NCBI RefSeq assembly: GCF_036194065.1 | Contig: NZ_CP108096.1 | Span: 186,001-250,000, forward strand | Direction of reading: 5' to 3' | DNA length: 64,000 bases | From: Streptomyces sp. NBC_00239 | Lineage (GTDB): Bacteria > Actinomycetota > Actinomycetes > Streptomycetales > Streptomycetaceae | In this document: positions 1-64,000 of the stretch, in pieces | Layout: the number at the start of each line of letters is the position of its first letter | Position numbering within the stretch: position 1 is the first letter of the stretch | Position numbers and translations under genes: made by a program | The notes under the pieces: generated by a model | The model's input: the letters and a program-made list of their open reading frames with translations, nothing else | Databases searched by the model: none | Told to the model about the DNA's origin: nothing

Positions 1-63
1 GATGAGCAGGGTCAGGACGGCGTCCTTGAGGGCGGTGCGGTCAAGGTAGACGCTGGCACTCAC
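1..63 (-). CDS. Partial CDS, 5' end only
   Basis: A minus-strand gene begins with GTG at 63 and runs off the left edge after 21 codons (MSASVYLDRTALK...). A purine-rich ribosome binding site (GAGAGG) lies just upstream of the GTG. The reading frame is open to the edge. Too little is visible to assign a function. It is probably the last part of the same minus-strand gene series as the two genes upstream of it. Confidence 0.6.
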   Translation of the reverse strand, partial: MSASVYLDRTALKDAVLTLLI

Positions 64-97
64 AGGTGGCCACCTCTCAGGTAAGGGGGCGGGCGGG

Positions 98-901
98 TCA
101 GCGGGTCAACTCGAAGGCCAGGTCCAGGCGGCGGGTGTGGTCCGGGGCCAGCAGGTCGCCCAGGCTCACGGTGGAGCCGAATCGGTAGCCGGCCCAGTCG
201 GGGGTCATTTGAAGGAGCTCAGCCGTACGGGCGCGCAGCGCCTTCAGGCCGTGCGTCCACTGCTCGGCCGTGGGGAGCGTCTCCCAGGTCCGCTCGGCCT
301 CCTCGTCGTCCAGGAACTCGCCGGCGGGTGTCCGCAGGCGGGCGTCCCACCAGGTGGGGAAGGGATCGCTCCAGGAGACGACGACGGGGTGGTCGTCGCG
401 TTCGAGCAGGAGGCGCTGGACGTCGTGCCAGCCGCACTCCGGGCGGAACTCCCCCGAGGCCAGGCCCTGGGTGATGACGCCGGCCAGCCAGCGGCGATCG
501 GGGCCGTCGACCCAGGTGTTGATCTCGCATTGGCCCATCAGGCGGGCGGCGAGGCGTAGCGGCTCGGTGCCGCCGTCCATCGCGGTGTTGAGGAGCAGGG
601 TCAGGGGGCGGACCTGGTGTCCGCGGTAGTCGACGATCGGGTCGTCGAAGATGACGTTGTGCAGCGAGCGGGCGTACACGCCCAGCCAGCGGTACGGGCT
701 CACCTGGCCGCCGAGCCGGATTTCCCTCAGCTCGTGGTCCTCGGGCAGCAGGTCGAACAGGGCGTAGGCCCGCTCGCCGGAGTCCGGGGAGTCGAAGAGC
801 ACCCGGCGGGCGTGTTCGTGTATCAGGTTGAGGAGATGGGGGCGCTCGGGGCCGTTGAGGTGGGCGGAGCCGTGGGGGTCCTGAAAGCGGATGTAGCTCA
901 C
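98..901 (-). CDS. Hypothetical protein, 267 aa
   Basis: The GTG start at 901 (protein MSYIRFQDPHG...) was chosen because the frame upstream of it loses codon bias and AGGA lies 9-10 bases before it. The protein is soluble, acidic and rich in Trp and Asp (WSDPFPTWWDARL near residue 180), with no signal peptide or membrane segment. I do not recognise the family. It sits 73 bp downstream of another unknown minus-strand gene and may be cotranscribed with it. Third-position G/C is very high, as expected for a real Streptomyces gene. Confidence 0.7.
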   Translation of the reverse strand: MSYIRFQDPHGSAHLNGPERPHLLNLIHEHARRVLFDSPDSGERAYALFDLLPEDHELREIRLGGQVSPYRWLGVYARSLHNVIFDDPIVDYRGHQVRPLTLLLNTAMDGGTEPLRLAARLMGQCEINTWVDGPDRRWLAGVITQGLASGEFRPECGWHDVQRLLLERDDHPVVVSWSDPFPTWWDARLRTPAGEFLDDEEAERTWETLPTAEQWTHGLKALRARTAELLQMTPDWAGYRFGSTVSLGDLLAPDHTRRLDLAFELTR

Positions 902-974
902 GAGGAGTCCTAACGTCGGTGCGTGGGTGGGCAGGAGGCTGCCGGGGCGTTCGGATGCAGGTGGAGACGCGGGC

Positions 975-1502
975 CTACTGCCAGTCGAGGCCGGTGGAGC
1001 AGTTCGCGGGGAGCGGGGCGCCGCTGACGAGGTGGTGGACCAGACCCAGGCCGATCCGTACGCAGCCGAGTGCGGCTTCCTCGTCGGTCTCGCTGGCGAA
1101 GAAGCCCTGCGCCGCGGAAGCATTCTCGATCTTGTGCGCCTGCTCCAGGAGCTGGCTGCGGGTGCGCAGTTCGCCGCGGGGACCGTAGGGGCGGCGTACG
1201 AGCGCGGCGGCCTTGAGCAGGCGGAGCATTCGTGCCTCGGTGCGGAAGAACTGCTGGTAATGGGCCTCCCGGCTGTCTCGGGCTTGCCATCCGCGGCCGT
1301 GGATCGCCGCGTGGAGTTCGCCGCCTGTCGCGACGGTGCGCAGCGCGGACCGCAGGAGGAGGCTGCGCCAGGAGTGCTCGCGCAGGATGCTGCGCGTGGT
1401 GTCCCCGTCCGGGGCCTGCAGTGCGAGGGTGGTGAGGACCTGCTCGGCGCGCGCCAGGTCGGTGGCCCGGGTCGGGCGGGATGGGCGGTGCGTGGGCGGC
1501 AC
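975..1502 (-). CDS. Hypothetical alpha-helical protein, 175 aa
   Basis: GTG start at 1502 (MPPTHRPSRPTRATDLA...), with AAGGGG about 12 bases upstream. The sequence has regular hydrophobic heptad-like spacing and basic helices (HSWRSLLLRSALRTVA), so it is probably all-helical and cytoplasmic. No known motif is visible. Codon usage strongly favours this frame over the overlapping ones. It lies between the 301-residue membrane protein gene and the 267-residue unknown gene, all on the minus strand, so the three may form one transcription unit. Confidence 0.65.
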   Translation of the reverse strand: MPPTHRPSRPTRATDLARAEQVLTTLALQAPDGDTTRSILREHSWRSLLLRSALRTVATGGELHAAIHGRGWQARDSREAHYQQFFRTEARMLRLLKAAALVRRPYGPRGELRTRSQLLEQAHKIENASAAQGFFASETDEEAALGCVRIGLGLVHHLVSGAPLPANCSTGLDWQ

Positions 1503-1621
1503 GGTGTCGGATCCCCTTCACGGTGATGTGGCGGCGGGTCGGGCGGCATCCGCGGTGCTGCGCCGGCTGCTGGCCTCGCAGTTCCTTGTACCAGTCAGGT
1601 CTGACAGCGGCGTCGGGCGGA

Positions 1622-2527
1622 TCAGTTCTTGGCCAGTGCGGGCCGGGTGTTCATCTCGAGGGCGGCGATCGCTTCCTTGGGGACGGGGATGACGCTCTCG
1701 ATCAGGGTCAGTGCGCGGCGCAGGGCGATCTGGCGCTGGGGGGCGTAGCCGCGCTCGTCGAGGGCGACGGCGAGGGCGGCCTGGGCCTGTTCGATGTTGC
1801 GGCGCTCGGCGGGCGGGAGGTAGCGGGCACCGGTCGTCCGGGCGTGGTGGTCCGCGCTCTTCCAGGCAAGGTCGAGTGCGGTGATGGTTTTGCGGTAGGC
1901 GTCGAGGGCTTCCGGGGCGGTGGAGATGCGGGCATCGCGCGCGGCGTCGAGGGCGTCGATGAGGCGCGCGGTTTGGGGGACGTTCACGTCGGCCAGGGCC
2001 AGGCGGTGGAGGTTGTCGAGCAGGTTCATCTCGAAGTCGCCGTATGCCTCCCGCACTGCGTCGTGACGGGCTTCCAACTCGGCGCGTCGTTGTACGAGTT
2101 CGCCGGTGCGGCGCTGGTGCGCTTGGGCGCGCTCGCGTCGGCGGTGCAGGTAGGCGGCGAGCGCACCTGCAAGGAGCAGGAGCACGACGACGGCCGCGAT
2201 GGCGCCGACGACGGTCGCGATCGTCCCCCACGGCGGGCTGCTGTCCGTGTGCCGCGGCCCGTCCGAGGCGCCCGCGCCGTGCTCCGAGGGGCTCGGCTCG
2301 GCTTCGAGGTCCTTGGCGACAAACGCCCGCAGCTTGGACGCCAGCTCCATGGGGAGCCTCGGGTTGAACACGAGGGTCGACAAGACCATCACCCCGAGCA
2401 GGGCCGTGCCCACGCGCGGCCAGTCCTTGGCGAGCCAGAACCGGAATGCCTGGACACCGAGGAAAAGGCACATGAGGTTGCCGATGAGGGTGAGTATCCA
2501 GGTCGCGGTCGTGGACGTGGCTGCCAT
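1622..2527 (-). CDS. Membrane protein with pilin-like N-terminus and coiled-coil tail
   Basis: ATG start at 2527 (MAATSTTATWILTL...). Residues about 9-28 and 36-54 are two membrane segments, 72-98 an acidic Pro/Ser linker, 100-125 a third membrane segment followed by a basic stop (HRRRERAQ), and 130-301 a helical, partly coiled-coil domain. The first 65 residues align by eye with the 76-residue pilin-like protein encoded at 48343-48573: both have a WIL start, a W-x-AK-x-W turn and a VF-x-P after the second helix. It therefore looks like a fusion of that transfer-apparatus domain to an extra domain. A DnaA-box-like motif lies about 105 bp upstream. The role in conjugation is inferred; the rest of the protein is unrecognised. 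Confidence 0.75.
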   Translation of the reverse strand: MAATSTTATWILTLIGNLMCLFLGVQAFRFWLAKDWPRVGTALLGVMVLSTLVFNPRLPMELASKLRAFVAKDLEAEPSPSEHGAGASDGPRHTDSSPPWGTIATVVGAIAAVVVLLLLAGALAAYLHRRRERAQAHQRRTGELVQRRAELEARHDAVREAYGDFEMNLLDNLHRLALADVNVPQTARLIDALDAARDARISTAPEALDAYRKTITALDLAWKSADHHARTTGARYLPPAERRNIEQAQAALAVALDERGYAPQRQIALRRALTLIESVIPVPKEAIAALEMNTRPALAKN

Positions 2528-2631
2528 GGGCCGGGGGCCTTTCACGAGGTGCCTGCCGCCGGCCGGGCGTGTGAATGCCAACCTGCGGTGTCCTGTGAGA
2601 GATCAGGACACGATCACCGTGTGCCAGGGCC

Positions 2632-2674
2632 CCTGTGGACAGAGTCCGGCGACCGCACCCGCCCCTGTGGACAG
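2632..2674 (-). promoter_or_regulatory. DnaA-box-like regulatory motif (two copies)
   Basis: Read on the minus strand, the site contains CGGACTCTGTCCACAGG, with a second shorter copy (CTGTCCACAGG) about 20 bp further upstream. It lies about 105-145 bp before the start of the membrane protein gene at 2527. The same motif recurs at many other places in the window in the same orientation relative to the gene. Confidence 0.55.
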
Positions 2675-2718
2675 CGCACGGAGCACGCCGTGGCCGGTCG
2701 CCGGGCCCGCTGGGCGGG

Positions 2719-3267
2719 TCAGATCTGGTCGCCGACCTTGATCTTGCGCCACTTCGTTTCGGTGACCTCCTTCCAGTTGGAGCGCTTGTCCTTGACGATC
2801 AGGACCTTCCACACGGCCGGGTGCTGCTGCACCCCGGTCTGCACCCGCCCGAGGTACTGGCGGTCACAGACCCGGCGGGAGCTCCGCTTCCCCCCGCTGG
2901 CGCCGCCGTTGGATCCGCTCGAGCTGCCCTTGTCCAGCTTGTTCGGCGAGCCCGGCTTCACCTTCGAAACGCCTCCGCCGCCGCTGCCTCCGCCGGTGGT
3001 GGAGCGGCTGCCGGAACCGCCGGTGGAGGGCCGGCTGATGCCGGTGAGGGTCAACGCGTTGGTGGTGACGGTGCGGCAGTTCGTCTCGCGGTAGCGGTCC
3101 TCGTAGATCGGCGTGGAGGGCCGCGCCGCATCGTGGTCCTTCTCCTTCACGGTGCCGTGCTCCAGCGGCTTCGGGGGCTTCGGGGTGCTGGAGGTGCAGG
3201 CCGCCAGCAGGATCGCGGCGGTGACGGCGGTGACGGCGATCGTGAGCGGTCGGGCGGCGGGAGACAT
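2719..3267 (-). CDS. Secreted lipoprotein, 182 aa
   Basis: The ATG start at 3267 gives MSPAARPLTIAVTAVTAAIL followed by LAAC, a clear lipobox (Cys at residue 24), so the protein is probably lipid-anchored outside the membrane. The mature part has a Pro/Lys-rich segment, a predicted folded region (TPIYEDRYRETNCRTVTTNALTL), a long Gly/Ser linker (residues about 80-125) and a basic C-terminal domain ending KWRKIKVGDQI. It lies upstream of the pilin-domain fusion gene, and a DnaA-box-like motif lies about 80 bp before it. A role at the cell surface in mating is possible, but only from context. Confidence 0.75.
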   Translation of the reverse strand: MSPAARPLTIAVTAVTAAILLAACTSSTPKPPKPLEHGTVKEKDHDAARPSTPIYEDRYRETNCRTVTTNALTLTGISRPSTGGSGSRSTTGGGSGGGGVSKVKPGSPNKLDKGSSSGSNGGASGGKRSSRRVCDRQYLGRVQTGVQQHPAVWKVLIVKDKRSNWKEVTETKWRKIKVGDQI

Positions 3268-3344
3268 CGGGGCAGCTCTCACTTTCTGGCGTGTGCAGGG
3301 GAGTTGGCGGGGCGCGGGCGGCGGGACGACTGTCCGCCAAGGAG

Positions 3345-3358
3345 CCTGTGGACAGCGG
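3345..3358 (-). promoter_or_regulatory. DnaA-box-like regulatory motif
   Basis: Minus-strand CCGCTGTCCACAGG, a shorter copy of the dispersed motif, about 80 bp upstream of the lipoprotein start at 3267. It lacks the GGACTC extension seen at most other copies. Confidence 0.4.
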
Positions 3359-3376
3359 CCGCCCGCGCCGTGGGCG

Positions 3377-3544
3377 TCAGCGGCCGGGCTCGTCAGCGAA
3401 CGTCTCGGCGTACGCGGGCTTGAGGGAGTGCCAGACGGTGAGGTCCGCCGGCTTGTCGTCGAGGCGCAGGAAGACACCGGCGCGGATCGTCGGGTCCTCG
3501 ATGCGGTTGACGGCCGCGGCGAAGGCCCGGCGCGTCGGAGGGTT
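3377..3544 (-). pseudogene. C-terminal gene remnant, no start codon
   Basis: This open minus-strand frame has good coding character and reads AFAAAVNRIEDP, then TIRAGVFLRLDDKPADLTVW, then HSLKPAYAETFADEPGR and stop. No ATG, GTG or TTG occurs between the upstream in-frame stop and the conserved-looking part, and a terminator hairpin at 3545-3570 directly abuts it. I read it as the 3' end of a gene that lost its front half. The parent family is not recognised. Confidence 0.5.
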
Positions 3545-3570
3545 GGCCCTCGGCGCAGGTGCCGAGGGCC
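3545..3570 (-). terminator. Hairpin terminator
   Basis: Perfect 10-bp stem GGCCCTCGGC/GCCGAGGGCC with a 6-base loop, 23 bp after the stop codon of the 119-residue gene (3593-3952). No T-run follows, as is common in Streptomyces. Confidence 0.6.
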
Positions 3571-3592
3571 GGGCGTGGGGTGTGTCCGCTGG

Positions 3593-3952
3593 TCAGCGGC
3601 TCAGGGTCTGGAGCTCCGTGATCACGAGGGGGCCGTCGCTGTCGCGGAGGATGCGGTGGACCAGGAGGTCGCCCCGGTGGAGGGCGAGGTGGCGGGCCTT
3701 GGCCTCGATGGCGGCGAGCTTGCTGCCCGTGGCGTGCAGGGTTCCGCAGCTGCACAGGAAGCCGTATCCGTCGCGGCCTCCGCGGGCGGCGCAGTCCGGG
3801 TGGAGCGGGCGGCCCTGGTAGTGGCGGTGCTCTCCCGGTCCGCTGAGGGGGCACGGTGAGCGGTCCGTGGCGTGCAGGGCGACGACGTCGGCCGTGAAGA
3901 CCTGCTCGTCGGTGCTGTGCGTGTCTTCACTGTTCCCTGCGTGCGTGGCCAC
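3593..3952 (-). CDS. Small Cys/His-rich protein, 119 aa
   Basis: ATG start at 3952 (MATHAGNSEDTHSTDE...). Cys34, His42, Cys54, Cys67 and Cys69 could form a zinc site (HPDC...FLCSCGTLH). The C-terminal half has an amphipathic helix (KLAAIEAKARHLALHRGDLL). It resembles the small zinc-binding proteins of the 17-29 kb island but has no known function. It is transcribed from a strong promoter of the GACCCT/TTGACT family about 70 bp upstream, and ends at a hairpin terminator, so it is a single-gene unit. Confidence 0.75.
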   Translation of the reverse strand: MATHAGNSEDTHSTDEQVFTADVVALHATDRSPCPLSGPGEHRHYQGRPLHPDCAARGGRDGYGFLCSCGTLHATGSKLAAIEAKARHLALHRGDLLVHRILRDSDGPLVITELQTLSR

Positions 3953-4027
3953 CGGTGCCCCCTGCCGTAGTTGGGCACCGTCGAGCGGTGCCTTCGAGGT
4001 CGAACCTTCAACCTGTTGACGCTATTA

Positions 4028-4068
4028 ACTTTACTCATAGTGGGGTTATGAGTCAAACTAAAAGGGTC
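4028..4068 (-). promoter_or_regulatory. Promoter of the GACCCT-TTGNNN family
   Basis: On the minus strand: GACCCT, 6 bases, TTGACT as -35, a 17-base spacer, TAAAGT as -10, then TAATAGCGTCAACAGG. Over about 57 bp it matches the plus-strand promoter at 22771-22811. It drives the 119-residue gene. The ATG of the divergent winged-helix gene (4048) lies inside it, so that regulator could act here. Confidence 0.7.
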
Positions 4069-4338
4069 AGCGTGATGGGCGGGCGGTCCCGCGCATCACC
4101 GGGAGTTCGACACCTTGGAGACCTCTTGGCCCGCCCGCTCGGCCGCCACCAGCTCACTGCTCTCAGCGCGCTCGCCCGCCTCAACGGCGGCACCTGGAGC
4201 GCCGACTGTGCCTGGCGGCTGCATACCGTCGCGCACACGGTGCGCGTGCTGAACACGCTCGTGGAGCGCGGCTATGCGACACGGACGAGCGCGTCCGCCC
4301 GCTACGCGATCACCGAGCAGGGCCTCAACCGGCTGGTT
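4048..4338 (+). pseudogene. Winged-helix regulator joined to a recombinase frame
   Basis: From ATG 4048 the frame encodes a compact winged-helix DNA-binding domain of about 97 residues (PLGRHQLTALSALARLNGG, then a recognition-helix-like segment and a wing ending YAITEQGLNRL). Codon use then changes and the frame runs on without a stop into the first recombinase. I infer that the three-recombinase element inserted near the 3' end and replaced the natural stop, creating a potential 618-residue fusion. The start codon lies within the divergent promoter of the 119-residue gene, which suggests mutual regulation. How many residues are lost cannot be told. Confidence 0.5.
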
Positions 4339-4446
4339 AGGTCAAGTATCTGTAGCTGTCTCAGCGGGGTCTTTGAGGGGCTGGGGCGAGTGATCGTCAG
4401 CGTTAGGTTCAAGTGTTCGTACATGTCGCATGAGTTGGGGGGACAG

Positions 4447-5904
4447 GTGGACTACTTCTTCGTTTCACCGGACAAGACCCGGAAGTTCTACGAGGCGCCT
4501 CCTGGTCTGGAGGATCTGGACGCGGTGGCCTACGTGACTCGGAAGGGGGCTCTGAAGACGGGTACACCGTTCTTCCTCGGCCCCGACATGCGTCCGGCGG
4601 AGCCGCTGAGTTCGTTCTTCCACGAGATGGCGAAGTCCCTCAAGGCCAAGTCGCTGTCCGACTACACCTACGACGCCTTGGGCCTCGTCGACTTCCTCGA
4701 GGCCCTGGACCTCCCGACGGATCTGCTGTCGGCGACGGAGGACGACCTCGTCGCCTACCGCGAGGACCGAACGGTGCACCAGGAGACGCCCGTAGAGGCG
4801 GCTACGTGGAAGCGGCACCGGGCTTTGATCAACAACTTCTATGACTGGGCGGTCGATGGAGCGAAGATCCTCGACAAGCGTCCGTACTACCGCCGAAAGA
4901 ACGGCAAGGACGTCCTGGCCTGGGGGGATACCAGCGAGCTGGACGTACGCCACCTGGCTTACGGGCAGTGGCGGTTTCTGAAGCAGGTGGGCCTTCGCGG
5001 CCTGCTGCCCGATGACCGCGCTGACGGGCGTTTTCGGGTGTCGGCGCCGTTGCGGAACAGCGCAGGCGGCGAACTGGCGGTGACGACGGGGATGAGGCTG
5101 CGCGAGTTCAGCACGCTGCTGGACATCGAGGTCGGCCAGCCGCGCCGGGATGGTATGCCGACGCCGGTCGAACTCCAGGCGACGGCGAAGTACAGCCTGA
5201 AGCGGATCGTCGAGATCCAGTACGACACGTCGCGCGAGATGGATCTCTACCGCCGCACCGAGCGGGAGTGGACGGTCAGGAAGGCGGCGAAGGCGCTGCA
5301 CAGGCGCCGCGCCGAACTGTTCGTGGTGGATGACGTCGATCTGCGAAGGATGAAGGTCAGCGGTGTGTTGCATGGCCGGCGGCGGGTCTTCAGCGTCTCG
5401 GGAATGACCGAGGAGATCAGGCGGCTGGCCGTCATCGAGGGTGATCACGGCTTGGAGGCGATGGCCCTGTTTGTGGGCCGCGGCGGTCAGATGCTCACCA
5501 AGTCGCGCTGGAACCAGATCTTCGATGCGGCTCACGCCCGCACCTTGCGCATCTGCAAGGAGGAAGACCTGGACCTGGAGATGCCTGCCCGGTTTCGGAT
5601 CCACGATCTCCGGCACACGTTCGCGGTGATCATGCTGGAACTGCTGACCAGGATGGTCCTCGAGATGGAGGCCGAGCGACGCCGTTCAGGTCAGGACGCC
5701 TATGTGACCGAACACATCAATCTGAATGCCCTGTTGATGGTTCAGGGCCTTTTGGGACATAAGCGCGTCAGCTCGACGATGCGTTATCTGCGATACATCC
5801 GCCGGACGAACCTGCTGGTCGCGCGGGCCATCGCGGAGTGGAACGACCAGAACAAGACCTACGCGGAGTATGCCTCCCGCCTGGCCGATCGGACGGTGGC
5901 CTGA
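4447..5904 (+). CDS. Tyrosine recombinase 1 (TnpA-like)
   Basis: The GTG start at 4447 (VDYFFVSPDKTRKFYEAPPG...) follows GGGGGGACAG; an ATG at 4423 is possible. The 485-residue protein has an N-terminal SAM-like core-binding region (residues about 60-130) and a C-terminal catalytic domain. Arg I lies in TGMRLREF, the H-x-x-R box in HDLRHTFA, and LLGHKRVSSTMRYLRYI carries the final His and the Tyr nucleophile. All key residues appear intact, so it should be active in strand exchange. The stop overlaps the start of the next gene (TGATG). The frame is open upstream into the winged-helix gene. Confidence 0.85.
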   Translation: MDYFFVSPDKTRKFYEAPPGLEDLDAVAYVTRKGALKTGTPFFLGPDMRPAEPLSSFFHEMAKSLKAKSLSDYTYDALGLVDFLEALDLPTDLLSATEDDLVAYREDRTVHQETPVEAATWKRHRALINNFYDWAVDGAKILDKRPYYRRKNGKDVLAWGDTSELDVRHLAYGQWRFLKQVGLRGLLPDDRADGRFRVSAPLRNSAGGELAVTTGMRLREFSTLLDIEVGQPRRDGMPTPVELQATAKYSLKRIVEIQYDTSREMDLYRRTEREWTVRKAAKALHRRRAELFVVDDVDLRRMKVSGVLHGRRRVFSVSGMTEEIRRLAVIEGDHGLEAMALFVGRGGQMLTKSRWNQIFDAAHARTLRICKEEDLDLEMPARFRIHDLRHTFAVIMLELLTRMVLEMEAERRRSGQDAYVTEHINLNALLMVQGLLGHKRVSSTMRYLRYIRRTNLLVARAIAEWNDQNKTYAEYASRLADRTVA

Positions 5905-7877
5905 TGGCTCGCCGGGGCGAGCGGAAGGCACGGCCGAAGCTCGCAGGGGGCCAGATCCAGGCACAGGCACAGGCACAGGCCGGGCAGGGTCGCGTCGGAG
6001 TGCGCGAGCTGACTTACCTGACGCCGAAGGGTCGCCTGAAACGGCACCGGGTCGACCCGGGTGGCTACGGCTGCTCGACGCTGGCGGCACAGCTGGCGGA
6101 CGGGTGGATCGACTACCACCGGGCCGCGGCCTTGACCGACAGCGGGGACTACGCGGGGGCAGTGCGGTCGTTCGCGGCGTTCGTGGACCAGTATTTGGCG
6201 GCCAAGGGCCTGGATTCGACGATGGTCCGCCTCGATGGCGGGGACATCGACCTGGTCGAAGTCATCTACGAGTGGGAGAAGTGGCTGCAAGAGCAGTACG
6301 CGGCGGCGTCGGGTCGGCCTTATGGCCTGGCCGGGAGGCTGCTGACGTTGATCGGCCATCGTGCCGTTCGTGATCCGAACGTGCCGGAGAGGCTCCGGCG
6401 GAGGGCAGAGACCACGCCCACCTTTCGACGCCCGAAGTCCGAGCCGCTGGACGAGTTCGCCAACCACGAGCGTCTGGCCCTGCGGCAGGCCGCGCAGGCA
6501 GGTGTCCGTGAGCTGGAGAAGCGTCTCGCCCTGGGGCGGGATCTGCTGGAGGCGGGGGAGGACCCTCGCGTGGCCGGCTGGCATGACCTGCCGAATCTGG
6601 TCTGGGCCGCACGCCACCGAATGCTGACCGCAACGCAGTTGAAGAAACATCTCCCCGCCCGCGCCGACCGGTGGCCTGAGCCACTGAAGGAGCTCGCGCT
6701 CGAACCGGAAGGGTTCTCCTCGAGAACCGGATACTGGCTGATGAGGGCAGTGCACGGACTGCTGTTCCCGCACGAGATTGATCTGCATCCGTTCCGGATC
6801 TTGCTGCTGCTGGAGCTCACTGACTGCACCCCGGAGGAACTGCACGTCGTCTGCGAGGGCGACATCGCATTCAGCCGTGAGGGCGTCCGGGTGGTTCAGC
6901 GGAAGCGGCGGGCCGGACGCGTCCGCGCGGACTTCCACCCGCTGGACGAGGTTGCCCTGGACGAGGAGCGACCAGGCGAATGGGTCTACCCCGGCGCGGG
7001 CAACTGGGACACCCCCGGCCTGTTCCGTCGCCTCCACGCGGCGACGGCTCTGAGTCGGGAAGCGTTCGAACAGCCGTGGCTGTTCACCGCGGTGGAAGCT
7101 GACAGGCACCGGGCCGCGATGCTGGCCGGCCTCGCCCTCTTCACCCGCAAGGGGCGCCGCTTCACCCAGTGGATTGGCGCACATGACGGCTCCGACGGCA
7201 CACTCGCCCTGGACATCTCCCGCCCGCACGACGTCAGGCGCCTGCGGAAGACGGCCAAGACCAGCAAGGTGGCCGCGTTGGGCGGGACCCTGACGGACCT
7301 GGCCGGAGATGATCACCACATCGAGGTCTTCCGCGGGCACTACGCACACGGGACTACCGTCCATGTCCTGGCCGGCAAGGCCATCAACAAGGCCCAGAAT
7401 CAGGTCTTCAAGAAGGTGACGGCCACCAAACCGGTCCTGATCACAGCGGAGGCCGAGGCGTCCCTCGTCGAGTCCGGAACTGCCCAGGCCCTTGATCTGA
7501 CCCAGGAGCAGGCCGGCGCCCTGGCCAGTGGGGACTTGGACATGGGGCTGACTGGCTGCCGAGATCCGTACGCCTCGCCCCACACCGCGGAGGGCAAGCT
7601 CTGCCATGTTGCTCCGGCGATGTGCATGCTCTGCCGGAACGCGATCGTCTTCACCTCGCAGTTGCCCCGACTTCTGATGCTCTCCGACCACATCGACCAG
7701 ATGCGGCTGGTGCTCGCACCTGAGCGATGGCAGGCGGTCTGGGGTGGCCAGGCCGCAGCTCTCGCGGAGGTCTTCCAGGAAGTCGCCGACCAGATCCCCG
7801 CCGCCCGGCAGGAGATCGAGGACAAGAAACTGAGACTGGATCTCCCCTTGGGGATGCGAACGGAGTACGAGCGATGA
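5904..7877 (+). CDS. Recombinase-like protein 2, probably degenerate
   Basis: A 657-residue protein starting MARRGERKARPKL at an ATG that overlaps the preceding stop. Its position and length match TnpB-type partners. The C-terminal third has DVRRLRKTAKT and FRGHYAHGTTVHVLAGKA, which resemble the H-x-x-R and GH-x5-T-x-x-Y boxes of tyrosine recombinases. However, the region expected to hold Arg I reads LLELTDCTPEEL, and no Tyr stands at the nucleophile position (HVLA). It may act as a structural or targeting subunit of a recombinase complex. A Cys cluster near the end (CRDPY...LCHVAPAMCMLC) could bind zinc. Its start and stop overlap both neighbours, so the products are made together. Confidence 0.75.
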   Translation: MARRGERKARPKLAGGQIQAQAQAQAGQGRVGVRELTYLTPKGRLKRHRVDPGGYGCSTLAAQLADGWIDYHRAAALTDSGDYAGAVRSFAAFVDQYLAAKGLDSTMVRLDGGDIDLVEVIYEWEKWLQEQYAAASGRPYGLAGRLLTLIGHRAVRDPNVPERLRRRAETTPTFRRPKSEPLDEFANHERLALRQAAQAGVRELEKRLALGRDLLEAGEDPRVAGWHDLPNLVWAARHRMLTATQLKKHLPARADRWPEPLKELALEPEGFSSRTGYWLMRAVHGLLFPHEIDLHPFRILLLLELTDCTPEELHVVCEGDIAFSREGVRVVQRKRRAGRVRADFHPLDEVALDEERPGEWVYPGAGNWDTPGLFRRLHAATALSREAFEQPWLFTAVEADRHRAAMLAGLALFTRKGRRFTQWIGAHDGSDGTLALDISRPHDVRRLRKTAKTSKVAALGGTLTDLAGDDHHIEVFRGHYAHGTTVHVLAGKAINKAQNQVFKKVTATKPVLITAEAEASLVESGTAQALDLTQEQAGALASGDLDMGLTGCRDPYASPHTAEGKLCHVAPAMCMLCRNAIVFTSQLPRLLMLSDHIDQMRLVLAPERWQAVWGGQAAALAEVFQEVADQIPAARQEIEDKKLRLDLPLGMRTEYER

Positions 7878-10234
7878 TGCGACGGGCCGCGACGGCCCCC
7901 GCGCTTGAAGAATCGGAGTTCTTCCCGCCGAATGAACCGGTCTTCGCCGGGCGGCGCACGCTGATAGCCGGCGCCCCGGTCCCGGTCTTCGGGCAGCGGG
8001 ACAGCTGGCCCGGTGACTGCCTGCGACGTCCGGTCAACCGCGCCAGAGCCCAGTGGAAGCTGGTGTTCCCGGCCGATCCGGTCTGGAATCTGCGGGCCCG
8101 CGAAGTGGCCTTCGCGATGATGAACACCACCCACCCCGTTCTGCGCGAGGCGGGGATCTTCCTCCAGGCCGAGGAATGGCAGTTGGGCACGGTGCGGATC
8201 GTCTGTGACGGCCTCCACGTTCTGGCCCGGTGGGCGACCAAGGAGGGCATGCCCCGCGATCTCAACGCCTGGTCCGCCGACGACTGGAAGATGTTTCTCG
8301 ATGACGAGTTGGACGGCATTGAGGCGTCAACTGTGTCGAGGTACGTCTCGTCGATCCGGCGGCTGCACCAGTTCACCGCGGTGATAACCGGCGGAGGGCT
8401 CGTGGAGGACCCCTGGCCTGGCAAGACCGACAGCGAGGTCGCCGAATGGACGCCCTCGGGGATCATGAAGACGCCGTCCGTCACTCCGGCGACCTGGTGG
8501 CCCCTGCTGCGGGCGGCCTGGGCCTACATCGACCGCTTCGCTCCGCAGATCCTTGACCGCCGAGACGAGCGGGCGGAAGCCGAAGACCGCAGCTCGCGGA
8601 CGGACAGGACCTCCTCCGAGGACAACGACACCCGGCTGAAGGAGTGGCTGGCTGACCCGAAGAACCTGATCCCGGTCCACCAGGTTCCCTTCCGGGGCCA
8701 GGAAGCAGGAACTCCGATCTGGGCGGCGGTGAGTCTGGCCGTCACCGGCGGCCGATCCAGCCACCTGTTCAACGCGAACAGCGCGGGCAACCGCGGGAGG
8801 CCAGCGGCCCGCCGCGAGATGGTGCTCAGTGCCGTCCAGAGCGGAGGGACCGTTGCCATCCACGGCAACCGTGGGGCGGACGCCCTCGGGGTCAAGACGG
8901 CACCGGGCAGCTACACCCCTCGCCCCCAAGAAGAGATTGATGCCGCGATCCGCGACTGGCTCGAGGACCCCTCACACCTTGTCCCCGTCCGTTTGCTGAA
9001 GGACCCGGCGGATGGTCCGGCCGAGCCGGCCTGGTCATCGCTGGCACGGGATATCTTCGGACCCGACGCCGTCGTCAGCGTCTTCAACGGCCGCTCAGGG
9101 CCCTGCCACCAGCGGCGGGAGTGGGCCCGGCAGGCCGTGGCAGCCGGCCGCTTCCGGGAAGAGCAACACGGGGAGCTCTTGCGAGAGCTGCGTATGGTCC
9201 GTGCGGCCTGCTACATCTTCACCGCCGCGTTGACCATGATGCGCGACAGCGAGATCCAGGAAATCGAGCGGGGTGCCCTCACCCAGCACTACGGCAGCCC
9301 GGCGGTGACGTCCCGCAAGATCAAACGGAATCCGTCCCAGTCCGAGGTCCGCTGGTGGATCATCGACCCGGTTGCGAAGGCCATCGCTATCGCCGAGCGG
9401 CTCTCGTGGCATGACACCCACGTCTTCGCCTCGATCGCATCGAATCAAAGGCGAAGCGGGCCCGGCATTGACGCCGCCAGGGACATCGACTTCTTCATCG
9501 AGAACGTCAACCAGCGCAGGCACTTGACGGGGCTGGAGGAGATTCCGGCCCAGGTCGTGCGCCCGCACATGTTCCGCCGGACCATGTCGATCATCGCGAG
9601 CCAGCAGCCCGACGGAGAGATCGCGCTCGGTATCCAGCTCAAGCATGCCGCCCGGAGGGCTCTGGCCAACCGGACCACGGCCGGATACGGGGCGATCGAC
9701 GCGAACTGGGTGAAGGAGTTCGACAACCAGCTGGAGCTGGCTGCCGCGAAACAGCTGGTCGAGGCCCTCAAGGCCCGCCGCCGTGGCGAACAAGTGGCAA
9801 TCGGTCCGGCGGCTCCGCGGTTCCACGCCGAGTTGGACAAGGTCATCGAGGACATCGACACCTCCCCGCGGTTCCAGGGGCAGATCGCGGACGAACGCCT
9901 TCAGGTCAGCCTCCTGCGGGACACATTCGCCGATCTCCACCTCGGCACCATCAACCACTGTCTGTGGAAGGCGTCCACGGCCGAGTGTCAAAACCAGCTG
10001 CCACCTGAACAACGGGGTCAGGCGCCCCTGATCGGTGCCTGCCAGCCCGCCAAGTGCCGCAACTCGGTACTGACCCGCAAGCACGCTCCCTACTGGATCG
10101 CAGAGGAAGACGACCTGATGGAGACCCTCAAGCGCGAGAAGCTCTCGCCGCCCCGGCGCGAGCTGATCCGTGCCAGGCTCACCGAAGTCCGGACGGTCAC
10201 GGACCGCTTCAAGGACCAGGGGGTCAGCATCTGA
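7874..10234 (+). CDS. Tyrosine recombinase 3, large (786 aa)
   Basis: It starts at ATG 7874 (MMRRAATAPALEESEFF...), overlapping the previous stop by 4 bp. Residues about 70-200 form a core-binding-like domain with LNAWSADDWKMFLDDELDGI. The catalytic domain has Arg I in MMRDSEIQEI, H-x-x-R in HMFRRT, a later His in LKHAARR, and Tyr in TTAGYG, so it appears active. A repeated basic module occurs around residues 260-430 (EWLADPKNLIPV and DWLEDPSHLVPV), possibly two copies of a small DNA-binding unit. A Cys-rich tail (CLWKASTAEC...CQPAKCRN) may bind zinc. The unusual length is the main oddity. Confidence 0.8.
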   Translation: MMRRAATAPALEESEFFPPNEPVFAGRRTLIAGAPVPVFGQRDSWPGDCLRRPVNRARAQWKLVFPADPVWNLRAREVAFAMMNTTHPVLREAGIFLQAEEWQLGTVRIVCDGLHVLARWATKEGMPRDLNAWSADDWKMFLDDELDGIEASTVSRYVSSIRRLHQFTAVITGGGLVEDPWPGKTDSEVAEWTPSGIMKTPSVTPATWWPLLRAAWAYIDRFAPQILDRRDERAEAEDRSSRTDRTSSEDNDTRLKEWLADPKNLIPVHQVPFRGQEAGTPIWAAVSLAVTGGRSSHLFNANSAGNRGRPAARREMVLSAVQSGGTVAIHGNRGADALGVKTAPGSYTPRPQEEIDAAIRDWLEDPSHLVPVRLLKDPADGPAEPAWSSLARDIFGPDAVVSVFNGRSGPCHQRREWARQAVAAGRFREEQHGELLRELRMVRAACYIFTAALTMMRDSEIQEIERGALTQHYGSPAVTSRKIKRNPSQSEVRWWIIDPVAKAIAIAERLSWHDTHVFASIASNQRRSGPGIDAARDIDFFIENVNQRRHLTGLEEIPAQVVRPHMFRRTMSIIASQQPDGEIALGIQLKHAARRALANRTTAGYGAIDANWVKEFDNQLELAAAKQLVEALKARRRGEQVAIGPAAPRFHAELDKVIEDIDTSPRFQGQIADERLQVSLLRDTFADLHLGTINHCLWKASTAECQNQLPPEQRGQAPLIGACQPAKCRNSVLTRKHAPYWIAEEDDLMETLKREKLSPPRRELIRARLTEVRTVTDRFKDQGVSI

Positions 10235-10632
10235 TGGCGGTCTCTGCCGCCTCGGAGGCGAAACTGCGGGAGGCCATGGCCCGACTGCTGGCCGGTGAGC
10301 CCCTGCACACCGACGGGGCCCTGACCAAGGAGAACCTTGCCCGCGAGGCCAAGGTCAGCCACGCGACCGTCCACCGGGCCGAGGACATCCTCGCCGAGTG
10401 GGACGCCAAGGTTGCCCGGCCGGTCCTGCGGACTCCCGGCGAGGTCGCCCGGGACGAGACGATCGCCGAGCTCCGCCGCCAGCTGCGGGAGACAAAGGGC
10501 CAGGTCACCGAGGTTCACGGCAAGCTCGACGCACTCGCGACGGTGGCCGCGAACCTCTACCACGAGAACATCGCCCTGAAGAAGAAGCTCGGCAGCAGCC
10601 GGCGGCTGGCCTCCATCCCGGTCCAGAAGTAA
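10234..10632 (+). CDS. TnpC-like helical DNA-binding protein
   Basis: A 132-residue protein (MAVSAASEAKLREAMARLL...) whose ATG overlaps the stop of recombinase 3. Residues about 25-60 look like a helix-turn-helix (TKENLAREAKVSHATVHRA) and 75-120 like a coiled coil (IAELRRQLRETKGQVTEVHG). Tn554 TnpC is a protein of similar size that orients and stimulates transposition; equivalence here rests on gene order and shape, not on visible identity. It is the last gene before a strong bidirectional hairpin. Confidence 0.7.
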   Translation: MAVSAASEAKLREAMARLLAGEPLHTDGALTKENLAREAKVSHATVHRAEDILAEWDAKVARPVLRTPGEVARDETIAELRRQLRETKGQVTEVHGKLDALATVAANLYHENIALKKKLGSSRRLASIPVQK

Positions 10633-10677
10633 CGACGGACGCCCGCGACGAATCCGTACGCGACTGGGGACGTTCGG

Positions 10678-10712
10678 CTGTACTTCCCCCCTCGAGGAGG
10701 GGGGAAGTACAG
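10678..10712. terminator. Bidirectional hairpin terminator
   Basis: Perfect 16-bp stem (CTGTACTTCCCCCCTC and its complement) with a 3-base loop, between the convergent TnpC-like gene and the NsdA-like regulator. It probably ends transcripts from both sides; whether it also marks the element's right end is open. Confidence 0.75.
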
Positions 10713-10722
10713 GGAAACGTGC

Positions 10723-12114
10723 TCAGGCGGCGATGGAGAGTTCGGTGCGGGTGCGGTGGATGAACTCGCGGACGGCCGGCTCGCGGCGCCAGGGGCCGAG
10801 AGCGGTGTTGAACTCGCGGACGTAGTCCTTGGCCCGGGAGGACTGGACGCGGGCAAGGATGTCGACGGAGCGGTGGCCCAGCTCGAGGCCGTGGTCGAGG
10901 TCGCGGGCCTGGAGGTGGGCGGTTCCCACGATCGCGAGCCGCATCCCGACGGAGCGGGTGAACACCCCGGACGGCATCGCGGCGGCCCGCTGATTCCAGG
11001 CGAGGGCCGCCTTGGGGTTCTTCAGGTCGCGGAAGACTTCGGCGGCATCCGCCGACAGGCGGGCATGGTGATAGAAGTCGATCCAAGCGGGTTCTGAGCC
11101 GCTGGTGGCATCCGCCTGGACCAAGAGGTCCTCCGAGGCCGCGAGAGCCCTGGAGGCGGCCCTGGCGTTGTTCTCGCGGGCATGGGCACGGGCTTCGATG
11201 AGCTTGGTGAATGCCAGGACACGCGGGGCGGCCTGGCCCTTCGCCCGTTCGAAGGCTCCCTGAGCCATATCGACGGCCTCGGAGGGGAACCCCCGCAGCA
11301 GGGACTGCATGGCCATCGTGGTCAGGACATAGCAGCCGAGCTGGACGTCCCCGCCCGCGCGGGCCAGCCGGAGGGCCTGGATGAAGTGCCGCTGGGCAAC
11401 ATCGTGCTGCCCGACGTCGAAGGCAGTCCAGCCGGCTAGGCGGGAGAGCTCGGAGGTGACGGAGAACAGATCGCGGCCCACGTCGTCGGCGAAGGAGCCC
11501 CGCAGGAGCGGGGCGGCCCGTTCCTGGAGGCAGACGGTGACGGAGTTCGCTTTCCAGTTCCCGCCGCCGTATTTGGAGTCCCAGCGGCGGGCCTCATCGG
11601 CCGCATCGCGGAGTTCTTCCAGGTCGGCCCGGCCGACCTGCTTGCCGCCGGCGAGGTCGGCGGCCTCGTCGGCGGGGGTGACCAGCCAGCGGGTCACGGG
11701 GGTGGTGAACGCGGACACGGCGAAGCCGGATCCGGTCAGGAAATCGCGGCGGTTCACGAAACTCCAGAACGACGTGGCCACTCGGACCGCATCAGCACGG
11801 TCCCGCGGGAAATCCAACCCCACATCCGCGTCCGGTGTCTCCGCATCGCCCATACCGATTTCGCCAAGCGCCACCGGACGGCCGAGCCGTTCGCCGATCG
11901 CCTGCGCGAGGAACGTCGGCACCGGCCACTTGGGGATCATGCCCCGCTTGCACCAGTTCACGATGGAGGTATGCGAGTAGTCCGTCTCCACCCCGGCCTG
12001 CTGGGCGAGCTGGTTGACCCGCAGGGCCAGAGACTTGTGGCTCGCGCCGGAGGTCTCGATGAGCCGGTCCAGGTCCGCGTTGGGCGGACGCTTCCGGCGG
12101 CTGGTCGACGCCAC
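10723..12114 (-). CDS. NsdA-like regulator, HTH plus helical repeats
   Basis: GTG start at 12114 (VASTSRRKRPPNADL...), with AAGGGG 8-9 bases upstream. Residues about 15-75 resemble an atypical XRE helix-turn-helix (SIVNWCKRGMIPKWPVPTFL). Around residue 115 is the motif NRRDFLTGSGFAVSAFTTPV, a twin-Arg-like hydrophobic stretch that occurs inside NsdA-type Streptomyces proteins. Residues 180-463 form TPR-like helical repeats (HFIQALRLARAGGDVQLGCY). NsdA-type proteins are cytoplasmic regulators of differentiation and antibiotic production. It is divergent from the amidotransferase operon across 329 bp and is a good candidate to control it. Confidence 0.8.
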   Translation of the reverse strand: MASTSRRKRPPNADLDRLIETSGASHKSLALRVNQLAQQAGVETDYSHTSIVNWCKRGMIPKWPVPTFLAQAIGERLGRPVALGEIGMGDAETPDADVGLDFPRDRADAVRVATSFWSFVNRRDFLTGSGFAVSAFTTPVTRWLVTPADEAADLAGGKQVGRADLEELRDAADEARRWDSKYGGGNWKANSVTVCLQERAAPLLRGSFADDVGRDLFSVTSELSRLAGWTAFDVGQHDVAQRHFIQALRLARAGGDVQLGCYVLTTMAMQSLLRGFPSEAVDMAQGAFERAKGQAAPRVLAFTKLIEARAHARENNARAASRALAASEDLLVQADATSGSEPAWIDFYHHARLSADAAEVFRDLKNPKAALAWNQRAAAMPSGVFTRSVGMRLAIVGTAHLQARDLDHGLELGHRSVDILARVQSSRAKDYVREFNTALGPWRREPAVREFIHRTRTELSIAA

Positions 12115-12443
12115 CCGAATCCCCTTTTCCACCAGGTCAGCAACAGGGCCGCTGACGAGGAAACGCCACGGGGCCGGCTGCGTCGACAGGGCATTTTCAG
12201 TCGGCGCATTCCGGCTGGGCACGGAAAGTCGTACGGCTTCCCGCACCGTGAGGCACTGAGGGTATTGCCCTGCGGACCCTGGGTGAACCTGCTTTGCGAG
12301 TTGTGAGCCCCCCTGCGAGCCCTGACCGGCAGGGGCCGCCCAGCGGTGTGATGACGGGGCAGGCCACCGCCGGGACGCCAGGAAGGGCTCCCGGTGGTGG
12401 CCGCCGCCAAGGCACCACGACTTCACGCTCGGGGGTGAACCAG
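12115..12443. other. Divergent intergenic region
   Basis: This 329-bp gap separates the NsdA-like regulator and the amidotransferase operon. It has no convincing gene. It is slightly less GC-rich near 12240-12310 and must hold both promoters, but no clear -35/-10 pair could be fixed by eye. Confidence 0.4.
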
Positions 12444-14210
12444 ATGTGCGGAATTGCAGGACTGGCCGGAGGCGACGCCGTCCGGCACGAGAAGACGGTG
12501 GCCGCGATGGGTGCCTCGCAGCACTACCGCGGCCCGGACGGCACCATGCACGCCGCCAGCAGCGACCGGCGGGCGGTGCTGGCCATGAACACGCTGCTGA
12601 TCGTCGACCCGCAGGCCATGCCCGGCCCCTACCTCGACCGGGCCACCGGCCTGCTGCTGGCCTTCAACGGAGAGATCTACAACTGGCGGTCCCAGGCCGC
12701 CGCCTGGGGCATCGAGGTCCGCGACCGGGAGTCGGACGCCCACTTCCTGCTGCGGGCCTGGGCCAAGATCGGTCCGTCCTGCCTGGACGGCCTGGACGGC
12801 ATGTTCGCCCTGGCCGTCTATGACCCGCGGGTCGCGAAGCTGTTCCTGGCCCGCGACCGCCTCGGGGAGAAGCCGCTCTACTGGCGCCTGGACGGCGGCC
12901 GGCTCGCGTTCGCCTCCGAGGTGACCACACTGACCGGCTACGGGTCGGCCCCGCTGGTCTTACGGCCGGAGGTCACCGCGATCGAGACCCCGACCGGCGT
13001 CGACACCCCGTTCCAGGGCATCCAGCTGCTGGCCCCGGCCACGCTGCTGTCCTTCGACGTCACCACCGGCTCGATCGACCAGATGACCTGGTGGCACCTG
13101 GAGGACCGGGCACCGTTCACCGGCACCTACGACGAGGCCCTGGCCAAGTTCTCCACGATCCTGGCCGAGCAGATCCCGCTCAGGTCTCCGGCCTGCGACT
13201 TCGCCCTCCTTCTCTCGGGCGGGCTGGACTCGGCGGTCCTGGCCTACCTGATGCGGCCGCCGGTCTGCGTCACCGTTCGCTACCCGGGCCAGGACCGGCT
13301 CGACGAGTCCTCCACGGCCGCGATCATCGCCCGGGACATCAAGGCCGAGCTGGTGGTGGTCGAGCCGGACCACGTCGACTTCACCACCGCTTTGCCGCAC
13401 ATGATGCGGGCCCTGGACTACCCGATGGGCAACGCTTCCACGTTCTCGGAGCACATGGCCTACCGGAAGATCTCCGACCTCGGCCTGCGGGTCGCGATCG
13501 GTGGGCTGGGGCCGGACGAGTTCCTGATGGGCTACGTCCGCCAAGCCCTGGTCCTCTTCGGCCCCGACGCTGTCCTCGGCGCCGGCCTGGAGGCTTACCG
13601 GCCGCTGGCCGCCAAGCTCATGCACGCCGCCGGCGAACCCCTCGACCCGGCGGAGGCCGTCACCCGGCTGATCCTGCGGGGCCCGGACCCGGACGGCCGG
13701 CTCCGCGACCTGGTCGCGGACGCGATGGCCCGCGCGGGCGGGGACCTGGCCCGCGGCCTGACCCTCGCGGACCTGGCGACGGCCTGGAGGCCGCTGGTGA
13801 TGACCAGCGACAAGCTCGCCTCCGCCTACGCGCTCGAACGCCGGTCGCCCTACCTCGCCCGCGACCTGGTCGAGTTCTCCTACCGGCTGCCGGTCGACTA
13901 CAAGATCACCGACCCGGCCCAGGGCAAGCGGATCCTGCGGGACGCCGCCAAGGCCCTGGGCCTGCCGAAGGAGGTCTGGGCCAGCCGGGACAAGCTCGGC
14001 TTCGCCTCCCCGGTCCCCTCCTGGCTCAACGGCAACCTCGCCACCTGGGCCGATACCCAGATCCGCATGGCCCTCACCGACGCCCCGCCCGCATTCCGAC
14101 CCCTCCTCGAGGGGGGTTTGAAGCCCGGCGGACGCTTCGACCGCACCCGCATGCAGGCCCTCATGGCAGCCGCCTGGTTTTCGGACCAGACGGTGAGGGC
14201 TGCCGCATGA
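12444..14210 (+). CDS. asnB: Asparagine synthase-like amidotransferase
   Basis: The ATG at 12444 is fixed by the catalytic Cys2 that must follow Met (MCGIAGLAGG). Residues 1-190 form the class II glutamine amidotransferase domain (RGPDGT near 30, FNGEIYN 74-80, GMFALAVYD near 119), which releases ammonia from glutamine. Residues 230-588 form the ATP-dependent synthase domain, with the PP-loop SGGLDS at 258-263 and GGLGPDEF near 353. The family makes asparagine or amidates other carboxylates. The first domain lacks the usual Arg before the LLIVD strand. Followed by Nudix and nucleotide-sugar dehydrogenase genes, a sugar uronic acid is a plausible substrate. Confidence 0.85.
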   Translation: MCGIAGLAGGDAVRHEKTVAAMGASQHYRGPDGTMHAASSDRRAVLAMNTLLIVDPQAMPGPYLDRATGLLLAFNGEIYNWRSQAAAWGIEVRDRESDAHFLLRAWAKIGPSCLDGLDGMFALAVYDPRVAKLFLARDRLGEKPLYWRLDGGRLAFASEVTTLTGYGSAPLVLRPEVTAIETPTGVDTPFQGIQLLAPATLLSFDVTTGSIDQMTWWHLEDRAPFTGTYDEALAKFSTILAEQIPLRSPACDFALLLSGGLDSAVLAYLMRPPVCVTVRYPGQDRLDESSTAAIIARDIKAELVVVEPDHVDFTTALPHMMRALDYPMGNASTFSEHMAYRKISDLGLRVAIGGLGPDEFLMGYVRQALVLFGPDAVLGAGLEAYRPLAAKLMHAAGEPLDPAEAVTRLILRGPDPDGRLRDLVADAMARAGGDLARGLTLADLATAWRPLVMTSDKLASAYALERRSPYLARDLVEFSYRLPVDYKITDPAQGKRILRDAAKALGLPKEVWASRDKLGFASPVPSWLNGNLATWADTQIRMALTDAPPAFRPLLEGGLKPGGRFDRTRMQALMAAAWFSDQTVRAAA

Positions 14211-14238
14211 TCCCCAACTCCGTTACTACGGTGAGGGG

Positions 14239-14676
14239 ATGCACTCCGAGACCACCGCCACCGATGAGCCGGCCGCCGCCCGCGGAGCCGTCGCGATCAT
14301 CACCAACCGCCGCGGCGAACTCCTCCTCCACCTCCGCGACGACCTGCCGAACATCGCCTGGGCCAACCACTGGTCCGTCCTCGGCGGCGGCTGCGACCCC
14401 GGCGAGAGCCCGGCCACCGCGATCGTCCGCGAACTCGACGAAGAAGCCGGACTCACCGCCGAGAACCTGACCGAGCTGTTCGAGATCCGCGACGAGCACG
14501 GCTCCGGGCAGATCATCACCTTCTTCGCGGCCAGCTGGGACGGCGACGAGACCCGCCTCCCGCTCTCCGAGGGCATCAAGCTCCAGTTCTTCGCCCCCGA
14601 GCACCTCGACATCCTCACGATCCCCCCGTTCATCCGGGCCGGGATCCACCGCTATCTGGCCGCCCGGCCCTCCTGA
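14239..14676 (+). CDS. Nudix hydrolase
   Basis: A 145-residue protein (MHSETTATDEPAAARGAVAII...) with a complete Nudix box at residues about 50-72 (GGCDPGESPATAIV, then RELDEEAGL), which binds the divalent metals needed to hydrolyse a nucleoside diphosphate linked to another group. The strand before it (GELLLHLRDDLPNIAWANHW) and the C-terminal part (EGIKLQFFAPEHL) fit the ADP-sugar or dNTP type. The gene follows the amidotransferase by 28 bp. The start has no normally spaced ribosome binding site, only GAGGGG touching the ATG, so it may be coupled or leaderless. It could remove a nucleotide-sugar side product; the substrate is unknown. Confidence 0.85.
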   Translation: MHSETTATDEPAAARGAVAIITNRRGELLLHLRDDLPNIAWANHWSVLGGGCDPGESPATAIVRELDEEAGLTAENLTELFEIRDEHGSGQIITFFAASWDGDETRLPLSEGIKLQFFAPEHLDILTIPPFIRAGIHRYLAARPS

Positions 14677-14701
14677 CACCCCGCCCTTCCGGACGGGGCA
14701 A

Positions 14702-14730
14702 GGGTGGGGCCGCCGCTGGCGGCCCCACCC
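14702..14730 (+). terminator. Strong hairpin within the operon
   Basis: Perfect 13-bp stem GGGTGGGGCCGCC with a 3-base loop, between the Nudix stop (14676) and the dehydrogenase start (14748). It could end part of the transcripts or protect mRNA ends; no T-run follows. Confidence 0.6.
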
Positions 14731-14747
14731 GAAGGGACACCCCGCTC

Positions 14748-16067
14748 ATGAAGATGACCGTCATCGGATGCGGCTACCTCGGCGCCACCCACGCCGCCTG
14801 CATGGCCGAGCTCGGCCACGAAGTCCTCGGCATGGACAGTGACATCGACAAGGTCCACACCCTGAACTCCGGGAAGGCCCCGTTCTTCGAGCGCGACCTG
14901 GACGACCTCCTCGCCAAGCACACCGCGACCGGCCGACTGCGTTTCACCGCCTCCTACGGCGAGGCCGCCGACTTCGCCGACCTGCACTTCATCGGGGTCG
15001 GCACCCCGCCGCAGCCCGGCACCGACGCCTACGACCTCACCCACCTCTTCGACGCCGCCCGACGCCTGGCCCCCGGCCTGACCCGCCCGGCCGTGATCGC
15101 GGTCAAGTCCACCGTCCCGGTCGGCACCGCACCCCAGGTCGCAGAGATCCTGCGCGAGTACGCCCCCGCCGGAGACCTCATCGAGGTCGCCTGGAACCCC
15201 GAGTTCCTCCGCGAATCCTTCGCAGTCGACGACACCCTCCGCCCCGACCGCCTCGTCCTCGGCTTCAACCGCGACCACTCCTGGGCCGAGACCCTGCTGA
15301 GGCAGGCGTTCGCGAAGATCATCGAGTCGGGGACACCGACGATCGTGACCGACTGGGCGACCGCCGAGCTCGCCAAGGGCGCCGCGAACTCCTTCCTCGC
15401 CACGAAGATCTCCTTCGTCAACGCGATGGCCGAGGTCTGCGAAGCCTCCGGCGCTGATGTTGCCGAGCTCGCCGACATCCTGGGCCACGACCACCGCATC
15501 GGCCGCCACGGCATGCGGCCCGGCCTCGGCTTCGGCGGCGGCTGCCTTCCCAAGGACCTCGCCGGATTCATCACCCGCGCCGACGAACTCGACGCCGGCC
15601 AGGCCGTCGGCATGCTCCGCGAAGCCAGCGCGGTCAACGGCCGCCGCCGCCAGCGCGTCATCGACCTCGCCTGCGAGGAACTCGGAGATGACCTGAGCGG
15701 CAAGCGGATCACCGTCTGGGGCGCCGCCTTCAAGCCCGAGACCGACGACATCCGCGACTCGCCCGCGCTCGCCGTTGCTCAGGCCCTCCACGACCTCGGC
15801 GCGACCGTCACCATCACCGACCCCAAGGCCCTCGACAACGCCCGCAAGCTCCACCCCGAACTCGACTACGTCGAAGACCCCATCGCCGCAGTCGATGACG
15901 CGGACCTGCTGCTGCACCTCACCGAGTGGCACCAGTTCACGACCATCGACCCCAAGAGGCTCGCCACCCGCACCACTACCCCCAAGGTCATCGACGCCCG
16001 CGGCACCCTCAACACCGACCAGTGGCGCGAAGCCGGCTGGACCACCCGCACCCTCGGCCGCCCCTGA
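14748..16067 (+). CDS. UDP-glucose 6-dehydrogenase-like enzyme
   Basis: A 439-residue protein of normal family length. It has an N-terminal NAD-binding fold (MTVIGCGYLGATHAACMA, GVGTPP at 84-89), the central KGAANSFLATKISFVN helix near 210-225, and GFGGGCLPKD with catalytic Cys266. The C-terminal NAD/UDP-binding domain has VWGAAFKPETDDIRDSPA. The family oxidises a nucleotide hexose twice to the uronic acid with two NAD+. UDP-glucose is the likeliest substrate; UDP-GlcNAc or GDP-mannose cannot be excluded. Placed with an AsnB-like amidotransferase, it suggests a uronic acid followed by amidation. AAGGGA lies about 10 bases before the ATG. A strong terminator follows. Confidence 0.85.
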   Translation: MKMTVIGCGYLGATHAACMAELGHEVLGMDSDIDKVHTLNSGKAPFFERDLDDLLAKHTATGRLRFTASYGEAADFADLHFIGVGTPPQPGTDAYDLTHLFDAARRLAPGLTRPAVIAVKSTVPVGTAPQVAEILREYAPAGDLIEVAWNPEFLRESFAVDDTLRPDRLVLGFNRDHSWAETLLRQAFAKIIESGTPTIVTDWATAELAKGAANSFLATKISFVNAMAEVCEASGADVAELADILGHDHRIGRHGMRPGLGFGGGCLPKDLAGFITRADELDAGQAVGMLREASAVNGRRRQRVIDLACEELGDDLSGKRITVWGAAFKPETDDIRDSPALAVAQALHDLGATVTITDPKALDNARKLHPELDYVEDPIAAVDDADLLLHLTEWHQFTTIDPKRLATRTTTPKVIDARGTLNTDQWREAGWTTRTLGRP

Positions 16068-16080
16068 TCAACACCCCCAT

Positions 16081-16118
16081 GCGGAAGGGACCGGCCCTGA
16101 CGGGCCGGTCCCTTCCGC
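16081..16118 (+). terminator. Operon terminator
   Basis: Perfect 17-bp stem GCGGAAGGGACCGGCCC with a 4-base loop (TGAC), starting 14 bp after the dehydrogenase stop. Confidence 0.8.
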
Positions 16119-16127
16119 ATTCCACGA

Positions 16128-16310
16128 TCACAGATGGATAACAGTCACGAGCGCTTGGTGAGACACAAGCAGCCCTCGATCCGCCCAGTTGAAGGACGGA
16201 GCATCCTGCGACAGCTGAGACACCAAGCCCACTGAGACACCCGAACTATTCCTAACGCCGGGCTGGTTCACCTGCGGAAGCTGCACCCGGCTGACCCGCG
16301 ACCCGGTCAT
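16128..16310 (-). CDS. Possible small protein, 60 aa
   Basis: ATG at 16310 is preceded by GGAGG at a good 8-base spacing. The product starts MTGSRVSRVQLPQVNQPG and ends ALVTVIHL. The region is clearly less GC-rich than its surroundings and codon bias is weak, so coding is uncertain. It would be transcribed towards the operon terminator at 16081-16118. No family is recognised. Confidence 0.35.
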   Translation of the reverse strand: MTGSRVSRVQLPQVNQPGVRNSSGVSVGLVSQLSQDAPSFNWADRGLLVSHQALVTVIHL

Positions 16311-16517
16311 CGAGCAGTCCTCCGCTTCATGGCGGCGGGTGCGGTGCTCCTGGTGCGCCGCCCCCGAACAGGCGCCGCCCTCCGGGGAATCCGGGGCCGG
16401 CGGGATGCGGTGGCCCACCGCGTCGGCCCGCCGGGTGCCGGCCTGATGGCCGCGACCTCGGCCAGCTCCGCCGTCGCGCACCGCACGAGGAGGTGCTCAC
16501 CCATCGGCTGGTTCAGC

Positions 16518-17030
16518 ATGCGGGCGAAGCCGGAGGGCCTCGCGCGCGCGGACCGGCGGGTGACGTGGACGGTGTCGGTCTATCGCCGGTCCGGCGACAC
16601 CGAGGTCCACGAGTACACCAGCCACCGCCTCGACTCCCCCGAACAGACCCGGGAGCACATGCGGCTCGCGCGGGAGCGGCCCTGGGTGTCGCGGATCGCC
16701 CTGACCGAGCTCGTCCGCGAGACCTCCCGGCGCGCCATCGGCGAGGACGAACTGCCGGACCGCGGTCGGCCGCCCCGGCGGGTGGCGGCCCCCGCGGGCG
16801 GGCGCCTGGTCGCGCACTTCTACGAGATGGAGGGCCTGGCGGCCGCCAGGCCGCTGAGCGCCGACGACGTCCGCTGCCGGCTGCACTGGCTGCGCGAGAC
16901 GGCTGCGGGCTCGGCGCGGCTGCCCGGGGGCGCCGGGGCCGGGAGCGCGGTCGTCGTCCTGCGGGAGATCACGGTGGTCGACTTCGCGCGCCCGACGACG
17001 GAAGGCGCGCTCCCCCCACACCCCGAATGA
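16518..17030 (+). CDS. Hypothetical protein, 170 aa
   Basis: The ATG at 16518 (MRAKPEGLARADRRVTWTVS...) was chosen because coding character begins there; the frame extends upstream but without good codon bias. The first 75 residues look like an alpha/beta fold (VYRRSGDTEVHEYTSHRLD). The middle is Arg/Pro-rich (DRGRPPRRVAAPAGGR) and the last part again looks structured (VVVLREITVVDFARP). No domain is recognised. Its stop codon overlaps the GACCCT box of the promoter that starts the 17-29 kb island, so the gene probably belongs to the left neighbour block. Confidence 0.55.
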   Translation: MRAKPEGLARADRRVTWTVSVYRRSGDTEVHEYTSHRLDSPEQTREHMRLARERPWVSRIALTELVRETSRRAIGEDELPDRGRPPRRVAAPAGGRLVAHFYEMEGLAAARPLSADDVRCRLHWLRETAAGSARLPGGAGAGSAVVVLREITVVDFARPTTEGALPPHPE

Positions 17031-17070
17031 CCCTTAAAATTTGACGCACGCTCGACTCGTGGCTTACGTT
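17029..17070 (+). promoter_or_regulatory. Promoter of the GACCCT-TTGNNN family
   Basis: GACCCT at 17029, six bases, TTGACG as -35 (17041-17046), a 17-base spacer, TTACGT/TACGTT as -10. The layout is the same as at 22771 and 4068. It starts the unit that begins with the 210-residue protein at 17226. Confidence 0.65.
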
Positions 17071-17072
17071 AT

Positions 17073-17207
17073 ATGGGTCGCCCGGTGGGTTGCCCCACCC
17101 CCGGGCGACACCTCACGGCCACCGGGAGCCGCCAACTGCGCCTCACGGCCCCCTGATTCCGGGGCGGCAGGACACTTCCCAGCTGGCTGCTGGTCCTGCC
17201 GCCCCGG
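17073..17207 (+). promoter_or_regulatory. Structured 5' leader with possible uORF
   Basis: The leader between the promoter and the ATG at 17226 has a hairpin at 17078-17108 (arms TCGCCCGGTGGG) and a second at 17159-17207 with a perfect 15-bp stem CCGGGGCGGCAGGAC and a 19-base loop. A 27-codon frame (17073-17156, MGRPVGCPTPGRHL...) ends two bases before the second hairpin, an arrangement seen in attenuators. It has no clear ribosome binding site, so the uORF is speculative; the hairpins are certain. Confidence 0.5.
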
Positions 17208-17225
17208 CCCCCTGACTCCCTGGAG

Positions 17226-17858
17226 ATGACCCTGCTGCCGCCTGCCCCCTGCCGGCCCGCCGTACCTGCGTACACGCCCGTCGCCCACGCGGAACGGTGG
17301 GACATCCGCCTCGCCCGCACGCTCCTGGCCGACCGCGGTGAGCTGCGCGACCTGGATGCCGATGATGCCTCCGGGACCGGCTACTTCCTCGGCGCCGACG
17401 GCTGGCGAGTCCAGGCCGTCTGGATCCAGAACAACAGCCTCACCCTGCCGAGGGCCGGCACCGCCGCGCGCCGCCAGTGGGACGCGGCCCTGGACCACAT
17501 CGAATGCGCCCTGGCCTCGGCGGAGTTCACCGCCCTGCGCCGTAACCGGTACTGCGTGTCCGCGGCCGCGGTGGTTCCCGAGGAGCCGCAGAGCACCGCA
17601 CGGCTGCGCCGCGTAGGCCCGCTGGATGCGTTCCGCAGCGAGGTGGCGTTCGACGGGTACGGGGCCCGGACCGCGTCGGGCACGGTGGTCCTCGCCTCGC
17701 ACGGCGCTTCTCCCACGTCGACTCTGATCCTGACCGACGCCTCGGGCACCGAGGTGGGGCGCGGCTACGACAGCCACCGGCACGCGATCGAGTCGCTGGC
17801 CCACCACTACGGCCTGCCCATGCCGCTCACCGTGATCGACGAGGGACGCCGCACATGA
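17226..17858 (+). CDS. Hypothetical protein, 210 aa
   Basis: ATG at 17226 with GGAG immediately upstream, closer than usual; no better start exists. The protein (MTLLPPAPCRPAVPAYTP...) looks like two small alpha/beta units: ERWDIRLARTLLADRGELRD with SLTLPRAGTAARRQWDAALD, and then SPTSTLILTDASGTEVGRGY with HRHAIESLAHHYGLPMPLTV. No catalytic motif is recognised. It is the first gene of the 17-29 kb island, and its stop overlaps the start of the DUF6884-like gene by 4 bp (ATGA), so the two products are probably made together. Confidence 0.75.
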   Translation: MTLLPPAPCRPAVPAYTPVAHAERWDIRLARTLLADRGELRDLDADDASGTGYFLGADGWRVQAVWIQNNSLTLPRAGTAARRQWDAALDHIECALASAEFTALRRNRYCVSAAAVVPEEPQSTARLRRVGPLDAFRSEVAFDGYGARTASGTVVLASHGASPTSTLILTDASGTEVGRGYDSHRHAIESLAHHYGLPMPLTVIDEGRRT

Positions 17859-18568
17859 ACCGCCCCGCACCCGCGTCCCCCTCGCAGCGGGCAGCGGCCC
17901 GCGAGATGCCGCTCAGCGTGCACCAGCGCTCGGGCCTTCATGCCGCCGCCGTGCATGGCGAGGGCCATGTTCCTCCGTGCGTGCCCGTTCCCGAGGTCCG
18001 CCAGCTCGCCGAGCTGGGCCTGGTCGAGGCGATCGCTACGGGCGTCGACGCCCGGCTGGGTCCCCTGACGCGGGCGCCGCGGTACGGCATCACCGGGGCC
18101 GGCCGCAGCCGGGCCAGGCGGGAGCCGCTGCCGCGGGTCCTGCTGGTGCCCTGCTCGATGGGCAAGGCCGCGGTGCCTGCCGCCCCAGCCGCCGAGATGT
18201 ATGTGGGCCCGTACCACGTCGCGGCCCGCAAGGCCGCGGCCGCCGCGGCTGCGGACGGCTCCGTGCAGGTCCTGACGCTGTCGGCCAAGTTCGGGCTGCT
18301 GCGCGATGAGGACCGGATCCTGCACTACGACCTGCGCGCCGGCCAGAGCGGCACGGTGTCCCCGCATGTGCTGGCCCGCCAGGCCCACTTCCTCGGCGTG
18401 AGCGCCGCGCAGGTGACGGTCTTCGCCAGCCGGTCCTACGCGGACCTCGCCGCCACGACCTGGCCCACGCTCGAGCACCCCCTCAAGGGCCTGGGGATCG
18501 GCCAGCAGCTGGCCTTCTTCGCCGACCTGTACCGGCCCTCGCGCCGCAGCGGCATCCCGCGGCCCTAG
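17855..18568 (+). CDS. DUF6884-like protein with N-terminal wing domain
   Basis: A 237-residue protein. Residues about 15-75 resemble a winged-helix with VPEVRQLAELGLVEAIATG and a wing ending RYGITGAGRSRAR. Residues 80-235 match the DUF6884-type fold: LLVPCSMGKA, AAEMYVGPYHVAARKAA, VLTLSAKFGLLRDEDRIL and YDLR, then FASRSYADL. The PCS-x-x-K motif recalls domains fused to tRNA-guanine transglycosylases and other nucleic-acid enzymes. The biochemical role of DUF6884 is not known to me. It is translationally coupled to the preceding gene and followed by a DnaA-box-like motif and the VWA gene. Confidence 0.75.
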   Translation: MNRPAPASPSQRAAAREMPLSVHQRSGLHAAAVHGEGHVPPCVPVPEVRQLAELGLVEAIATGVDARLGPLTRAPRYGITGAGRSRARREPLPRVLLVPCSMGKAAVPAAPAAEMYVGPYHVAARKAAAAAAADGSVQVLTLSAKFGLLRDEDRILHYDLRAGQSGTVSPHVLARQAHFLGVSAAQVTVFASRSYADLAATTWPTLEHPLKGLGIGQQLAFFADLYRPSRRSGIPRP

Positions 18569-18584
18569 GCGCCGCCGGCCGCCC

Positions 18585-18600
18585 GGACTCTGTCCACAGG
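18585..18600 (+). promoter_or_regulatory. DnaA-box-like regulatory motif
   Basis: GGACTCTGTCCACAGG, 62 bp upstream of the VWA gene start at 18663 and in the direction of transcription. A -10-like TACCTAGAT follows about 18 bases later, so the motif may cover the -35 region. Confidence 0.6.
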
Positions 18601-18662
18601 CCGCTCCGCGCACCGTACCTAGATCAACTCCACGGCCGCACGGCCCGATGACAGGAATCTCC

Positions 18663-19394
18663 ATGTTCAAAAAGCTCTTCGCTGGTTCGCCCTCCGCCAC
18701 TGCCTCGCCGGCCCCTGCGCCGGTCCGCTCGACGATGGAGGGTCTGACCCAGAAGGCCTCGCACAGTCTGCGGAAGTTCGGTCTGGCCGGGCAGCGGGCG
18801 GCGGTCTACCTCGTCCTGGACCGCTCGGGGTCCATGCGCCCGTACTACAGCGATGGCACCGTCCAGTACCTCGCCGAGCGGATCCTGGGCCTGGCACGGA
18901 ACTTGGACGACGACGGCTCGGTGCCGGTGACGTTCTTCTCCACCGGCATCGACGCCACGTTCACGGTGAGCGTGGACGACTACGCCGGCCGGATCGAGGA
19001 GGCCCACAACCGGCTCGGGCACATGGGCCGCACCTACTACGCGACGGCCATCCGGGCCGTCCTGCAGCAGCACCAGGAGTCCGGGGCGACCGTGCCCGCG
19101 CTGATCGTCTTCCAGACCGACGGCAACCCGGACGACCGGTCCGCGGTGATCGCCGTCCTGCGCGAGATCGTCGGCGAGGGCGAGTTCGAGGCCATCGAGG
19201 CGTTCATCGCCTTCGTCGCCTTCGGCAAGAAGGTCGACTTCCTGCGCACCCTCGACGTCCTGGGGCTCAAGGACGACCACGTCTCGCTGTTCCAGGCAGA
19301 CGAGCCCGAGCACATCACCGACGAGGAGCTCTACGACGGCATCACCCACGAGTTCGTCCCCTGGCTCGTCGCCCGCCAGCCGGTCCGGCACTGA
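18663..19394 (+). CDS. VWA domain protein
   Basis: ATG at 18663 (MFKKLFAGSPSATASP...) has AGGAA 8 bases upstream, better than the ATG at 18648. The 243-residue protein has a basic, flexible first 40 residues and then a von Willebrand A domain. The metal site is complete: DRSGS at 53-57, the Thr of MGRTYYATAIRAV, and Asp in FQTDGNPDD. The closest familiar relatives are the VWA proteins of tellurite-type Ter gene sets, which are cytoplasmic and bind partners through the metal. There is no signal peptide. It has its own upstream regulatory motif. Function in this island is unknown. Confidence 0.85.
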   Translation: MFKKLFAGSPSATASPAPAPVRSTMEGLTQKASHSLRKFGLAGQRAAVYLVLDRSGSMRPYYSDGTVQYLAERILGLARNLDDDGSVPVTFFSTGIDATFTVSVDDYAGRIEEAHNRLGHMGRTYYATAIRAVLQQHQESGATVPALIVFQTDGNPDDRSAVIAVLREIVGEGEFEAIEAFIAFVAFGKKVDFLRTLDVLGLKDDHVSLFQADEPEHITDEELYDGITHEFVPWLVARQPVRH

Positions 19395-19501
19395 TCCGCA
19401 CCGGGGACGCCGACCGCCGTTGCGCGGCCGGCCCGCCGGGCCTTCCTCCTCATCCGGGCGCGCGGCCGCCCTCCACGCCCGAGCGACGAACGGGATAGAC
19501 A

Positions 19502-19885
19502 ATGAGCAACTCGACGCTCCACGCGACCTACGCCGGCGCCTCCCGGGCGGCGGGCGCGCAAGCCGCGGCCCTGCAGCTGCTTCTTGCCCGCACCGGGGCG
19601 GACCGGGATCTGGCGCTGGCGCTGGCCCAGGTCGACATCACGCAGATGAAGGGCGTGCTGGATGCGGCCGGACTGCAGGCCGCGCTCGCGGAGGCACGAG
19701 CCGAGCGCGACATCACCGCGGCGCTCGCCGAGCGATGCCGGCGGCGCGAGGCCGCCGGGGTCGCGCTGGGCGCCACGTGCGCGTGTGGACACTCGGCCGC
19801 CACCCACGCCTCCCGCCTGGTCAACGGCGCCCGGCTGCCCTGCCGGCACACCGGCTGCGGATGCGGCGACCTCGCCTTCAGCTGA
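19502..19885 (+). CDS. Small protein with C-terminal zinc motif
   Basis: ATG at 19502 (MSNSTLHATYAGASRAAGAQ...). Residues 15-85 are predicted helical and Ala-rich (LAEARAERDITAALAERCRR). The last 35 residues hold CACGHSAATH...LPCRHTGCGCGD, a probable zinc-binding cluster. It is 107 bp downstream of the VWA gene, and a short hairpin (stem CGGAGGAC, 19900-19918) follows its stop. No function is known. Confidence 0.75.
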   Translation: MSNSTLHATYAGASRAAGAQAAALQLLLARTGADRDLALALAQVDITQMKGVLDAAGLQAALAEARAERDITAALAERCRRREAAGVALGATCACGHSAATHASRLVNGARLPCRHTGCGCGDLAFS

Positions 19886-20022
19886 CACCGGATCGGCGCC
19901 GGAGGACTCGGTCCTCCGTCCCGGATGCCCCCGCCTCGTCTGTCCTTGGCCCTGGGATCTCGTCCCGGGGCCTTCGGCGTCCCCGCCGGCTGGACAGCGC
20001 CGCGCCGCACCGCCCAGTATCT

Positions 20023-20062
20023 GACCCTGGAAATTTGCCGTACCATCGGCCGTGAGTTTACT
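20023..20062 (+). promoter_or_regulatory. Promoter of the GACCCT-TTGNNN family
   Basis: GACCCT at 20023, TTGCCG twelve bases after its start, a 16-base spacer, TTTACT as -10, followed by TTTAAGCGACAAGGAG. The tail matches TTAGAAGCGTCAACAGG at the 22.8 kb copy. The start site would be about 15 bases before the next ATG (20085). Confidence 0.6.
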
Positions 20063-20084
20063 TTTAAGCGACAAGGAGCCCGCA

Positions 20085-20867
20085 ATGGCCCGCAAGGACG
20101 AACTGCTCAACCTGAGCGAGATCGCGAGGCTAGCCGGCGTGGGCCGGACAGCCGCGCAGAAATGGCACGCGGTGCCGCGAAAGAGCGGCGGGCTGCCGCC
20201 GCTGCGCCTAGTCGCCAAGGCACTGGAGGACAACGCCAGAGAGGCCGAGGACCTGGAGGGCGAGGCCCTGGAAGGGGAGGCGCCGGAGACTGAGGCACTG
20301 GAGGGCGAGGCTCCGGAAGGAAGCGGCGACACGCCGCCGCTCTACCCGCGCGAAGTGGTCGTCGCCTTCCTCAAGGCCGTCGGCTACATGAATGCGGACG
20401 AGAGCCCGATGGAGCGGCGAGCGGGGAAGGGGAAGTGGGCGCCGGCCCGTCCGACCATCGACCCCCGCCGTGCCAAGCAGCCGGATCCGGACTCCGGGGA
20501 GAAGCCCTTCAAGGTGGATCGGCAGACCGGGGGCCGCTACCGGTACTACGTGCCCCACGCCTGGGAGATGGCCGGCTTCGGGTCCGAGAACAGCTTCACC
20601 TCCTCCAAGACCCACGGCCGCGCGCCCGAACCCGACGGGATCGACGAGCTCGAGCGCCCGTACTGGTTCGCGGAGACCCTGGAAGCGTGGAAAGCCGGCG
20701 CCGAAGAGCGAAAGGCCGACCGGTACGCCAGCCGCACCGTCGCGCCGGACGGCTACACGCCCACAGGCCAGCCCTACCGAGTCCTGCCCGGCACCAACTA
20801 CTACGCCCGGCAAGCGGCGAAGCAAGCTGGCCAAAGCGGCCAGGATCAGCCCTCCAGAGAGGAGTGA
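20085..20867 (+). CDS. HTH protein with acidic repeats, 260 aa
   Basis: ATG 20085 follows AAGGAG with a 6-base gap; the upstream ATG at 20052 lies before the expected transcription start. Residues 5-40 are a MerR/excisionase-type helix-turn-helix (NLSEIARLAGVGRTAAQKWH). Residues 45-80 are degenerate EALEGEAPE repeats, very acidic. Residues 85-260 contain basic and aromatic segments (YRYYVPHAWEMAGF, RPYWFAETLEAWKAG) that look like a second domain. It probably binds DNA. The family is familiar from Streptomyces plasmids, but no function is known. Confidence 0.75.
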   Translation: MARKDELLNLSEIARLAGVGRTAAQKWHAVPRKSGGLPPLRLVAKALEDNAREAEDLEGEALEGEAPETEALEGEAPEGSGDTPPLYPREVVVAFLKAVGYMNADESPMERRAGKGKWAPARPTIDPRRAKQPDPDSGEKPFKVDRQTGGRYRYYVPHAWEMAGFGSENSFTSSKTHGRAPEPDGIDELERPYWFAETLEAWKAGAEERKADRYASRTVAPDGYTPTGQPYRVLPGTNYYARQAAKQAGQSGQDQPSREE

Positions 20868-20906
20868 AATGTGGCCTGACCTGCCCGTTTCCTAATGTAC
20901 CTGTGG

Positions 20907-20925
20907 TAAAATTAATAGCGTCAGA
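20907..20925 (+). promoter_or_regulatory. Possible -10 region of related promoter
   Basis: TAAAAT followed by TAATAGCGTCAGAGG, sharing the downstream tail of the promoters at 4.0, 20.0 and 22.8 kb. No good -35 or correctly spaced GACCCT is present. A small hairpin (CGGGGCG/CGCCCCG, 20945-20964) follows in the leader of the AAA ATPase gene. Confidence 0.4.
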
Positions 20926-21019
20926 GGGTGTCGGCTCCAGCCCTCGGGGCGTCTTTGCGCCCCGTCCTGGACCCTGTCGAGCCGGCCCCTGAATCCACCG
21001 AGGTGTTCCCGGAGGGCTC

Positions 21020-21997
21020 TTGACGGACACCATGACGCACCCACAGGAAACCCCCAACCCCACGGCTCGCCCGCTCCACCCGCAGTTCCCGTTCGGCCCC
21101 GCGGTCAAGACCCGGCTCCCGGGACGTATCGCGCTGACGGGGCCGAGCGGATCGGGCAAGACGTACACCGCGCTGGAGCTGGCCTCCGCGCTCGGCCCCA
21201 CCACCGCGGTCATCGAGGCGGTCCACGGACACGCCTCCAAGTACGCCGACCGGTTCGACTTCGACCTCTGCCCGCCCCTGACGTACTGCTCGCCGGAGGC
21301 CCTCATCGCCGTCCTGGCCGAATGCGCGGCCCGGGGCTACGCGACCGTGGTCGTCGACCCGTACACGCTGTTCTGGTCCGGCAACGGCGGCGTCCTCGAA
21401 CAGGTCGACGACGCGACCAAGCGCGGCGCCGGAGGCAACAAGTCCGGCTGGAGCGAGGTGCGGCCGCGCGAACGCCGGATGTGGGACGCCCTGTGCGCCT
21501 ATCCCGGCCACGTCATCGCCACCTTGCGGTCGAAGACGGAGTACCACCTGGAGGCAGACGAGCAGGGCCGCCACGCGATGCGCCGGTTCGGTGGCAAGCC
21601 GGAGCATCGCGACGGCGCGGAGTACGAGTTCAACTTCGTCGGCGCGATGGACTCCGACAACACGCTCGTCGTGCTCAAGGCGCTCTCCGCGGACCTGTCC
21701 GGAGCGGTCGTCACCAAGCCCGGGGCCGAGTTCGCCGCCCGGGTGCGGGACTGGCTGGAGGACGGCGAGCCGTCCGCCGTGCCGGTGCCGGTGACCGAAC
21801 TCATCGCGCAGGCACGCCACCCCGAGGCGACCTATGCCGGACTCGGCCTGCTGCGGGACACCGTGCGTGGGCGCTTCCTTGAGGACGTCCTGCTGGCCGA
21901 CGACGACGGCGTGACCCTCGTCCGCATGGACGACTACATCACCCGTCGCGGCCGCTCCCTGCAGGCCACCGCCCCGCAGGACACCCACGCCTCGTGA
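21020..21997 (+). CDS. AAA family ATPase (AAA_24/Sak4-like)
   Basis: TTG start at 21020 with GGAGGG five bases upstream; ATG at 21032 is the alternative. The 325-residue protein has Walker A GPSGSGKT at 41-48, Walker B-like ATVVVDPYTLFW near 112, and GHVIATLRSKTEY near 163, the arrangement of phage RecA-like ATPases grouped with Sak4 annealing proteins. The C-terminal 90 residues (PVTELIAQARHPEATYAGL...) hold helices of unknown role. In phages these ATPases work in recombination with single-strand-binding proteins; none is visible here. A hairpin follows the stop. Confidence 0.75.
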   Translation: MTDTMTHPQETPNPTARPLHPQFPFGPAVKTRLPGRIALTGPSGSGKTYTALELASALGPTTAVIEAVHGHASKYADRFDFDLCPPLTYCSPEALIAVLAECAARGYATVVVDPYTLFWSGNGGVLEQVDDATKRGAGGNKSGWSEVRPRERRMWDALCAYPGHVIATLRSKTEYHLEADEQGRHAMRRFGGKPEHRDGAEYEFNFVGAMDSDNTLVVLKALSADLSGAVVTKPGAEFAARVRDWLEDGEPSAVPVPVTELIAQARHPEATYAGLGLLRDTVRGRFLEDVLLADDDGVTLVRMDDYITRRGRSLQATAPQDTHAS

Positions 21998-22003
21998 CGC
22001 CAG

Positions 22004-22031
22004 CGTGGCGGCCGCAGTCGCGGCCGCCACG
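22004..22031 (+). terminator. Hairpin terminator
   Basis: Perfect 12-bp stem CGTGGCGGCCGC with a 4-base loop, seven bases after the AAA ATPase stop. Confidence 0.65.
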
Positions 22032-22152
22032 GCGTCCGGCCCCAACCACCGCTCCCCACCGTCCACTTCACCTCTGGAGGACCCGTGCGCTCCACCTCGC
22101 TAGCGGCCCGCCTAGGCCGCGAACCACCGCGACCCCGACCTCTGGAGCTCCC

Positions 22153-22683
22153 TTGCCTCTCACCCTGCTCGTCCCCCGCGCCACCGCCGCGCTGCACGAC
22201 CGCACCGCGCGCGCTCTGATCTTCCTGGCCGACCGGGCCGCCCGCCGCTCCCGCGTCCCCAACCCGGTGGCCGCGATCCGGATCGTGCTCGTCCACGTCG
22301 CCGACCAGAACAAGTCCGGCGCCGACGTGCACATGGAGATCACCTCGGGGCTGGCGAACCTCGGCTTCACCTGGCCCGCCGGATGGTGCAACAACTGCAA
22401 CACCGCACTCACCACGGACCAGGCCGAGGACGATGGCCTGTGCAACGCGTGCGGTACCTGGCTCTGTGCCTGCGCGTTCGAGAACTCAGGCGCCGAGGAG
22501 CAGTGCGGCGGCTGTCATCTCACCCGCAGCGGGCTGGGCGAGACCATGCCGGCGTGCACCTGCGGGTGCGACACCGCGTTCGGACGGTTCGGCGACTACG
22601 ACACCGAATCCTCCGTGTCCCGCCAGCACTTCATCGACACGGGCCGCTTCCTCCGGCCCGGCGAGACCATCGACGCCAGCTGA
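22153..22683 (+). CDS. Cys-rich protein, 176 aa
   Basis: TTG start at 22153 (MPLTLLVPRATAALHDRTAR...) with GGAG 7 bases before; the frame is open upstream but without a ribosome binding site. The first 60 residues are helical and basic. Residues 75-135 contain twelve Cys in CNNCNTAL, GLCNACGTWLCAC, EEQCGGCHL and CTCGCD, pointing to two or three zinc knuckles. A C-terminal tail (RQHFIDTGRFLRPGETIDAS) is conserved-looking. It may bind nucleic acid or partner proteins. It lies just before a strong promoter, so it ends its transcription unit. Confidence 0.7.
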   Translation: MPLTLLVPRATAALHDRTARALIFLADRAARRSRVPNPVAAIRIVLVHVADQNKSGADVHMEITSGLANLGFTWPAGWCNNCNTALTTDQAEDDGLCNACGTWLCACAFENSGAEEQCGGCHLTRSGLGETMPACTCGCDTAFGRFGDYDTESSVSRQHFIDTGRFLRPGETIDAS

Positions 22684-22770
22684 CCGGCTGCTGCGGACCG
22701 CGCCGGCGTCCGCACCGCGCGGTCAGCTCCCGCATACCGGCCTCCCCCGGTCATTCCACACACCCCTGAC

Positions 22771-22811
22771 GACCCTTTTAACTTGATCTATAGCCAATGC
22801 ATGAGTAAACT
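22771..22811 (+). promoter_or_regulatory. Promoter of the GACCCT-TTGNNN family
   Basis: GACCCT at 22771, TTGATC as -35 (22783-22788), a 17-base spacer, TAAACT as -10 (22806-22811), then TTAGAAGCGTCAACAGG. About 40 of 57 positions match the minus-strand copy at 4028-4068. The transcription start would be near 22818, downstream of the two ATG codons at 22783 and 22801. Confidence 0.7.
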
Positions 22812-22872
22812 TAGAAGCGTCAACAGGGAGTGGCTCCGGCTGCTGCTCGTACGCGACCCCAGGAGGACACCC

Positions 22873-23328
22873 ATTTCCGACACCGTGATTGAGAAGGCAC
22901 TCCGGGCAGCGAACGAGCAGCAGGAGGAGACCGTCCGCGAGGTCTTCCGCGCGGCCGGCCTGCTCTGGCAGTGCAAGGGCGGCGACTGCCGCTTCGACAA
23001 CACCGCCGCACAGGCACTGTGCGAGGGGTGCGGCCGTCAGCGCGATGGCCGCCGCGTCACCGACCGCATCCCACCGTCTGCGCACCCGGACGACTTCGCT
23101 GGCCTGCGCCCTCTGCTGAAGACGTACTTCGCCGACCAGGGCGAGCAGCTGCCGGACGCGGTGACGTTCACGAAGGACTTCGCCAACGACTGGCGCAGCG
23201 ACGGCGCGACCCTCCACTACGGCCCGCGCACCGAGCCCCACGACTTCGACGAATCCGTGGAAGAGGCCCTCGACGCGCTCGGTCGCGCCGAGCCCGGCGA
23301 GCACCTGCGCGTCGCCCTGTACCGCTGA
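22873..23328 (+). CDS. Zinc-knuckle protein, possible ATT start
   Basis: A perfect AGGAGG (22861-22866) is followed after six bases by ATT at 22873, giving a 151-residue product whose next codons read SDTVIEKALRAANEQQEET. The first GTG (22885) is 18 bases from AGGAGG, too far, and ATG 22783/22801 lie upstream of the expected transcription start. ATT initiation is rare, so the true start is 22873 or 22885. The protein has a helical N-terminus, a zinc-like CKGGDC...LCEGCGRQ near residues 35-55, and an acidic C-terminus (DFDESVEEALDAL). No function is known. Confidence 0.7.
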   Translation: MSDTVIEKALRAANEQQEETVREVFRAAGLLWQCKGGDCRFDNTAAQALCEGCGRQRDGRRVTDRIPPSAHPDDFAGLRPLLKTYFADQGEQLPDAVTFTKDFANDWRSDGATLHYGPRTEPHDFDESVEEALDALGRAEPGEHLRVALYR

Positions 23329-23343
23329 CCACTGGAGATCGAG

Positions 23344-24135
23344 ATGTCCACGTTCCTGGCCGCTGACCCCAACGCCCCGGCGCCGACCTCCCGTCAGCGC
23401 ACCTGGCTCTTCGCGGCGCTGCGCGCCGATGACGGGCTGATGCCGCCGGGCGTCCCCTTGCGCTCACTGAACCTGATGCGCGAGCGCGGCTGGCTCAAGA
23501 GAGCCCCCGCTACCGATACCGACCCTCTGCAGGCCCGCCACGCGCTCACCCCGGCAGGCCGCTTCGCGCTGCTGAGCGTCGGCAAGGCCGACGCCCTGCT
23601 CAGCGTCCTCGTCTCCATCGAGCCCGGCCGCATCGAAAAGCCGGTGCAGCAGCAGATCCTCAACTCGCTCATCCGCGAGGGCCTGGCGTGCCGCCTCACC
23701 CGGCGCGGTGAACAGGACGACGACCAGGAGCAGTTCACCTACATCACCAACCTCGGACGCCGCCTGGTGGCTCTGCCCGAGGTCGACGACACCCCGGCCG
23801 GTGACTACCTGGTCGCCGCGTTCGCCGCGAAGGGGATCACCGTCGACGCGGAGAGCGACAGCGCCGGCGACACCCGCGTCGTCTACCGGCTCGGCGACGT
23901 CGAGGCGCGCTTCTTCCGTGAGGTCTGGAACCCCGGCCACTACACCTACAGCGCCCGGCACCCGGCCTGGATGCACAACAAGCCGTGGACCGCCCTGATC
24001 ACCTACGGCGCCGACGCGGCCGTCGAGAAGCACCTGCCCAACGGCCTCGGTGTCGAGGAGGAGAGCGCCCGCATGGCGGCCGCCTTCACTGCCTGGCTCA
24101 CCGACCGGGACGACGCGGCCTTCGCCGCCGCCTGA
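23344..24135 (+). CDS. Hypothetical protein with winged-helix-like N-terminus
   Basis: ATG at 23344 preceded by GGAG, 15 bp after the previous gene. The 263-residue protein starts MSTFLAADPNAPAPTSRQR. Residues 20-75 look like a winged-helix unit (LRSLNLMRERGWLKRA, ALTPAGRFALLSVG) and 90-140 like a second one (IEKPVQQQILNSLIREGLAC, YITNLGRRLVAL). The remainder is an alpha/beta domain with WMHNKPWTALITYGADAAVE. It probably binds DNA or RNA. It is cotranscribed with the PP-loop enzyme gene that begins 38 bp further on. Confidence 0.75.
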   Translation: MSTFLAADPNAPAPTSRQRTWLFAALRADDGLMPPGVPLRSLNLMRERGWLKRAPATDTDPLQARHALTPAGRFALLSVGKADALLSVLVSIEPGRIEKPVQQQILNSLIREGLACRLTRRGEQDDDQEQFTYITNLGRRLVALPEVDDTPAGDYLVAAFAAKGITVDAESDSAGDTRVVYRLGDVEARFFREVWNPGHYTYSARHPAWMHNKPWTALITYGADAAVEKHLPNGLGVEEESARMAAAFTAWLTDRDDAAFAAA

Positions 24136-24172
24136 CGTCCACCGCCCACTTCCACTTCGGGGACCTGCCGCC

Positions 24173-25453
24173 ATGGACCTGACCACCCGTCTGCATCTGC
24201 TCGACCTCATCCGCCTCTCGGCCAGCGCCGAGAGCACCTGTCGCGCCGCCGAGCGCGCCGAGCACCGGGCCCGGCTGCACCGCAAGGAGGCGGCCGCCAC
24301 ACGGCGCCGGTGCCGCAGTGCTGTGCGCACCGCCCCCGGCCGTGAACTCGACGACGCGGTGAAGGCCCTGGCCGACGCCGAGAGCACGTACGAGGCGCGC
24401 GCCGCGCAGGTCGTTGCCACCGGCGCCCGGTGGCGGCGCGCCTTCACCGCGAGCGAGCGGGCCGACGCACGCCTGGGGGAGGAACTCGCCCGTACCCGGA
24501 AGCTGACCAGCGCGAGCCAGCCCCGCCGCAAGGGCGCCCGGCTCACGGCCGAGATCGCACTGCTGTCGGAACTCGCCGCGATGCCCGAGGAATTGATCCG
24601 TGCCGCCTCGGCGCTTCTCGTGCAGTCTTCGGCCGGCAAGGACAGCGTCGTGGCGCTCGACCGGGTGGTGCGGTGGGCGAAGGCCGCCGGCTGCCTGGAC
24701 AAGGTCGTGGTCGTCCACGCCGATATCGGCCAGGACGCGGAATGGCCCGGAGTTCGTGATCTTGCCCGGCAGCAGGCCGATCGGTACGGGCTGCGGTTCG
24801 TGGTGGTCAAGGCGCCCGTCGGATTCCTCGGCATGGTCGAGAAGCGCGGCATGTGGCCCGACGCCCAGAACAGGCTGTGCACCTCGACGTTGAAGCGCGA
24901 CGAGGCCGCCAAGCTGTTCACGCAGATCGTCGACGAGCTCGGCCTCGACGAGCAGGCACTGATCGTCAACTGCCTGGGAATCCGGGCCGACGAGTCGCCC
25001 TCCCGCCGCAAGAAGCACGAGCTCGCCATCGACCACCGGGCCAGCAACGGCCGCCGCCTCGTACTGACATGGCACCCGGTGTTCCACCTCTCCGAGCAGG
25101 ACATCTGGCAGGAAATCGTCGACAACACCCTCGACTACCACCCGGTGTACGACACCCTCATCCCCCGCCTGAGCTGCATCTTCTGCATCCTGGCGTCGTT
25201 CGACGTCCTCGTGCGCGCCGTCCGGCTGTGCTGGGTGCTGGGCCTTGAGACCCCGAAGACATACACCGACCTCGAGGACCGGATCGGGCACCGCTTCAAG
25301 AACAAGTTCAGCCTTGCCGAGGTCGTCGCCGAGGCCTCCCGCCTGGAGGCCGCCGAGGGCCCGATCACCTGGCGCCGGGGTGATGCGATTCGCCACCACC
25401 TCGGCGAAGAGGCGGCGACCGCCTACCTGCAGCGCCTGGCCCTCGCCGCGTGA
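24173..25453 (+). CDS. PP-loop ATPase, PAPS reductase/DndC-like
   Basis: ATG at 24173 with GGGGA upstream. Residues 1-135 are a basic helical, partly coiled-coil extension (AERAEHRARLHRKEAAATRR). Residues 145-426 form an adenine-nucleotide alpha-hydrolase domain: SSAGKDS at 152-158, VVVHADIGQDAEWPG near 180, LCTSTLKRD with Cys236, GIRADESPSRRKK, and RLSCIFC with Cys335 and Cys338. Enzymes of this superfamily adenylate a substrate and often transfer sulfur; the Cys set recalls DndC of DNA phosphorothioation, but no cysteine desulfurase or other Dnd gene is nearby. The substrate is unknown. A second, different PP-loop enzyme lies 1.8 kb downstream. Confidence 0.8.
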   Translation: MDLTTRLHLLDLIRLSASAESTCRAAERAEHRARLHRKEAAATRRRCRSAVRTAPGRELDDAVKALADAESTYEARAAQVVATGARWRRAFTASERADARLGEELARTRKLTSASQPRRKGARLTAEIALLSELAAMPEELIRAASALLVQSSAGKDSVVALDRVVRWAKAAGCLDKVVVVHADIGQDAEWPGVRDLARQQADRYGLRFVVVKAPVGFLGMVEKRGMWPDAQNRLCTSTLKRDEAAKLFTQIVDELGLDEQALIVNCLGIRADESPSRRKKHELAIDHRASNGRRLVLTWHPVFHLSEQDIWQEIVDNTLDYHPVYDTLIPRLSCIFCILASFDVLVRAVRLCWVLGLETPKTYTDLEDRIGHRFKNKFSLAEVVAEASRLEAAEGPITWRRGDAIRHHLGEEAATAYLQRLALAA

Positions 25454-25481
25454 CCCGGCACCGACGCGAAACCCGAGCCCC

Positions 25482-25637
25482 ATGACGATCACCGAGCCGA
25501 GTGCCTGCCAGCACTGCGGCATCACCCGCCGCGAGCACATGCAGCGGTGGACCACCAGCGCCGGATGGCACCAGTGGACCCCGCCCACCACGCAGCAGAT
25601 CAAGGCCCGCATGCGTGCCCGCTCCGCACGCGGCTGA
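25482..25637 (+). CDS. Small zinc-knuckle-like protein, 51 aa
   Basis: ATG at 25482, 28 bp after the PP-loop gene. Product MTITEPSACQHCGITRREHM... with CQHC followed by REHMQRW, a short Cys/His motif seen in small phage and plasmid proteins of Streptomyces, then a basic tail (QIKARMRARSARG). It may bind nucleic acid. No strong ribosome binding site is seen. Confidence 0.6.
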   Translation: MTITEPSACQHCGITRREHMQRWTTSAGWHQWTPPTTQQIKARMRARSARG

Positions 25638-25680
25638 CCAGCCGTCCCCCTGCCCCCTTCCGAAAGGCAGCCCCTTGCTC

Positions 25681-26118
25681 ATGTCCCCCTCTCCCGCCGC
25701 TCTTGCCCCGCTCGTCGGCACCACCGACTTCGACGCCGAGCTCGGCCGGCTCCTGGACACCCTCACCGCCGCGCAGCTGTACGACATCGAGACCGCATGC
25801 GTGGAGCGGCAGCGCGCGCACTACGGCCGCCGGTTGGTCGACGCGCTGCGCCACCGCACCCGTGAGGCGGTCGCGGACCGGGAGACCGACTCGCGCTGGC
25901 CGGTGGTCGGCGTCGTCTTCGGCACCTGCGAGTGGGACAACGGGTGGTTCTGGGAGACCACCGGTCAGGTCCGTCACCTCGACGGCACGCGCAGCGTCGT
26001 CGACCTCGACTTCGACGATGTGAGCGGACTCCTGGCCGACCTGTCCGGCACCGAGCGCCTGTGCGGCGGCGAACGCCTCCGCGTCGACCTGCGCACCGGC
26101 GACGTCACGTTCTCGTGA
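25681..26118 (+). CDS. Hypothetical protein, 145 aa
   Basis: The start is ATG 25681, or TTG 25675, which has AAAGG at a better spacing. The protein (MSPSPAALAPLVGTTDFDAE...) has an N-terminal helical segment (LGRLLDTLTAAQLYDIETAC, then VERQRAHYGRRLVDALRHRT) and a beta-rich acidic C-terminal half (WPVVGVVFGTCEWDNGWFWE, VVDLDFDDVSGLLADLSG). No known motif. The GTG of the next gene overlaps its stop (GTGA), so the two are coupled. Confidence 0.7.
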   Translation: MSPSPAALAPLVGTTDFDAELGRLLDTLTAAQLYDIETACVERQRAHYGRRLVDALRHRTREAVADRETDSRWPVVGVVFGTCEWDNGWFWETTGQVRHLDGTRSVVDLDFDDVSGLLADLSGTERLCGGERLRVDLRTGDVTFS

Positions 26119-26441
26119 CCAGTTGCACGGTCGCGGCGCCCGGCCCGCGCCCGGCGTCCAGCGGACGGCGGCACGTCGGGCGCACCCGCACCACGACCCT
26201 CGTCTACGACTCCGCTCACCTGCGGGTGCGGCTACGCGATGGCCACCTCCTGTGGTTCGTCCGCGACGTCGCCGGGGCCCTGGGGTTCCGGCCGCCGCTG
26301 ACACCGGGATCCGACGTCCCGCAGGTCCTGGTGACCACCGCCGAGCTGGACGCGGTGATGGCGGCCGCCGGCTTCTGCCCGCCGGGCGCCTTCACCGCCT
26401 GGGCCGCCCACCTTGACCGCCAACTGCCCCGCCCGCACTGA
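26115..26441 (+). CDS. Bro-N/antirepressor-like protein, short
   Basis: The GTG at 26115 overlaps the previous stop. The 108-residue product has a Pro/Arg-rich first 28 residues, then TTTLVYDSAHLRVRLRDGHL, WFVRDVAGALGF and PQVLVTTAELDAVMAAAGF. The order beta-hairpin, F-V-R-D-V-A-x-A-L-G-F and a further helix matches the N-terminal Bro-N domain of phage antirepressors. The usual C-terminal partner domain is missing. It may bind DNA or oppose a repressor. Confidence 0.65.
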   Translation: MTSCTVAAPGPRPASSGRRHVGRTRTTTLVYDSAHLRVRLRDGHLLWFVRDVAGALGFRPPLTPGSDVPQVLVTTAELDAVMAAAGFCPPGAFTAWAAHLDRQLPRPH

Positions 26442-26497
26442 CCGGCCGCCCCTCTCCGCACGTCGGCTGCGCCCCCGCTTGCCCCTTCTGAGGAGTC

Positions 26498-26578
26498 ATG
26501 GACAACCACCCCGCCGACCCTGTGCGCCCCGACGCGCCGCACCGCCAGAACCTCGCCTTCTCGAGGTGCCGCGCGTGA
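26498..26578 (+). CDS. Possible 26-aa coupling ORF
   Basis: ATG at 26498 with AGGAG two bases upstream, closer than ideal. Product MDNHPADPVRPDAPHRQN..., ending in a TGA that overlaps the GTG of the next gene (GTGA). It may serve mainly to deliver ribosomes to the next start. Confidence 0.3.
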   Translation: MDNHPADPVRPDAPHRQNLAFSRCRA

Positions 26579-27198
26579 CTGGTCTTCCCCTTCCCGTGCG
26601 GCTGCTCGGGCGCCCTCGCGTCGGCGGCCTCGTGGTGCCGTTCATCTCCTACGAGCACGCCGGGGCTGCGCTGTTCGGCAGCGTCGATCCGCGGCGCCAC
26701 GCCGCGGCACTGCTGCGGCGGCTCTGCCAGATCTGCGGTCAGCGTCTCGACGAACGCGTCTGCCTGATCGTCCGCCCCATGGACGTCCGCGCCGGCATCG
26801 CCCCCGAGCCCGGCCTCCACCCCGAGTGCCTGGCCTACACGGCCAAGGCGTGTCCCATGCTGAGCGGCACCGCGACGCACTACCGCACGAGTGCCGCGAG
26901 CATCCGCCATCCCGCGGGCAGGCCGTGCGGCGATCCGGACTGCCCGTGCCCGCGGATCGCCCCCGATGAGCAGCACGAGATCCGCTCGGGGCGGCCCGCC
27001 GACGACTTCGACTCCTGGATGATCCGCGCCGAGAACTACCGGATCAAGAAGGATCCGCAGCGCCCCGAGCGGCTCCTCGGAGTGGACCTGGACATCCCCG
27101 TGCTGCGCATCCGGCCACTGCGACGCGCCCCTCGGCCACGGCTCGACAGCGAGCAGGCCGAGCTGCTGCGTACCGCCCTGCGCTCCCTGGGCCTGTAG
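26575..27198 (+). CDS. Conserved Cys-rich protein, 207 aa
   Basis: GTG at 26575 (VTGLPLPVRLLGRPRVGGL...), coupled to the 26-codon frame before it. Two zinc-like clusters are visible: CQICGQRLDERVC near residues 45-58 with HPECLAYTAKACP near 80-95, and CGDPDCPCPRI near 118-130. The end is helical (LDSEQAELLRTALRSLGL). Proteins with the LHPECLAYT-x-KACP signature are common in Streptomyces and sometimes labelled as cell-envelope proteins, but there is no signal peptide or membrane segment, and I would not use that name. Confidence 0.75.
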   Translation: MTGLPLPVRLLGRPRVGGLVVPFISYEHAGAALFGSVDPRRHAAALLRRLCQICGQRLDERVCLIVRPMDVRAGIAPEPGLHPECLAYTAKACPMLSGTATHYRTSAASIRHPAGRPCGDPDCPCPRIAPDEQHEIRSGRPADDFDSWMIRAENYRIKKDPQRPERLLGVDLDIPVLRIRPLRRAPRPRLDSEQAELLRTALRSLGL

Positions 27199-27248
27199 CC
27201 CGCACCGCGCCCCCCTTCCCACCGCCCTCACCGCCTCAAAGGAACACC

Positions 27249-28784
27249 GTGTCTTCCGCTCCGCCCGCCCTGTTCACCCTGCCCGCGCCCCGTAGTCCCG
27301 CGTCCCGGCCGGTCAAGCCCATGACAGTGCTGTCGTACGGGCTCGGCGCCGACTCGACCGCGATCTTGCTGATGTACCTCGAGGACCCGGTGCGCTACGG
27401 GCTCGAGCCGGACCTCTCCGACTTGATCGTTTTGCATGCCGTCACCGGCAACGAGTGGCCGACCTCTCTGTCGTACGTGGATCGGCTCGTGCTCCCGCTG
27501 CTCGCCGAGCGCCGGGTGCGCGTGGTGCAGGTGGCGAGGATGGGCTTCAGCGATTCTGACGGGGTCCTGGTCCTCGAAGACTCCCGCGCCACCCGCCACA
27601 TCCATCAGGCCGGTCCGTGGCGGCTGTCGGACTGGCTGGTGACCGGCGGCACCGTGCCCCAGATGGCTTCGGGGCGCAGGACCTGCTCAATTCGCTTTAA
27701 GGGCTGGTGCCTTGACCACTGGGCGGTCGCCGAGTTCGGCCAGAGGGCGTTCCGCCGGGTGATCGGCTACCACGCCGGGGAGCGGAAACGGATGGAGAAG
27801 GACACCAAGATCCAGAACCGGCTCAACGAGCGGGCCGGCCGGGTGATCTGCGAGCCCTCCTACCCGCTGATCGAGGCCGGGATGGACCGGGCCGCGGTGG
27901 AGGCGTACGTCCTGCAGCGGCTCGGTGAGCCCATCCAGAAGAGCTACTGCACCTTTTGCCCGTTCAGTGGTGTTTGCGCATCGCGGGACCGGCACGAGGC
28001 ACGCCTGCGCGAGCACCCGGACCTCGCCGCCGAGGCGCTGGCGATGGAGTACGCCTCGATGGCGCTCAATGAGCCGATGTCGCTGTACGGGACGCGCTCG
28101 CTGTACGAGCAGCTCACCGAAGACGAGCGCAACGACGCGGTGCTCACCGCCTTCGAGGAGCGCCTGGATGCGTCCCCGTTCTCCCTGTACGAGGTGCGCC
28201 GCCTGTACCTGCCCGGCCGGACGAAGGACTGCCGCCACCATCACGGGGACCGGTGCGCCCGTCCGCGCTGGTGGTGCCGCACCGAACGGACGGCGGCCTG
28301 CCGGCGCGAACACGCAGTGTTCGAGACCGGCGCCGACGGCACGCGCACCGAACTGCCCCCACAGTGCGCGGGCCTCGACGACGGCTGCCACGGCAACCCG
28401 GTCAAGGGCCCGGCGTGGCGGTCGGTGCGCACGGTGTGGGAAGGCCCGCGCCTGGAAGCGGAGTTCACCCTGATGCGCTGGGGACGCGAGGACGGCGTAC
28501 AGCTGCGCCAGGGCGAGCGCTCGATGATCAAGCGGCTGCACTACCTCGACCGCGGCGAGGGCTACCCCGCGGCGGAGGCGTACCTGGTGGCAGCACCGAG
28601 CGGCGCCGACGACAAGAACAGGGAGTCCTTCGAGCGCCGCTGGACCGAATTCACCGGACTCATCGGCCCCCGGTGGGAGCCCATCCGGCCGCTCGTCAGC
28701 CACCGGCGCACCCGCGGCAGCCGCACCGTCCCGGTCATCCGGCCCTCGGGCGTCGCGCACGTGCCGGCCCTTGCGGCGGCCTGA
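27249..28784 (+). CDS. Second PP-loop ATPase, PAPS reductase-like
   Basis: GTG at 27249 (VSSAPPALFTLPAPRSPASR...) with AAAGGA seven bases before. The domain starts at residue 24: PP-loop variant SYGLGADS at 29-36, VLHAVTGNEW near 61, RTCSIRFKGWC near 144-154, GYHAGERKRM near 173, and CTFCPFSGVC at 234-243. The Cys pattern could bind a metal cluster or form a persulfide site. Residues 300-511 are an extra C-terminal region with CRHHHGDRCARPRWWCR and CRREH, a possible zinc module. It differs clearly from the enzyme at 24173 and is not a duplicate. It probably activates a nucleoside or amino acid for thiolation; the substrate is unknown. Confidence 0.8.
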   Translation: MSSAPPALFTLPAPRSPASRPVKPMTVLSYGLGADSTAILLMYLEDPVRYGLEPDLSDLIVLHAVTGNEWPTSLSYVDRLVLPLLAERRVRVVQVARMGFSDSDGVLVLEDSRATRHIHQAGPWRLSDWLVTGGTVPQMASGRRTCSIRFKGWCLDHWAVAEFGQRAFRRVIGYHAGERKRMEKDTKIQNRLNERAGRVICEPSYPLIEAGMDRAAVEAYVLQRLGEPIQKSYCTFCPFSGVCASRDRHEARLREHPDLAAEALAMEYASMALNEPMSLYGTRSLYEQLTEDERNDAVLTAFEERLDASPFSLYEVRRLYLPGRTKDCRHHHGDRCARPRWWCRTERTAACRREHAVFETGADGTRTELPPQCAGLDDGCHGNPVKGPAWRSVRTVWEGPRLEAEFTLMRWGREDGVQLRQGERSMIKRLHYLDRGEGYPAAEAYLVAAPSGADDKNRESFERRWTEFTGLIGPRWEPIRPLVSHRRTRGSRTVPVIRPSGVAHVPALAAA

Positions 28785-28804
28785 GAACAGAGGAGATCAC
28801 CATC

Positions 28805-29008
28805 ATGAGCGTGACGCCGGAGACGGTGGAGTGGTGCACGAGCCGCGATCACCCGTACGTCACCTACAACCCCTTGCTGGACCGCAGTTACTGCCGGTGC
28901 GGTCTCCGTCAGGAGTCCGGGGCACAGCCGATGGACTCGGAGGCGAAGCGCGAGATGTTCCATTCGCATCCGCCCGGCGCTCCCTGCCGCTGCTACCTGC
29001 CCCGGTGA
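28805..29008 (+). CDS. Small zinc-binding protein, 67 aa
   Basis: ATG at 28805, 20 bp after the second PP-loop gene, with GAGGAG upstream. Product MSVTPETVEWCTSRDHPYVT..., with Cys/His spaced as CTSRDH, YCRCG, FHSHPPGAPCRCY, a likely zinc site. It is the last gene of the plus-strand island and converges with the minus-strand gene at 29107. Confidence 0.65.
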   Translation: MSVTPETVEWCTSRDHPYVTYNPLLDRSYCRCGLRQESGAQPMDSEAKREMFHSHPPGAPCRCYLPR

Positions 29009-29106
29009 GGACCGGTCCGCGCCGCGCCGGGCAGGAGGTTGTGGGATCCCCGGCCGAATGGAGCGGGCTGCTCCGGGTCTGGGGCTCCGCATCGCGTCCG
29101 GTTCGG

Positions 29107-29706
29107 CTACGGGTCTCTGCGGCTTCGGCGGGCGGCGCTCTCCCACTCCTGCCAGGCGGTGTACTCCTGGCGTACGTAGCCGCGCAGCCCGTCGGGTGAC
29201 TGCCACTGCGGCGAGTCGGCCCCCAGCACGCCTTCGACGTGGACCTGGTCGAGCTCGAGGTCGAGGTGCAGCAGCAGGTCGGCGGCCATCACGGCGGCGT
29301 CCGCAGCGTCGTCGGCCGGCTGCTGGGTGATGAGCCGCCCGCGGGCGGCGACGGCCATCGCGTGGGCGGCCCGGTCGAGGTAGGCGGCCTGGCGCAGGTA
29401 GAAGAGCCGGTAGCCGCCGCGGTCGACGCCGGGACCGTTGCCGCTCGCGGCCGCCTGGGCGCGCACGTTGATGCCTTCGGCCCACAGGGCGAGGGTGAGT
29501 TCCTCTTCGGCCAGGGCGGGGGCGGTGCCGTACGCCTGGTCGTAGTCGGGCGCGAGGAGCGTCGGGAGCTCGGTGGGGTGCCAGCGGTGGCCGCACAGCA
29601 GGCAGGCAAGGGCCGCGACGGCCGTCGGGTCTTCTGGCGAACCGAGCTGGGCCTCGACTTCGTCGCTCGGGCAGCGGGGGCAGTGGATCACCAGGTGGTC
29701 GGGCAT
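29107..29706 (-). CDS. Zinc-ribbon protein, 199 aa
   Basis: ATG at 29706 (MPDHLVIHCPRCPSDEVEAQ...). Cys9, Cys12, Cys35 and Cys38 form a four-Cys zinc ribbon (CPRC, CLLCGHRW). The rest is helical: ALAEEELTLALWAEGINVRA, GGYRLFYLRQAAYLDRAAHA, MAADLLLHLDLELDQVHVEG. Small proteins like this occur on Streptomyces plasmids without known function. It is the last minus-strand gene of the 29-39 kb block, 136 bp after the 52-residue peptide gene, and may be its distal partner. Confidence 0.75.
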   Translation of the reverse strand: MPDHLVIHCPRCPSDEVEAQLGSPEDPTAVAALACLLCGHRWHPTELPTLLAPDYDQAYGTAPALAEEELTLALWAEGINVRAQAAASGNGPGVDRGGYRLFYLRQAAYLDRAAHAMAVAARGRLITQQPADDAADAAVMAADLLLHLDLELDQVHVEGVLGADSPQWQSPDGLRGYVRQEYTAWQEWESAARRSRRDP

Positions 29707-29842
29707 CGGTGCGCCTTTCGCCGTGCGGGTGGGTTCGGCTGCGGGTGGCTCGACGAGGGGCCAAGGGGCGGTTCATGACGGCGGCCCCGGCCACAGATGT
29801 GGTCGGGGCCGCCGGCGTTGGTCCGCGAGGTCCTCATCGTGC

Positions 29843-30001
29843 TCAGCCGGATGCCGTAGAGGGCGCCGTGGTGTCCGGTCCGACCGGTGCAGGCTCCGCG
29901 GCGGCCGGCACGGGCCCCTCGGACTCCGGTGTCTCCTCGCGCGGGTGCACCGTGGGCGGCACGGGGACGGGCCAGGGCAGGTTGGTGAACTTCGCGGTCA
30001 T
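29843..30001 (-). CDS. Pro-rich peptide, 52 aa
   Basis: ATG at 30001 follows AGGAG at seven bases and starts two bases after the MFS exporter stop, so it is made with the exporter. Product MTAKFTNLPWPVPVPPTVHP followed by an acidic, Pro/Ala/Thr-rich tail. It has no signal peptide and no Cys, so a lanthipeptide is excluded, and no modifying enzyme is adjacent. A short peptide directly behind an exporter could be a substrate or a regulatory partner, but this is only from position. Confidence 0.6.
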   Translation of the reverse strand: MTAKFTNLPWPVPVPPTVHPREETPESEGPVPAAAEPAPVGPDTTAPSTASG

Positions 30002-30003
30002 GG

Positions 30004-31239
30004 TCAACTCCTGTCGTCGGGGCGGGGGGTGGCGCGGCTGCGCAGGGAGCGGGCGAGGGGGTAGCAGGCGGTGACGGCGAGGGCGGCGCTGGCGGCGAGG
30101 AGGCCGGCGACCAGGGGGCGGCCGCCGGCCTCCAGGGCGAGCGCGATGCCGAGGGGCGGCAGGGAGGCGAGCGCGGTCGCGCCGCTGATGACGGCCTGGT
30201 AGCGGCCGGTGGCGCCGGGCGGGGCGGCGGTGGAGATGTAGGCGCCGACGGCGACGCTGTAGCAGACCTCGCCCGGGACCAGGACGACGGCGGCGATCGC
30301 GTAGCCCAGGACCGTGTGCTGGAACGCCGCGATGGTGATGCCGAGGCCGAGGATGGCCGAGCCGGCCGCGAGGACGGGCACGAACGGAAACCGGACGGCC
30401 TCGCCGCGGCCGACGAGCAGGCGCATCAGGGGCGGGGTCAGGGCGAGGACGCCCACGGTGTTGGCGACCATCGCCAGGCCGAAACTCGTCGCCGGGAGGG
30501 CGTCGTTGGTCATGAGCAGCGGCAGGACCGAGACGAGCCCCCAGGCGCAGACCATCGAGCAGACGGCGACCACGGTGATCCAGCGCAGGGTGGGGTCCGC
30601 CAGGACCTGTCGGTAGCCGGCCGACGGCGTGTCCGCGGTGGGTGGCCTGGGGGCCAGGGTCCGGCGGGCGACGAGCGCGAAGGCCAGGCACACGAAGGCG
30701 TTGACGACGAACAGGATGCGGTAGCCGTAGGTGTGGGCGAGATATCCGCCCGCGCCACCGCAGATCGCGATGCCCACATTGCTCGCGAAGTACGTCCAGG
30801 TCTGTGCGCGTGTGCGGCCGGCCTCGCTGGGGATCGCCTCGTTGATGGAGGCCGACACGGCCGGCCGGTGGGCCTCCATGGTCAGTCCCAGGCAGACGGC
30901 GACGCCGAGCAGCGCGGGCAGGGAGGTGGCGACGGCGAGCGCGAGGCACGCGAGCGCGGACAGGATCATCAGGGTGACCAGGGCAGTGCGCTGGCCGAGC
31001 CGGTCGGTCAGCGCGCCGGCCGATGCCTGGCCCAGACACCAGCCGACCCCGAATGCGGTGAGCGCGGCTCCGGCTGCGGTGGTCCCATGTCCGGTCCCGT
31101 CGGCCACGTAGTAGCCGAGGAAGTCCCAGCTGAACCCGCCGGCCTTCACGACGAGCGAGCTGGTGATCAAAATCCAGACGACGGAGTGCGCCGTGCGGGC
31201 GGGCGGCACGGCCGTGGTGGCGGAGGTGTGAGTGGCCAT
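30004..31239 (-). CDS. MFS exporter under leader-peptide control
   Basis: ATG at 31239 (MATHTSATTAVPPARTAHSV...), with GGGAGA upstream. The 411-residue protein has twelve predicted membrane segments and the major-facilitator motif between segments 2 and 3 (GALTDRLGQRTAL). Segments 4-5 include GLTMEAHRPAVSASINEAIP, as in drug:H+ antiporters. It most likely exports a small hydrophobic compound across the inner membrane. The 5' region is unusual: a 20-codon SVR-rich leader peptide (31346-31408) and a 14-bp hairpin (31291-31329) come before the start, as in antibiotic-inducible resistance genes. The 52-residue peptide gene follows directly. Confidence 0.85.
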   Translation of the reverse strand: MATHTSATTAVPPARTAHSVVWILITSSLVVKAGGFSWDFLGYYVADGTGHGTTAAGAALTAFGVGWCLGQASAGALTDRLGQRTALVTLMILSALACLALAVATSLPALLGVAVCLGLTMEAHRPAVSASINEAIPSEAGRTRAQTWTYFASNVGIAICGGAGGYLAHTYGYRILFVVNAFVCLAFALVARRTLAPRPPTADTPSAGYRQVLADPTLRWITVVAVCSMVCAWGLVSVLPLLMTNDALPATSFGLAMVANTVGVLALTPPLMRLLVGRGEAVRFPFVPVLAAGSAILGLGITIAAFQHTVLGYAIAAVVLVPGEVCYSVAVGAYISTAAPPGATGRYQAVISGATALASLPPLGIALALEAGGRPLVAGLLAASAALAVTACYPLARSLRSRATPRPDDRS

Positions 31240-31290
31240 GCAGCTCTCCCTGCAGGCCCGGCCTGCGGTCGTCACGAAGGGGGCGGACAG

Positions 31291-31329
31291 CCCGAAGGCG
31301 GCCGAACCAGAGGTGCGGCCGCCTTCGGG
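31291..31329 (-). promoter_or_regulatory. Attenuator-like hairpin before MFS exporter
   Basis: Perfect 14-bp inverted repeat (CCCGAAGGCGGCCG, 11-base loop) lying 16 bases after the stop of the leader peptide and 52 bases before the exporter ATG. It could act as an intrinsic stop released when ribosomes stall on the leader. Confidence 0.65.
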
Positions 31330-31345
31330 GTGCTGCTCGTGGGCC

Positions 31346-31408
31346 TTACGGGCGCACGAAGCGGACGGAACGAACGGAACGGACGGAACTCTTACGGCAA
31401 GGGCGCAT
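31346..31408 (-). CDS. Leader peptide with SVR repeats, 20 aa
   Basis: ATG at 31408 is preceded by GAGGAG with an ideal 6-base gap. The product is MRPCRKS followed by SVRSVRSVRFVRP and TAA. The middle is encoded by three 9-bp direct repeats (TTCCGTYCG, 31362-31388). The stop is 16 bases upstream of a strong hairpin, and the next gene is an MFS exporter. All elements of a translation-dependent attenuator are present: short uORF, good start, repetitive basic peptide that could stall ribosomes, hairpin, resistance-type gene. The compound sensed is unknown. Confidence 0.7.
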   Translation of the reverse strand: MRPCRKSSVRSVRSVRFVRP

Positions 31409-31495
31409 GAGCTTCTCCTCTTCGGTGGTGCCGACTCCCCGAGGTCCGGGGATGAGGTGAACGTATGGGCAGGCCGGCGGTGCGTTGGCCGGTCC

Positions 31496-31543
31496 GGTGC
31501 ACCCCGGACATGGTTGAAAAGCGGATCATGTCCGGGGTGCACC
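31496..31543 (-). terminator. Perfect 17-bp inverted repeat
   Basis: GGTGCACCCCGGACATG and its complement with a 14-base loop, 21 bp after the stop of the 402-residue gene. It most likely ends that transcript; because it precedes the leader-peptide unit it could also be an operator. Confidence 0.65.
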
Positions 31544-31564
31544 GCTGCCCCGGGGAGCTCAGCA

Positions 31565-32773
31565 TCACGCCGCTGCGCGGCGGGCCTCCTCGGCTGCGGT
31601 CGGGAGCCGGTCGGCGTCGCGGTGCGGGATGCCGAACTGCAGCGCGGCATGGTCCGCGACGGCGGCGGCCGTCTGCTCGGCCAACTGCGGGTGATGCCGG
31701 GTGAGCCAGCCCAGGACCTTCTCGACACTGTCCGAACGCGCCTGCCCTGCGCGAATGTTGGCGAGGGCGGCCTGGGTGAGGACCTCGGCGAGCGCCTGGG
31801 CGGGCACGGTCTCCTGCAACTGGTCCGCCGCGAGGTGCGCGAGATCCTCAGCCACCTGCCGGACGGCGTCCGCAGTGCGGTGGCGCAGCACCCACCGTGC
31901 GCGGCGCTCGGGGTCTTCCCACAGGGCGGCGTACAGCACCGGAGTGAGCTGCTGGCGGATGAGTTCGGCGCCCGCCGCCAGGACCGGGCGCTCGCGCTGA
32001 GCCGGCCAGCGGTCGGCAGCGGGGCGACGCCGGTGGGCGGCCCAGTTCTCCGCGACGGGCCGCGACCACTTGGGCCGGTTGCCGACGAACGCCTGGGGCA
32101 CGGGGACGGCGCCCTGCCCGCGGCTGATGTAGGCGCGCAGCGCCGAGGGGCTGATGGCGGCGGCCGCGGCCAGGGCGGGGGTGCCGATGAGTTGGTCACC
32201 GGCGAGCTCGGGCGCGGTGAGCGTGAGCACGCAGCGGTCCAGCGGCGGCCGGTCGGGACTTGTGGCGCGGTGGGCCGCCCAGCGCGCCAGGTCATGCAGC
32301 CATGACGCGCCCTGCGATGCGCCGCTCGGTGCGCCGAGGGCGTTCACCTGGTGCAGCCGGCCTGCGCCGGCATCCGCCCGCGGGTCCTGGAGGAGGTCGG
32401 CGGCGGTGACGGTGACCGCGGCGGGCACCGCCTGCCGCTCGACATCGCCGGTGGCCGCGTCCCACAGCTGCGGCGGCCGGAACCAGTTGGTGCCGTCCCA
32501 CCAGTAGCCGCCACTCCGGGTCACCAGCGGGTGGCCGGTGTGTCCGTGCCACGGTCCGGCACCGTCGGGGCCGGCTTCGTACAGCAGCACGGTGCGGCCG
32601 AGGTGCGGGTGGGCGTGGACGATCCACACCAGGTCGGGGCGGTCCGGGTCGGTGATCCGGGCCGGCACCGAACCGGTGGGCCCTGCGGGGAAGTGGGTGT
32701 CGTCGGCGAACGGCAGGCCGGGGACGGGGTGATCGGTGCCGGCTCCGTTCGCGAGGAGGCGGTGGGAGGCCAT
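31565..32773 (-). CDS. Hypothetical protein with HTH segment, 402 aa
   Basis: ATG at 32773 (MASHRLLANGAGTDHPVPGL...) with AAGGA about 10 bases before. Residues 1-110 form a Trp/His-rich region (VWIVHAHPHLGRTVLLYEAG, YWWDGTNWFRPPQLWD). Residues 190-245 contain TPALAAAAAISPSALRAYIS, which resembles an excisionase-like helix-turn-helix, then RPKWSRPVAENWAAHRR. The remaining 150 residues are helical. It probably binds DNA. Proteins of this type occur on Streptomyces plasmids, and no function is known to me. It lies 44 bp downstream of the IclR-like regulator gene and probably in its transcription unit. Confidence 0.75.
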   Translation of the reverse strand: MASHRLLANGAGTDHPVPGLPFADDTHFPAGPTGSVPARITDPDRPDLVWIVHAHPHLGRTVLLYEAGPDGAGPWHGHTGHPLVTRSGGYWWDGTNWFRPPQLWDAATGDVERQAVPAAVTVTAADLLQDPRADAGAGRLHQVNALGAPSGASQGASWLHDLARWAAHRATSPDRPPLDRCVLTLTAPELAGDQLIGTPALAAAAAISPSALRAYISRGQGAVPVPQAFVGNRPKWSRPVAENWAAHRRRPAADRWPAQRERPVLAAGAELIRQQLTPVLYAALWEDPERRARWVLRHRTADAVRQVAEDLAHLAADQLQETVPAQALAEVLTQAALANIRAGQARSDSVEKVLGWLTRHHPQLAEQTAAAVADHAALQFGIPHRDADRLPTAAEEARRAAA

Positions 32774-32817
32774 GGGCAGGGTGTCCTTCGGGCGGGTTCG
32801 GTAAAAGAAGGGGGCGG

Positions 32818-33657
32818 TCAGGCGATGCGGCGGGCTGGGGCGGCCCCGGGCCAGGAGCCGGCGGCGCGGCCGGCCGCCCGGCGCAACAGGACGGCGAACT
32901 CCTGCGCCCTGAGCGGATCGTGGAAGAGCGGCTCGGCTCCGGTGAGGCTGAGGACGGCGATCAGGTGCTGCCCGCGCAGGACGGGCGTGGCCAGGGTGCA
33001 GACGCCGGGACATCGGCGCAGCGCGATGCGGGTGGAGCGGATGGTGTCCCGCACGGCGGGCGCCAGCGTGAGCGGGCGGTCATCCGCGCTGACGGCGAGT
33101 TCGGCGGGAGCATAGGCGAGCGCGGCGCGGCCGGCGGCGCTCGTCCGTGCGTCGCCCTCGTGCTGGGCTGCCGCGGCGCGCAGCTGCGGGAGCGGGCAGG
33201 CCAGGTCGATGAGGGTGAGGTGGAAGCCGAGGCCGGGGCGGAAGTGCGGCTCGTGCCAGGACACGGCGAGCCCGGTCTCCTGCTGGAGGTCCTCGATGAT
33301 GCGTCGGACGGCCGGGGTGGTCCGGCCCGTTCCGGTACTCACCGGGGCGAGCGCGCGGGCGTCGCGGGTGAGCCGGTAGGCACCGCGGCGGGTGCCCGGC
33401 TCGACGAGGTTCTCCAGGCCGGCGGCCTTGAGGAGCTTGGAGGCGTGCGAGGGCTGCAGACCTGCGGCGCGGGCGATGTCGGCGAGCTGGTGTTCCTCCT
33501 CGGCGCCCAGGCGCAGCAGGGCGCGCAGGAGCCGGAAGCCGCGGCCGGCGGACTGTGGCGGCTGGCGCCCCTCGCTCACGGCGGCGAGGACCGGCGGGAC
33601 GGCGGGCGGGGACCAGTACGCGGACGGGGAGGGTCTGGGCGGGACGTCGAGGGACAT
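32818..33657 (-). CDS. IclR-like transcriptional regulator
   Basis: ATG at 33657 (MSLDVPPRPSPSAYWSPPAV...). Residues about 38-95 are a winged helix-turn-helix (FRLLRALLRLGAEEEHQLAD, LQPSHASKLLKAAGLENL). Residues 115-279 resemble an IclR effector domain: TPAVRRIIEDLQQETGLAVS, CPGVCTLATPVLRG and VLSLTGAEPLF. Members sense small molecules in the C-terminal domain and repress or activate neighbouring genes. The N-terminal wing is divergent, so it could be a related family. Possible targets are the HNH lipoprotein and TrpA genes upstream, or the exporter downstream. Confidence 0.7.
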   Translation of the reverse strand: MSLDVPPRPSPSAYWSPPAVPPVLAAVSEGRQPPQSAGRGFRLLRALLRLGAEEEHQLADIARAAGLQPSHASKLLKAAGLENLVEPGTRRGAYRLTRDARALAPVSTGTGRTTPAVRRIIEDLQQETGLAVSWHEPHFRPGLGFHLTLIDLACPLPQLRAAAAQHEGDARTSAAGRAALAYAPAELAVSADDRPLTLAPAVRDTIRSTRIALRRCPGVCTLATPVLRGQHLIAVLSLTGAEPLFHDPLRAQEFAVLLRRAAGRAAGSWPGAAPARRIA

Positions 33658-33763
33658 GCAACCTCCAGGTCGGTGCGGCGCGGTCAGGCTCCAGACGTCG
33701 TGGGGGGCCAGGGAGCCGGGCCCGGGTGGCGCGGCTCCACGATCGGCGACTTCAGCGGGGCGG

Positions 33764-33988
33764 TCAGGGCCGGTAGGGGCGGCGCGGGCGGAACGACGGC
33801 GGCTGGGTGGGGGCCGGGACATCGACGTCGTAGGCGTCGTCGGTGTCGGCGTCCGGCGGGCTGAGGTAGTGCGGCTCCACGAACAGGCGCTGGGCCCGCC
33901 ACTCGGGCGGCGGGGACAGCGGCGCGGGCCGGGGCCGGCGTACGGCTCCCTCGGTCCGGCGCGGCGGGATGCGGTGCTGGGTGTGCAT
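33764..33988 (-). CDS. Small Pro-rich protein, 74 aa
   Basis: ATG at 33988, with AGGAGAG upstream and 17 bp after the HNH lipoprotein stop. The product (MHTQHRIPPRRTEGAVRRPR...) is Arg/Pro-rich at both ends, with a short aromatic and acidic centre (WRAQRLFVEPHYLSPPDADT). It looks disordered, and no family is recognised. Confidence 0.55.
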   Translation of the reverse strand: MHTQHRIPPRRTEGAVRRPRPAPLSPPPEWRAQRLFVEPHYLSPPDADTDDAYDVDVPAPTQPPSFRPRRPYRP

Positions 33989-34005
33989 GGGCACAGCTCT
34001 CCTTG

Positions 34006-34758
34006 TTACTTCAGGTCCGGCAGGACGACGCCGCTGCTGGAATCGGTGGGCAGCGGCTGGTCGGGGCAGCCAGCCAGGATGCGGGTCATGGCCGCCTTCT
34101 CCGGCGGGGTGACCCACAGCCGGTACTTGGCCTTGACGGCGATCTGCCGGGCGACGTACGTGCAGCGGAAGCTCTTGTTGGCCGGCAGCCAGGTGGCGGC
34201 GTCACCGTCGGACTTCGCGGCGTTCGCCGGCCCCGCGGCCGCAATCAGATTTTCCGGGTCGTTCCCCAGGGCCGCCCGTTGCTGCTGGGTGAGTTGGGCC
34301 GCCCCCACCCGCCAGCTGGCGCCGAGCGCGACGACGTGGTCGATCTGGACCTGAGCGCTCTGCGGGCCGCGCACGAAGTGGATGGTCTTGCCGGTGTAGG
34401 GGTCGGCGAGGGTGCCGGTGGCGACCACACACCGGGAGGTCCCCTTGAAGGTGATGTGCTGCAGGTCGCGGCGGAGAACGTCGTTTCGGGTATCGCACGA
34501 ATTCTGTGCCCCGGGTGCGGTCGTGGAGTCCGACCAGGCCGGTCCGAACTTGGCCTCGCGGTCGTATCCGGTCATCGGGGCCGGGCCTTTGACCATGAGT
34601 TGCGCCAGGGCGTGCTGGGCGGTGCCGGCCGCCGCCGGACCTGCGGCGGGCGCCTTGGCGTTGTCGCCGGCGCTCTGGTCGGCGAGGGCGGAGCAGCCGG
34701 TGAGCGTGGCGGCCAGGACGAGGCCGGCCAGCGCGGTGCGGCGGGTGGTGAGGTTCAA
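34006..34758 (-). CDS. Secreted lipoprotein HNH nuclease (DUF1524-like)
   Basis: TTG start at 34758 (MNLTTRRTALAGLVLAATLT, then GCSALA). The lipobox Cys is at residue 22, so the enzyme should be lipid-anchored outside the cell. The nuclease region has VQIDHVVALGASW, NDPENLIAAAGPANAAKSDG, and a C-terminal CTYVARQIAVKAKYRLWVTP. The DHV box and NL-x3 segments match extracellular HNH nucleases of the DUF1524/GmrSD type common in Streptomyces. It could degrade DNA during growth or mating. Two Cys pairs (CDTRND, SRCVV; FRCTY, AGCP) may form disulfides. Confidence 0.8.
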   Translation of the reverse strand: MNLTTRRTALAGLVLAATLTGCSALADQSAGDNAKAPAAGPAAAGTAQHALAQLMVKGPAPMTGYDREAKFGPAWSDSTTAPGAQNSCDTRNDVLRRDLQHITFKGTSRCVVATGTLADPYTGKTIHFVRGPQSAQVQIDHVVALGASWRVGAAQLTQQQRAALGNDPENLIAAAGPANAAKSDGDAATWLPANKSFRCTYVARQIAVKAKYRLWVTPPEKAAMTRILAGCPDQPLPTDSSSGVVLPDLK

Positions 34759-34816
34759 CGCGGCGGTACCTCTTCTTGATGCGGGTGGGAGCCGCGGCAG
34801 CGGCGCCCCTTGATGA

Positions 34817-35647
34817 TCACGCAGAGAGCGGGTGGGGACGGGCAGGCGTGTGCAGGGCGTGGGCGAAGGCCCGGACCTGTTCCACGGCGCCGTCGAGACC
34901 CGCGGGGCCCTCGAGCAGGGGCCGGACCAGCGGGGAGCCGATCACGACACCGTCGACGTACGGGGCGACGATCGCGGCGCGTTGGGGGGTGGAGATGCCG
35001 ATGCCGCCGACCACGGGCAGGGAGGTGTAGGACCGCAGCCGGGTGGTGAAGGCGTCGATCGCGGGCAGATCCAGGTCTCCCTGGTAGCCGGTGGGGGCGG
35101 AGGCTGCCGGGGCGTAGATCCAGCCGGAGGCGGCCGCGGTGATGGCGGCCAGCTGGTCGTCGCTGGCGCCGCGCGGTGCGAACTGCGGTGTGTGCAGTCC
35201 TGCTTGGCGGGCGGCGTCGATCCACTCGCCGGCCTCGGCGACGGGAAGGTCGGGGATCATCGCGCCGGCGGCCCCGGCCTGGGCGAGGTCCTGGGCGAAG
35301 CGGGTGGGGCCGAAGTCGAGGACGGGGGCCCAGTAGCTCATGGCGACCACGGGGACGGCGGTGCTGGAGGCGGCGAGGCGGATGGTGGAGAAGACGTGGG
35401 CCATGCGTGCGCCCTGGCCCAGGGCCTGGGCGTAGGCGGCGGCGATGTCCGGGCCGTCGAGGCTGGGGGTGTGGTGGGGGACGCCGACTTCGAGGAAGCC
35501 GGCGCCGTGGCGGGTGAAGGCGCGCAGGGTCTCGATCCCGGCCGTCCAGTTGGGGAAGCCGGCGGGCAGGAACGCGCCGAGGGCCGGTCGCTGCCGGTGA
35601 GCGAGCAGTGCGGTGAGCCCGTTGGCGGCAGGGGTCAGCGTGGTCAT
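34817..35647 (-). CDS. trpA: Orphan tryptophan synthase alpha subunit-like
   Basis: ATG at 35647 with AAAGG upstream; 276 residues, normal TrpA length. The barrel is complete: LEVGVPHHTPSLDGPDIA carries Glu53 and Asp64, which match catalytic Glu49 and Asp60 of Salmonella TrpA, and GWIYAPAASAPTGYQG and VVGGIGISTP form the later phosphate site. The usual SDP of the loop after the catalytic Glu is replaced by HTP, in the part that contacts TrpB. No trpB or other trp gene is nearby. It probably cleaves indole-3-glycerol phosphate; with altered TrpB contact it may work alone and release indole, as some plant homologues do. No Trp leader peptide is visible. Confidence 0.85.
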   Translation of the reverse strand: MTTLTPAANGLTALLAHRQRPALGAFLPAGFPNWTAGIETLRAFTRHGAGFLEVGVPHHTPSLDGPDIAAAYAQALGQGARMAHVFSTIRLAASSTAVPVVAMSYWAPVLDFGPTRFAQDLAQAGAAGAMIPDLPVAEAGEWIDAARQAGLHTPQFAPRGASDDQLAAITAAASGWIYAPAASAPTGYQGDLDLPAIDAFTTRLRSYTSLPVVGGIGISTPQRAAIVAPYVDGVVIGSPLVRPLLEGPAGLDGAVEQVRAFAHALHTPARPHPLSA

Positions 35648-35735
35648 GACGGGGGCGCCTTTCGCAGGGCGTGGGGGTGAGGGGGCCCGCGATCCCGCAG
35701 CGAAGGGGGGTGCGCGCGGGGTCCACAGGGGCTGC

Positions 35736-35766
35736 CCCCGGCCGCCGCGGTGCGCGGCGGCCGGGG
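35736..35766 (-). terminator. Hairpin terminator
   Basis: Perfect 13-bp stem CCCCGGCCGCCGC with a 5-base loop, 12 bp after the stop of the SH3-like secreted protein gene. Confidence 0.7.
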
Positions 35767-35777
35767 AGGAGCCGGGA

Positions 35778-36125
35778 CTATCCGGCGAGGTGGAACTTGA
35801 TCATGTCCTGGCGGATCCAGCCGTACGTGCCGGCCGGCAGTCCGCCCTTGGACCGCTTCTTGAGCTTGGCCTTGTACCAGGAGCCGCTCTTGCAGTAGAG
35901 GGCCAGCTGGTCCGCGTTGTAGACCAGGCCCTTGGACTTGTACGACGTCGACGGGCCGGAGCGGAAGTTGATGCCGTTCCCGTCGACTTCCGCGCTCTGG
36001 TCGTAGGTGGAGCAGTCGCTGCTGGCGGCCGATGCGGTCGGTGCGAGGGCTGCGGCGCCGCCGGCGAGCAGGGAGACGGACAGGGCGACGGTGGCGAAGC
36101 GCTTGAGTGCGGCCATGGCCTTCAC
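35778..36125 (-). CDS. Secreted SH3-like protein, 115 aa
   Basis: GTG at 36125 has AAAGGA just upstream; ATG 36116 is an alternative start. A Sec signal peptide (MKAMAALKRFATVALSVSLL, AGGAAALAPTASA) is cut near residue 33. The mature part has two Cys and a bacterial SH3-type fold: VDGNGINFRSGPSTSYKSKG, then LALYCKSGSWYKAK and GWIRQDMIKFHLAG. Such small secreted SH3 proteins bind cell-wall peptides and are abundant in Streptomyces. It is a single-gene unit with its own terminator, next to a surface-anchored protein gene. Confidence 0.8.
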   Translation of the reverse strand: MKAMAALKRFATVALSVSLLAGGAAALAPTASAASSDCSTYDQSAEVDGNGINFRSGPSTSYKSKGLVYNADQLALYCKSGSWYKAKLKKRSKGGLPAGTYGWIRQDMIKFHLAG

Positions 36126-36182
36126 GGTCCTTTCAGGAGTGGTGGGTTGGCCCGGCGGCCCGCCAGTGCGCGGGCCACCGGG

Positions 36183-36207
36183 GCCGGGGCGCGGAGGGCG
36201 CCCCGGC
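36183..36207 (-). terminator. Hairpin terminator
   Basis: 10-bp stem GCCGGGGCGC/GCGCCCCGGC with a 5-base loop, 10 bp after the stop of the surface protein gene. Confidence 0.6.
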
Positions 36208-36216
36208 GTGGTGCCG

Positions 36217-37059
36217 TCAGGCCTGGTCGGCGGTGCGGCGCTCGGTGCGGCGCTTGCCGTAGCCGATGGCGCCCACGGTCGCCAGGCCCGCGGCGAGCAG
36301 GCCGCCGGCGGTGAGGGCCAGCGCCGTGTTCCCGTCGGCGCCGGTGTGCGCGAGGCTCCCGGCCGGCGTGACGGTGTCGCTGGCGCTGATCTGCTCGGTG
36401 GCGCCGCCCTTGGGCGAGTCGTGCGAGCTGCCCTTGTCGGAGCCGCCCTTGCCCGAGTCGCCCTTGTCGGAGCCGCCGCTACCCGTGGTCGGATCCGGGG
36501 ACGGCTTGGTGGTCGGGTCGGTGCCCGGGTCGGTCGTCGGCGGAGTGGTCGGGTCCGTGGTCGGCGGGTCCGTCGGGTCGGTCGTCGGCGGATCGGTCGG
36601 GTCGGTCGTCGGCGGATCGGTCGGGTCGGTCGTCGGAGGATCCGTGGGGTCCGTCGTCGGCGGGGTCGTGGGATCCGTCGTCGGCGGGTCCGTCGGGTCG
36701 GTCGTCGGCGGGGTCGTGGGGTCCGTGGTCGGAGGAGTGGTCGGGTCGGTCGTCGGCGGAGTGGTCGGGTCGGTCCCCGGCTCCGTCGGATCGGTGGTCG
36801 GCGGGCCGGTGGGGTCCGTCGTCGGCGGGGTCGTCGGGTCGGTGCCCGGCTCCCCGGTCGGCCCCGGGCTCGGGGAGCCGGCCTTCGCCGACACCTCGAC
36901 CTTCAGCGCCAGCGACGCCTCGTCCGCCGCCGAGGCGGACGGCTTCGGCGAGGGGGAACTGGCGGCGAGGGCTGCCGGGGTGGCCACGGCCCCCGCGGCG
37001 GCGACGAGCGCGGCAGTCGCCACGACGCGGCGCAGCAGGCGCGGTCGGGTCTTACGCAT
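36217..37059 (-). CDS. LAxTG-anchored Pro/Thr repeat surface protein
   Basis: ATG at 37059 (MRKTRPRLLRRVVATAALVA...). A signal peptide ends near residue 33 (TPAALAA). Residues about 60-195 are about 16 copies of a PTTDPT[DT]P unit, a rod-like, probably glycosylated stalk. The C-terminus has LAHTG, a hydrophobic segment (NTALALTAGGLLAAGLATVG) and a basic tail (KRRTERRTADQA), the layout for sortase class E anchoring in high-GC Gram-positives. The part between signal and repeats is too short for an enzyme, so it may be a spacer or adhesin. A DnaA-box-like motif lies about 100 bp upstream. Confidence 0.85.
   Translation of the reverse strand: MRKTRPRLLRRVVATAALVAAAGAVATPAALAASSPSPKPSASAADEASLALKVEVSAKAGSPSPGPTGEPGTDPTTPPTTDPTGPPTTDPTEPGTDPTTPPTTDPTTPPTTDPTTPPTTDPTDPPTTDPTTPPTTDPTDPPTTDPTDPPTTDPTDPPTTDPTDPPTTDPTTPPTTDPGTDPTTKPSPDPTTGSGGSDKGDSGKGGSDKGSSHDSPKGGATEQISASDTVTPAGSLAHTGADGNTALALTAGGLLAAGLATVGAIGYGKRRTERRTADQA
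36510..36850 (-). repeat. In-frame 24-bp coding repeats
   Basis: The Pro/Thr/Asp stalk is encoded by near-identical 24-bp units (GTCGGCGGATCGGTCGGGTC-like on the plus strand). Copies are similar enough to expand or contract by recombination without breaking the frame. Confidence 0.7.
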
Positions 37060-37160
37060 GGGTGAGATCAGCCTCCACTGGTACACGGCAGGCTCGGCCG
37101 GTCAGCGCACGCTGCGCCGGGGCGAAGTACCTGCTGGTGAACTGATCTTGGATTTGGTGG

Positions 37161-37226
37161 CCTGTGGACAGAGTCCGGCGATTTCCGGACCTTGCGCGCC
37201 TCGCTCAGCGGTTCCTGTGGATAAAG
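37161..37226 (-). promoter_or_regulatory. DnaA-box-like motifs (two)
   Basis: Minus-strand CGCCGGACTCTGTCCACAGG at 37161-37180, about 100 bp upstream of the surface protein start, and a weaker CTTTATCCACAGG at 37214-37226. The second site carries TTATCCACA, a perfect DnaA box. Confidence 0.55.
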
Positions 37227-37318
37227 AACTGCGCGCCCGGCCGCGGCGGTTGGCACCGTCGGCGCCGACGGTGCGGGACTGGTCCGCGCGCACCATCGGG
37301 GCCTGCGAGCATGGGCGG

Positions 37319-37594
37319 ATGACCCTCGTGATCGCGCTCGTGGCCGGCTCGGTGCTGGGCTACCTGATCAGGTGCTGGCGGCCGGCCCGGCGGGCGGCGC
37401 ACTGGGCGCAGCGTCAGGAAATGGGCACGGCGGCATGGTGGGCGGCGCAGCCGGTGCTCGCCGTCGCGTTGGCGGTACGGCTCGTCTCGCACCCCCGCCA
37501 GAGCGTGCGCAATATCCGCTCCTGGCAGGAGGACCAGCGGGTGGAGCCGCCGCAGCACGATCCCGGGTGGGCGGCCAAGCGGGGCGCGCGGTGA
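37319..37594 (+). CDS. Small membrane protein, 91 aa
   Basis: ATG at 37319 (MTLVIALVAGSVLGYLIRCW...). One N-terminal membrane segment (residues 3-20) is followed by basic RPARRAAHWAQRQ, then a hydrophobic helix (WWAAQPVLAVALAVRLVS) and a charged tail. This type of small Streptomyces protein (single helix with Gly-Tyr-Leu, then WRP-R) is common on plasmids and in phages. It is the only plus-strand gene between 29 and 52 kb. Its stop overlaps a 24-codon frame (GTGA). Confidence 0.6.
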   Translation: MTLVIALVAGSVLGYLIRCWRPARRAAHWAQRQEMGTAAWWAAQPVLAVALAVRLVSHPRQSVRNIRSWQEDQRVEPPQHDPGWAAKRGAR

Positions 37595-37665
37595 GTTGGT
37601 GCGGGCAGTGCAAGGCCCGGCGCACACACGGGGGGATGCGCGCCGGGCTCTTGGTGCCACGGTAG
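37591..37665 (+). CDS. Possible 24-aa peptide
   Basis: GTG at 37591 overlaps the preceding stop. Product MSWCGQCKARRTHGG..., with CGQC as a half zinc knuckle. Too short to judge by codon use; listed because of the coupled start. Confidence 0.3.
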   Translation: MSWCGQCKARRTHGGMRAGLLVPR

Positions 37666-37702
37666 CCGCGGACCGGGCGCGGGCGGGGCTGAATGCCCGG
37701 GT

Positions 37703-38977
37703 TCATCTCGATCCGGTCAGCGGCTCGGCTGATTCGCACCCCACGCCCTTCGGTGTCTGCAGGGTGAGATGGCGGCGGGTGACCAGCAGCAGGAACAGGC
37801 CGAGCGCGGCGCCGGCGGCCGCGACGGCGGCGGTCCCTGCGGGGGCGGTAGAGGGGACGAGGCCGGCGAGCGCGGTGCCGGCGGCCTGCCCCAGGCCGAG
37901 ACAGGCGATCAGCCAGGCCGACGCCTCGGCGAGGGTGCTGCGCGGGACGAGGACGTCGAGTGCGTGGAAGCCGGTGACCAGGAGCGGCGCGAGGAACAGG
38001 CCGGGCAGGACGGCGGCCGCGATGGCCAGCGTCGGAGCGGGATCGGCGAGCATCGGCAGCGAGCCGAGCAGGAACCCGGCGCCGATGAGCAGGAGTTGGC
38101 GGGCCGGGGAGCCGGGCCAGGTGCGGCGGCCGAAGAGCAGCCCGCCCGTCAGGCTGCCGACGGCGAGCGCGGCGGGGATCATCGTCGACAGGTAGCCGGC
38201 ATGGTGGCGCTCCCCCGCCGCGAGCGCCACCACGTTCAGTGCGCCCAGGGTGATGCCCGCGCCGAACAGCGCGGCGGCCAGGGCGCGCAGGCCGGGGACC
38301 CGGATCGGTCCGAGCCAGCGGGTGCGGGTGGGGGCCGGCTGCCAGGTGCGGGTGGGCGGCGCGGACAGGAACAGTGCGGCTCCGCCGAGGCCGATCGCGG
38401 CGGTGGCGGTGAGCACGAGGACGGTGCCGGTCACGGCGTCGAGGCCCAGGACCAGGAGCGGGCCGCCGATGAAAACGAGTTCCTGGGCGCAGGCGTCAAG
38501 TGCGAGGGCGGCCCGGCGGTGCTGCGGGCTCTCCACGACGTGCGGCCACAGGACGCGCAGGGCCGCCTCCAGGGGCGGGGTGCACAGGCCCGCGGCCGCG
38601 GCGATGACCGCCGCCGGCGCGGGATGGCCGGCCGGGCTGAGGAAGGCGAGCGCGAGGAAGGCCGTGGTCGAGGCGAGGGCGGTGACGCCGATCGCGACGC
38701 GGTGGCCGTGCCGGTCCAGGAGGCGTCCCCACAGCGGCTGCCCGATCGCGGCCGCCAGTCCGTACACGGCCGCGAGGATTCCGGCCAGGCGCAGGCTGCC
38801 GCCGTCCGCCCGTACGGCGATCAGGATCGCCAGTGGTGCCATGGCGACGGGGAGGTGGCCGATGACCGCGCCGGCCAGGAGGCGGGTGACGTTCGGGAGG
38901 GCCAGGACGTCGCGGTAGCGCGACGGCGCGGGGGCGGGCCGTCTGCGCGGGCGGTGCAGGAGGGGGCTGATGGTCAT
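37703..38977 (-). CDS. MFS exporter, second
   Basis: ATG at 38977 (MTISPLLHRPRRRPAPAPSR...). The 424-residue protein has twelve predicted membrane segments. The loop between segments 2 and 3 holds GQPLWGRLLDRHGHRVAIGV, the signature of major-facilitator transporters, and GLCTPPLEAALRVLWPHVVE lies in segments 4-5. It is not closely similar to the exporter at 30004-31239. A hairpin stands between it and the preceding conjugation operon. The substrate is unknown; a drug or metabolite exporter is most likely. Confidence 0.8.
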   Translation of the reverse strand: MTISPLLHRPRRRPAPAPSRYRDVLALPNVTRLLAGAVIGHLPVAMAPLAILIAVRADGGSLRLAGILAAVYGLAAAIGQPLWGRLLDRHGHRVAIGVTALASTTAFLALAFLSPAGHPAPAAVIAAAAGLCTPPLEAALRVLWPHVVESPQHRRAALALDACAQELVFIGGPLLVLGLDAVTGTVLVLTATAAIGLGGAALFLSAPPTRTWQPAPTRTRWLGPIRVPGLRALAAALFGAGITLGALNVVALAAGERHHAGYLSTMIPAALAVGSLTGGLLFGRRTWPGSPARQLLLIGAGFLLGSLPMLADPAPTLAIAAAVLPGLFLAPLLVTGFHALDVLVPRSTLAEASAWLIACLGLGQAAGTALAGLVPSTAPAGTAAVAAAGAALGLFLLLVTRRHLTLQTPKGVGCESAEPLTGSR

Positions 38978-39037
38978 GGGAGAGCGGTCCTTGGTGTCGT
39001 ACGCCGTCGGGGTGCGCGGCGACCGCGCGGGAGGAGG

Positions 39038-39072
39038 GGCGTCGTCCCGCCCGGGTGGGACGGGACGACGCC
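39038..39072 (-). terminator. Terminator of the conjugation operon
   Basis: 12-bp stem GGCGTCGTCCCG with an 11-base loop, 51 bp after the stop of the cell-wall hydrolase gene and before the MFS gene. Confidence 0.65.
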
Positions 39073-39122
39073 GCTGGAGGACTGCTCGCGGGCGGGCGGC
39101 GCTCGGTGATCGCAGGAGGTGC

Positions 39123-40316
39123 CTATCCGGCCCTGGGGAAGACGGGCGGGGTCCAACCGATGTACTTGGCGCCCCACTTGGTCTCGAAGAGCTCGGCGTC
39201 GACGACGTCGATGTAGCCCGGCCGGAGGATGTCGTTGCTCGCGACCTTGCCGTTGCCCAGATAGACGGCGATGTGCCCCGCCCTGTGGCCGGTGTCCCAG
39301 TACATGAGGGCGCCCGCGGGGGGATGCCGGTCGCCGTCGTGCTGCATGGACTTCGGCACGACGCTGTAGTGGTCGATGGCGTAGTTGACCCCGCTGAACT
39401 GCCAGCCGTAGACGATCGCGGTGAAGGCCAGGCAGCGCTGATACCAGTCGGCGGAGGAGCCTGAACCGGAGTGCTTCTTGGCCCAGGCGATCGCCTCGTC
39501 CACCGAGCGCGGGTTCTTCAGGTCCCAGGTCTGCTTGCCGTCGGTGAACTTGCCGCCCGCGCTGCCGCCGGTCCCACCGGCGCCCGGCTTCGCCACGCCG
39601 CAGCCGTTGTTCTCGCTGGTGACGGGCTTGCCGTCGTCCGCTGCGGTCGCCGAGCCGGATCCGGTGCTGGAGCCGCCTCGCTCGAGGTCGATGCCCGCGT
39701 CCTTGGCGAGCTTGCGCATCGCCGTCTCGTGTCCGGCGTACAGCTCGGGGTGGGCGGACTTCTGGACCTTCTGCGCGGCCGTGCCGAGCGGCAGCTTCTC
39801 CCAGCCCTTGATGTCGACGAGGCCCTCGTTGCCGCCGCGGCCGAGCAGGAAGCTGTCGGCTGCGAAGCTCGGCGTCATGATCTGCTGCCGGGTGCCCCAG
39901 TTCATGGAGGGCCGCTGCTGGAACAGCCCCACCGAGTCTCGGTCCCCGTGATCAAGGTTCTGCATCGTGCTCTCCTGCATCGCGGTCATGAGCGCGATGA
40001 GGGTGGCGCGGCCGGGGAGCTTGGCCTTCTGGACCTCCTTGTCGATGGTCTTGGCGTACGAGACCTGCTGCTCGTGGAGCGTGCCGGAGGCCGTGCCGGA
40101 GCCGCCCGCGTCGGAGGAGGCGGAGGCGTCCGCGGTGCCGGGGCCGGTGTCCTCGCAGTCGGAGGCGGTCGCCTGCCCGGCGGGGAAGAACATGCCGAGC
40201 AGGATCAGCCCGACGAAGAAGACGACGAGGGCGATGGCCCCGAACTTGAGCTGCGCGCCCTTCTTGACGACGCCGGAGGCCTTGAGGGCGCCGCGCATCA
40301 CATCCCGCTGGTCCAC
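39123..40316 (-). CDS. Cell-wall hydrolase of the transfer apparatus
   Basis: GTG at 40316 uses the AAGGAG that spans the preceding stop codon. The 397-residue protein has one membrane segment at about 18-42 (FGAIALVVFFVGLILLGMFF). A lysozyme-like domain follows (ATLIALMTAMQESTMQNLDH, DSVGLFQQRPSMNWGT) with Glu in MQEST as the likely catalytic acid. The last 150 residues are NlpC/P60-like (WYQRCLAFTAIVYGW with the Cys, HRAGHIAVYLGNG with the His). It probably opens peptidoglycan for the mating channel, like VirB1 or TcpG. It is the last gene of the operon. Confidence 0.85.
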   Translation of the reverse strand: MDQRDVMRGALKASGVVKKGAQLKFGAIALVVFFVGLILLGMFFPAGQATASDCEDTGPGTADASASSDAGGSGTASGTLHEQQVSYAKTIDKEVQKAKLPGRATLIALMTAMQESTMQNLDHGDRDSVGLFQQRPSMNWGTRQQIMTPSFAADSFLLGRGGNEGLVDIKGWEKLPLGTAAQKVQKSAHPELYAGHETAMRKLAKDAGIDLERGGSSTGSGSATAADDGKPVTSENNGCGVAKPGAGGTGGSAGGKFTDGKQTWDLKNPRSVDEAIAWAKKHSGSGSSADWYQRCLAFTAIVYGWQFSGVNYAIDHYSVVPKSMQHDGDRHPPAGALMYWDTGHRAGHIAVYLGNGKVASNDILRPGYIDVVDAELFETKWGAKYIGWTPPVFPRAG

Positions 40317-40318
40317 GG

Positions 40319-41140
40319 CTACTCCTTCAGCCCGAGGACGCGGGTGACCATCCAGTGCGAGGAGGCGTCGGCGCGCGCGACCTCGATGGTCAGGTGGCGG
40401 GTGTAGCTGTAGGGCTCGGTCGCGGTGACGGTGAGGTCGACGTCGGCCTGCAGGTACACGCGGACCGAGGTGTCCGGGGCGGGCCGGTCCTTCGCGCTGG
40501 GCTGCCCGATGTCGACCTTGGTGGGCTTGGCCTCGGTGGCCTGCGCGGCGACCAGCTCGTTGAAGTCGCGGTCGTCGTGTGCCTTGAGGTTCTGCACCAG
40601 TGGGGCGGAGGCGTACGGCGCGGCCCGTTCGACGGCCGCCTTGTGGCTGCCGTCCTGGACCGGGCGGCGGGCGGTGTAGGCGGTGACGAACGCCTTGGCG
40701 ACGGCCTCGGGCTTGTCGGCCACGGCGGGCGCGCTGGCGGCCGGGGTGGGCGAGGTGCTGGCCGGCTCCTCGGGGGCCACCACGGTCGGGCTCGCCTTCG
40801 GCTTGGCGCCATCCCCGCCGTCGTGGGGCCACAGCCAGGCGGCTCCGGCCACGGCCGCGGCCACCACCAGGGCGACGACCGGGACAACGGCGGGGGTTGG
40901 GGTCTTCTTGCGCTCTTCGCGGATCCACTCGGCGCGCTCGTCGCGGCGGGCCGAGTGCCACCGCCGCTTGGCCTTGCGGCGCTTACGGCCGCGCAACTCG
41001 GTGATCTCGGGCGGGAGTTCTTCCCTGCGCAGCAGCTCGCGCCATTCGGCGGGGGTCTGCGGCACCGGCGCCCGCCCGGACTTCCGGCCGGGAGAGGCGG
41101 AGGGGGACTCGGAGGTGCTGGGGTCTTTCTCGTGCGTCAC
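40319..41140 (-). CDS. TcpC/VirB8-like transfer protein
   Basis: GTG at 41140 (VTHEKDPSTSESPSASPGRK) with GGAG nine bases before. A highly basic cytoplasmic region (RGRKRRKAKRRWHSARRDER, 51-70), a membrane segment at 83-105, a Pro/Ala linker, and a C-terminal NTF2-like domain from about 140 (AVAKAFVTAYTARRPVQDGS ... RHLTIEVARADASSHWMVTR). This matches the inner-membrane scaffold proteins of Gram-positive type IV systems. A second protein of this type is encoded at 48668-49705, so the apparatus has two different ones. The 2-bp gap to the hydrolase gene indicates coupling. Confidence 0.75.
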   Translation of the reverse strand: MTHEKDPSTSESPSASPGRKSGRAPVPQTPAEWRELLRREELPPEITELRGRKRRKAKRRWHSARRDERAEWIREERKKTPTPAVVPVVALVVAAAVAGAAWLWPHDGGDGAKPKASPTVVAPEEPASTSPTPAASAPAVADKPEAVAKAFVTAYTARRPVQDGSHKAAVERAAPYASAPLVQNLKAHDDRDFNELVAAQATEAKPTKVDIGQPSAKDRPAPDTSVRVYLQADVDLTVTATEPYSYTRHLTIEVARADASSHWMVTRVLGLKE

Positions 41141-41181
41141 AGGGGGCTCCGTACGGGCGGCGCGGGGGTATGCGGGCATGG

Positions 41182-41237
41182 CGAGATGGCCCCGGGGCGG
41201 TCCGGCCGCTGCTGCGGCCGGACCGCTGGGCATCTCG
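41182..41237 (-). terminator. Intra-operon hairpin
   Basis: Inner 13-bp stem GCGGTCCGGCCGC with a 4-base loop, flanked by outer 7-bp arms CGAGATG/CATCTCG. It lies between the TrbL-like gene and the downstream TcpC-like gene and may reduce expression of the last two genes. Confidence 0.6.
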
Positions 41238-41282
41238 TGCGGGTGAAGGGGTGGCGGGCCTGGGGCCCTTGGTCAGGCGGGC

Positions 41283-43319
41283 TCAGGAACTCCCGCGCGG
41301 TCGGGGCGGCCCGTTGCGGGTGCCGCTGGCCGGCAGGGCCCCGCCACCGGGCGGACGGCCGGGCGTACGCGGCGGCCGCTGCGGCCGCGGGCTGGGCGGC
41401 GGCGGATACGTACGGAACCTGGCCCCGGTCGGGTTGGCCGCCGGCCGGTTGATGACGGTGCCCTGGATGGTGGTGGGCCGGTGGGAGGGGTTGGCCGGCG
41501 GGACGCCGGTGCGCCGGGGCGCGCCGGGCCGCACGGTGTAGCCGCCCGCGGTGGTCCCTCCCGCTCCGGTACGGCCGGGGCCGGTCGGCCGCCGCGGTCC
41601 GGGGCGCGGCCCGGTGCCGGGCCGGGTGCGGCGTCCGCCGGGTGAGCCGGGTCCGCTGCCGGCGGGGCCGGTGGGTCCCGTCGGCGCCCCGGGCAGGCCC
41701 GGGGTGCCCGGTCCTCCTGCGGGCCGGTGCGCGGTGGGCGGGTAGCTCGGCGGCGGCGGAATGGTGCGGCTGGGGCGGCTGCGCACGTCGCCGGTGTTGG
41801 ACGAAGCGCTTCCCGAGTCGTCGTCACGGTTGCCGCCGCGCCCGCCGCGGGAGTCGGGGGCGGGGTGCCGGTCCATGTCACCGAATCGGCCCCGGCCGCG
41901 GCCTTGGATCGCGCTGCGCAGTCGGCGCGCGGAGCCCATCCGGCCCAGGGTGGAGAGCACGCCACGGCCCGCCATCTGCGCGCCGCCGGCGCTCACGATG
42001 CCGTCCAGGCGGCCCTTGACCTTGAAGGCCATCGCGGCGGCGCAGATGTTGAGGCAGGAGACCATGAGCCAGCCGTATGTCGGCAGCAGCGACATCATCG
42101 CGACGCAGACCACCATGACCGAGCCCAGGAGCATGGTCGCGGTGAACGAGACCATGACCAGGCCGATCAGCATCTCGAACCACTGCACCCCCCACTGGCG
42201 TGGCTTTCCTGGAATGCACCAGAGGGTCGCGAAGGCCACACCGCACACCAGCAGCATCAGCGCGCCGATGAGACTGGCCAATGTGGTGAACGCCAAGGTC
42301 AGGGCGAGGGCGCTGAAGATGACACAGCTGACGATGCCGGCGATGAGGACACCGATCCGGCCGCCGGGGGTGTGGCCCTGGCGCCATTCGACGGCCTCGC
42401 CTCCGACGGTGTCGGTGTTCAGGGTGGAAGAGAGGTAGTCCTCGCGCTCGTCCATGTCCGTGCCGCGCTTGACGACCTCGTTACCCCACCGCTGGCACGC
42501 CTTGACGGACCCAAGATCCGCAATGCACCACGGTGTTGCCACATAGGTGCGCCACACCGCATCGGCGGCTCGCCTGACCGTGTTGTCCTTCTCGTTGTCG
42601 GACCACTTCGGCTCGGGTGTCTTGAACGGCATCGCGGCGTTGTCGCTGCCGGACAGGCCCGCGCCGATCGTCGTCATGGCGACCGAGGCGCCCAACTGGC
42701 GCCCGTTATCGACGCCCTTGACCCAGGTGGCCGGGGCGACGAGGAAGGTGGTGGCGATCGCCGCGGACGCGGCGACCCAGGCAAGCTGCCCCAGCGGCGA
42801 GGACTCCGACTTCTTGGCCCAGGCGACGAAGCCGCCGACGGCGACGGCAGTCGGCAGGAACGTCGTCATCATCGGGCCGGCGGCGGCGCCGATCGCCTTG
42901 GAGATGGCGCCTTCGATTTCCGGGATGGAGACGACGTTGAAGCACCAGCCGACCACCACCACCGCGGCCCGTCCGACCAGGGTCAGGACCTGCATGAGCA
43001 TGTTCCCGAAACCGTGCAGCCAGCCGTCGATCAGGTCGCCGCCGGTCAGGTCGTCGCTCAACTGCTTGTCGAGTTGGTACACCTCGGGGCTGTACGTCTC
43101 GAACAGGGTTCCCTGACCCGGGGGTTTGAAGGGGCTGGGCATCATGTCGCCGATGCCGCCGGGCTTGTAGTCGTCGGTGTCGTCGGCGGCCGCGGCCGGC
43201 GCGAGGACACCGAGGGTGGCCAGGATGCCGGCCGTGGGGATCAGCAGGGTGCGCAGCCGCGGCAGGGCGACCCAGAGGCGGATGGCCGCGTAGCGGAATC
43301 GTTTCAGCAAGTCCTTCAT
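41283..43319 (-). CDS. TrbL/VirB6-like channel protein with Pro-rich tail
   Basis: ATG at 43319 (MKDLLKRFRYAAIRLWVALP...). There is a signal peptide to about residue 45, an extracytoplasmic part, then six to eight membrane segments between about 110 and 430 (VLTLVGRAAVVVVGWCFNVV, IAGIVSCVIFSALALTLAFT, LLGSVMVVCVAMMSLLPTYG). Residues 470-678 are a long cytoplasmic Pro/Gly/Arg-rich tail, likely disordered. This is the layout of polytopic core components of type IV secretion that form the inner-membrane channel. It sits between the VirB4-like and TcpC-like genes, as expected. Confidence 0.8.
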   Translation of the reverse strand: MKDLLKRFRYAAIRLWVALPRLRTLLIPTAGILATLGVLAPAAAADDTDDYKPGGIGDMMPSPFKPPGQGTLFETYSPEVYQLDKQLSDDLTGGDLIDGWLHGFGNMLMQVLTLVGRAAVVVVGWCFNVVSIPEIEGAISKAIGAAAGPMMTTFLPTAVAVGGFVAWAKKSESSPLGQLAWVAASAAIATTFLVAPATWVKGVDNGRQLGASVAMTTIGAGLSGSDNAAMPFKTPEPKWSDNEKDNTVRRAADAVWRTYVATPWCIADLGSVKACQRWGNEVVKRGTDMDEREDYLSSTLNTDTVGGEAVEWRQGHTPGGRIGVLIAGIVSCVIFSALALTLAFTTLASLIGALMLLVCGVAFATLWCIPGKPRQWGVQWFEMLIGLVMVSFTATMLLGSVMVVCVAMMSLLPTYGWLMVSCLNICAAAMAFKVKGRLDGIVSAGGAQMAGRGVLSTLGRMGSARRLRSAIQGRGRGRFGDMDRHPAPDSRGGRGGNRDDDSGSASSNTGDVRSRPSRTIPPPPSYPPTAHRPAGGPGTPGLPGAPTGPTGPAGSGPGSPGGRRTRPGTGPRPGPRRPTGPGRTGAGGTTAGGYTVRPGAPRRTGVPPANPSHRPTTIQGTVINRPAANPTGARFRTYPPPPSPRPQRPPRTPGRPPGGGALPASGTRNGPPRPRGSS

Positions 43320-43320
43320 G

Positions 43321-43485
43321 TCATCGACTCCCGGACGTCGGCCGCCGCCGCTGGGCGCCGGCGCTGGGTGCGCCGGGCGCCGCGCAGTCCGCGACCGGGC
43401 CGGTCTGGGTGCGCTGTCGTGAGGTCACGGCTGCCTCCATGGGTTGGCAGGCGGCGTCGGCCGGCCCGCTGCGGGTGGGGGTCAT
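43321..43485 (-). CDS. Possible small linker ORF, 54 aa
   Basis: ATG at 43485 overlaps the VirB4-like stop (ATGA), and the stop at 43321 lies one base before the TrbL-like ATG. Product MTPTRSGPADAACQPMEAAV ..., basic and Pro-rich. An internal GTG at 43428 has GGAGG upstream and gives 35 residues. It may only couple translation. Confidence 0.35.
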   Translation of the reverse strand: MTPTRSGPADAACQPMEAAVTSRQRTQTGPVADCAAPGAPSAGAQRRRPTSGSR

Positions 43486-46082
43486 GCGGCTTCCGACCCT
43501 TCCTGCGGCGGGTTGTGGACAGAGTCCGCGGATTCCGTGCCGGTGAACTCGTCCTGGGGCATGGCGTCCTGGAGGGCGCTCTCACGGTCCTCGGCCTGGT
43601 CCTTGGGGTTGGTGGACAGGGCGCGCAGCAGTTCGTAGGAGGGGGCGTCCCACTGCATGGTGGCGACCCGGTCACGGCGGTCGCGGACGATGCAGTGGCC
43701 GTGGCGGATGTCGCCGTGGGCGTCCTTGCCGACGCCGTGGATCAGTGCGCGGGTGCTGTCCGAGACGGGCAGGCGCAGCAGTTCGGCCATCGCGTCCTGC
43801 TGGGAGCGGGTGCTCTGCTCGAACGCACAAACGGTCGTAATCGCCTCCAGAACACCGTCCATGCCCAGCAGCGACTTGGGGTCCTGGGTGTCGATCGCCA
43901 GAGAGGTGTCCAGGGCTCGTCCGGTACGGGCGATGTAGTCGATGAACCTCCGGCCGTCGTCTGTCCCGGTGAGGACGTGCACCTCGGGAATCGCCACCAC
44001 TTTGGGGAGATTTCGCAGGTCAGCGCGGGCCGAGGTGTTCAACGCGTAGGCGATCAGGCCGCGCATCAACGCCAGGGAGACCCGCTCGGTCATGGTCATC
44101 TCCCCCGGCCGGGTACCGGCTTGCGGCATCGTCAGACCGGGCACCTGGACCAGCCACAGGCCCGGCTCCGGGCGCAGCGGCGAGGCACCGTCGTGCGGGT
44201 TGCCGAGCAGCGGCGCGCCGAGCTGGGTCTGGGAGAGCTCCGACAGCGCGTCGCCGGCTTCGATGGCGAGCGGGTCGCTGCTGGCCTGCAGGTACTCGAT
44301 CACCCGCCAGGTCGCGGCGTCGTCGTGCTGGGCGATGGCGTTGCAGGCCCGCAGCAGGTGCGTCTCGACGCCGGCGTCCCGCATCCGCTCCGGCAGGATG
44401 ATCAGCAGCTGGGAGACGACCTGGAGCGCGGCATCGCCCTTGGGCAGGAGCCGGAAGACATCGGCGACGGCCGGGGTTTCGACGCCGCAGGTGACGTGGT
44501 GGGAGTCCAGGCCCAGGTACTCGCCGGCCTTCACCAGGCCGCCTTCATCGCCCTTGAAGCCCAACATCAAACTGAAGGCACCCTTGAGGCCGGCGATCAG
44601 CGTCGCGAGCATCATGCTGGTCGTCTTGCCTCGCCCTGACCGTCCGACGAACGCCGTCGTCGTGGCGTCACCGCGCGCGCTGCCTGCGGTGATGTCGATA
44701 CGGCAGACGCCCGGCGTGGTGCCGGTGAGCAGCCCGGCGATCGGGCCCTCGTCGTCGCCGGCCTCGCTGCCGCCCCAGAACATGGAGGCGGCGAGCGCGT
44801 CGGTGGTGCGGATGTGCCCGAGGTCCAGCACCCGCAGCATGTCGCCGATCTGCGCCTCCAGCCACAGCTCGCGCTGCTCCTCGGAGGCGACCGTGACGTC
44901 GATGGACAGGCCCGCGTAGTGCGAGGTGACCGCGTCGGTGCGGGCGCGCAGGTCCTCCAGGGACTCCGTGCTGGAGACGATGATGCGGGGGTGATCCTCC
45001 AGGATGGTCATGCCGTCGCGGGACATCTGCCGGCGCAGGTCCTCCATCACCCGCTCGGTCTCTTCGGTCTCCGCGAACGTCTCGCCGGCCGACCCTTCGG
45101 CCGCGCTGCGGCGCTGCTCCTTGGCCAACTGGCGCTGCTTGTCCACGGCCTTGATCGCCTGGCCCTTCTGCCACACCGAGAAGCGCACCGACGCCTCGGG
45201 GCACACCAGCGCGTCGTCGCCGGTTTCCGGGTGGGTGTAGCTGATCTCCGAGAGGCAGCGCAGCCACTCCTGCTCGCCGGGGGTGATCAGCTCCTCCGGG
45301 AAGGCCGGCATGGCCAGGACGCTGACCCAGGCTGCGGTCTCGCCGCGGGCGTCCATCATGCGTACGTGGTCGGCGTGCGGAATGGCCTTGGACTGGGTCA
45401 GGCGGACCAGGGAGGCGCCGCTGATGGTGGGCAGGTGCGGTGGGGCGGGCTGCGGGCGGAAGCTCTCTCGGGAAACGGCCCAGGCCAGCAGCTCGGCCGG
45501 GGCGATCCGCGCGCGCCAGGGGGTGGCTTCCAGGCGGCGCTCCATGCGGCGGGCGAGGCCGTCGAGGTGGGCGAGTTCGGTCTCGTCCAGGCCGGTGTGG
45601 CCCACGCCGAGCGCGCCGGTCACACCGTTCTTGACGACGGCGTTGGCCGCGGAGTCCCGCTCGACGAGGCGTATGCCGAGCAGGAGGTGGCGCTGCGGCA
45701 GGTCCAGGGTGTCCAGGCGGCGGGCCCACATGTCGGCGACCGCCTCGACGTCCCCGGCGGAGAAGATCTTGCGGGCTTCCTCGCGGTAGTCCTCGCCGTC
45801 CAGGCGCGCCCAGATCACCTTGAGGTGGCAGTCGTAGCCGGGCAACGTCTTGGCGAGCGCGAGCGCAGCCGCGTCCTGCTCCATGTCCTGGCGGTCCTCC
45901 GGCATGAGGTCCGTGTTGGAGGCGGACAGGGTGAACCACGCCTCGGCGCCGACGTCGGTGACGACCAGGCCGTCGGCGATGGCGACCAACTGCGGTTCTT
46001 TCATGAGGCGTTCGGCACCCAGGCCGAGGAGCCGGCCGAACTTGGACGCGGACTTCTTCGCCGCCTTGCTGCTGGTGCTCAT
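43482..46082 (-). CDS. VirB4-like conjugation ATPase
   Basis: ATG at 46082 (MSTSSKAAKKSASKFGRLLG...); 866 residues, the right size for VirB4/TraC-type ATPases. The N-terminal half is a CagE-like region. Walker A lies near residue 480 (GRSGRGKTTSMML), with FSLMLGFKGDEGGL after it, Walker B near 715 (LPKVVAIPEVHVL), and SLAIDTQDP near 755. It should power substrate transfer and pilus assembly at the inner membrane. The 4-bp overlaps with both neighbours show operon expression. The last 20 codons contain a DnaA-box-like motif that encodes ESADSVHN. Confidence 0.85.
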   Translation of the reverse strand: MSTSSKAAKKSASKFGRLLGLGAERLMKEPQLVAIADGLVVTDVGAEAWFTLSASNTDLMPEDRQDMEQDAAALALAKTLPGYDCHLKVIWARLDGEDYREEARKIFSAGDVEAVADMWARRLDTLDLPQRHLLLGIRLVERDSAANAVVKNGVTGALGVGHTGLDETELAHLDGLARRMERRLEATPWRARIAPAELLAWAVSRESFRPQPAPPHLPTISGASLVRLTQSKAIPHADHVRMMDARGETAAWVSVLAMPAFPEELITPGEQEWLRCLSEISYTHPETGDDALVCPEASVRFSVWQKGQAIKAVDKQRQLAKEQRRSAAEGSAGETFAETEETERVMEDLRRQMSRDGMTILEDHPRIIVSSTESLEDLRARTDAVTSHYAGLSIDVTVASEEQRELWLEAQIGDMLRVLDLGHIRTTDALAASMFWGGSEAGDDEGPIAGLLTGTTPGVCRIDITAGSARGDATTTAFVGRSGRGKTTSMMLATLIAGLKGAFSLMLGFKGDEGGLVKAGEYLGLDSHHVTCGVETPAVADVFRLLPKGDAALQVVSQLLIILPERMRDAGVETHLLRACNAIAQHDDAATWRVIEYLQASSDPLAIEAGDALSELSQTQLGAPLLGNPHDGASPLRPEPGLWLVQVPGLTMPQAGTRPGEMTMTERVSLALMRGLIAYALNTSARADLRNLPKVVAIPEVHVLTGTDDGRRFIDYIARTGRALDTSLAIDTQDPKSLLGMDGVLEAITTVCAFEQSTRSQQDAMAELLRLPVSDSTRALIHGVGKDAHGDIRHGHCIVRDRRDRVATMQWDAPSYELLRALSTNPKDQAEDRESALQDAMPQDEFTGTESADSVHNPPQEGSEAA
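43513..43530 (-). promoter_or_regulatory. DnaA-box-like motif inside a coding end
   Basis: Minus-strand CGCGGACTCTGTCCACAA lies in the last codons of the VirB4-like gene, about 195 bp upstream of the TrbL-like start. It may be an internal control site for the downstream half of the operon. Confidence 0.5.
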
Positions 46083-46924
46083 CGGTGGGACTCCTTCGTG
46101 GAACGGGCGGCGGCGCGCTGGTCGGGGGTACGGCGGGCGAAGTCGGCGGCGGTGGCGTCGTCACTGATCCGGGCGGCCTGGACGAGGCGGTGGCTGCCGT
46201 CGCGGGTGAGGTGGTGCCACAGCCCGGGGTGGAACCCGGTGCTGCGCGGGCGGATCCGGCCGGAGAGCCCGGCCCTGAGCCAGGTCCGCTCGCTCGGCTC
46301 GATCAGCAGGCGGGTGGAGAACAGGTCCCGGGCCAGGCCGGAGAGCGGGCCGGGGAGCTCCCGGCAGGCGAGGACGACCTGGATGCCGGCCAGCCGGCCG
46401 TGGGCCAGGACCGCGGTGAGCGCGTCCAGCGCCACGCCGTTGGGCCGCGGGTCCGCCTGGTGGTCCAGCAGCACCTGGGTGGTTCCGTCGTTCTCCACCA
46501 ACAGCAGCCGCCGTGGCCCCAACTGGCCCTTCTCGGCGCGGCCGCGGGCCTGGTGGGCCAGACCGATCAGGTGCCGGTGCAGCTGGTCGGGCTCGTCCAC
46601 GTACGTCACGTGCTCCAGGCCGCGGGCCCAGGTGTGTGCGTGGTGGTGGACGTCGAGGATGTCCACCTGCTGGCCGGCCGCCAGGGCCTGCGCGCCGAGA
46701 CTGCGCAGCAGTTCAGTGGTGCCCATGCCGGGCGGGGCCACCGCCAGGACGTGCCCGTCGCGCGGGGTGAGGCGGACGGCGGCGCCCTCGGCGTCGACAC
46801 CGATCAGCGGGTGCTCGCTCAGCCGGGCCGCCGCCCTTCCCACCCCATGGGTCAGGTCAACGTCGCGTGAGGGCAGACGCGGTGGGCTCGGCGGGGCGGG
46901 CCGGCGCCGGGAGAAGAGCTTCAT
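46079..46924 (-). CDS. P-loop NTPase, FtsK/TraB-related, first
   Basis: ATG at 46924 (MKLFSRRRPAPPSPPRLPSR...). The 281-residue protein has a degenerate Walker A (APPGMGTTELLRSL, near 86) and a Walker B-like GPRRLLLVENDG. GRLAGIQVVLACRELPGPLS near 175 follows, as in FtsK/HerA-type motors. The missing Lys of GKT suggests weak or no ATP hydrolysis. A sister gene of similar size and layout lies directly upstream, and the two may form a heteromeric complex. It overlaps both neighbours by 4 bp. Confidence 0.7.
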   Translation of the reverse strand: MKLFSRRRPAPPSPPRLPSRDVDLTHGVGRAAARLSEHPLIGVDAEGAAVRLTPRDGHVLAVAPPGMGTTELLRSLGAQALAAGQQVDILDVHHHAHTWARGLEHVTYVDEPDQLHRHLIGLAHQARGRAEKGQLGPRRLLLVENDGTTQVLLDHQADPRPNGVALDALTAVLAHGRLAGIQVVLACRELPGPLSGLARDLFSTRLLIEPSERTWLRAGLSGRIRPRSTGFHPGLWHHLTRDGSHRLVQAARISDDATAADFARRTPDQRAAARSTKESHR

Positions 46925-47745
46925 GCCGCCTCACCCGTCTCGATGACGCCGCGGGCCAGGGCGCGGGCTTCGACGTCGCTGAGGAACAGCGCCTGGAACG
47001 CGGTCGCCTTCTGCTCGGCGACGACATGCATGCGGCCCGGGATGAGGGAGTACGGCGGGATGGACCACACCTCGGGGGCGACGCGCTGCCACAGCGCGGC
47101 GCCGCCGTAGGCGAGGACCCGGGTGGGGAAGACGTCCTTGACGGGGACAGCGCCCAGGCCCGGCAGGCCCACGCGCGGATTGCCGGCGAAGATCTGGATG
47201 CCGAAGCCAGGGCCCGCGGCGAGCAGGACGCCGAGGGCCTCGACGCCCGGGGCCTCCTCCAGCTGGGTCTCCGGGCGGGTCTGGGACCAGTACTCGCGCA
47301 GCCCGTACGCGACGGTGCCCAGGTGCTCGATGACCATGACCCGGCGTCCGCGCCAACTGCCGTCCCAGGCAGCGGTACCGTCCTGCAGGGCGGCCACGTT
47401 GATCAGGAGGTGGTCGTGGATCTCCGGGATCCGCGACAGGTAGCGCACCCCGGGCAGGTCGCGGGCCCACTGGTGGCCGGCGCCGCCCGGGTCGATGAGG
47501 TCGACGCTCGCGCCCAGCGCCAGGGCCTGCGCGGTCAGGGAGCGCAGCAGGGTGGTGGTGCCGCCGCCGGCGCCGGTGGCGACCAGGGCGTGCTCGGCGC
47601 CGGGCGGCAGGTGGACGGGGCGGTCGCGGTCGGCGAGACCGAGGAGCGGAGTGTGGGCGGAGTTCAGGGCGGTCAGGGTGTGGGGGTCCGTGAGGCGCAG
47701 CGAGTTGCGCAGGGCCTGGATCGGGATGGAGGTCTGGGTGCTCAT
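46921..47745 (-). CDS. P-loop NTPase, FtsK/TraB-related, second
   Basis: ATG at 47745 (MSTQTSIPIQALRNSLRLTD...). The 274-residue protein has ATGAGGGTTTLLRSL near residue 56 in place of Walker A, again without the Lys. SWRGRRVMVIEHLGTVAYG looks like Walker B, and AAGPGFGIQIFAGNPRVGLP follows. Its layout is the same as the gene after it (46079-46924), so they are diverged paralogues. Both lack a normal P-loop Lys, which is unusual. They may serve as accessory subunits of the coupling ATPase at 49938-51869. Confidence 0.7.
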   Translation of the reverse strand: MSTQTSIPIQALRNSLRLTDPHTLTALNSAHTPLLGLADRDRPVHLPPGAEHALVATGAGGGTTTLLRSLTAQALALGASVDLIDPGGAGHQWARDLPGVRYLSRIPEIHDHLLINVAALQDGTAAWDGSWRGRRVMVIEHLGTVAYGLREYWSQTRPETQLEEAPGVEALGVLLAAGPGFGIQIFAGNPRVGLPGLGAVPVKDVFPTRVLAYGGAALWQRVAPEVWSIPPYSLIPGRMHVVAEQKATAFQALFLSDVEARALARGVIETGEAA

Positions 47746-48332
47746 CAGCTGCTGCCCTTCGGTGCGGGCCGTGCGGTGCCGCGGCGCCGCTTGGCGGTCT
47801 TGGTGCGGGCCTTGGCAACGGCGTCGGGGCCGTACATGCGCAGGCGGGGCCGCAGGTGGGCGGGCTTGCCGCAGGACTCGGCGGCGTCCGGGTGGTCGCC
47901 GTCGGTGGTGAAGTAGGTGGAGAAGGCCGGCATCTCGGCCAGCTGCGGGGCGCGTTCGGCCAGGCGCTGGGTGCGCAGCCGCAGGCCGACCTTCGGCGCG
48001 GGGATGCGGCCGCGGCCGATGACCGGGCGCACCCCGTGGTTGAGGAAATTCAGCCGCACCCCCCAGATCAGGAGGTTGGTGCGCCGCCAGTAGGTGGTGG
48101 AACGTTTCGCCCCGTAGTAGGTGAAGAACAGCGGGGGCAGAAGGAAGACCGGGATCAGCGGCTTCAGGGGCATCCCGAAGAGCAGCAGCCAGGTGCCCCA
48201 CCAGATGGGGAACATCACCGCGCCGTACTTCAAGGTGGTACGCGGCAGGCCTTCGCCCAGGTCGAGGCCAAGCAATTCGTGCTGCCTGGTTTCGAGATCC
48301 CAGTGCCGGGTGTAGGTGCTGGAGGTTCGCAT
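47745..48332 (-). CDS. TcpE/VirB3-like membrane protein
   Basis: ATG at 48332 (MRTSSTYTRHWDLETRQHEL...). Two close membrane segments at about 35-75 (AVMFPIWWGTWLLLFGMPLK, PVFLLPPLFFTYYGAKRSTT) are followed by a basic cytoplasmic domain (RRTNLLIWGVRLNFLNHGVR) and a Lys/Arg tail. Two helices followed by a basic tail, placed between the pilin-like and ATPase genes, is the pattern of VirB3/TcpE components. Its TGA overlaps the next ATG (TGATG). Confidence 0.75.
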   Translation of the reverse strand: MRTSSTYTRHWDLETRQHELLGLDLGEGLPRTTLKYGAVMFPIWWGTWLLLFGMPLKPLIPVFLLPPLFFTYYGAKRSTTYWRRTNLLIWGVRLNFLNHGVRPVIGRGRIPAPKVGLRLRTQRLAERAPQLAEMPAFSTYFTTDGDHPDAAESCGKPAHLRPRLRMYGPDAVAKARTKTAKRRRGTARPAPKGSS

Positions 48333-48342
48333 CGTCGCCGCC

Positions 48343-48573
48343 TCAGCCCGTGAAGACGGTGGCGATCTTGGCGCCGATGAACTTGAGGATCGTGACGGCC
48401 TGGGTCGGCGTGAACACCATCACGGCGACGACGGCGCCGCCGACCATGTGGGTGATCAGCGCGCCCCACTCCTTTTTCGCCCAGTGCCCGAAGCCGCGAA
48501 CGGCGAGCACGGCGACGAACAGGGAGCCGACGACCGCGAGAATCCAGGAAACGAGCGCGTTGTCTCCGCCCAT
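48343..48573 (-). CDS. Pilin-like small membrane protein (VirB2/TcpD-like)
   Basis: ATG at 48573 (MGGDNALVSWILAVVGSLFV...). 76 residues with two membrane segments (about 7-27 and 36-56) joined by a short RGFGHWAKKEWGA turn. There is no cleavable signal. Size, topology and position ahead of the VirB3-like gene fit the VirB2/TcpD class. The N-terminal domain of the protein at 1622-2527 is a related copy. Confidence 0.75.
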   Translation of the reverse strand: MGGDNALVSWILAVVGSLFVAVLAVRGFGHWAKKEWGALITHMVGGAVVAVMVFTPTQAVTILKFIGAKIATVFTG

Positions 48574-48667
48574 GGGGAATCCACTCCTTGGGTTTGATGG
48601 GAAGGGTGTTGAAGGGCCGGCCGTACGGCGGGCCCGCGGCAGCCGCCGCGTGAAAGGGGGAGGGCCG

Positions 48668-49705
48668 CTACGCGGTCTTGGCGGTGACCGCCTCGACCTG
48701 CCAGCGACTCGCGCTGGACGCCGAGACCTTGGTGAGGGTGATCTGGTAGGTCTGCTGGACCTGGGCGCCGCCGAGCTTCCAGCGCACCGTTGCCGTGCCG
48801 GACCTCTTGTCGCCGGTGCCGGCGTCCACGACCCAGGAGTCGAGGGTGTCGAGCGCGAGTCCGGAGCCGAGCGGCTCGATGTCCGCGCCGGGCGCGGCCG
48901 CCTGGTCCTCGCTGCCCTGGGCCCACGACTTGAGGAAGTCCTTGACCGTCTCGCGGGTCATGCCCGCGAGCTGGGTGTCGGCCTCGGGGCCCTCCGGCGC
49001 CTTGTAGCCGGCGGCGGTCGGCATGCCGACCAGCGCGGGCTGCCCGGTGACCACCACCCGGCCCTCGCCCTGGGCGACCGGCACCTCCAGTCCGCGCCAA
49101 CTCGTCGCGGTCCGCTGGTTCTTGCCGCTGCCGGTCACCGTGCTCACCCGCACGTCGACCCGCACCCGGGCCCGCTTGCCGCCGACCTGGGTCACGGTGC
49201 CCGGGATGGTCTGCGCGACCAGCTGGACGCCGGAGCCGTTCCACCCGAGCTTCGGGTCGATGCCCTTGGCCAGGTCCGCCTCGAGCTCCTTGGCGCGGGC
49301 ATCGGGTTCCTGCGCGTTCCAGTTCATGTAGCTGCGAGCGAACCGGGCCGCGACCTGCTGCGCCTCGGCTTCGGGCACGTTGTTCTTCTTGGCCTCGGCC
49401 TGCGGGTCCGCCTGCTCGACGGGCGTCGGCGGCTTCGTGGGGAAGACCCACGTGCGCACGCCGGTGAACGCGGCCAGGCCGATGACCAGCCAGATCGCGA
49501 CCCGTCCCGCCTTGCGGGCGGCCGAGCGTCCCGAGGACTCCTCCTCCTCCGCCCAGCCCAGCGCGGCCGGCGCTCGCGTCCCCCTCCCCTCCCCCGCCTC
49601 TGGCGAAGGCGCCTCCACCGAGGCGTCCGCGACAGCGGTGATTCCCTCATCACCGCCCTTGGGCTCTTTCGGTGGAAGATTCAGCATCTTCCGCAGCGCA
49701 CTCAT
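48668..49705 (-). CDS. TcpC/VirB8-like transfer protein, first of operon
   Basis: ATG at 49705 (MSALRKMLNLPPKEPKGGDE) follows GAGGAG at seven bases. A cytoplasmic acidic N-terminus, a membrane segment at 68-88 (AIWLVIGLAAFTGVRTWVF), and two NTF2-like domains: 105-225 (ARFARSYMNWNAQEPDARAK, RARVRVDVRVSTVTGSG) and 245-345 (TRETVKDFLKSWAQGSEDQA, TYQITLTKVSASSASRWQV). This tandem layout is that of TcpC-type proteins. It begins the main transfer operon, 117 bp downstream of a DnaA-box-like motif. Confidence 0.8.
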   Translation of the reverse strand: MSALRKMLNLPPKEPKGGDEGITAVADASVEAPSPEAGEGRGTRAPAALGWAEEEESSGRSAARKAGRVAIWLVIGLAAFTGVRTWVFPTKPPTPVEQADPQAEAKKNNVPEAEAQQVAARFARSYMNWNAQEPDARAKELEADLAKGIDPKLGWNGSGVQLVAQTIPGTVTQVGGKRARVRVDVRVSTVTGSGKNQRTATSWRGLEVPVAQGEGRVVVTGQPALVGMPTAAGYKAPEGPEADTQLAGMTRETVKDFLKSWAQGSEDQAAAPGADIEPLGSGLALDTLDSWVVDAGTGDKRSGTATVRWKLGGAQVQQTYQITLTKVSASSASRWQVEAVTAKTA

Positions 49706-49821
49706 CCCGTACTCCTCGGCCAATTCCCAATAACCGACCTCCGCGCATAAGGGCATGGCGGGGTGCCATGCGGCCTCACGCATTTCGCGGAAAGCTCACA
49801 CGGAAAACGTAGAATCGTTGG

Positions 49822-49841
49822 CCTGTGGATAAGTTCCGGCG
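49822..49841 (-). promoter_or_regulatory. DnaA-box-like motif of the transfer operon
   Basis: Minus-strand CGCCGGAACTTATCCACAGG, containing the perfect DnaA box TTATCCACA, then GCCAACGATTCTACGTT. The tail TTCTACGTT also follows the copy at 51955 at the same distance, so it may be the -10 (TACGTT). Confidence 0.6.
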
Positions 49842-49883
49842 ATTCGGCGCCCCACGGTTCAGCGGAGGGGGAGAGCACAAAAA

Positions 49884-49915
49884 ATGGGGGCCACGGGAAA
49901 ACCCGTGGCCCCCAT
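49884..49915 (-). terminator. Rho-independent terminator
   Basis: 14-bp stem ATGGGGGCCACGGG with a 4-base loop. On the minus strand it is followed by a T-run, 22 bp after the coupling ATPase stop. It is the most classical terminator of the window and separates that gene from the rest of the transfer operon. Confidence 0.85.
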
Positions 49916-49937
49916 CGGTGCCTCTGTGCCCGGCAGG

Positions 49938-51869
49938 TCAGCCGTGGCGGTCCTCGTCCTCCTCGTCGCCTTCCTCGTCGTCGTCGACGGCGCCGTCCTC
50001 AGCGTCCTGCTCGTCCTGGTCGGAGTCGGCGGGATCGTCGGACTCCACGGCCTCCTTCTCGTCCTCGTCGGGCCGGTAGTAGTCGGCGAGGTCGGCCAGC
50101 GCGAACAGCTCCTTGCCGTCGACGAGACGTCCGCCGGGGAAGTTGTTGCGGCGCCGCTTGTGCTGGCGCATCAGCTCGGCGCTGACCTCGATCCCCTCCT
50201 CGGCCAGCCGGCGGGAAATCTCCGCCAGCGGCAGCAGCTCGACGTCCTCCTCCGGCTCGTCCACGACGGCCGGCGACGCCGCGTCGCCCTCCAGCGCCAG
50301 CGGATCGTCCTTGACCATGCTCACCGCCGGCCGTTCTCCACCACCCTCGTCAGCTGCCGATATGGTCTGCTGGTCAGGCGAGTTGACCTCCTTGGTGAAC
50401 AGCGGCCTGGACTCCTGCAGCAGGGACGGCAGCCGCTGAGGACTGCGCGCCGGCGGGGCCCCGTACAGGTCCTCCGTGCTGTATCCGCGCTGGGCGCGCA
50501 GTTCCATGCTGTGCGTGCGGAAGTCCTCCGGGTCCGCGTACGGGACCTGGATCCACACCCGCCGGTTGCCCTCGATGATCATCATGCGGCCCGCACGGTC
50601 GACGCTCTCCGGCACGGGAGTGGTGTTGACGATCATCTTCCACTGGTTGGCGTTGTAATTGCCCATAAGGATCATTCGGAACATGTTCCGCAGCCCCCGG
50701 GAGCCGACCGCAGCCTCGCGCAGGTCCTGGAAGACGCCGATGATCGTCACGTTGACGTGCCGGCCCATGCGCATGATGGACGCGATATCGCCCCAGATGG
50801 GGTCGCTGGCCGGGTCGCCCTTTTCCTTGTTCTCGTTCCACCACTCTTTCGACGCGTCGCCGAATTCGTTGCCTTCTTCGAGAATGAGGGTAAGGCGGTC
50901 GAAGTTCTTCCTCGGGTTGCCCTTCTTCACATAGTTCCGAGCCTCCACCTCACGGGCGGCCCAGGAAATCGCGGACCGCATGTCCCCGATATTTCCCGGG
51001 TCGGTGTAGAGGTGAACTCCCTCCACTCCCTCGAAGCAGTTGATGCTCGCCATCTTCACGTCGATGCCGATGACGGTCGCTCGCTGCCGTACCAACTGCG
51101 TGATGATCATCTGGAGGAACGAGGACTTGCCGCCACCCGAACCGACCGAAAGCGCCCACATCGCGGTTTCGCCGGTCATTTCCTTGATTACCGGGCGCTG
51201 GCGTTCGTCGATACCCAGCACGAGCTGGCCGGGCTCACATGCGGCGATCGCCTTCTGCACGATGTCGCTGAAGAAGTCCACCTTCTCCGGCGGTTCGAGC
51301 TTCGGCTTCGGCTTCTGCGGGGTGAACACCACGTTGAAAGGATGGTTCTTGAGGTTCCACTCCCCCGCCCACTGCCCGCCCATCCGGTCCTGGATCAGCT
51401 CACGCATCTGGTCCTTGAAGCCACCCGGATCGTGCCAGCCGTCCGGCAGCCGCACCGCGACGAACGACCGGTCGATGGGGATGTTCAGGGCACGCAGCCG
51501 TTGATGGTCGTCCCACTCGGACAGCAGGTCCTTGAGCGCCATGGACATCGGAATCACCAGGGCCCGCATGTGGTTTCGCCGGCCGCGCCCGCGTATCGCG
51601 GCGATCACCACGATCGGGACGGCCACGGCTGCGGCGACGATCGACACACGGATCACACGGTCGTGGTCCTTGATCCCCCACCACATCCACGCAGCCCAGC
51701 CCGCCCACGCGAGGAGGACCACTCTCAGCAGGGCGACCCCCCAGCGCGGCAGACTGCCCGGTGGTCGTGGCTCACCGTCCAGCGGGGCCCCGCTGATGAA
51801 CCGGCCGAAGACCATGACCCCTTGCTCCAGGCCGTCCTCGACCTGCTTGTCAAACTTCGTCTGCGCCAC
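49938..51869 (-). CDS. FtsK/SpoIIIE-like conjugal coupling ATPase
   Basis: GTG at 51869 (VAQTKFDKQVEDGLEQGVMV) with GGAAG eight bases before. Two membrane segments at about 44-65 and 72-92, then the ATPase domain with Walker A at about 242-250 (VGSGGGKSSFLQ), Walker B-like FDRLTLILEEGNEFG, and VNVTIIGVFQDLREAAVGS. The C-terminal part is acidic, with a helix-turn-helix-like region (AEISRRLAEEGIEVSAELMR) and a very acidic tail. It should dock and pump the DNA into the mating channel. It is a single-gene unit with its own motif and terminator. Confidence 0.85.
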   Translation of the reverse strand: MAQTKFDKQVEDGLEQGVMVFGRFISGAPLDGEPRPPGSLPRWGVALLRVVLLAWAGWAAWMWWGIKDHDRVIRVSIVAAAVAVPIVVIAAIRGRGRRNHMRALVIPMSMALKDLLSEWDDHQRLRALNIPIDRSFVAVRLPDGWHDPGGFKDQMRELIQDRMGGQWAGEWNLKNHPFNVVFTPQKPKPKLEPPEKVDFFSDIVQKAIAACEPGQLVLGIDERQRPVIKEMTGETAMWALSVGSGGGKSSFLQMIITQLVRQRATVIGIDVKMASINCFEGVEGVHLYTDPGNIGDMRSAISWAAREVEARNYVKKGNPRKNFDRLTLILEEGNEFGDASKEWWNENKEKGDPASDPIWGDIASIMRMGRHVNVTIIGVFQDLREAAVGSRGLRNMFRMILMGNYNANQWKMIVNTTPVPESVDRAGRMMIIEGNRRVWIQVPYADPEDFRTHSMELRAQRGYSTEDLYGAPPARSPQRLPSLLQESRPLFTKEVNSPDQQTISAADEGGGERPAVSMVKDDPLALEGDAASPAVVDEPEEDVELLPLAEISRRLAEEGIEVSAELMRQHKRRRNNFPGGRLVDGKELFALADLADYYRPDEDEKEAVESDDPADSDQDEQDAEDGAVDDDEEGDEEDEDRHG

Positions 51870-52207
51870 GGGCCACTTCCCCTTCCACGCTCAGCTCCCT
51901 CCCGGCTCCCGCAGCACGCGGAAGAACGATCAAGAGCGAACGTAGAAAGATCGGCCTGTGGACAGAGTCCGCGAAAGCGGACCACCGCACCGCGGCGAAC
52001 TACGCGGAGCAGCCGCGCTGTTCACCCGGGCCCCCCACGGGCCTGCCCTCGGCAGGGCGCCGACCGTCGAGCTCAGGGAGCGCCGCCGCCGATGACAGCC
52101 GCGATCGAGGTCGCAGGCAGCACGGAGTGCCGCTCAACCACGGCTGGCTGCGCCGGAGTTCTGGTCCGGCACGGGTGCCGTATCCCCCGAGCCGATAGCG
52201 TCGGAGC
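51870..52207. other. Divergent intergenic region
   Basis: This 338-bp gap lies between the coupling ATPase and the plus-strand gene at 52208. It holds one DnaA-box-like motif and GGGCCCCCCACGGGCC-type GC-rich stretches, and no gene. Regions next to a coupling-protein gene often contain oriT, but I see no recognisable nic site. Confidence 0.45.
51955..51973 (-). promoter_or_regulatory. DnaA-box-like motif of the coupling ATPase gene
   Basis: Minus-strand CGCGGACTCTGTCCACAGG, followed by CCGATCTTTCTACGTT, about 86 bp upstream of the GTG at 51869. It shares the trailing TTCTACGTT with the transfer-operon copy. Confidence 0.6.
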
Positions 52208-52780
52208 ATGCACCCCACTTCACCCGCCGGCCCGGTAGCCGGGACCCCCGCCTACTGGTCGATGCTGGAGCGTCAGGCCGACAGCTACTCCCGAAGCCGT
52301 GCATCAAGCGCACCCGGCGACTGGGCTGACGCGCAAGATCTCATGATGCGCCTGAAGCCGTACGGCACATCCGGTCTGCTCGACCTGTCCACGCTGCTGG
52401 TCCTGCACGCCATCGACCGCTGCCCCGTCGAGCTCCGCGACGGCCAAGGCCGGCCAGCCCTCTCGAACCTGATCCACGGCCAGTCCGACGCCCTCACGAC
52501 GATCGACGCGACTGCATCCGCGAACGCGCGCCTGAACCGCGGGCCCGAGACCGCCAACGACCTCGCCGACACCGAGCAGCAGATCGAGCGCATCAACGAC
52601 CTCGAGACGGCAGTGGCGACAGCCCTTCAGACTCGGGCCGGGCACCCCAAGGCCCGACGCAACGTACGCCGAGCCCTGACTGACCGCGGCGAGGGTGCCC
52701 GGGAAGCATCGGCGATCTTCGGAATCCTCAGCGAGATCATGGAGACCATCGGCCACCGCACCGCTCACACCGCAGGCTGA
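52208..52780 (+). CDS. Hypothetical helical protein, 190 aa
   Basis: ATG at 52208 (MHPTSPAGPVAGTPAYWSML...); GGAG overlaps the upstream side of the start and TAGCGT stands about 10 bases before it, so the mRNA may have almost no leader. The protein is helical throughout (NDLADTEQQIERINDLETAV, EGAREASAIFGILSEIMETI), with no membrane segment. No family is recognised. It is divergent from the coupling ATPase gene and stands alone. Confidence 0.65.
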   Translation: MHPTSPAGPVAGTPAYWSMLERQADSYSRSRASSAPGDWADAQDLMMRLKPYGTSGLLDLSTLLVLHAIDRCPVELRDGQGRPALSNLIHGQSDALTTIDATASANARLNRGPETANDLADTEQQIERINDLETAVATALQTRAGHPKARRNVRRALTDRGEGAREASAIFGILSEIMETIGHRTAHTAG

Positions 52781-53071
52781 GCCGCCGCACGCCACTCCCC
52801 GCTCCGGTGCCGCACCGCACCCTGACCGCGATACACAGCCTCCAAGCGGCCCTGGCTCACCGGCTCTGCGAGCCACGCAGTCAGTGTTCGCGCACATGTG
52901 GGCGCTTCAGGAGGCGGCGATTCTGGCGTTCGCCGCCATTGCCGGGCCCTGACGGCCGACGCTTAGGATCGCTCCTGGCGAAGAATCGAACGAGGTCGAA
53001 CGGAGCGCTCTGCGAGGAGCGGCCGAATAGCTGGCGGAGCCGCAGGCCGTCTGGGATCGGGTGCCCTGCGC

Positions 53072-53437
53072 TCAGCGGGCGGAGCCGAACAGGAGCGCCA
53101 GTCCGATGATCAGCCCACCGTAGGCCAGCACCAGCAGGGCCACGACGACGAGCAGCAGCCAGCCAGTCAGAATGCCGACAAGCGCCAACCCGCGATCCCG
53201 ACCGTCAAGGCGCTTGCCGCGGCGTCGGCCGAGATGGCCGGCCGGGACGGCGACCACGCCGAACATGAACATGGCGAAGGTGTAGTACTGCCCATACATG
53301 AGCCAGAACATGGGCGTGGCGAAGATCGCCACTATGAGAGCGACGCCCAGAGCCGCTGACCAAATACTGACCCGTGCCGGAGTGTTGCGGACTGAGCCGC
53401 CTCGCCGTGCTGTCGCCGGCGCATTGTTGTCCATCAT
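53072..53437 (-). CDS. Small membrane protein, 121 aa
   Basis: ATG at 53437 (MMDNNAPATARRGGSVRNTP...) with GGGGGAA upstream. Three or four membrane segments: IWSAALGVALIVAIFATPMF, YTFAMFMFGVVAVPAG, and LALVGILTGWLLLVVVALLV continuing into LAYGGLIIGLALLF. A basic loop (RRRGKRLDGRDRG) separates the pairs. It resembles DUF4190-type small membrane proteins of actinobacteria. It lies next to the DUF2637 gene on the same strand; its role is unknown. Confidence 0.7.
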   Translation of the reverse strand: MMDNNAPATARRGGSVRNTPARVSIWSAALGVALIVAIFATPMFWLMYGQYYTFAMFMFGVVAVPAGHLGRRRGKRLDGRDRGLALVGILTGWLLLVVVALLVLAYGGLIIGLALLFGSAR

Positions 53438-53556
53438 GCTTGTTCCCCCGTAAAGATCAGATCGCCACCCTACGAGAGACCCGACCCCGGAGGCCGCCTT
53501 CTCCGTTCGGGTGGAAGATGGCGCCACCCCTCCATCCATGGGGCGAACACCACCGG

Positions 53557-54909
53557 CTACGAGGCACCCTTCACCACGGCGAGCCGCTGAGCCCCCTGCA
53601 GTCGCTCCTCCTCGTCCCGTGTGATCCGGTGCGCTTGTCCGCGGTTCACCTCACGACCGTGAGCAGCAAGCCAGTCCACCACGGTCGGTGTGTGCGTGGA
53701 GTCGAGGACCCTCATCGCATAGCGGACTGCAGCCGCATTCGACTTCAACCCCGCGACAGCGGACTCGTGTTCGGCGCGCTCGAGATTCCCCACCGCGCCG
53801 CCACCCTCTATCTCAGGTACGGGGTCTGCAGCTTTTGGGACTCCGCCCTCCCCCGAGGTCGGGACAGTGAGCCCTTCCTCCGTCCTCCCTGCGATCGGGA
53901 CGTCGGTCGGTTCGTCGCCAGGTTCCTCATCACTCGCCGGGTCTCCAGGGCCTGGCGTGCTCCATCCAGGCTCCGCCTCGCTGTCCCCCTGCCGTGAGGT
54001 GGGAGCGACGGACGCCGACGGACCTGGCTCTGGCGGGGCTTCGGCAGCGCCTCCTCCGATGGTGTCTTGCTCGTCCCGGCTGGCGTCTGGCTCAGACGAC
54101 CCCGCATCTGACAGCTCGAGGCCTCCCCCGTGCTCGGGTCCTATTGCGTGATCATTCTGGTCGCCGGGGCCTGGCACGGTGTGCCTCTCCAGTTCCTGCG
54201 GGCGACTCGTCCCCACTTCCGGGTCACGTGCCCGGGGGTGGCTCGCCGCCTCAAGCGGCACTCCAAAGCGCGCGATGCGCAAGGGAAGGAGTTCCTCCAC
54301 CGGGGCCTTCCAGCGCCAACCTCGCCCGTAGCGACCTCGCAGCCGGGCCTGGTACACGAGTCGCTGTTGCTCGGCCTGGATTACGTCGTCGTACTTCCGG
54401 ATCTCCCAGAGCATCATCCGGCGCCAGAGCCGGAAAGTAGGCAGCGGGGCGAGCAGCCACCGCCAGAGCCGGACCCCTTCCATGTGCCGGTCCGCTGTGA
54501 TCGCCGCCAGCCGACCGACCGCATGCCGGGCCGCCTCGACCGTCACCACGAAGAGGATGGGGATCACGCCGTGCATGCCGACACCTACTGGGTCCGGCCA
54601 GGCAGCCACAGCGTTGAACCCAATCGTCGCAGCGGTCAGGAGCCAGGCCGCCTGACGGAGCATTGGGAACGGAATGCGAAGCCAGGTCAGTAGAAGATCG
54701 AGGGCCAGGAGCACGGCGATGCCGGCATCGACCCCGATCGGGAAGACCGTGGCGAAGGACCCAAAACCCTTGCGGACCGCGAGATCCCGCACGGCCGTGT
54801 ACGAACCTGCGAATCCGATCGCCGCGATCACCACCGCTCCCGACACCACCACGGCTATCAGGCCACGCTGGGTTCGGCTCAGGCTGATGCGCTTTGCGCT
54901 GCGCTCCAC
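53557..54909 (-). CDS. DUF2637 membrane protein with C-terminal HTH
   Basis: GTG at 54909 (VERSAKRISLSRTQRGLIAV) follows AAGGGAG; the frame stays open far upstream through the iteron array, but that part is repeat sequence and not coding. Residues 10-130 hold four membrane segments including FPIGVDAGIAVLLALDLLLT, the DUF2637 signature found on many Streptomyces plasmids. A basic cytoplasmic region, a long acidic Pro/Glu-rich linker (about 230-380) and a C-terminal helix-turn-helix-like segment (DSTHTPTVVDWLAAHGREVN) follow. A membrane anchor fused to a DNA-binding end, beside the array, suggests a role in plasmid localisation or transfer. Confidence 0.8.
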   Translation of the reverse strand: MERSAKRISLSRTQRGLIAVVVSGAVVIAAIGFAGSYTAVRDLAVRKGFGSFATVFPIGVDAGIAVLLALDLLLTWLRIPFPMLRQAAWLLTAATIGFNAVAAWPDPVGVGMHGVIPILFVVTVEAARHAVGRLAAITADRHMEGVRLWRWLLAPLPTFRLWRRMMLWEIRKYDDVIQAEQQRLVYQARLRGRYGRGWRWKAPVEELLPLRIARFGVPLEAASHPRARDPEVGTSRPQELERHTVPGPGDQNDHAIGPEHGGGLELSDAGSSEPDASRDEQDTIGGGAAEAPPEPGPSASVAPTSRQGDSEAEPGWSTPGPGDPASDEEPGDEPTDVPIAGRTEEGLTVPTSGEGGVPKAADPVPEIEGGGAVGNLERAEHESAVAGLKSNAAAVRYAMRVLDSTHTPTVVDWLAAHGREVNRGQAHRITRDEEERLQGAQRLAVVKGAS

Positions 54910-54953
54910 TTCCCACTCCCTTGATCCGATTCCGGGAAGTGTGCGGCGAGCCG

Positions 54954-54971
54954 CCTGTGGATAGAGTCCCG
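54954..54971 (-). promoter_or_regulatory. DnaA-box-like regulatory motif
   Basis: Minus-strand CGGGACTCTATCCACAGG, 44 bp upstream of the DUF2637 gene start and in its direction. Confidence 0.55.
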
Positions 54972-55097
54972 CTTCTGCCGCAGCAGCCCGATGGGTCCAA
55001 GCGAGTGAATCGACCAGATGGCTGATGCGAGCGGCCACCGAGGGGGAATGGATGAAGGCGCAGCCGTAGCTCTTCAAGGTGGCTCTGACGCTGAGGC

Positions 55098-56170
55098 GGG
55101 TACCCGGGGTACCCACCCGCGGACCCGGAGACCCGGAGACCCGCACGGAACGCGAGGGGCGGGTACCCGGGGTACCCACCCCCTCCACCTCTCCGCGGAC
55201 CCGATGCCGAGGTGGGTACCCGGGGTACCCACCCCCTCCCCTCCCCGTGGACCTGACGCCGAGGTGGGTACCCCGGGTACCCACCCGCGGACCCGGAGAC
55301 CCGGAGACCCGCACGGAACGCGAGGGGCGGGTACCCGGGGTACCCACCCCCTCCACCTCTCCGCGGACCTCAAGGGTGGGTACCCGGGTACCCACCCGCG
55401 GACCTGACGCTGAGGCGGGTACCCGGGGTACCCACCCGCGGACCCGATGCCGAGGCGGGTACCCGGGGTACCCACCGCCCCGCCTCCCCCGCGCCCCACG
55501 TGGACCCGATGCCGAGGCGGGTACCCGGGGTACCCACCCCCTCCACCTCTCCGCGGACCTCAAGGGCGGGTACCCGGGGTACCCACCCCCTCCCCTCCCC
55601 GCGGACCTGACGCCGAGGTGGGTACCCGGGGTACCCACCCCCTCCACCTCTCCGCGGACCTCAAGGGCGGGTACCCGGGGTACCCACCCGCGGACCTGAC
55701 GCTGAGGCCGGTACCCGGGGTACCCACCGCCCCGCCTCCCCCGCGCCCCACGTGGACCCGATGCCGAGGCGGGTACCCGGGGTACCCACCCCCTCCACCT
55801 CTCCGCGGACCTCAAGGGCGGGTACCCGGGGTACCCACCCGCGGACCTGACGCTGAGGCCGGTACCCGGGGTACCCACCGCCCCGCCTCCCCCGCGCCCC
55901 ACGTGGACCCGATGCCGAGGCGGGTACCCGGGGTACCCACCCCCTCCACCTCTCCGCGGACCTCAAGGGCGGGTACCCGGGGTACCCACCCCCTCCCCTC
56001 CCCGCGGACCTGACGCCGAGGTGGGTACCCGGGGTACCCACCTCCCCTCCCTGCAGGCGGAGCCGGCGGGGCGGGTACCCGGGGTCCCTCCCTGCAGGCG
56101 GAGCCGGCGGGGCGGGTACCCGGGGTACCCACCCGCGGACCTGCCACCGGGGTGGGTACCCGGGGTACCC
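55098..56170 (+). repeat. Iteron array: 22 double GGGTACCC sites
   Basis: Twenty-two copies of GGGTACCCGGGGTACCC (two palindromic GGGTACCC octamers, one base apart) lie at spacings of about 32-64 bp. The copy at 55266 is inverted; the copies at 55378, 55709, 55860 and 56073 are variants. The spacers are also repeated (CCCCCTCCACCTCTCCGCGG, CGAGGCGGGTACC-type units), giving higher-order repeats. It lies between the DUF2637 gene and the parAB-like operon, the position of a partition centromere or an iteron origin. Outlying copies at 56457-56473 and 59154-59170 flank the par genes. Confidence 0.85.
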
Positions 56171-56205
56171 GCCCGTGGAGGCGAACCTGGAGAACACGCG
56201 CCCAA

Positions 56206-56445
56206 CCATCAGCGCCGATCGAAGCCACGCTCCTCGACGGTGACGCCGAGGGCCGCCATCCTGGACACTCCGAGTCCGGCTTCCGCCTCACTGCGGCCTT
56301 GGCGCTGACGTGTTCGCAGCCGGGCCGGGAGTGCATGCCGACCGACTTCCACCACGCCCTCATCTACACGCCGATGCAGGGCGGCTGGTTGACGCGCAAG
56401 CAGCGCGAGCGCAAGGGCGGGCAGTACGCCGAGAACAGGTTCACT
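56206..56445 (+). pseudogene. Truncated copy of the replication-type gene
   Basis: The frame reads LLDGDAEGRHPGHSESGFRL, then ALALTCSQPGRECMPTDFHH, then IYTPMQGGWLTRKQRERKG and QYAENRF. Residues match the gene at 62797 (LLEGDVEGRYAGRDDPDSGY, ALACSQPGREWTPADFHQ, IYTPTRGGWWARRLRERKGT) over about 75 positions. It has no start region and stops abruptly 12 bp before an iteron at 56457. It is a broken internal fragment of a paralogue. Confidence 0.75.
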
Positions 56446-56456
56446 CGAGCCGGGGC

Positions 56457-56473
56457 GGGTACCCGGGGTACCC
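56457..56473 (+). repeat. Outlying iteron copy
   Basis: GGGTACCCGGGGTACCC exactly at the break of the truncated paralogue, about 290 bp from the array end. Confidence 0.75.
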
Positions 56474-56552
56474 ACCCCGGCGATCCGGCGCGGGCTGCGG
56501 CTACCTTCGCTTCTCGTGGCGACTCGACGGAACGCGACAGGCGTCAAAACAC

Positions 56553-56593
56553 GGCGGAGGCCCGACGCTCAAAAGCAGCGTCGGGCCTCCGCC
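56553..56593 (-). terminator. Terminator of the par operon
   Basis: Perfect 17-bp stem GGCGGAGGCCCGACGCT with a 7-base loop, 15 bp after the ParB-like stop; a short T-containing tract follows on the minus strand. Confidence 0.8.
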
Positions 56594-56608
56594 GGATTCT
56601 TCAGATTC

Positions 56609-57658
56609 TCAAGCTACCGTCGCTTCGGCCATATCGATGCCGAGCTCAGCGCACAGTTCTTGAGCTGCCTTCATGAACTCTATGGCAGCCTCCCGCGCCT
56701 TCCCCTCGTCGGTCGCTCGCAGAGAGCGAATCTCCTCCTTAGCTTGGGACAGGCGATCACTGCCCGTCTGGCTGCCTGCTCGGGCAGACGGCTGCGAAAC
56801 AACCTTTGCCTTCTGGTCGACAGGTTCAGCGAACCCGAGGAATGCGGCAGCCTCCTGGAGGGTCTTCTCCGTGATCTTCTTGCGAGATGCCTCCGACCAC
56901 ACCTGCCGCACGGCCTCATCGCCGAACGTCTCAAAGACCGGACAGAGGGGTCGTAGGTGCTTCTCGACGAGCTCCATCGACGTCACGGACTCGAGTGCCA
57001 TCACAACCGGAACAGCTCGGATGATCTTGTTCGCGTAGTTCTTGCCGAAGCCGAAGCGAGCCTTCATCAGCGCGTCAAAGTTCGGGAACCCCATCGTCTC
57101 CCAGAGTTCCTCCTCCTTGATAGCGACGAAGTTCTGACCCTGAACGATGATCTTCTGCTGCTGTACACGCTGCTCATTCGCGCGCGCAGCCATCTCGGCC
57201 TGCGCGATACTCCTGGCGTAGTGGTTGAACCGCTCCTTCGGGTCTTCGCTCTCCGGCCTACTGAAGGGCTGGATCTCCACATACCCATTCCGGTCACGGT
57301 TGACAGGCAGGTGGACCAGGCCGTCGTCGTCATCTCCATGCAACAGCACCTCGGCGCTCGGCCCGCTCTCCTCGACGACGTTCTCGTCGGCGGCCGGCGG
57401 TGCGTCGCTTGACGCTGCAGGCGCATCCCCAGATCCGTCGTCGACTTCCGACGTCTCGGGTTCAGCGGCTGTCTCGGACTCCTGGCTAGCGGCTTCCGCC
57501 GCGGCCTCAGCCTCAGCGGCCTTTGCCTCAGCGGCCTTCCGGCCGGCCTCCCACTCGGCGCGGATCTCCTCACGAGTACGGACGGGCGGCACCGCGCCTC
57601 CTTCGGGCTGCCCGGAATCACTACCCTTCGGCAGGCTCTTGGGACGGTACTTACTCAT
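56609..57658 (-). CDS. ParB-like partition protein
   Basis: ATG at 57658 overlaps the parA stop by 4 bp. The 349-residue protein has a highly charged N-terminus with Glu/Ala repeats (EAKAAEAEAAAEAASQESET, residues 45-65), an acidic middle, and a helical domain from about 135 to 290 (FGFGKNYANKIIRAVPVVMA, EKTLQEAAAFLGFAEP). The last 45 residues are helical and could dimerise. It has no ParB/Sulfiredoxin nuclease-like box, so it is not a standard chromosomal ParB; its role is inferred from coupling to ParA and from the neighbouring iteron array. Confidence 0.7.
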   Translation of the reverse strand: MSKYRPKSLPKGSDSGQPEGGAVPPVRTREEIRAEWEAGRKAAEAKAAEAEAAAEAASQESETAAEPETSEVDDGSGDAPAASSDAPPAADENVVEESGPSAEVLLHGDDDDGLVHLPVNRDRNGYVEIQPFSRPESEDPKERFNHYARSIAQAEMAARANEQRVQQQKIIVQGQNFVAIKEEELWETMGFPNFDALMKARFGFGKNYANKIIRAVPVVMALESVTSMELVEKHLRPLCPVFETFGDEAVRQVWSEASRKKITEKTLQEAAAFLGFAEPVDQKAKVVSQPSARAGSQTGSDRLSQAKEEIRSLRATDEGKAREAAIEFMKAAQELCAELGIDMAEATVA

Positions 57659-58833
57659 GCCGCCAACTCCTTGGCCAGCTTCCTCATGGAGTCAGCCTGT
57701 GGGCAGTCTGGGGCGAACTGGAACAGCGGGATCTCGTAGTCAGATGACTCGCGCCCCTCGATGCTGTCCTTGAGCTCTGCCAGGACGATGGGGGAGTGCA
57801 AGGTGTTCCACTCGTCATAGAACCCGCGCGTCACTGTGCCCTTGCGCGAGTCGTACGCGTTGATGATGAAGCCGAGTTGGTCCACCTCAATCCGCAGGTT
57901 CTTGCACGTCGTCTCGATCTGCCCCTTGAGCAGGTTGTAGGCACGGAAGGACGACTTGTCGGACCAGACCGGGATCAGAATGCCCGAGTGGTCCGTCAGC
58001 TCACCGGGGCGCCGGTGTACGTAGTCGATCGCCAGCTCCATGCCGAGCCCCAGGTTGGGAGGGCCATCCAGGACAACCACGTCATAGTCGGCTTCGACCG
58101 GCTCAAGGGCACGGCGCAGGCAAGTGTCTCGACCCGCGGACATCGTCGCGAGGGAGGCGTCCATCAGGAACGCGTCCTCAAACGCCGGCAGTATGTGCAG
58201 CCTGCCGTCGAACATCGGGCCCGGGTTGATCTCGCGTCCCTCCATCGGCACTTCCTCGAGCGCGATGATGGACCGGCGTAGGTGCTGCGTGGCCTTGCCG
58301 AGCATGTGCGTCAGGAGGCTGTCACCTCCGGTGGGGAGCTCAGCAACCTGCAAGCGTGCTGAGAGGTGCCCCTGGGGGTCGTAGTCGACGAGCAGTACCT
58401 TGAGGCCCAGCTCTGCGAGGGCCTGGGCAAGTGCGGCGGCGATGAAGGTCTTCCCAACACCCCCCTTCTGATTGCCTACGAGGATTCGCTTGACCGGCTG
58501 GCGGACCACGCGCTCGACGGGGGAGGGGTGGCGGAGTAGCCACAGGGTGATGGCCTGGGCGATGCCCTGCACCTTCGTCACCTTGCGGGCTTCGCACTCG
58601 TCCTCGAAGCGGGCGACTCCTCCGGCAGGAACGTACGAGGCCCAGGACTTGGCGCCCTTCACCTCTACCTTCTCCGCGGACGGGGTGTCGTACCAGGAGT
58701 GGAGTGCATGGACGATCGCGTCTGAGACGTTCAGGCCGTGTTCAGCCGCTCTGATCTTGAGATCGCGGCGCATCTCTGGCATGACGTTCGCGATGAGCTT
58801 TTCAGTGCCGGAATCACTGTTCGGGGTGGACAT
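57655..58833 (-). CDS. parA: ParA partition ATPase with N-terminal RHH
   Basis: ATG at 58833 (MSTPNSDSGTEKLIANVMPE) lies 9 bases after a -10-like GATAAG, so the mRNA is probably leaderless; ATG 58860 lies upstream of that start. Residues 15-55 resemble a ribbon-helix-helix (MRRDLKIRAAEHGLNVSDAI). The ATPase domain has the deviant Walker A KGGVGKT near 128, VDYDPQGH near 155, and YDVVVLDGPPNLG near 245. ParA proteins position plasmid copies with a ParB and a centromere. The RHH could repress the operon through the inverted repeat just upstream. Confidence 0.85.
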   Translation of the reverse strand: MSTPNSDSGTEKLIANVMPEMRRDLKIRAAEHGLNVSDAIVHALHSWYDTPSAEKVEVKGAKSWASYVPAGGVARFEDECEARKVTKVQGIAQAITLWLLRHPSPVERVVRQPVKRILVGNQKGGVGKTFIAAALAQALAELGLKVLLVDYDPQGHLSARLQVAELPTGGDSLLTHMLGKATQHLRRSIIALEEVPMEGREINPGPMFDGRLHILPAFEDAFLMDASLATMSAGRDTCLRRALEPVEADYDVVVLDGPPNLGLGMELAIDYVHRRPGELTDHSGILIPVWSDKSSFRAYNLLKGQIETTCKNLRIEVDQLGFIINAYDSRKGTVTRGFYDEWNTLHSPIVLAELKDSIEGRESSDYEIPLFQFAPDCPQADSMRKLAKELAA

Positions 58834-58868
58834 GGTGGGCAACTTATCAGTCACCGACATGTCAGTGA
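58834..58868 (-). promoter_or_regulatory. par promoter and operator
   Basis: An 18-bp inverted repeat TCACCGACATGTCAGTGA (58851-58868, one mismatched pair, ACATGT core) lies directly upstream of the -10-like GATAAG on the minus strand. A protein bound there would block the promoter. The ParA RHH domain or ParB-like protein is the natural candidate. Confidence 0.65.
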
Positions 58869-59622
58869 GCTAAGGTACGGCGTGTTGCCCGAGATGATCA
58901 TGTTTCAGGCGTGGTGGCTGCTCCGGATGGGCGACCCCTGACCACGAAAGTGGGGCAAACGGGATGCTGTGTACGGCGTGTTGGGGTCTCTCTTGCGGCG
59001 CCGAATCGGGGTGGAAGCCAGCAAACTGGCGGGTCGTTGTTCTACCAAGTCTCCCTGCGCCCTCGTCGCACCGTGGGTGCAGGCGCCGTGCCGAGGGAGG
59101 GACTGAGTGATGATCTCACCGCGCCGCTCAGCTCGCGGCGCACGGCACTGCTCGGGTACCCGGGGTACTCGCCCCTACGACCGGGACAGAAGTCGCCCCA
59201 AACTGTGCGTCTCCTCGAACGCGAGGAAGCACAATATGGGCCGCACTTTGACTCTCAGAAGTTCAGTTGGCATACACAAAACGCGGTCCAGTTCTGCGCT
59301 GGTTCCTTGCCTTGGTGTCGCAATTTCGGTCACTAAATCCAAACGCCACTTTCGCTCTCTAATGAGAGATTCTGACGCGCAAAATATCGCTCCTTGGGGG
59401 ACGACTCCACATCGCCACGCCAATCTCGAAACGGCAGTGCCGCAGGTCAGAGAGGGTGTAGGGTGACGAGCGCTTAATCGAATACTGAGGATCTTGAATT
59501 CCGAGAATCGCGGAAGAACCCGCTAAGGGGGACCTCGTTATTCAACTCGGATAAGCGGTTCGCTTGCCAGATCCGAAAGCGACGCAAAGCCCAGCTCAAC
59601 CCATCCGTAGAGGAGGAATGCC
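58869..59622. other. Non-coding, AT-richer region, possible origin
   Basis: About 750 bp without a convincing gene, between parA and the replication-type genes. From about 59205 to 59600 the base composition is clearly less GC-rich than anywhere else in the window, with runs such as TTGACTCTCAGAAGTTCAGT and short inverted repeats (CTCTCTAATGAGAG at 59356). One iteron (59154) lies at its left. An unwinding region or non-coding replication locus is the most likely content. Confidence 0.5.
59154..59170 (+). repeat. Outlying iteron copy upstream of parA
   Basis: GGGTACCCGGGGTACTC, a copy with one changed base pair, 321 bp upstream of the parA start and 3 kb from the array. Confidence 0.7.
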
Positions 59623-59856
59623 GTGCCTTCTTCCTCCGTGCTGCGTGGGGGCATGCGATCGCCCGGGGTGACTAAGCACCCAGAACCTCATCGGTCGGCG
59701 CCCGGCATCGCCCTGTGCGCCACGGTCGCGCCCGCTGGGACTTATCCACAGGTCATGCCGTGCAGGGTGGCCCAGAACGCGAAGAGCCCGGGATCTGCGG
59801 TCCCGGGCCGTTCGCACTGCGTGGAGGGGGTGTTGGTCAGCCAGATAGCCAGCTGA
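59623..59856 (+). CDS. Possible small ORF, 77 aa
   Basis: GTG at 59623 follows GAGGAGG at an ideal six bases. Product MPSSSVLRGGMRSPGVTKHP .... The frame crosses both a DnaA box and a strong hairpin, and codon bias is weak, so the coding status is doubtful. The good ribosome binding site is the reason for listing it. Confidence 0.3.
   Translation: MPSSSVLRGGMRSPGVTKHPEPHRSAPGIALCATVAPAGTYPQVMPCRVAQNAKSPGSAVPGRSHCVEGVLVSQIAS
59737..59752 (+). promoter_or_regulatory. DnaA box near the replication genes
   Basis: GGGACTTATCCACAGG with a perfect TTATCCACA, pointing at the replication-type gene about 190 bp downstream. It may take part in replication initiation or be one more copy of the dispersed motif. 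Confidence 0.6.
59779..59815 (+). terminator. Hairpin upstream of the replication genes
   Basis: Arms GCGAAGAGCCCGGGA and TCCCGGGCCGTTCGC with a 7-base loop and a short internal mismatch. It may insulate the downstream gene or be an RNA control element of replication. Confidence 0.55.
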
Positions 59857-59939
59857 GTGCCGGTGTCGCCGGGTTCGTCTCTCGTGCTTTCCCTAGCCAG
59901 ATCGAGCCGCGGTGACGGTGTCCCCTGCCTACCTCGATT

Positions 59940-62657
59940 ATGGAGCAGATCATCGCTGTCCGTACGAGGGCTGGCTCAGTCATGCCGAAATCGGCTGATG
60001 GAGCGGCTCGATCCAAGCGTTCTGGTTCGTCCTGGCGTCGTAGTGCGCGCGTGGGCGAGGTTGTTGAGTTGGCTGGTCCGGTCCCGGAGTCGGGGCCTGG
60101 TGATCCTCTGGTGTTGAACCGGGCGATGCGTGCCCGGCTGCATGCCGCGGTGCGGTGCCTCTTGGCGGACAAGTCCCTTGAGGGTGTCCCGGATTCGGTG
60201 CGTCTGGCTGCGGTGGTCCTGTTGGCGAAGGCGCCGGCGCGTAGTGCTGTTCTGCGTCTTCGGGCGGGGGAGATGGGGCGGTGGCTCGGGTTCTCCGAGT
60301 CGTACGTCGACCACAAGGTGCTGCCCATGATGCGCGCGGCCGGTGTGGTGGAGACCAAAGCGCTGACGGATGAGGCCGGCCGGGTAACGGGCCTGGAGTG
60401 GAAGTTCCTGCCGTTGCTCGCCGCGCGGGAGAGCGGCGATCCGATGCACCCGCTCGCCTTGGCCCGCAAGGACCTGGCGACGCTTCTTCGGTTCTGCGAG
60501 GCGCTGTTCGCGCCGGGCTGGGCGCCGATCGACGGTCCGGTGACGCTGCCGGGGCTGCTGGGGACTCGGCGGGGGAGGGGCGCTGCGACGGACCGGCTCG
60601 CTCTGCTGCTGCTCGCGCTGCAGACGCGGCCGGACGGGCGGGTGCGTCTGGTCGGCGGGTCGGTGAAGGAGGGCCGCGGGCGCGCGGACGCCACGGTCGC
60701 GAAGGCGCTCGGCTGTTCGGTGTCCGGTGGAGGCAAGGTCGTCGACCGCCTGGAGCGGCTCCAGGTCGTCGAGGTGGTGCGTGGGACGACGGAGACGGGC
60801 CAGTACGGCAAGGGCCGGCTGGTCCTGCCCGCGATCGCGTCCGCGTTCGGTCGGGACGCGGCACCGCAGGTTGTTGTCGAGGGCGGCGCCGAGGAACTGG
60901 AGGAGCAGCCCGAACAGTGCCCGTCGTGCGCGCACGGTTCGGCTCAGGGTGAGGACGAGGCGGCCGGTGAGGCCTTGGTGGTCTCGGGGGAGGGCTGGCA
61001 GCAGGAGTCGTTCGACGATGTCGAGCCCGTGGTTTTCCAGCGCCCCGTTGCTGCACCCGGGGATCTTGAAGCCGGGCCGGAGGAGGAAGGCCCTGTCACC
61101 AGCAGGGAAGAGGCTCTTGAGCCCGCGCCGGAGACCGGTGTGGTGGAGCGCCCTGCTGGTGCACCCCTCCACGCTGACCACGCGCTGGGAGTTTCTCTCT
61201 CTGGTTCTCTCTCGCTTGCTGGTGGGTTTTCCGGCGAAGCCGATCCGGGGTGCGGTGATCTGCCGGAGTGCGCGGGCGCCCGCGAGGGCGGGCCGGATCG
61301 CACCGAGGTCGCCGCGGCTGCGGCCGGTGGCGGGCTGGGCGGCCCGCTCCGCGGGGAACAGCTGCAGGAAGCGGCAGTTGGTGAGTCGGGCAGGTCGGTC
61401 GAGCTTGGCTCGGTGAAGGCATCGGCGAAGCAGGCGGGGACGCTGGTGTTCGTACGGCCTGCGGCCTTGCCGGTGGGCTTGGAGTCGGTGCTCGCGCCGG
61501 TACGGCCGGTGTGGGAGCAGATCCTGCGGCCGGGCGCCCGCCGCCATGTCGCTGCTGCGGTGCGGGTCCAGCTCGGTGTGCTGCGCGGGATCGTCGGCCT
61601 GGCCGAGGCCGAACAGGTCCTCGCTGAGCGACTGGAGCGGCGCCTTGATCAGCAGATGGGCCGGCCCGTTACGGATCCGGTGGGGTGGCTCCTGGGCCGT
61701 GGCCTGGCGCAGCGGGCGTGGTGTTGGTCGCAGCTGTGCGACGAGGGCCGGCGGATGGACTCCGGCGCTGACTGCCCCAGCTGCCAGGTCCTGATCGGTG
61801 ACCGGCGGGGACTGCGTGCGCGGATCGCCGCGGAGACCGCCCGGGAGCTGGTCGGGGCGGCGTCGGCGGTGCTGCAGGCCGAGACCGAGAAGCGGCTGAA
61901 CGCCGCGGTGACGTCCGAGGCAGCGGCCCAGGCCGTACGGCGGGAGCAGGCACGCGTCGAGCAGCAGGCCCGCGCGAAGGTCGTCGAGCAGCGCCGCGCG
62001 CAGAACGCGGCGGCCGAGCAGGAGCGCCTGGCCCGGCCCTGCGAGGACTGCGGGATCCCGGACGCGGCTGGCCGGTGCCTGCTGTGCACCGAACGCCGGG
62101 CCGTGGAGCGGTTGTTGGCCGAGTCCGTGGACCTTGCGGTGATGGCCCGCGCCGACCTCACCGACCCGTCGGCGGTCGCGGAGGCCACCGCGCGGTGCAC
62201 GGCGGACACCCGGTTGCTGCTGGAGCAGCACCTGGACCGGCTGCGCGGTGACGGCATCGAGGACGTCGGCCTGCTGTTCGCTGCCCGGGAGGTCGTCGAG
62301 AAGCTCTGCGACCAGCGACGCGAGAGCCTGAACGGTCGGCTGATGCGGACGGCCGAGGCCGAGTGCGAGGCGGACAAGGCGTACGACGCCAAGATGCGCT
62401 CGGCGCACCGGTACCCGACCCGGGCGATGGCCCAGGCGGCCGCCGAACGGGCAGCGGAGGAGGCCCTGGGGCGAACGGTGGAGGTCTTGTTCGCCGACCG
62501 GGCCCGGCGCCTGCGGACCGCCCGGGGCGAGCAGCCGGCTCGGCCCAGGGTGACGGACTGGGCGAGCCGCTGTGCCGAACTCGCCGACCAGCAGCTTCCC
62601 GACGACCGGGCCCAGCATGCCGGGGCACGGGCCCTGGAGGCGGTGAGCGCGGCATGA
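59940..62657 (+). CDS. Replication-associated protein, 905 aa
   Basis: ATG at 59940 (MEQIIAVRTRAGSVMPKSAD); ATG 59982 has GAGGG upstream and is the alternative. Residues about 60-140 form a winged-helix (RAGEMGRWLGFSESYVDHKV), 205-300 a second one (KALGCSVSGGGKVVDRLERL). The middle is a long acidic linker. Residues 500-650 hold helices and CPSCQVLIGDRRGLRA, then a coiled coil, then CEDCGIPDAAGRCLLC (zinc) near 700. It is coupled to two further genes by ATGA overlaps. Replication or plasmid maintenance is inferred from its DNA-binding domains and its place beside par and the AT-rich region. Confidence 0.65.
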   Translation: MEQIIAVRTRAGSVMPKSADGAARSKRSGSSWRRSARVGEVVELAGPVPESGPGDPLVLNRAMRARLHAAVRCLLADKSLEGVPDSVRLAAVVLLAKAPARSAVLRLRAGEMGRWLGFSESYVDHKVLPMMRAAGVVETKALTDEAGRVTGLEWKFLPLLAARESGDPMHPLALARKDLATLLRFCEALFAPGWAPIDGPVTLPGLLGTRRGRGAATDRLALLLLALQTRPDGRVRLVGGSVKEGRGRADATVAKALGCSVSGGGKVVDRLERLQVVEVVRGTTETGQYGKGRLVLPAIASAFGRDAAPQVVVEGGAEELEEQPEQCPSCAHGSAQGEDEAAGEALVVSGEGWQQESFDDVEPVVFQRPVAAPGDLEAGPEEEGPVTSREEALEPAPETGVVERPAGAPLHADHALGVSLSGSLSLAGGFSGEADPGCGDLPECAGAREGGPDRTEVAAAAAGGGLGGPLRGEQLQEAAVGESGRSVELGSVKASAKQAGTLVFVRPAALPVGLESVLAPVRPVWEQILRPGARRHVAAAVRVQLGVLRGIVGLAEAEQVLAERLERRLDQQMGRPVTDPVGWLLGRGLAQRAWCWSQLCDEGRRMDSGADCPSCQVLIGDRRGLRARIAAETARELVGAASAVLQAETEKRLNAAVTSEAAAQAVRREQARVEQQARAKVVEQRRAQNAAAEQERLARPCEDCGIPDAAGRCLLCTERRAVERLLAESVDLAVMARADLTDPSAVAEATARCTADTRLLLEQHLDRLRGDGIEDVGLLFAAREVVEKLCDQRRESLNGRLMRTAEAECEADKAYDAKMRSAHRYPTRAMAQAAAERAAEEALGRTVEVLFADRARRLRTARGEQPARPRVTDWASRCAELADQQLPDDRAQHAGARALEAVSAA

Positions 62658-62800
62658 CCACCCTCGGCATCACCACCGCCACGGTCTCGGCGCCGTACGG
62701 CAGCCCACGTTCGTCCTCTTCCTCACCACCGGGATGCTGCCGGCAGGTGCGGGTGCTCCGGGATGTGGTGTCCCCCCTGCCAGCAGGGGAGATGCCATGA
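62654..62800 (+). CDS. Small coupled ORF, 48 aa
   Basis: ATG at 62654 overlaps the preceding stop, and its TGA overlaps the ATG of the next gene (ATGA). Product MTTLGITTATVSAPYGSPRS .... AGGGGA near its end is the ribosome binding site of the next gene. It may mainly pass ribosomes on. Confidence 0.4.
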   Translation: MTTLGITTATVSAPYGSPRSSSSSPPGCCRQVRVLRDVVSPLPAGEMP

Positions 62801-64000
62801 CCACCAGGACTCTTCCCCGGGCCCGCCGTACCCCGGTGGTGCCGGTGTGGGAGCGGCGCCCGCTCACCCGACGCTCCCGTCGGCTGTTGCTGGAGGGCGA
62901 CGTCGAGGGGCGCTACGCCGGCCGGGACGATCCTGACTCCGGCTACCGGCTCACCATGGCGCTCGCGCTCGCCTGCTCGCAGCCCGGCCGCGAATGGACG
63001 CCCGCCGACTTCCACCAGGCCCTCATCTACACGCCGACCCGGGGCGGCTGGTGGGCGCGCAGGCTCCGCGAGCGCAAGGGCACCCAGTATGCGGAGAACA
63101 AGCTCACCGCGATGCTGGACAAGGCCCGCGAGTTCGCCGCCCGCAACACCGCGATCACCGGCCGCCCGGACGCCCTGGAACGGATCAACGAGGTCCGCCA
63201 TGCCGTGGAACACCTCGCCTGGCCGTCCCGCGGCGGGGGAGCGGTCGACCAGAAGAACATCGCCGCACGCCTCACGCTGTGCGAGCGGGCCGGCGGCCTG
63301 GAGCACACCACCGCGCTGCGCCCGCACGCCGAGCGGATGGGCTGCGCGAAGTCGACCGCCGAGGCCAGCGACAAGCGGCTCGTCGAAGCCGGGTGGCTTC
63401 AGTTGCTGGAGGCCGGCACCGGCAAGAACCACGGCTCACGGTGGCGGCTGAAGATCCCCGACCACGTCACCGAGCTCCTCGCTCGTGCAGCGCCGGGACA
63501 GTTTCTGCCCCCCACTCCCGGGGAGATGGCAACTGTCCCGGATCCGCACACCTTCACCGACACCGCCGCACTCGCCTCGGTGATGGCCCACGACGCCTTC
63601 CACCACTTCGCCCACGGCACCAGCGGCGCCCGCATCCTGGCCTGCCTCGACGTCACGGAAGGACTCGCGCCCGCCCAGCTGCAGCGGGCGACCAGCCTGC
63701 ACCGCACCACCGTCGCCCGCCGACTGGACAAACTCGTCGCCGACGGCCTCGCCCGCGAGTGCGAGGGCCTGTACTACCTGGCCCCCGACCTTGCCGGCCC
63801 CGCCCGCCTCCACCCCGACGACCAGGTCCTTGCCGAGGCCGCCGAACAGCAGGGCACCGCGGGATTCGGCGAGCGCCGCAGAGCGCGGCACGCCCGAGAG
63901 CGCGCCAACTACCAGCGGTACATCGCCGAACGGAGCACCCGGGCCCGGCCCCAGCGGCCGCGTCCCGTGCTGGTTCCCGAAGGCGTCATCGACCCCGACA
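62797..64000 (+). CDS. Replication-type winged-helix protein, partial
   Basis: ATG at 62797 with GGGGAGA upstream; open to the right edge after 401 codons. Residues 45-105 (YRLTMALALACSQPGREWTP, ALIYTPTRGGWWARRLRERK) form a first winged-helix-like unit. 190-225 (AERMGCAKSTAEASDKRLVE) and 280-320 (LQRATSLHRTTVARRLDKLV) are two further helix-turn-helices. The end is basic (ERRRARHARERANYQRY). Three DNA-binding units and coupling to the 905-residue gene suggest an initiator or its partner. A broken copy of its first 75 residues lies at 56206-56445. Confidence 0.75.
   Translation, partial: MTTRTLPRARRTPVVPVWERRPLTRRSRRLLLEGDVEGRYAGRDDPDSGYRLTMALALACSQPGREWTPADFHQALIYTPTRGGWWARRLRERKGTQYAENKLTAMLDKAREFAARNTAITGRPDALERINEVRHAVEHLAWPSRGGGAVDQKNIAARLTLCERAGGLEHTTALRPHAERMGCAKSTAEASDKRLVEAGWLQLLEAGTGKNHGSRWRLKIPDHVTELLARAAPGQFLPPTPGEMATVPDPHTFTDTAALASVMAHDAFHHFAHGTSGARILACLDVTEGLAPAQLQRATSLHRTTVARRLDKLVADGLARECEGLYYLAPDLAGPARLHPDDQVLAEAAEQQGTAGFGERRRARHARERANYQRYIAERSTRARPQRPRPVLVPEGVIDPD

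Follow-up and report, generated by a model that had tools for sequence, protein, structure and literature searches.

Upstream of an MFS exporter gene in Streptomyces, comparison of orthologous loci shows that a short upstream open reading frame (uORF) carries the marks of selection on its peptide and co-occurs with a strong hairpin. By analogy with known systems, we read this leader as a cis-acting, translation-responsive attenuator in which the ribosome itself would serve as antiterminator, in a geometry resembling that of pyrBI, and we put the probability of this reading at about 0.5. The window, by which we mean the whole 64-kb stretch of DNA analysed, is part of a 312-kb contig (C2) in a genome of 9.3 Mb whose main contig measures 8.5 Mb. 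Because near relatives of the window are Streptomyces, and seven of the eight plasmid-borne relatives examined are carried on linear plasmids, C2 is probably a plasmid.

The leader lies on the minus strand, as do all the features described here. It opens with a -10-like TACGTT (31460..31465) whose TAnnnT is kept in an alignment of 12 orthologous loci, T16 and A17 being nearly invariant and T21 invariant. We take it to be a candidate promoter -10 element by its likeness to the consensus; a generic sigma-70 scan found no promoter at this position. A small hairpin, CCCCGGACCTCGGGG (31437..31451), sits at the presumed transcript start. The Shine-Dalgarno (SD) sequence GAGGAG (31415..31420) precedes by six bases the ATG of the uORF (31346..31408, with the ATG at 31408 and a TAA ending at 31346), whose 20 sense codons encode MRPCRKSSVRSVRSVRFVRP. 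Within it, the units TCCGTCCGT, TCCGTTCGT and TCCGTCCGC (31361..31387), of 9 nt each, encode SVR SVR SVR. A 16-nt spacer (31330..31345) leads from the uORF stop to a perfect 14-bp hairpin, CCCGAAGGCGGCCG...CGGCCGCCTTCGGG (31291..31329), presumably an intrinsic terminator, and the gene for the 411-aa exporter (30004..31239; PF07690 MFS_1, 117 bits) begins with an ATG at 31239, 52 nt past the hairpin. The original prediction had placed a 20-codon frame with GAGGAG at six bases, its stop 16 bases before a perfect 14-bp hairpin and the exporter ATG 52 bases further on, and all of these positions are confirmed. It had also described three 9-bp direct repeats: the three units are there, at 31361-31387, but they are imperfect, differing from one another by one or two bases, and specific to one clade.

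The arrangement of uORF and hairpin stands above chance when 784 kb of its genome are searched on both strands (the 64-kb window, 400 kb of contig C1, 260 kb of C2 and 60 kb of C4, the C2 portion sharing 24 kb with the window). Among the 398 ATG frames with an SD and a length of 8-30 aa in this DNA, four have at least three Arg-Arg spacings of three, and three precede both a hairpin of at least 11 bp and a frame of 100 codons or more whose start is SD-led; the uORF of the window is the sole frame of the 398 to combine the Arg spacing with the hairpin and long frame. Its repeat pattern is also unique within the window (two overlapping matches versus 0.01 expected). Conservation at orthologous loci is nevertheless the stronger argument that it is no product of chance.

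We collected 22 orthologue records from genome contigs, plasmids and further genomes, with exporters roughly 55-87% identical. They represent 17 distinct loci, five having been dropped as 100% identical by blastn (duplicates, with their counterparts in brackets: L042/L110 (L063), L080 (L038), L084 (L040), L083 (L068) and L111 (L037)). The uORF is kept at homologous exporters, the point on which the original prediction staked itself: an SD-led uORF followed by a hairpin occurs in 13 of the 17 distinct loci, and neither element is present in the other four (L037, L068, L082 and L112). All 13 have an SD-like sequence upstream of the uORF with a score of 5 of 6 or better. These 13 loci are related to one another, with close pairs such as L036/L038 (95%) and L066/L067 (91%), so that counts over them, and the Fisher test given below, do not deal with independent cases. 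The gene tables of six annotated uORF-bearing plasmid records, themselves incomplete, contain no CDS over the uORF.

In a tree of 15 exporter orthologues (L039 and L040 left out), the leader-less L037 is the well-supported sister of L064, which has the leader, and this speaks for a loss. The branching order of L082, L066/L067 and the leader-less L068/L112 pair is an unresolved fork; the tree calls for three changes of leader state in all, two of them forced by well-supported branches. Of the leader, L082 has only a stretch similar to the hairpin's 3' arm, shortly upstream of its exporter, apparently left over from a loss. The exporter gene is interrupted at two loci that carry the leader, L039 (3001-4148) and L040/L084, the interruptions being a frame change and an early stop. 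Compared by eye with its relative L081, the uORF of L039 differs by seven substitutions, all amino-acid-changing, as if it were under relaxed constraint. Among more distant homologues, for which 450 nt upstream were considered in plus-strand loci and in paralogues from the same genome, there is no SD-led short frame at L034, L035, L005, L006, L008, L009 or L015; L018 has short SD-led frames starting with GTG and with TTG, and L020 one starting with TTG, but their products do not begin MRP, and L012 has an open short SD-led frame. By eye, the two paralogues of this genome, L034 (G000:C4:76004-77185) and L035 (G000:C2:83921-85093), which are 37-41% identical, have a different strong hairpin upstream.

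The leader peptides are MRPCRKSSVRSVRSVRFVRP in the window, MRPCRKSSVRSVRSVRFVSPL, MRPCRKSSVRSVRSVRLSRPA, MRPYRKSSVRCVRSVR (two loci), MRPCRKSVRSVRSVRKVA in L081 (another genus according to the grouping of the tool), MRPYHKSVRPIWPVHKVA, MRPMDTLDARPFRPFDLARP, MRPCRNRPYRAQRPA, MTRPYRNRPYNV, MRPYRKTNRPG (two loci) and MRPNRIRPNRRPNRALRPNRAVRPN. They share the start MRP (MTRP in one), range from 11 to 25 codons and have no conserved C-terminus. In the codon-aligned set of five close sequences, nine of the 11 variable codon columns are synonymous only, against 29% expected (P 4e-4); the variable columns number 0, 2 and 9 of 16 at the first, second and third codon positions, and pairwise differences comprise 49 synonymous versus 8 amino-acid-changing ones. 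Since variable codons are mostly synonymous and changes fall mostly at third positions, this comparison shows that the leader peptide, SVR units included, is selected within the SVR clade. The SVR string is nonetheless confined to that single clade (the window, L036/L038 with one SVR turned into CVR, L061, L062 and L081), whereas the other orthologues carry RPNR, RPFRPF or the bare MRPYRKTNRPG. The proposal that the SVR repeats are the stalling sequence is not supported by this distribution: it goes beyond the evidence, and the same is true of a ribosome-targeting drug as inducer.

What the leaders do have in common is the MRP start and a wealth of arginine, placed mostly at every third residue, as read from their predicted products. 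In ten related sequences (L038, L039 and L067 left out), Arg makes up 30.1% of leader residues; base shuffles average 14.1%, with 0 of 2000 reaching the observed value, and the two remaining reading frames lie at 13-14%. Spacings of three account for 29 of the 41 between neighbouring Arg residues, a count reached by none of 2000 residue shuffles. Half of the ten sequences belong to the SVR clade, and these figures are therefore inflated by kinship; among the five non-SVR sequences, counting from the peptides, 12 of 19 spacings equal three. Val, Lys and Tyr also exceed the shuffles in the ten sequences and Pro falls below them. The pattern at L040 is made of other three-codon units, RPN, RAL and RAV, so that in two clades, those of the window and of L040, it is as if spacing and not sequence were selected. 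This could reflect a new class of regulatory nascent peptides, (xxR)n with x free to vary between clades (SVR, PNR, RPF), which, acting from within the exit tunnel, would slow the ribosome close to the stop codon and in this way switch off the adjoining terminator without any antiterminator RNA; we regard the existence of such a class as doubtful.

The same figures could be taken as the signature of a sensor of arginine, or of charged tRNA, with inverted logic: with ample Arg-tRNA the ribosome would keep up, the terminator would fail, and an exporter of arginine or of an arginine-like compound would be made. The excess of Arg in the ten sequences speaks for it, and an attenuator that lacks an antiterminator would work in just this inverted sense, which suits an exporter. 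However, known amino-acid leaders run their regulatory residues together, and here the Arg residues are mostly three apart and not consecutive. Three types of Arg codon are used (CGC 35, CGT 9 and CGG 7), the enrichment extends to Val, Lys and Tyr while Pro lies below shuffles, and the downstream gene encodes an MFS exporter without assigned substrate. On balance we find this sensor quite unlikely.

Searched beyond the orthologues, the SVR stretch gave 14 matches in other genomes (the G284 orthologue not counted). In none of the six inspected by eye (L043, L044, L048, L051, L054 and L060) is there a layout of leader, terminator and exporter, and we reject SVR as a widespread stalling motif; VR-repeat frames occur at two of them, L044 and L051. 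A search with the start pattern in 392 genomes returned seven matches, apparently coding parts of one conserved protein; the pattern is too strict, missing the window itself, and says nothing about spread. An R-x-R motif, which resembles the macrolide +X+ motif, is seen by eye in the leader of L040, L064 and L065 only. Among the top matches in open-licence papers, no publication was recognisable as dealing with this leader.

The second element of the leader, the hairpin, has a stem in 13 of 13 leader-bearing loci and a predicted free energy of -27 to -38 kcal/mol in 11 of them. Taken jointly, the 5' hairpin and the terminator contain four pairs changed on both sides, a figure matched by one of 500 shuffles, and in 12 loci 97.4% of their cells are paired, values that clearly exceed those of slid controls; the 5' hairpin by itself has four pairs, two with changes on both sides, and 89.6% of cells paired in the same number of loci. 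The exact 14-bp stem has no second copy in the genome. Searched in four genomes and six plasmids, a covariance model (R1, built from the leaders without L038 and L081) ranked the leader top in all nine that have one and gave weaker matches elsewhere. None of the three inspected among its five other full-length matches has the uORF; two of them are GAAG...CTTC-type hairpins just past a CDS stop, and the third lies about 100 nt beyond the end of a 169-codon frame. Because GAAG...CTTC hairpins of the same type trail ordinary CDS stops, it is strongly suggested by these sequence features that the 14-bp hairpin is an intrinsic terminator. Its U-tract is weak (one to four T among the eight bases past the hairpin) and a generic scan does not list it. 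The 13 Rfam matches all lie far from the gathering score. A second strong hairpin, of 11 bp, is found at 29779-29814 (minus strand) between the 52-aa frame that follows the exporter and a 199-aa gene, and is perhaps another terminator.

The folding of the 13 leaders revealed no shared, mutually exclusive antiterminator. With the ribosome set at codon 4, at codon 6 or at the stop, the pairing probability of the terminator is 1.0 in 13 of 13 loci; in 10 of 11 loci the leader pairs with the 5' arm of the terminator less strongly than the mean of block shuffles, in none of the 11 is this pairing significant, and pairing with the 3' arm exceeds shuffles only in L081 and L064 of the 11 loci tested, where these models make an antiterminator possible. 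The original reading of the whole holds in part: a selected leader peptide and a hairpin of the terminator type do lie in front of an MFS exporter, and an attenuator is the favoured reading, but SVR as the stalling sequence is not supported in that form. A hairpin around the uORF stop codon, considered as a pause signal, looks conserved by eye but is matched by 289 of 1000 shuffles. A frameshift from the uORF into the exporter was also rejected, the relation between the two frames varying among loci and the exporter frame having a stop inside the leader in seven of 12.

These folds weigh directly on the classical drug-induced attenuator, in which an antibiotic would arrest the ribosome on the SVR or the MRPCR stretch of the uORF and an alternative RNA structure would block the terminator and turn on a drug exporter. 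The architecture and its position before an MFS gene fit this scheme, and so does the pairing with the 3' arm in L081 and L064. There are also precedents: for are5sc, tiaA and lmrC of Streptomyces, a uORF together with a terminator and antiterminator is in use or has been described (PMC12421871), and bmrB-bmrCD of Bacillus subtilis is a case of drug-induced attenuation of a transporter (PMC4191407). Yet 10 of 11 loci have 5'-arm pairing weaker than the average shuffle, the terminator is formed in all 13, the exporter reaches the cut-off of no NCBIfam resistance model and SVR is limited to one clade, which together make drug induction by this route unlikely. Alternatively, the leader could be a constitutive brake, where the terminator sets a low read-through, the uORF serves to maintain translation and stability of the 5' end, and the peptide senses nothing. 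No signal has been identified, the terminator is strong in all folds and SVR-like repeats are present elsewhere in Streptomyces DNA, as would be expected; but the synonymous-biased change and the Arg pattern indicate a selected peptide, and we deem such a brake improbable.

The absence of a shared antiterminator, together with a stop-to-stem gap that lies mostly within the range of a trailing ribosome, is the reason why we favour the ribosome as antiterminator. Despite uORFs of 11 to 25 codons, this gap is 16-19 nt in nine of the 13 loci; it is 6 nt in L064, 47 nt in L065 and 59 nt in L066/L067, that is, 6-19 nt in ten and 47-59 nt in three. In the plasmid loci L065, L066 and L067, an extra hairpin-like stretch lies inside the longer spacer. 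In E. coli, the trailing ribosome represses a terminator placed close past a stop codon, and termination recovers once the distance exceeds some 27-30 nt (PMC4824070); at pyrL, termination is cut from 21.5 to 9.9% by a trailing ribosome (PMC10135430). In the scenario that follows we infer the promoter, that interference by the ribosome causes the read-through, which way the control runs and what the signal is. Transcription from a promoter near 31460 would give a short leader RNA with the uORF and then the intrinsic terminator, so that only polymerases that read through would reach the exporter. Instead of an antiterminator RNA, a closely following ribosome at the uORF stop would hinder closure of the hairpin and let the polymerase pass, and the Arg-patterned nascent peptide would determine how long the ribosome stays in the last part of the uORF. 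Conditions that alter uORF translation, such as the supply of arginyl-tRNA, a ribosome-acting compound or the own substrate of the exporter, would then change exporter levels: a late stall, or one at the stop codon, should raise them, and an early stall should lower them.

Several observations temper this reading. A gap of 16-19 nt is in the partial range of repression by the ribosome, and the effect could therefore be weak; the spacers of L065-L067, at 47-59 nt, exceed the published range, and that of L064 is only 6 nt, which argues against ribosome interference. The constancy of the spacer is not unique either, since the distance from hairpin to exporter is fairly constant too, the stem starting 77-93 nt upstream of the exporter ATG in the window and in the ten loci with a perfect stem. 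We also count against an attenuator the weak U-tract, the interrupted exporters of L039 and L040, and the precedent of the ilvB leader peptide of S. coelicolor, where codon changes were without effect despite the presence of leader and terminator (PMC1262725).

The exporter matches only MFS_1 above the Pfam cut-off. Its 17 NCBIfam matches are weak, none reaching a curated cut-off, and it is in this sense no recognised resistance determinant. Its homologues form at least 68 clusters at E<=1e-30, that of the window included, and its matches to solved structures are two entries of one putative drug transporter, over residues 47-196. Upstream lies a putative winged-HTH regulator gene (32818..33660, start codon uncertain) whose product is weakly IclR-like, with HTH_IclR, MarR_2 or GAF matches all below Pfam cut-offs. 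Within the 3-6 kb examined, a homologue of this regulator accompanies the exporter at 11 of the 13 loci with the leader and at none of the four without it (Fisher P 0.006, for loci that are not independent). Directly 3' of the exporter is a 52-aa frame (MTAKFTNLPWP..., 29843..30001) with a Pro/acid-rich tail and an N-terminus kept in several orthologues; a protein of 45-52 aa trails the exporter in several loci, its N-terminus reading (K/N)F..(L/I)PWP in the clearest cases. Relatives of this frame with MTSNF/MTANF...PWP are seen in L061, L063 and L066. Given that a regulator gene and a small protein of 45-52 aa accompany the exporter, the locus looks, from its gene content, like a small regulated export module.

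Microcin C has a comparable order of parts, mccA-terminator-mccB...mccC, with a short peptide gene, a terminator and an MFS exporter, and the uORF could in principle be a minigene for a secreted peptide of this kind, followed by a leaky terminator and its exporter. Unlike in microcin C, contig C2 has no match to a ThiF enzyme (MccB-type, PF00899), the three matches in the genome being all on C1. The leader peptides, of 11-25 aa, also lack a conserved C-terminus, and we hold a secreted product to be very unlikely.

Further features of the neighbourhood, again on the minus strand, deserve mention. A long inverted repeat, GTGCACCCCGGACATG...CATGTCCGGGGTGCAC (31495-31545), starts 20 nt past the stop of a 402-aa gene. 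By eye it is near-complete where that gene adjoins upstream (L036, L038, L061 and L062), and half of it is kept in L063. As it is near-complete only alongside the 402-aa gene, it is likely to be the terminator of that gene rather than an operator. A lone trpA-like gene (tryptophan synthase alpha, PF00290) lies at 34817-35647; the annotation of L061, L064 and L066 likewise places a trpA close to the exporter. The frame at 36217-37086 contains PTTDPT repeats and a C-terminal LAHTG that resembles, by eye, a sortase signal.

The leader adds a selected peptide and a likely terminator to a family of exporters of Streptomyces plasmids, in a place left empty by the gene tables examined. Together, uORF and terminator may let ribosome activity set the amount of exporter. 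If the mechanism is true, the signal would point to the cargo of the exporter; and if the ribosome alone acts as antiterminator, the leader would be a compact natural system in which to measure how stop-to-terminator distance and the spacing of charges in the nascent chain relate to read-through.

Known systems resemble this leader in different respects. The ARE5 uORFs of Streptomyces (are5sc, tiaA) share with it the genus and the combination of a uORF and a premature terminator upstream of the gene, but have predicted antiterminators that overlap the ribosome-binding site of the uORF, and peptides such as MLV and MVGDDDISG (PMC12421871); here the peptides are longer and Arg-rich, and no shared antiterminator was found. 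In B. subtilis, bmrB also governs a transporter operon, bmrCD, through a leader peptide and attenuation; it does so with three alternative stem-loops, for an ABC transporter and with a demonstrated response to drugs (PMC4191407). The ilvB leaders of actinobacteria likewise pair a leader peptide and a terminator with an incomplete set of attenuator parts, but they precede genes for branched-chain amino acids, and changes in their candidate regulatory codons are described as without effect in S. coelicolor (PMC1262725). The closest geometry is that of E. coli pyrBI, where a leader ORF, pyrL, comes with a terminator and a trailing ribosome lowers termination (PMC10135430). In pyrBI the terminator is inside the leader ORF, and UTP-dependent pausing of the polymerase determines if the ribosome can catch up with it (PMC4824070); in the leader described here, the terminator lies past the uORF stop and it is the leader peptide that forms the patterned element.
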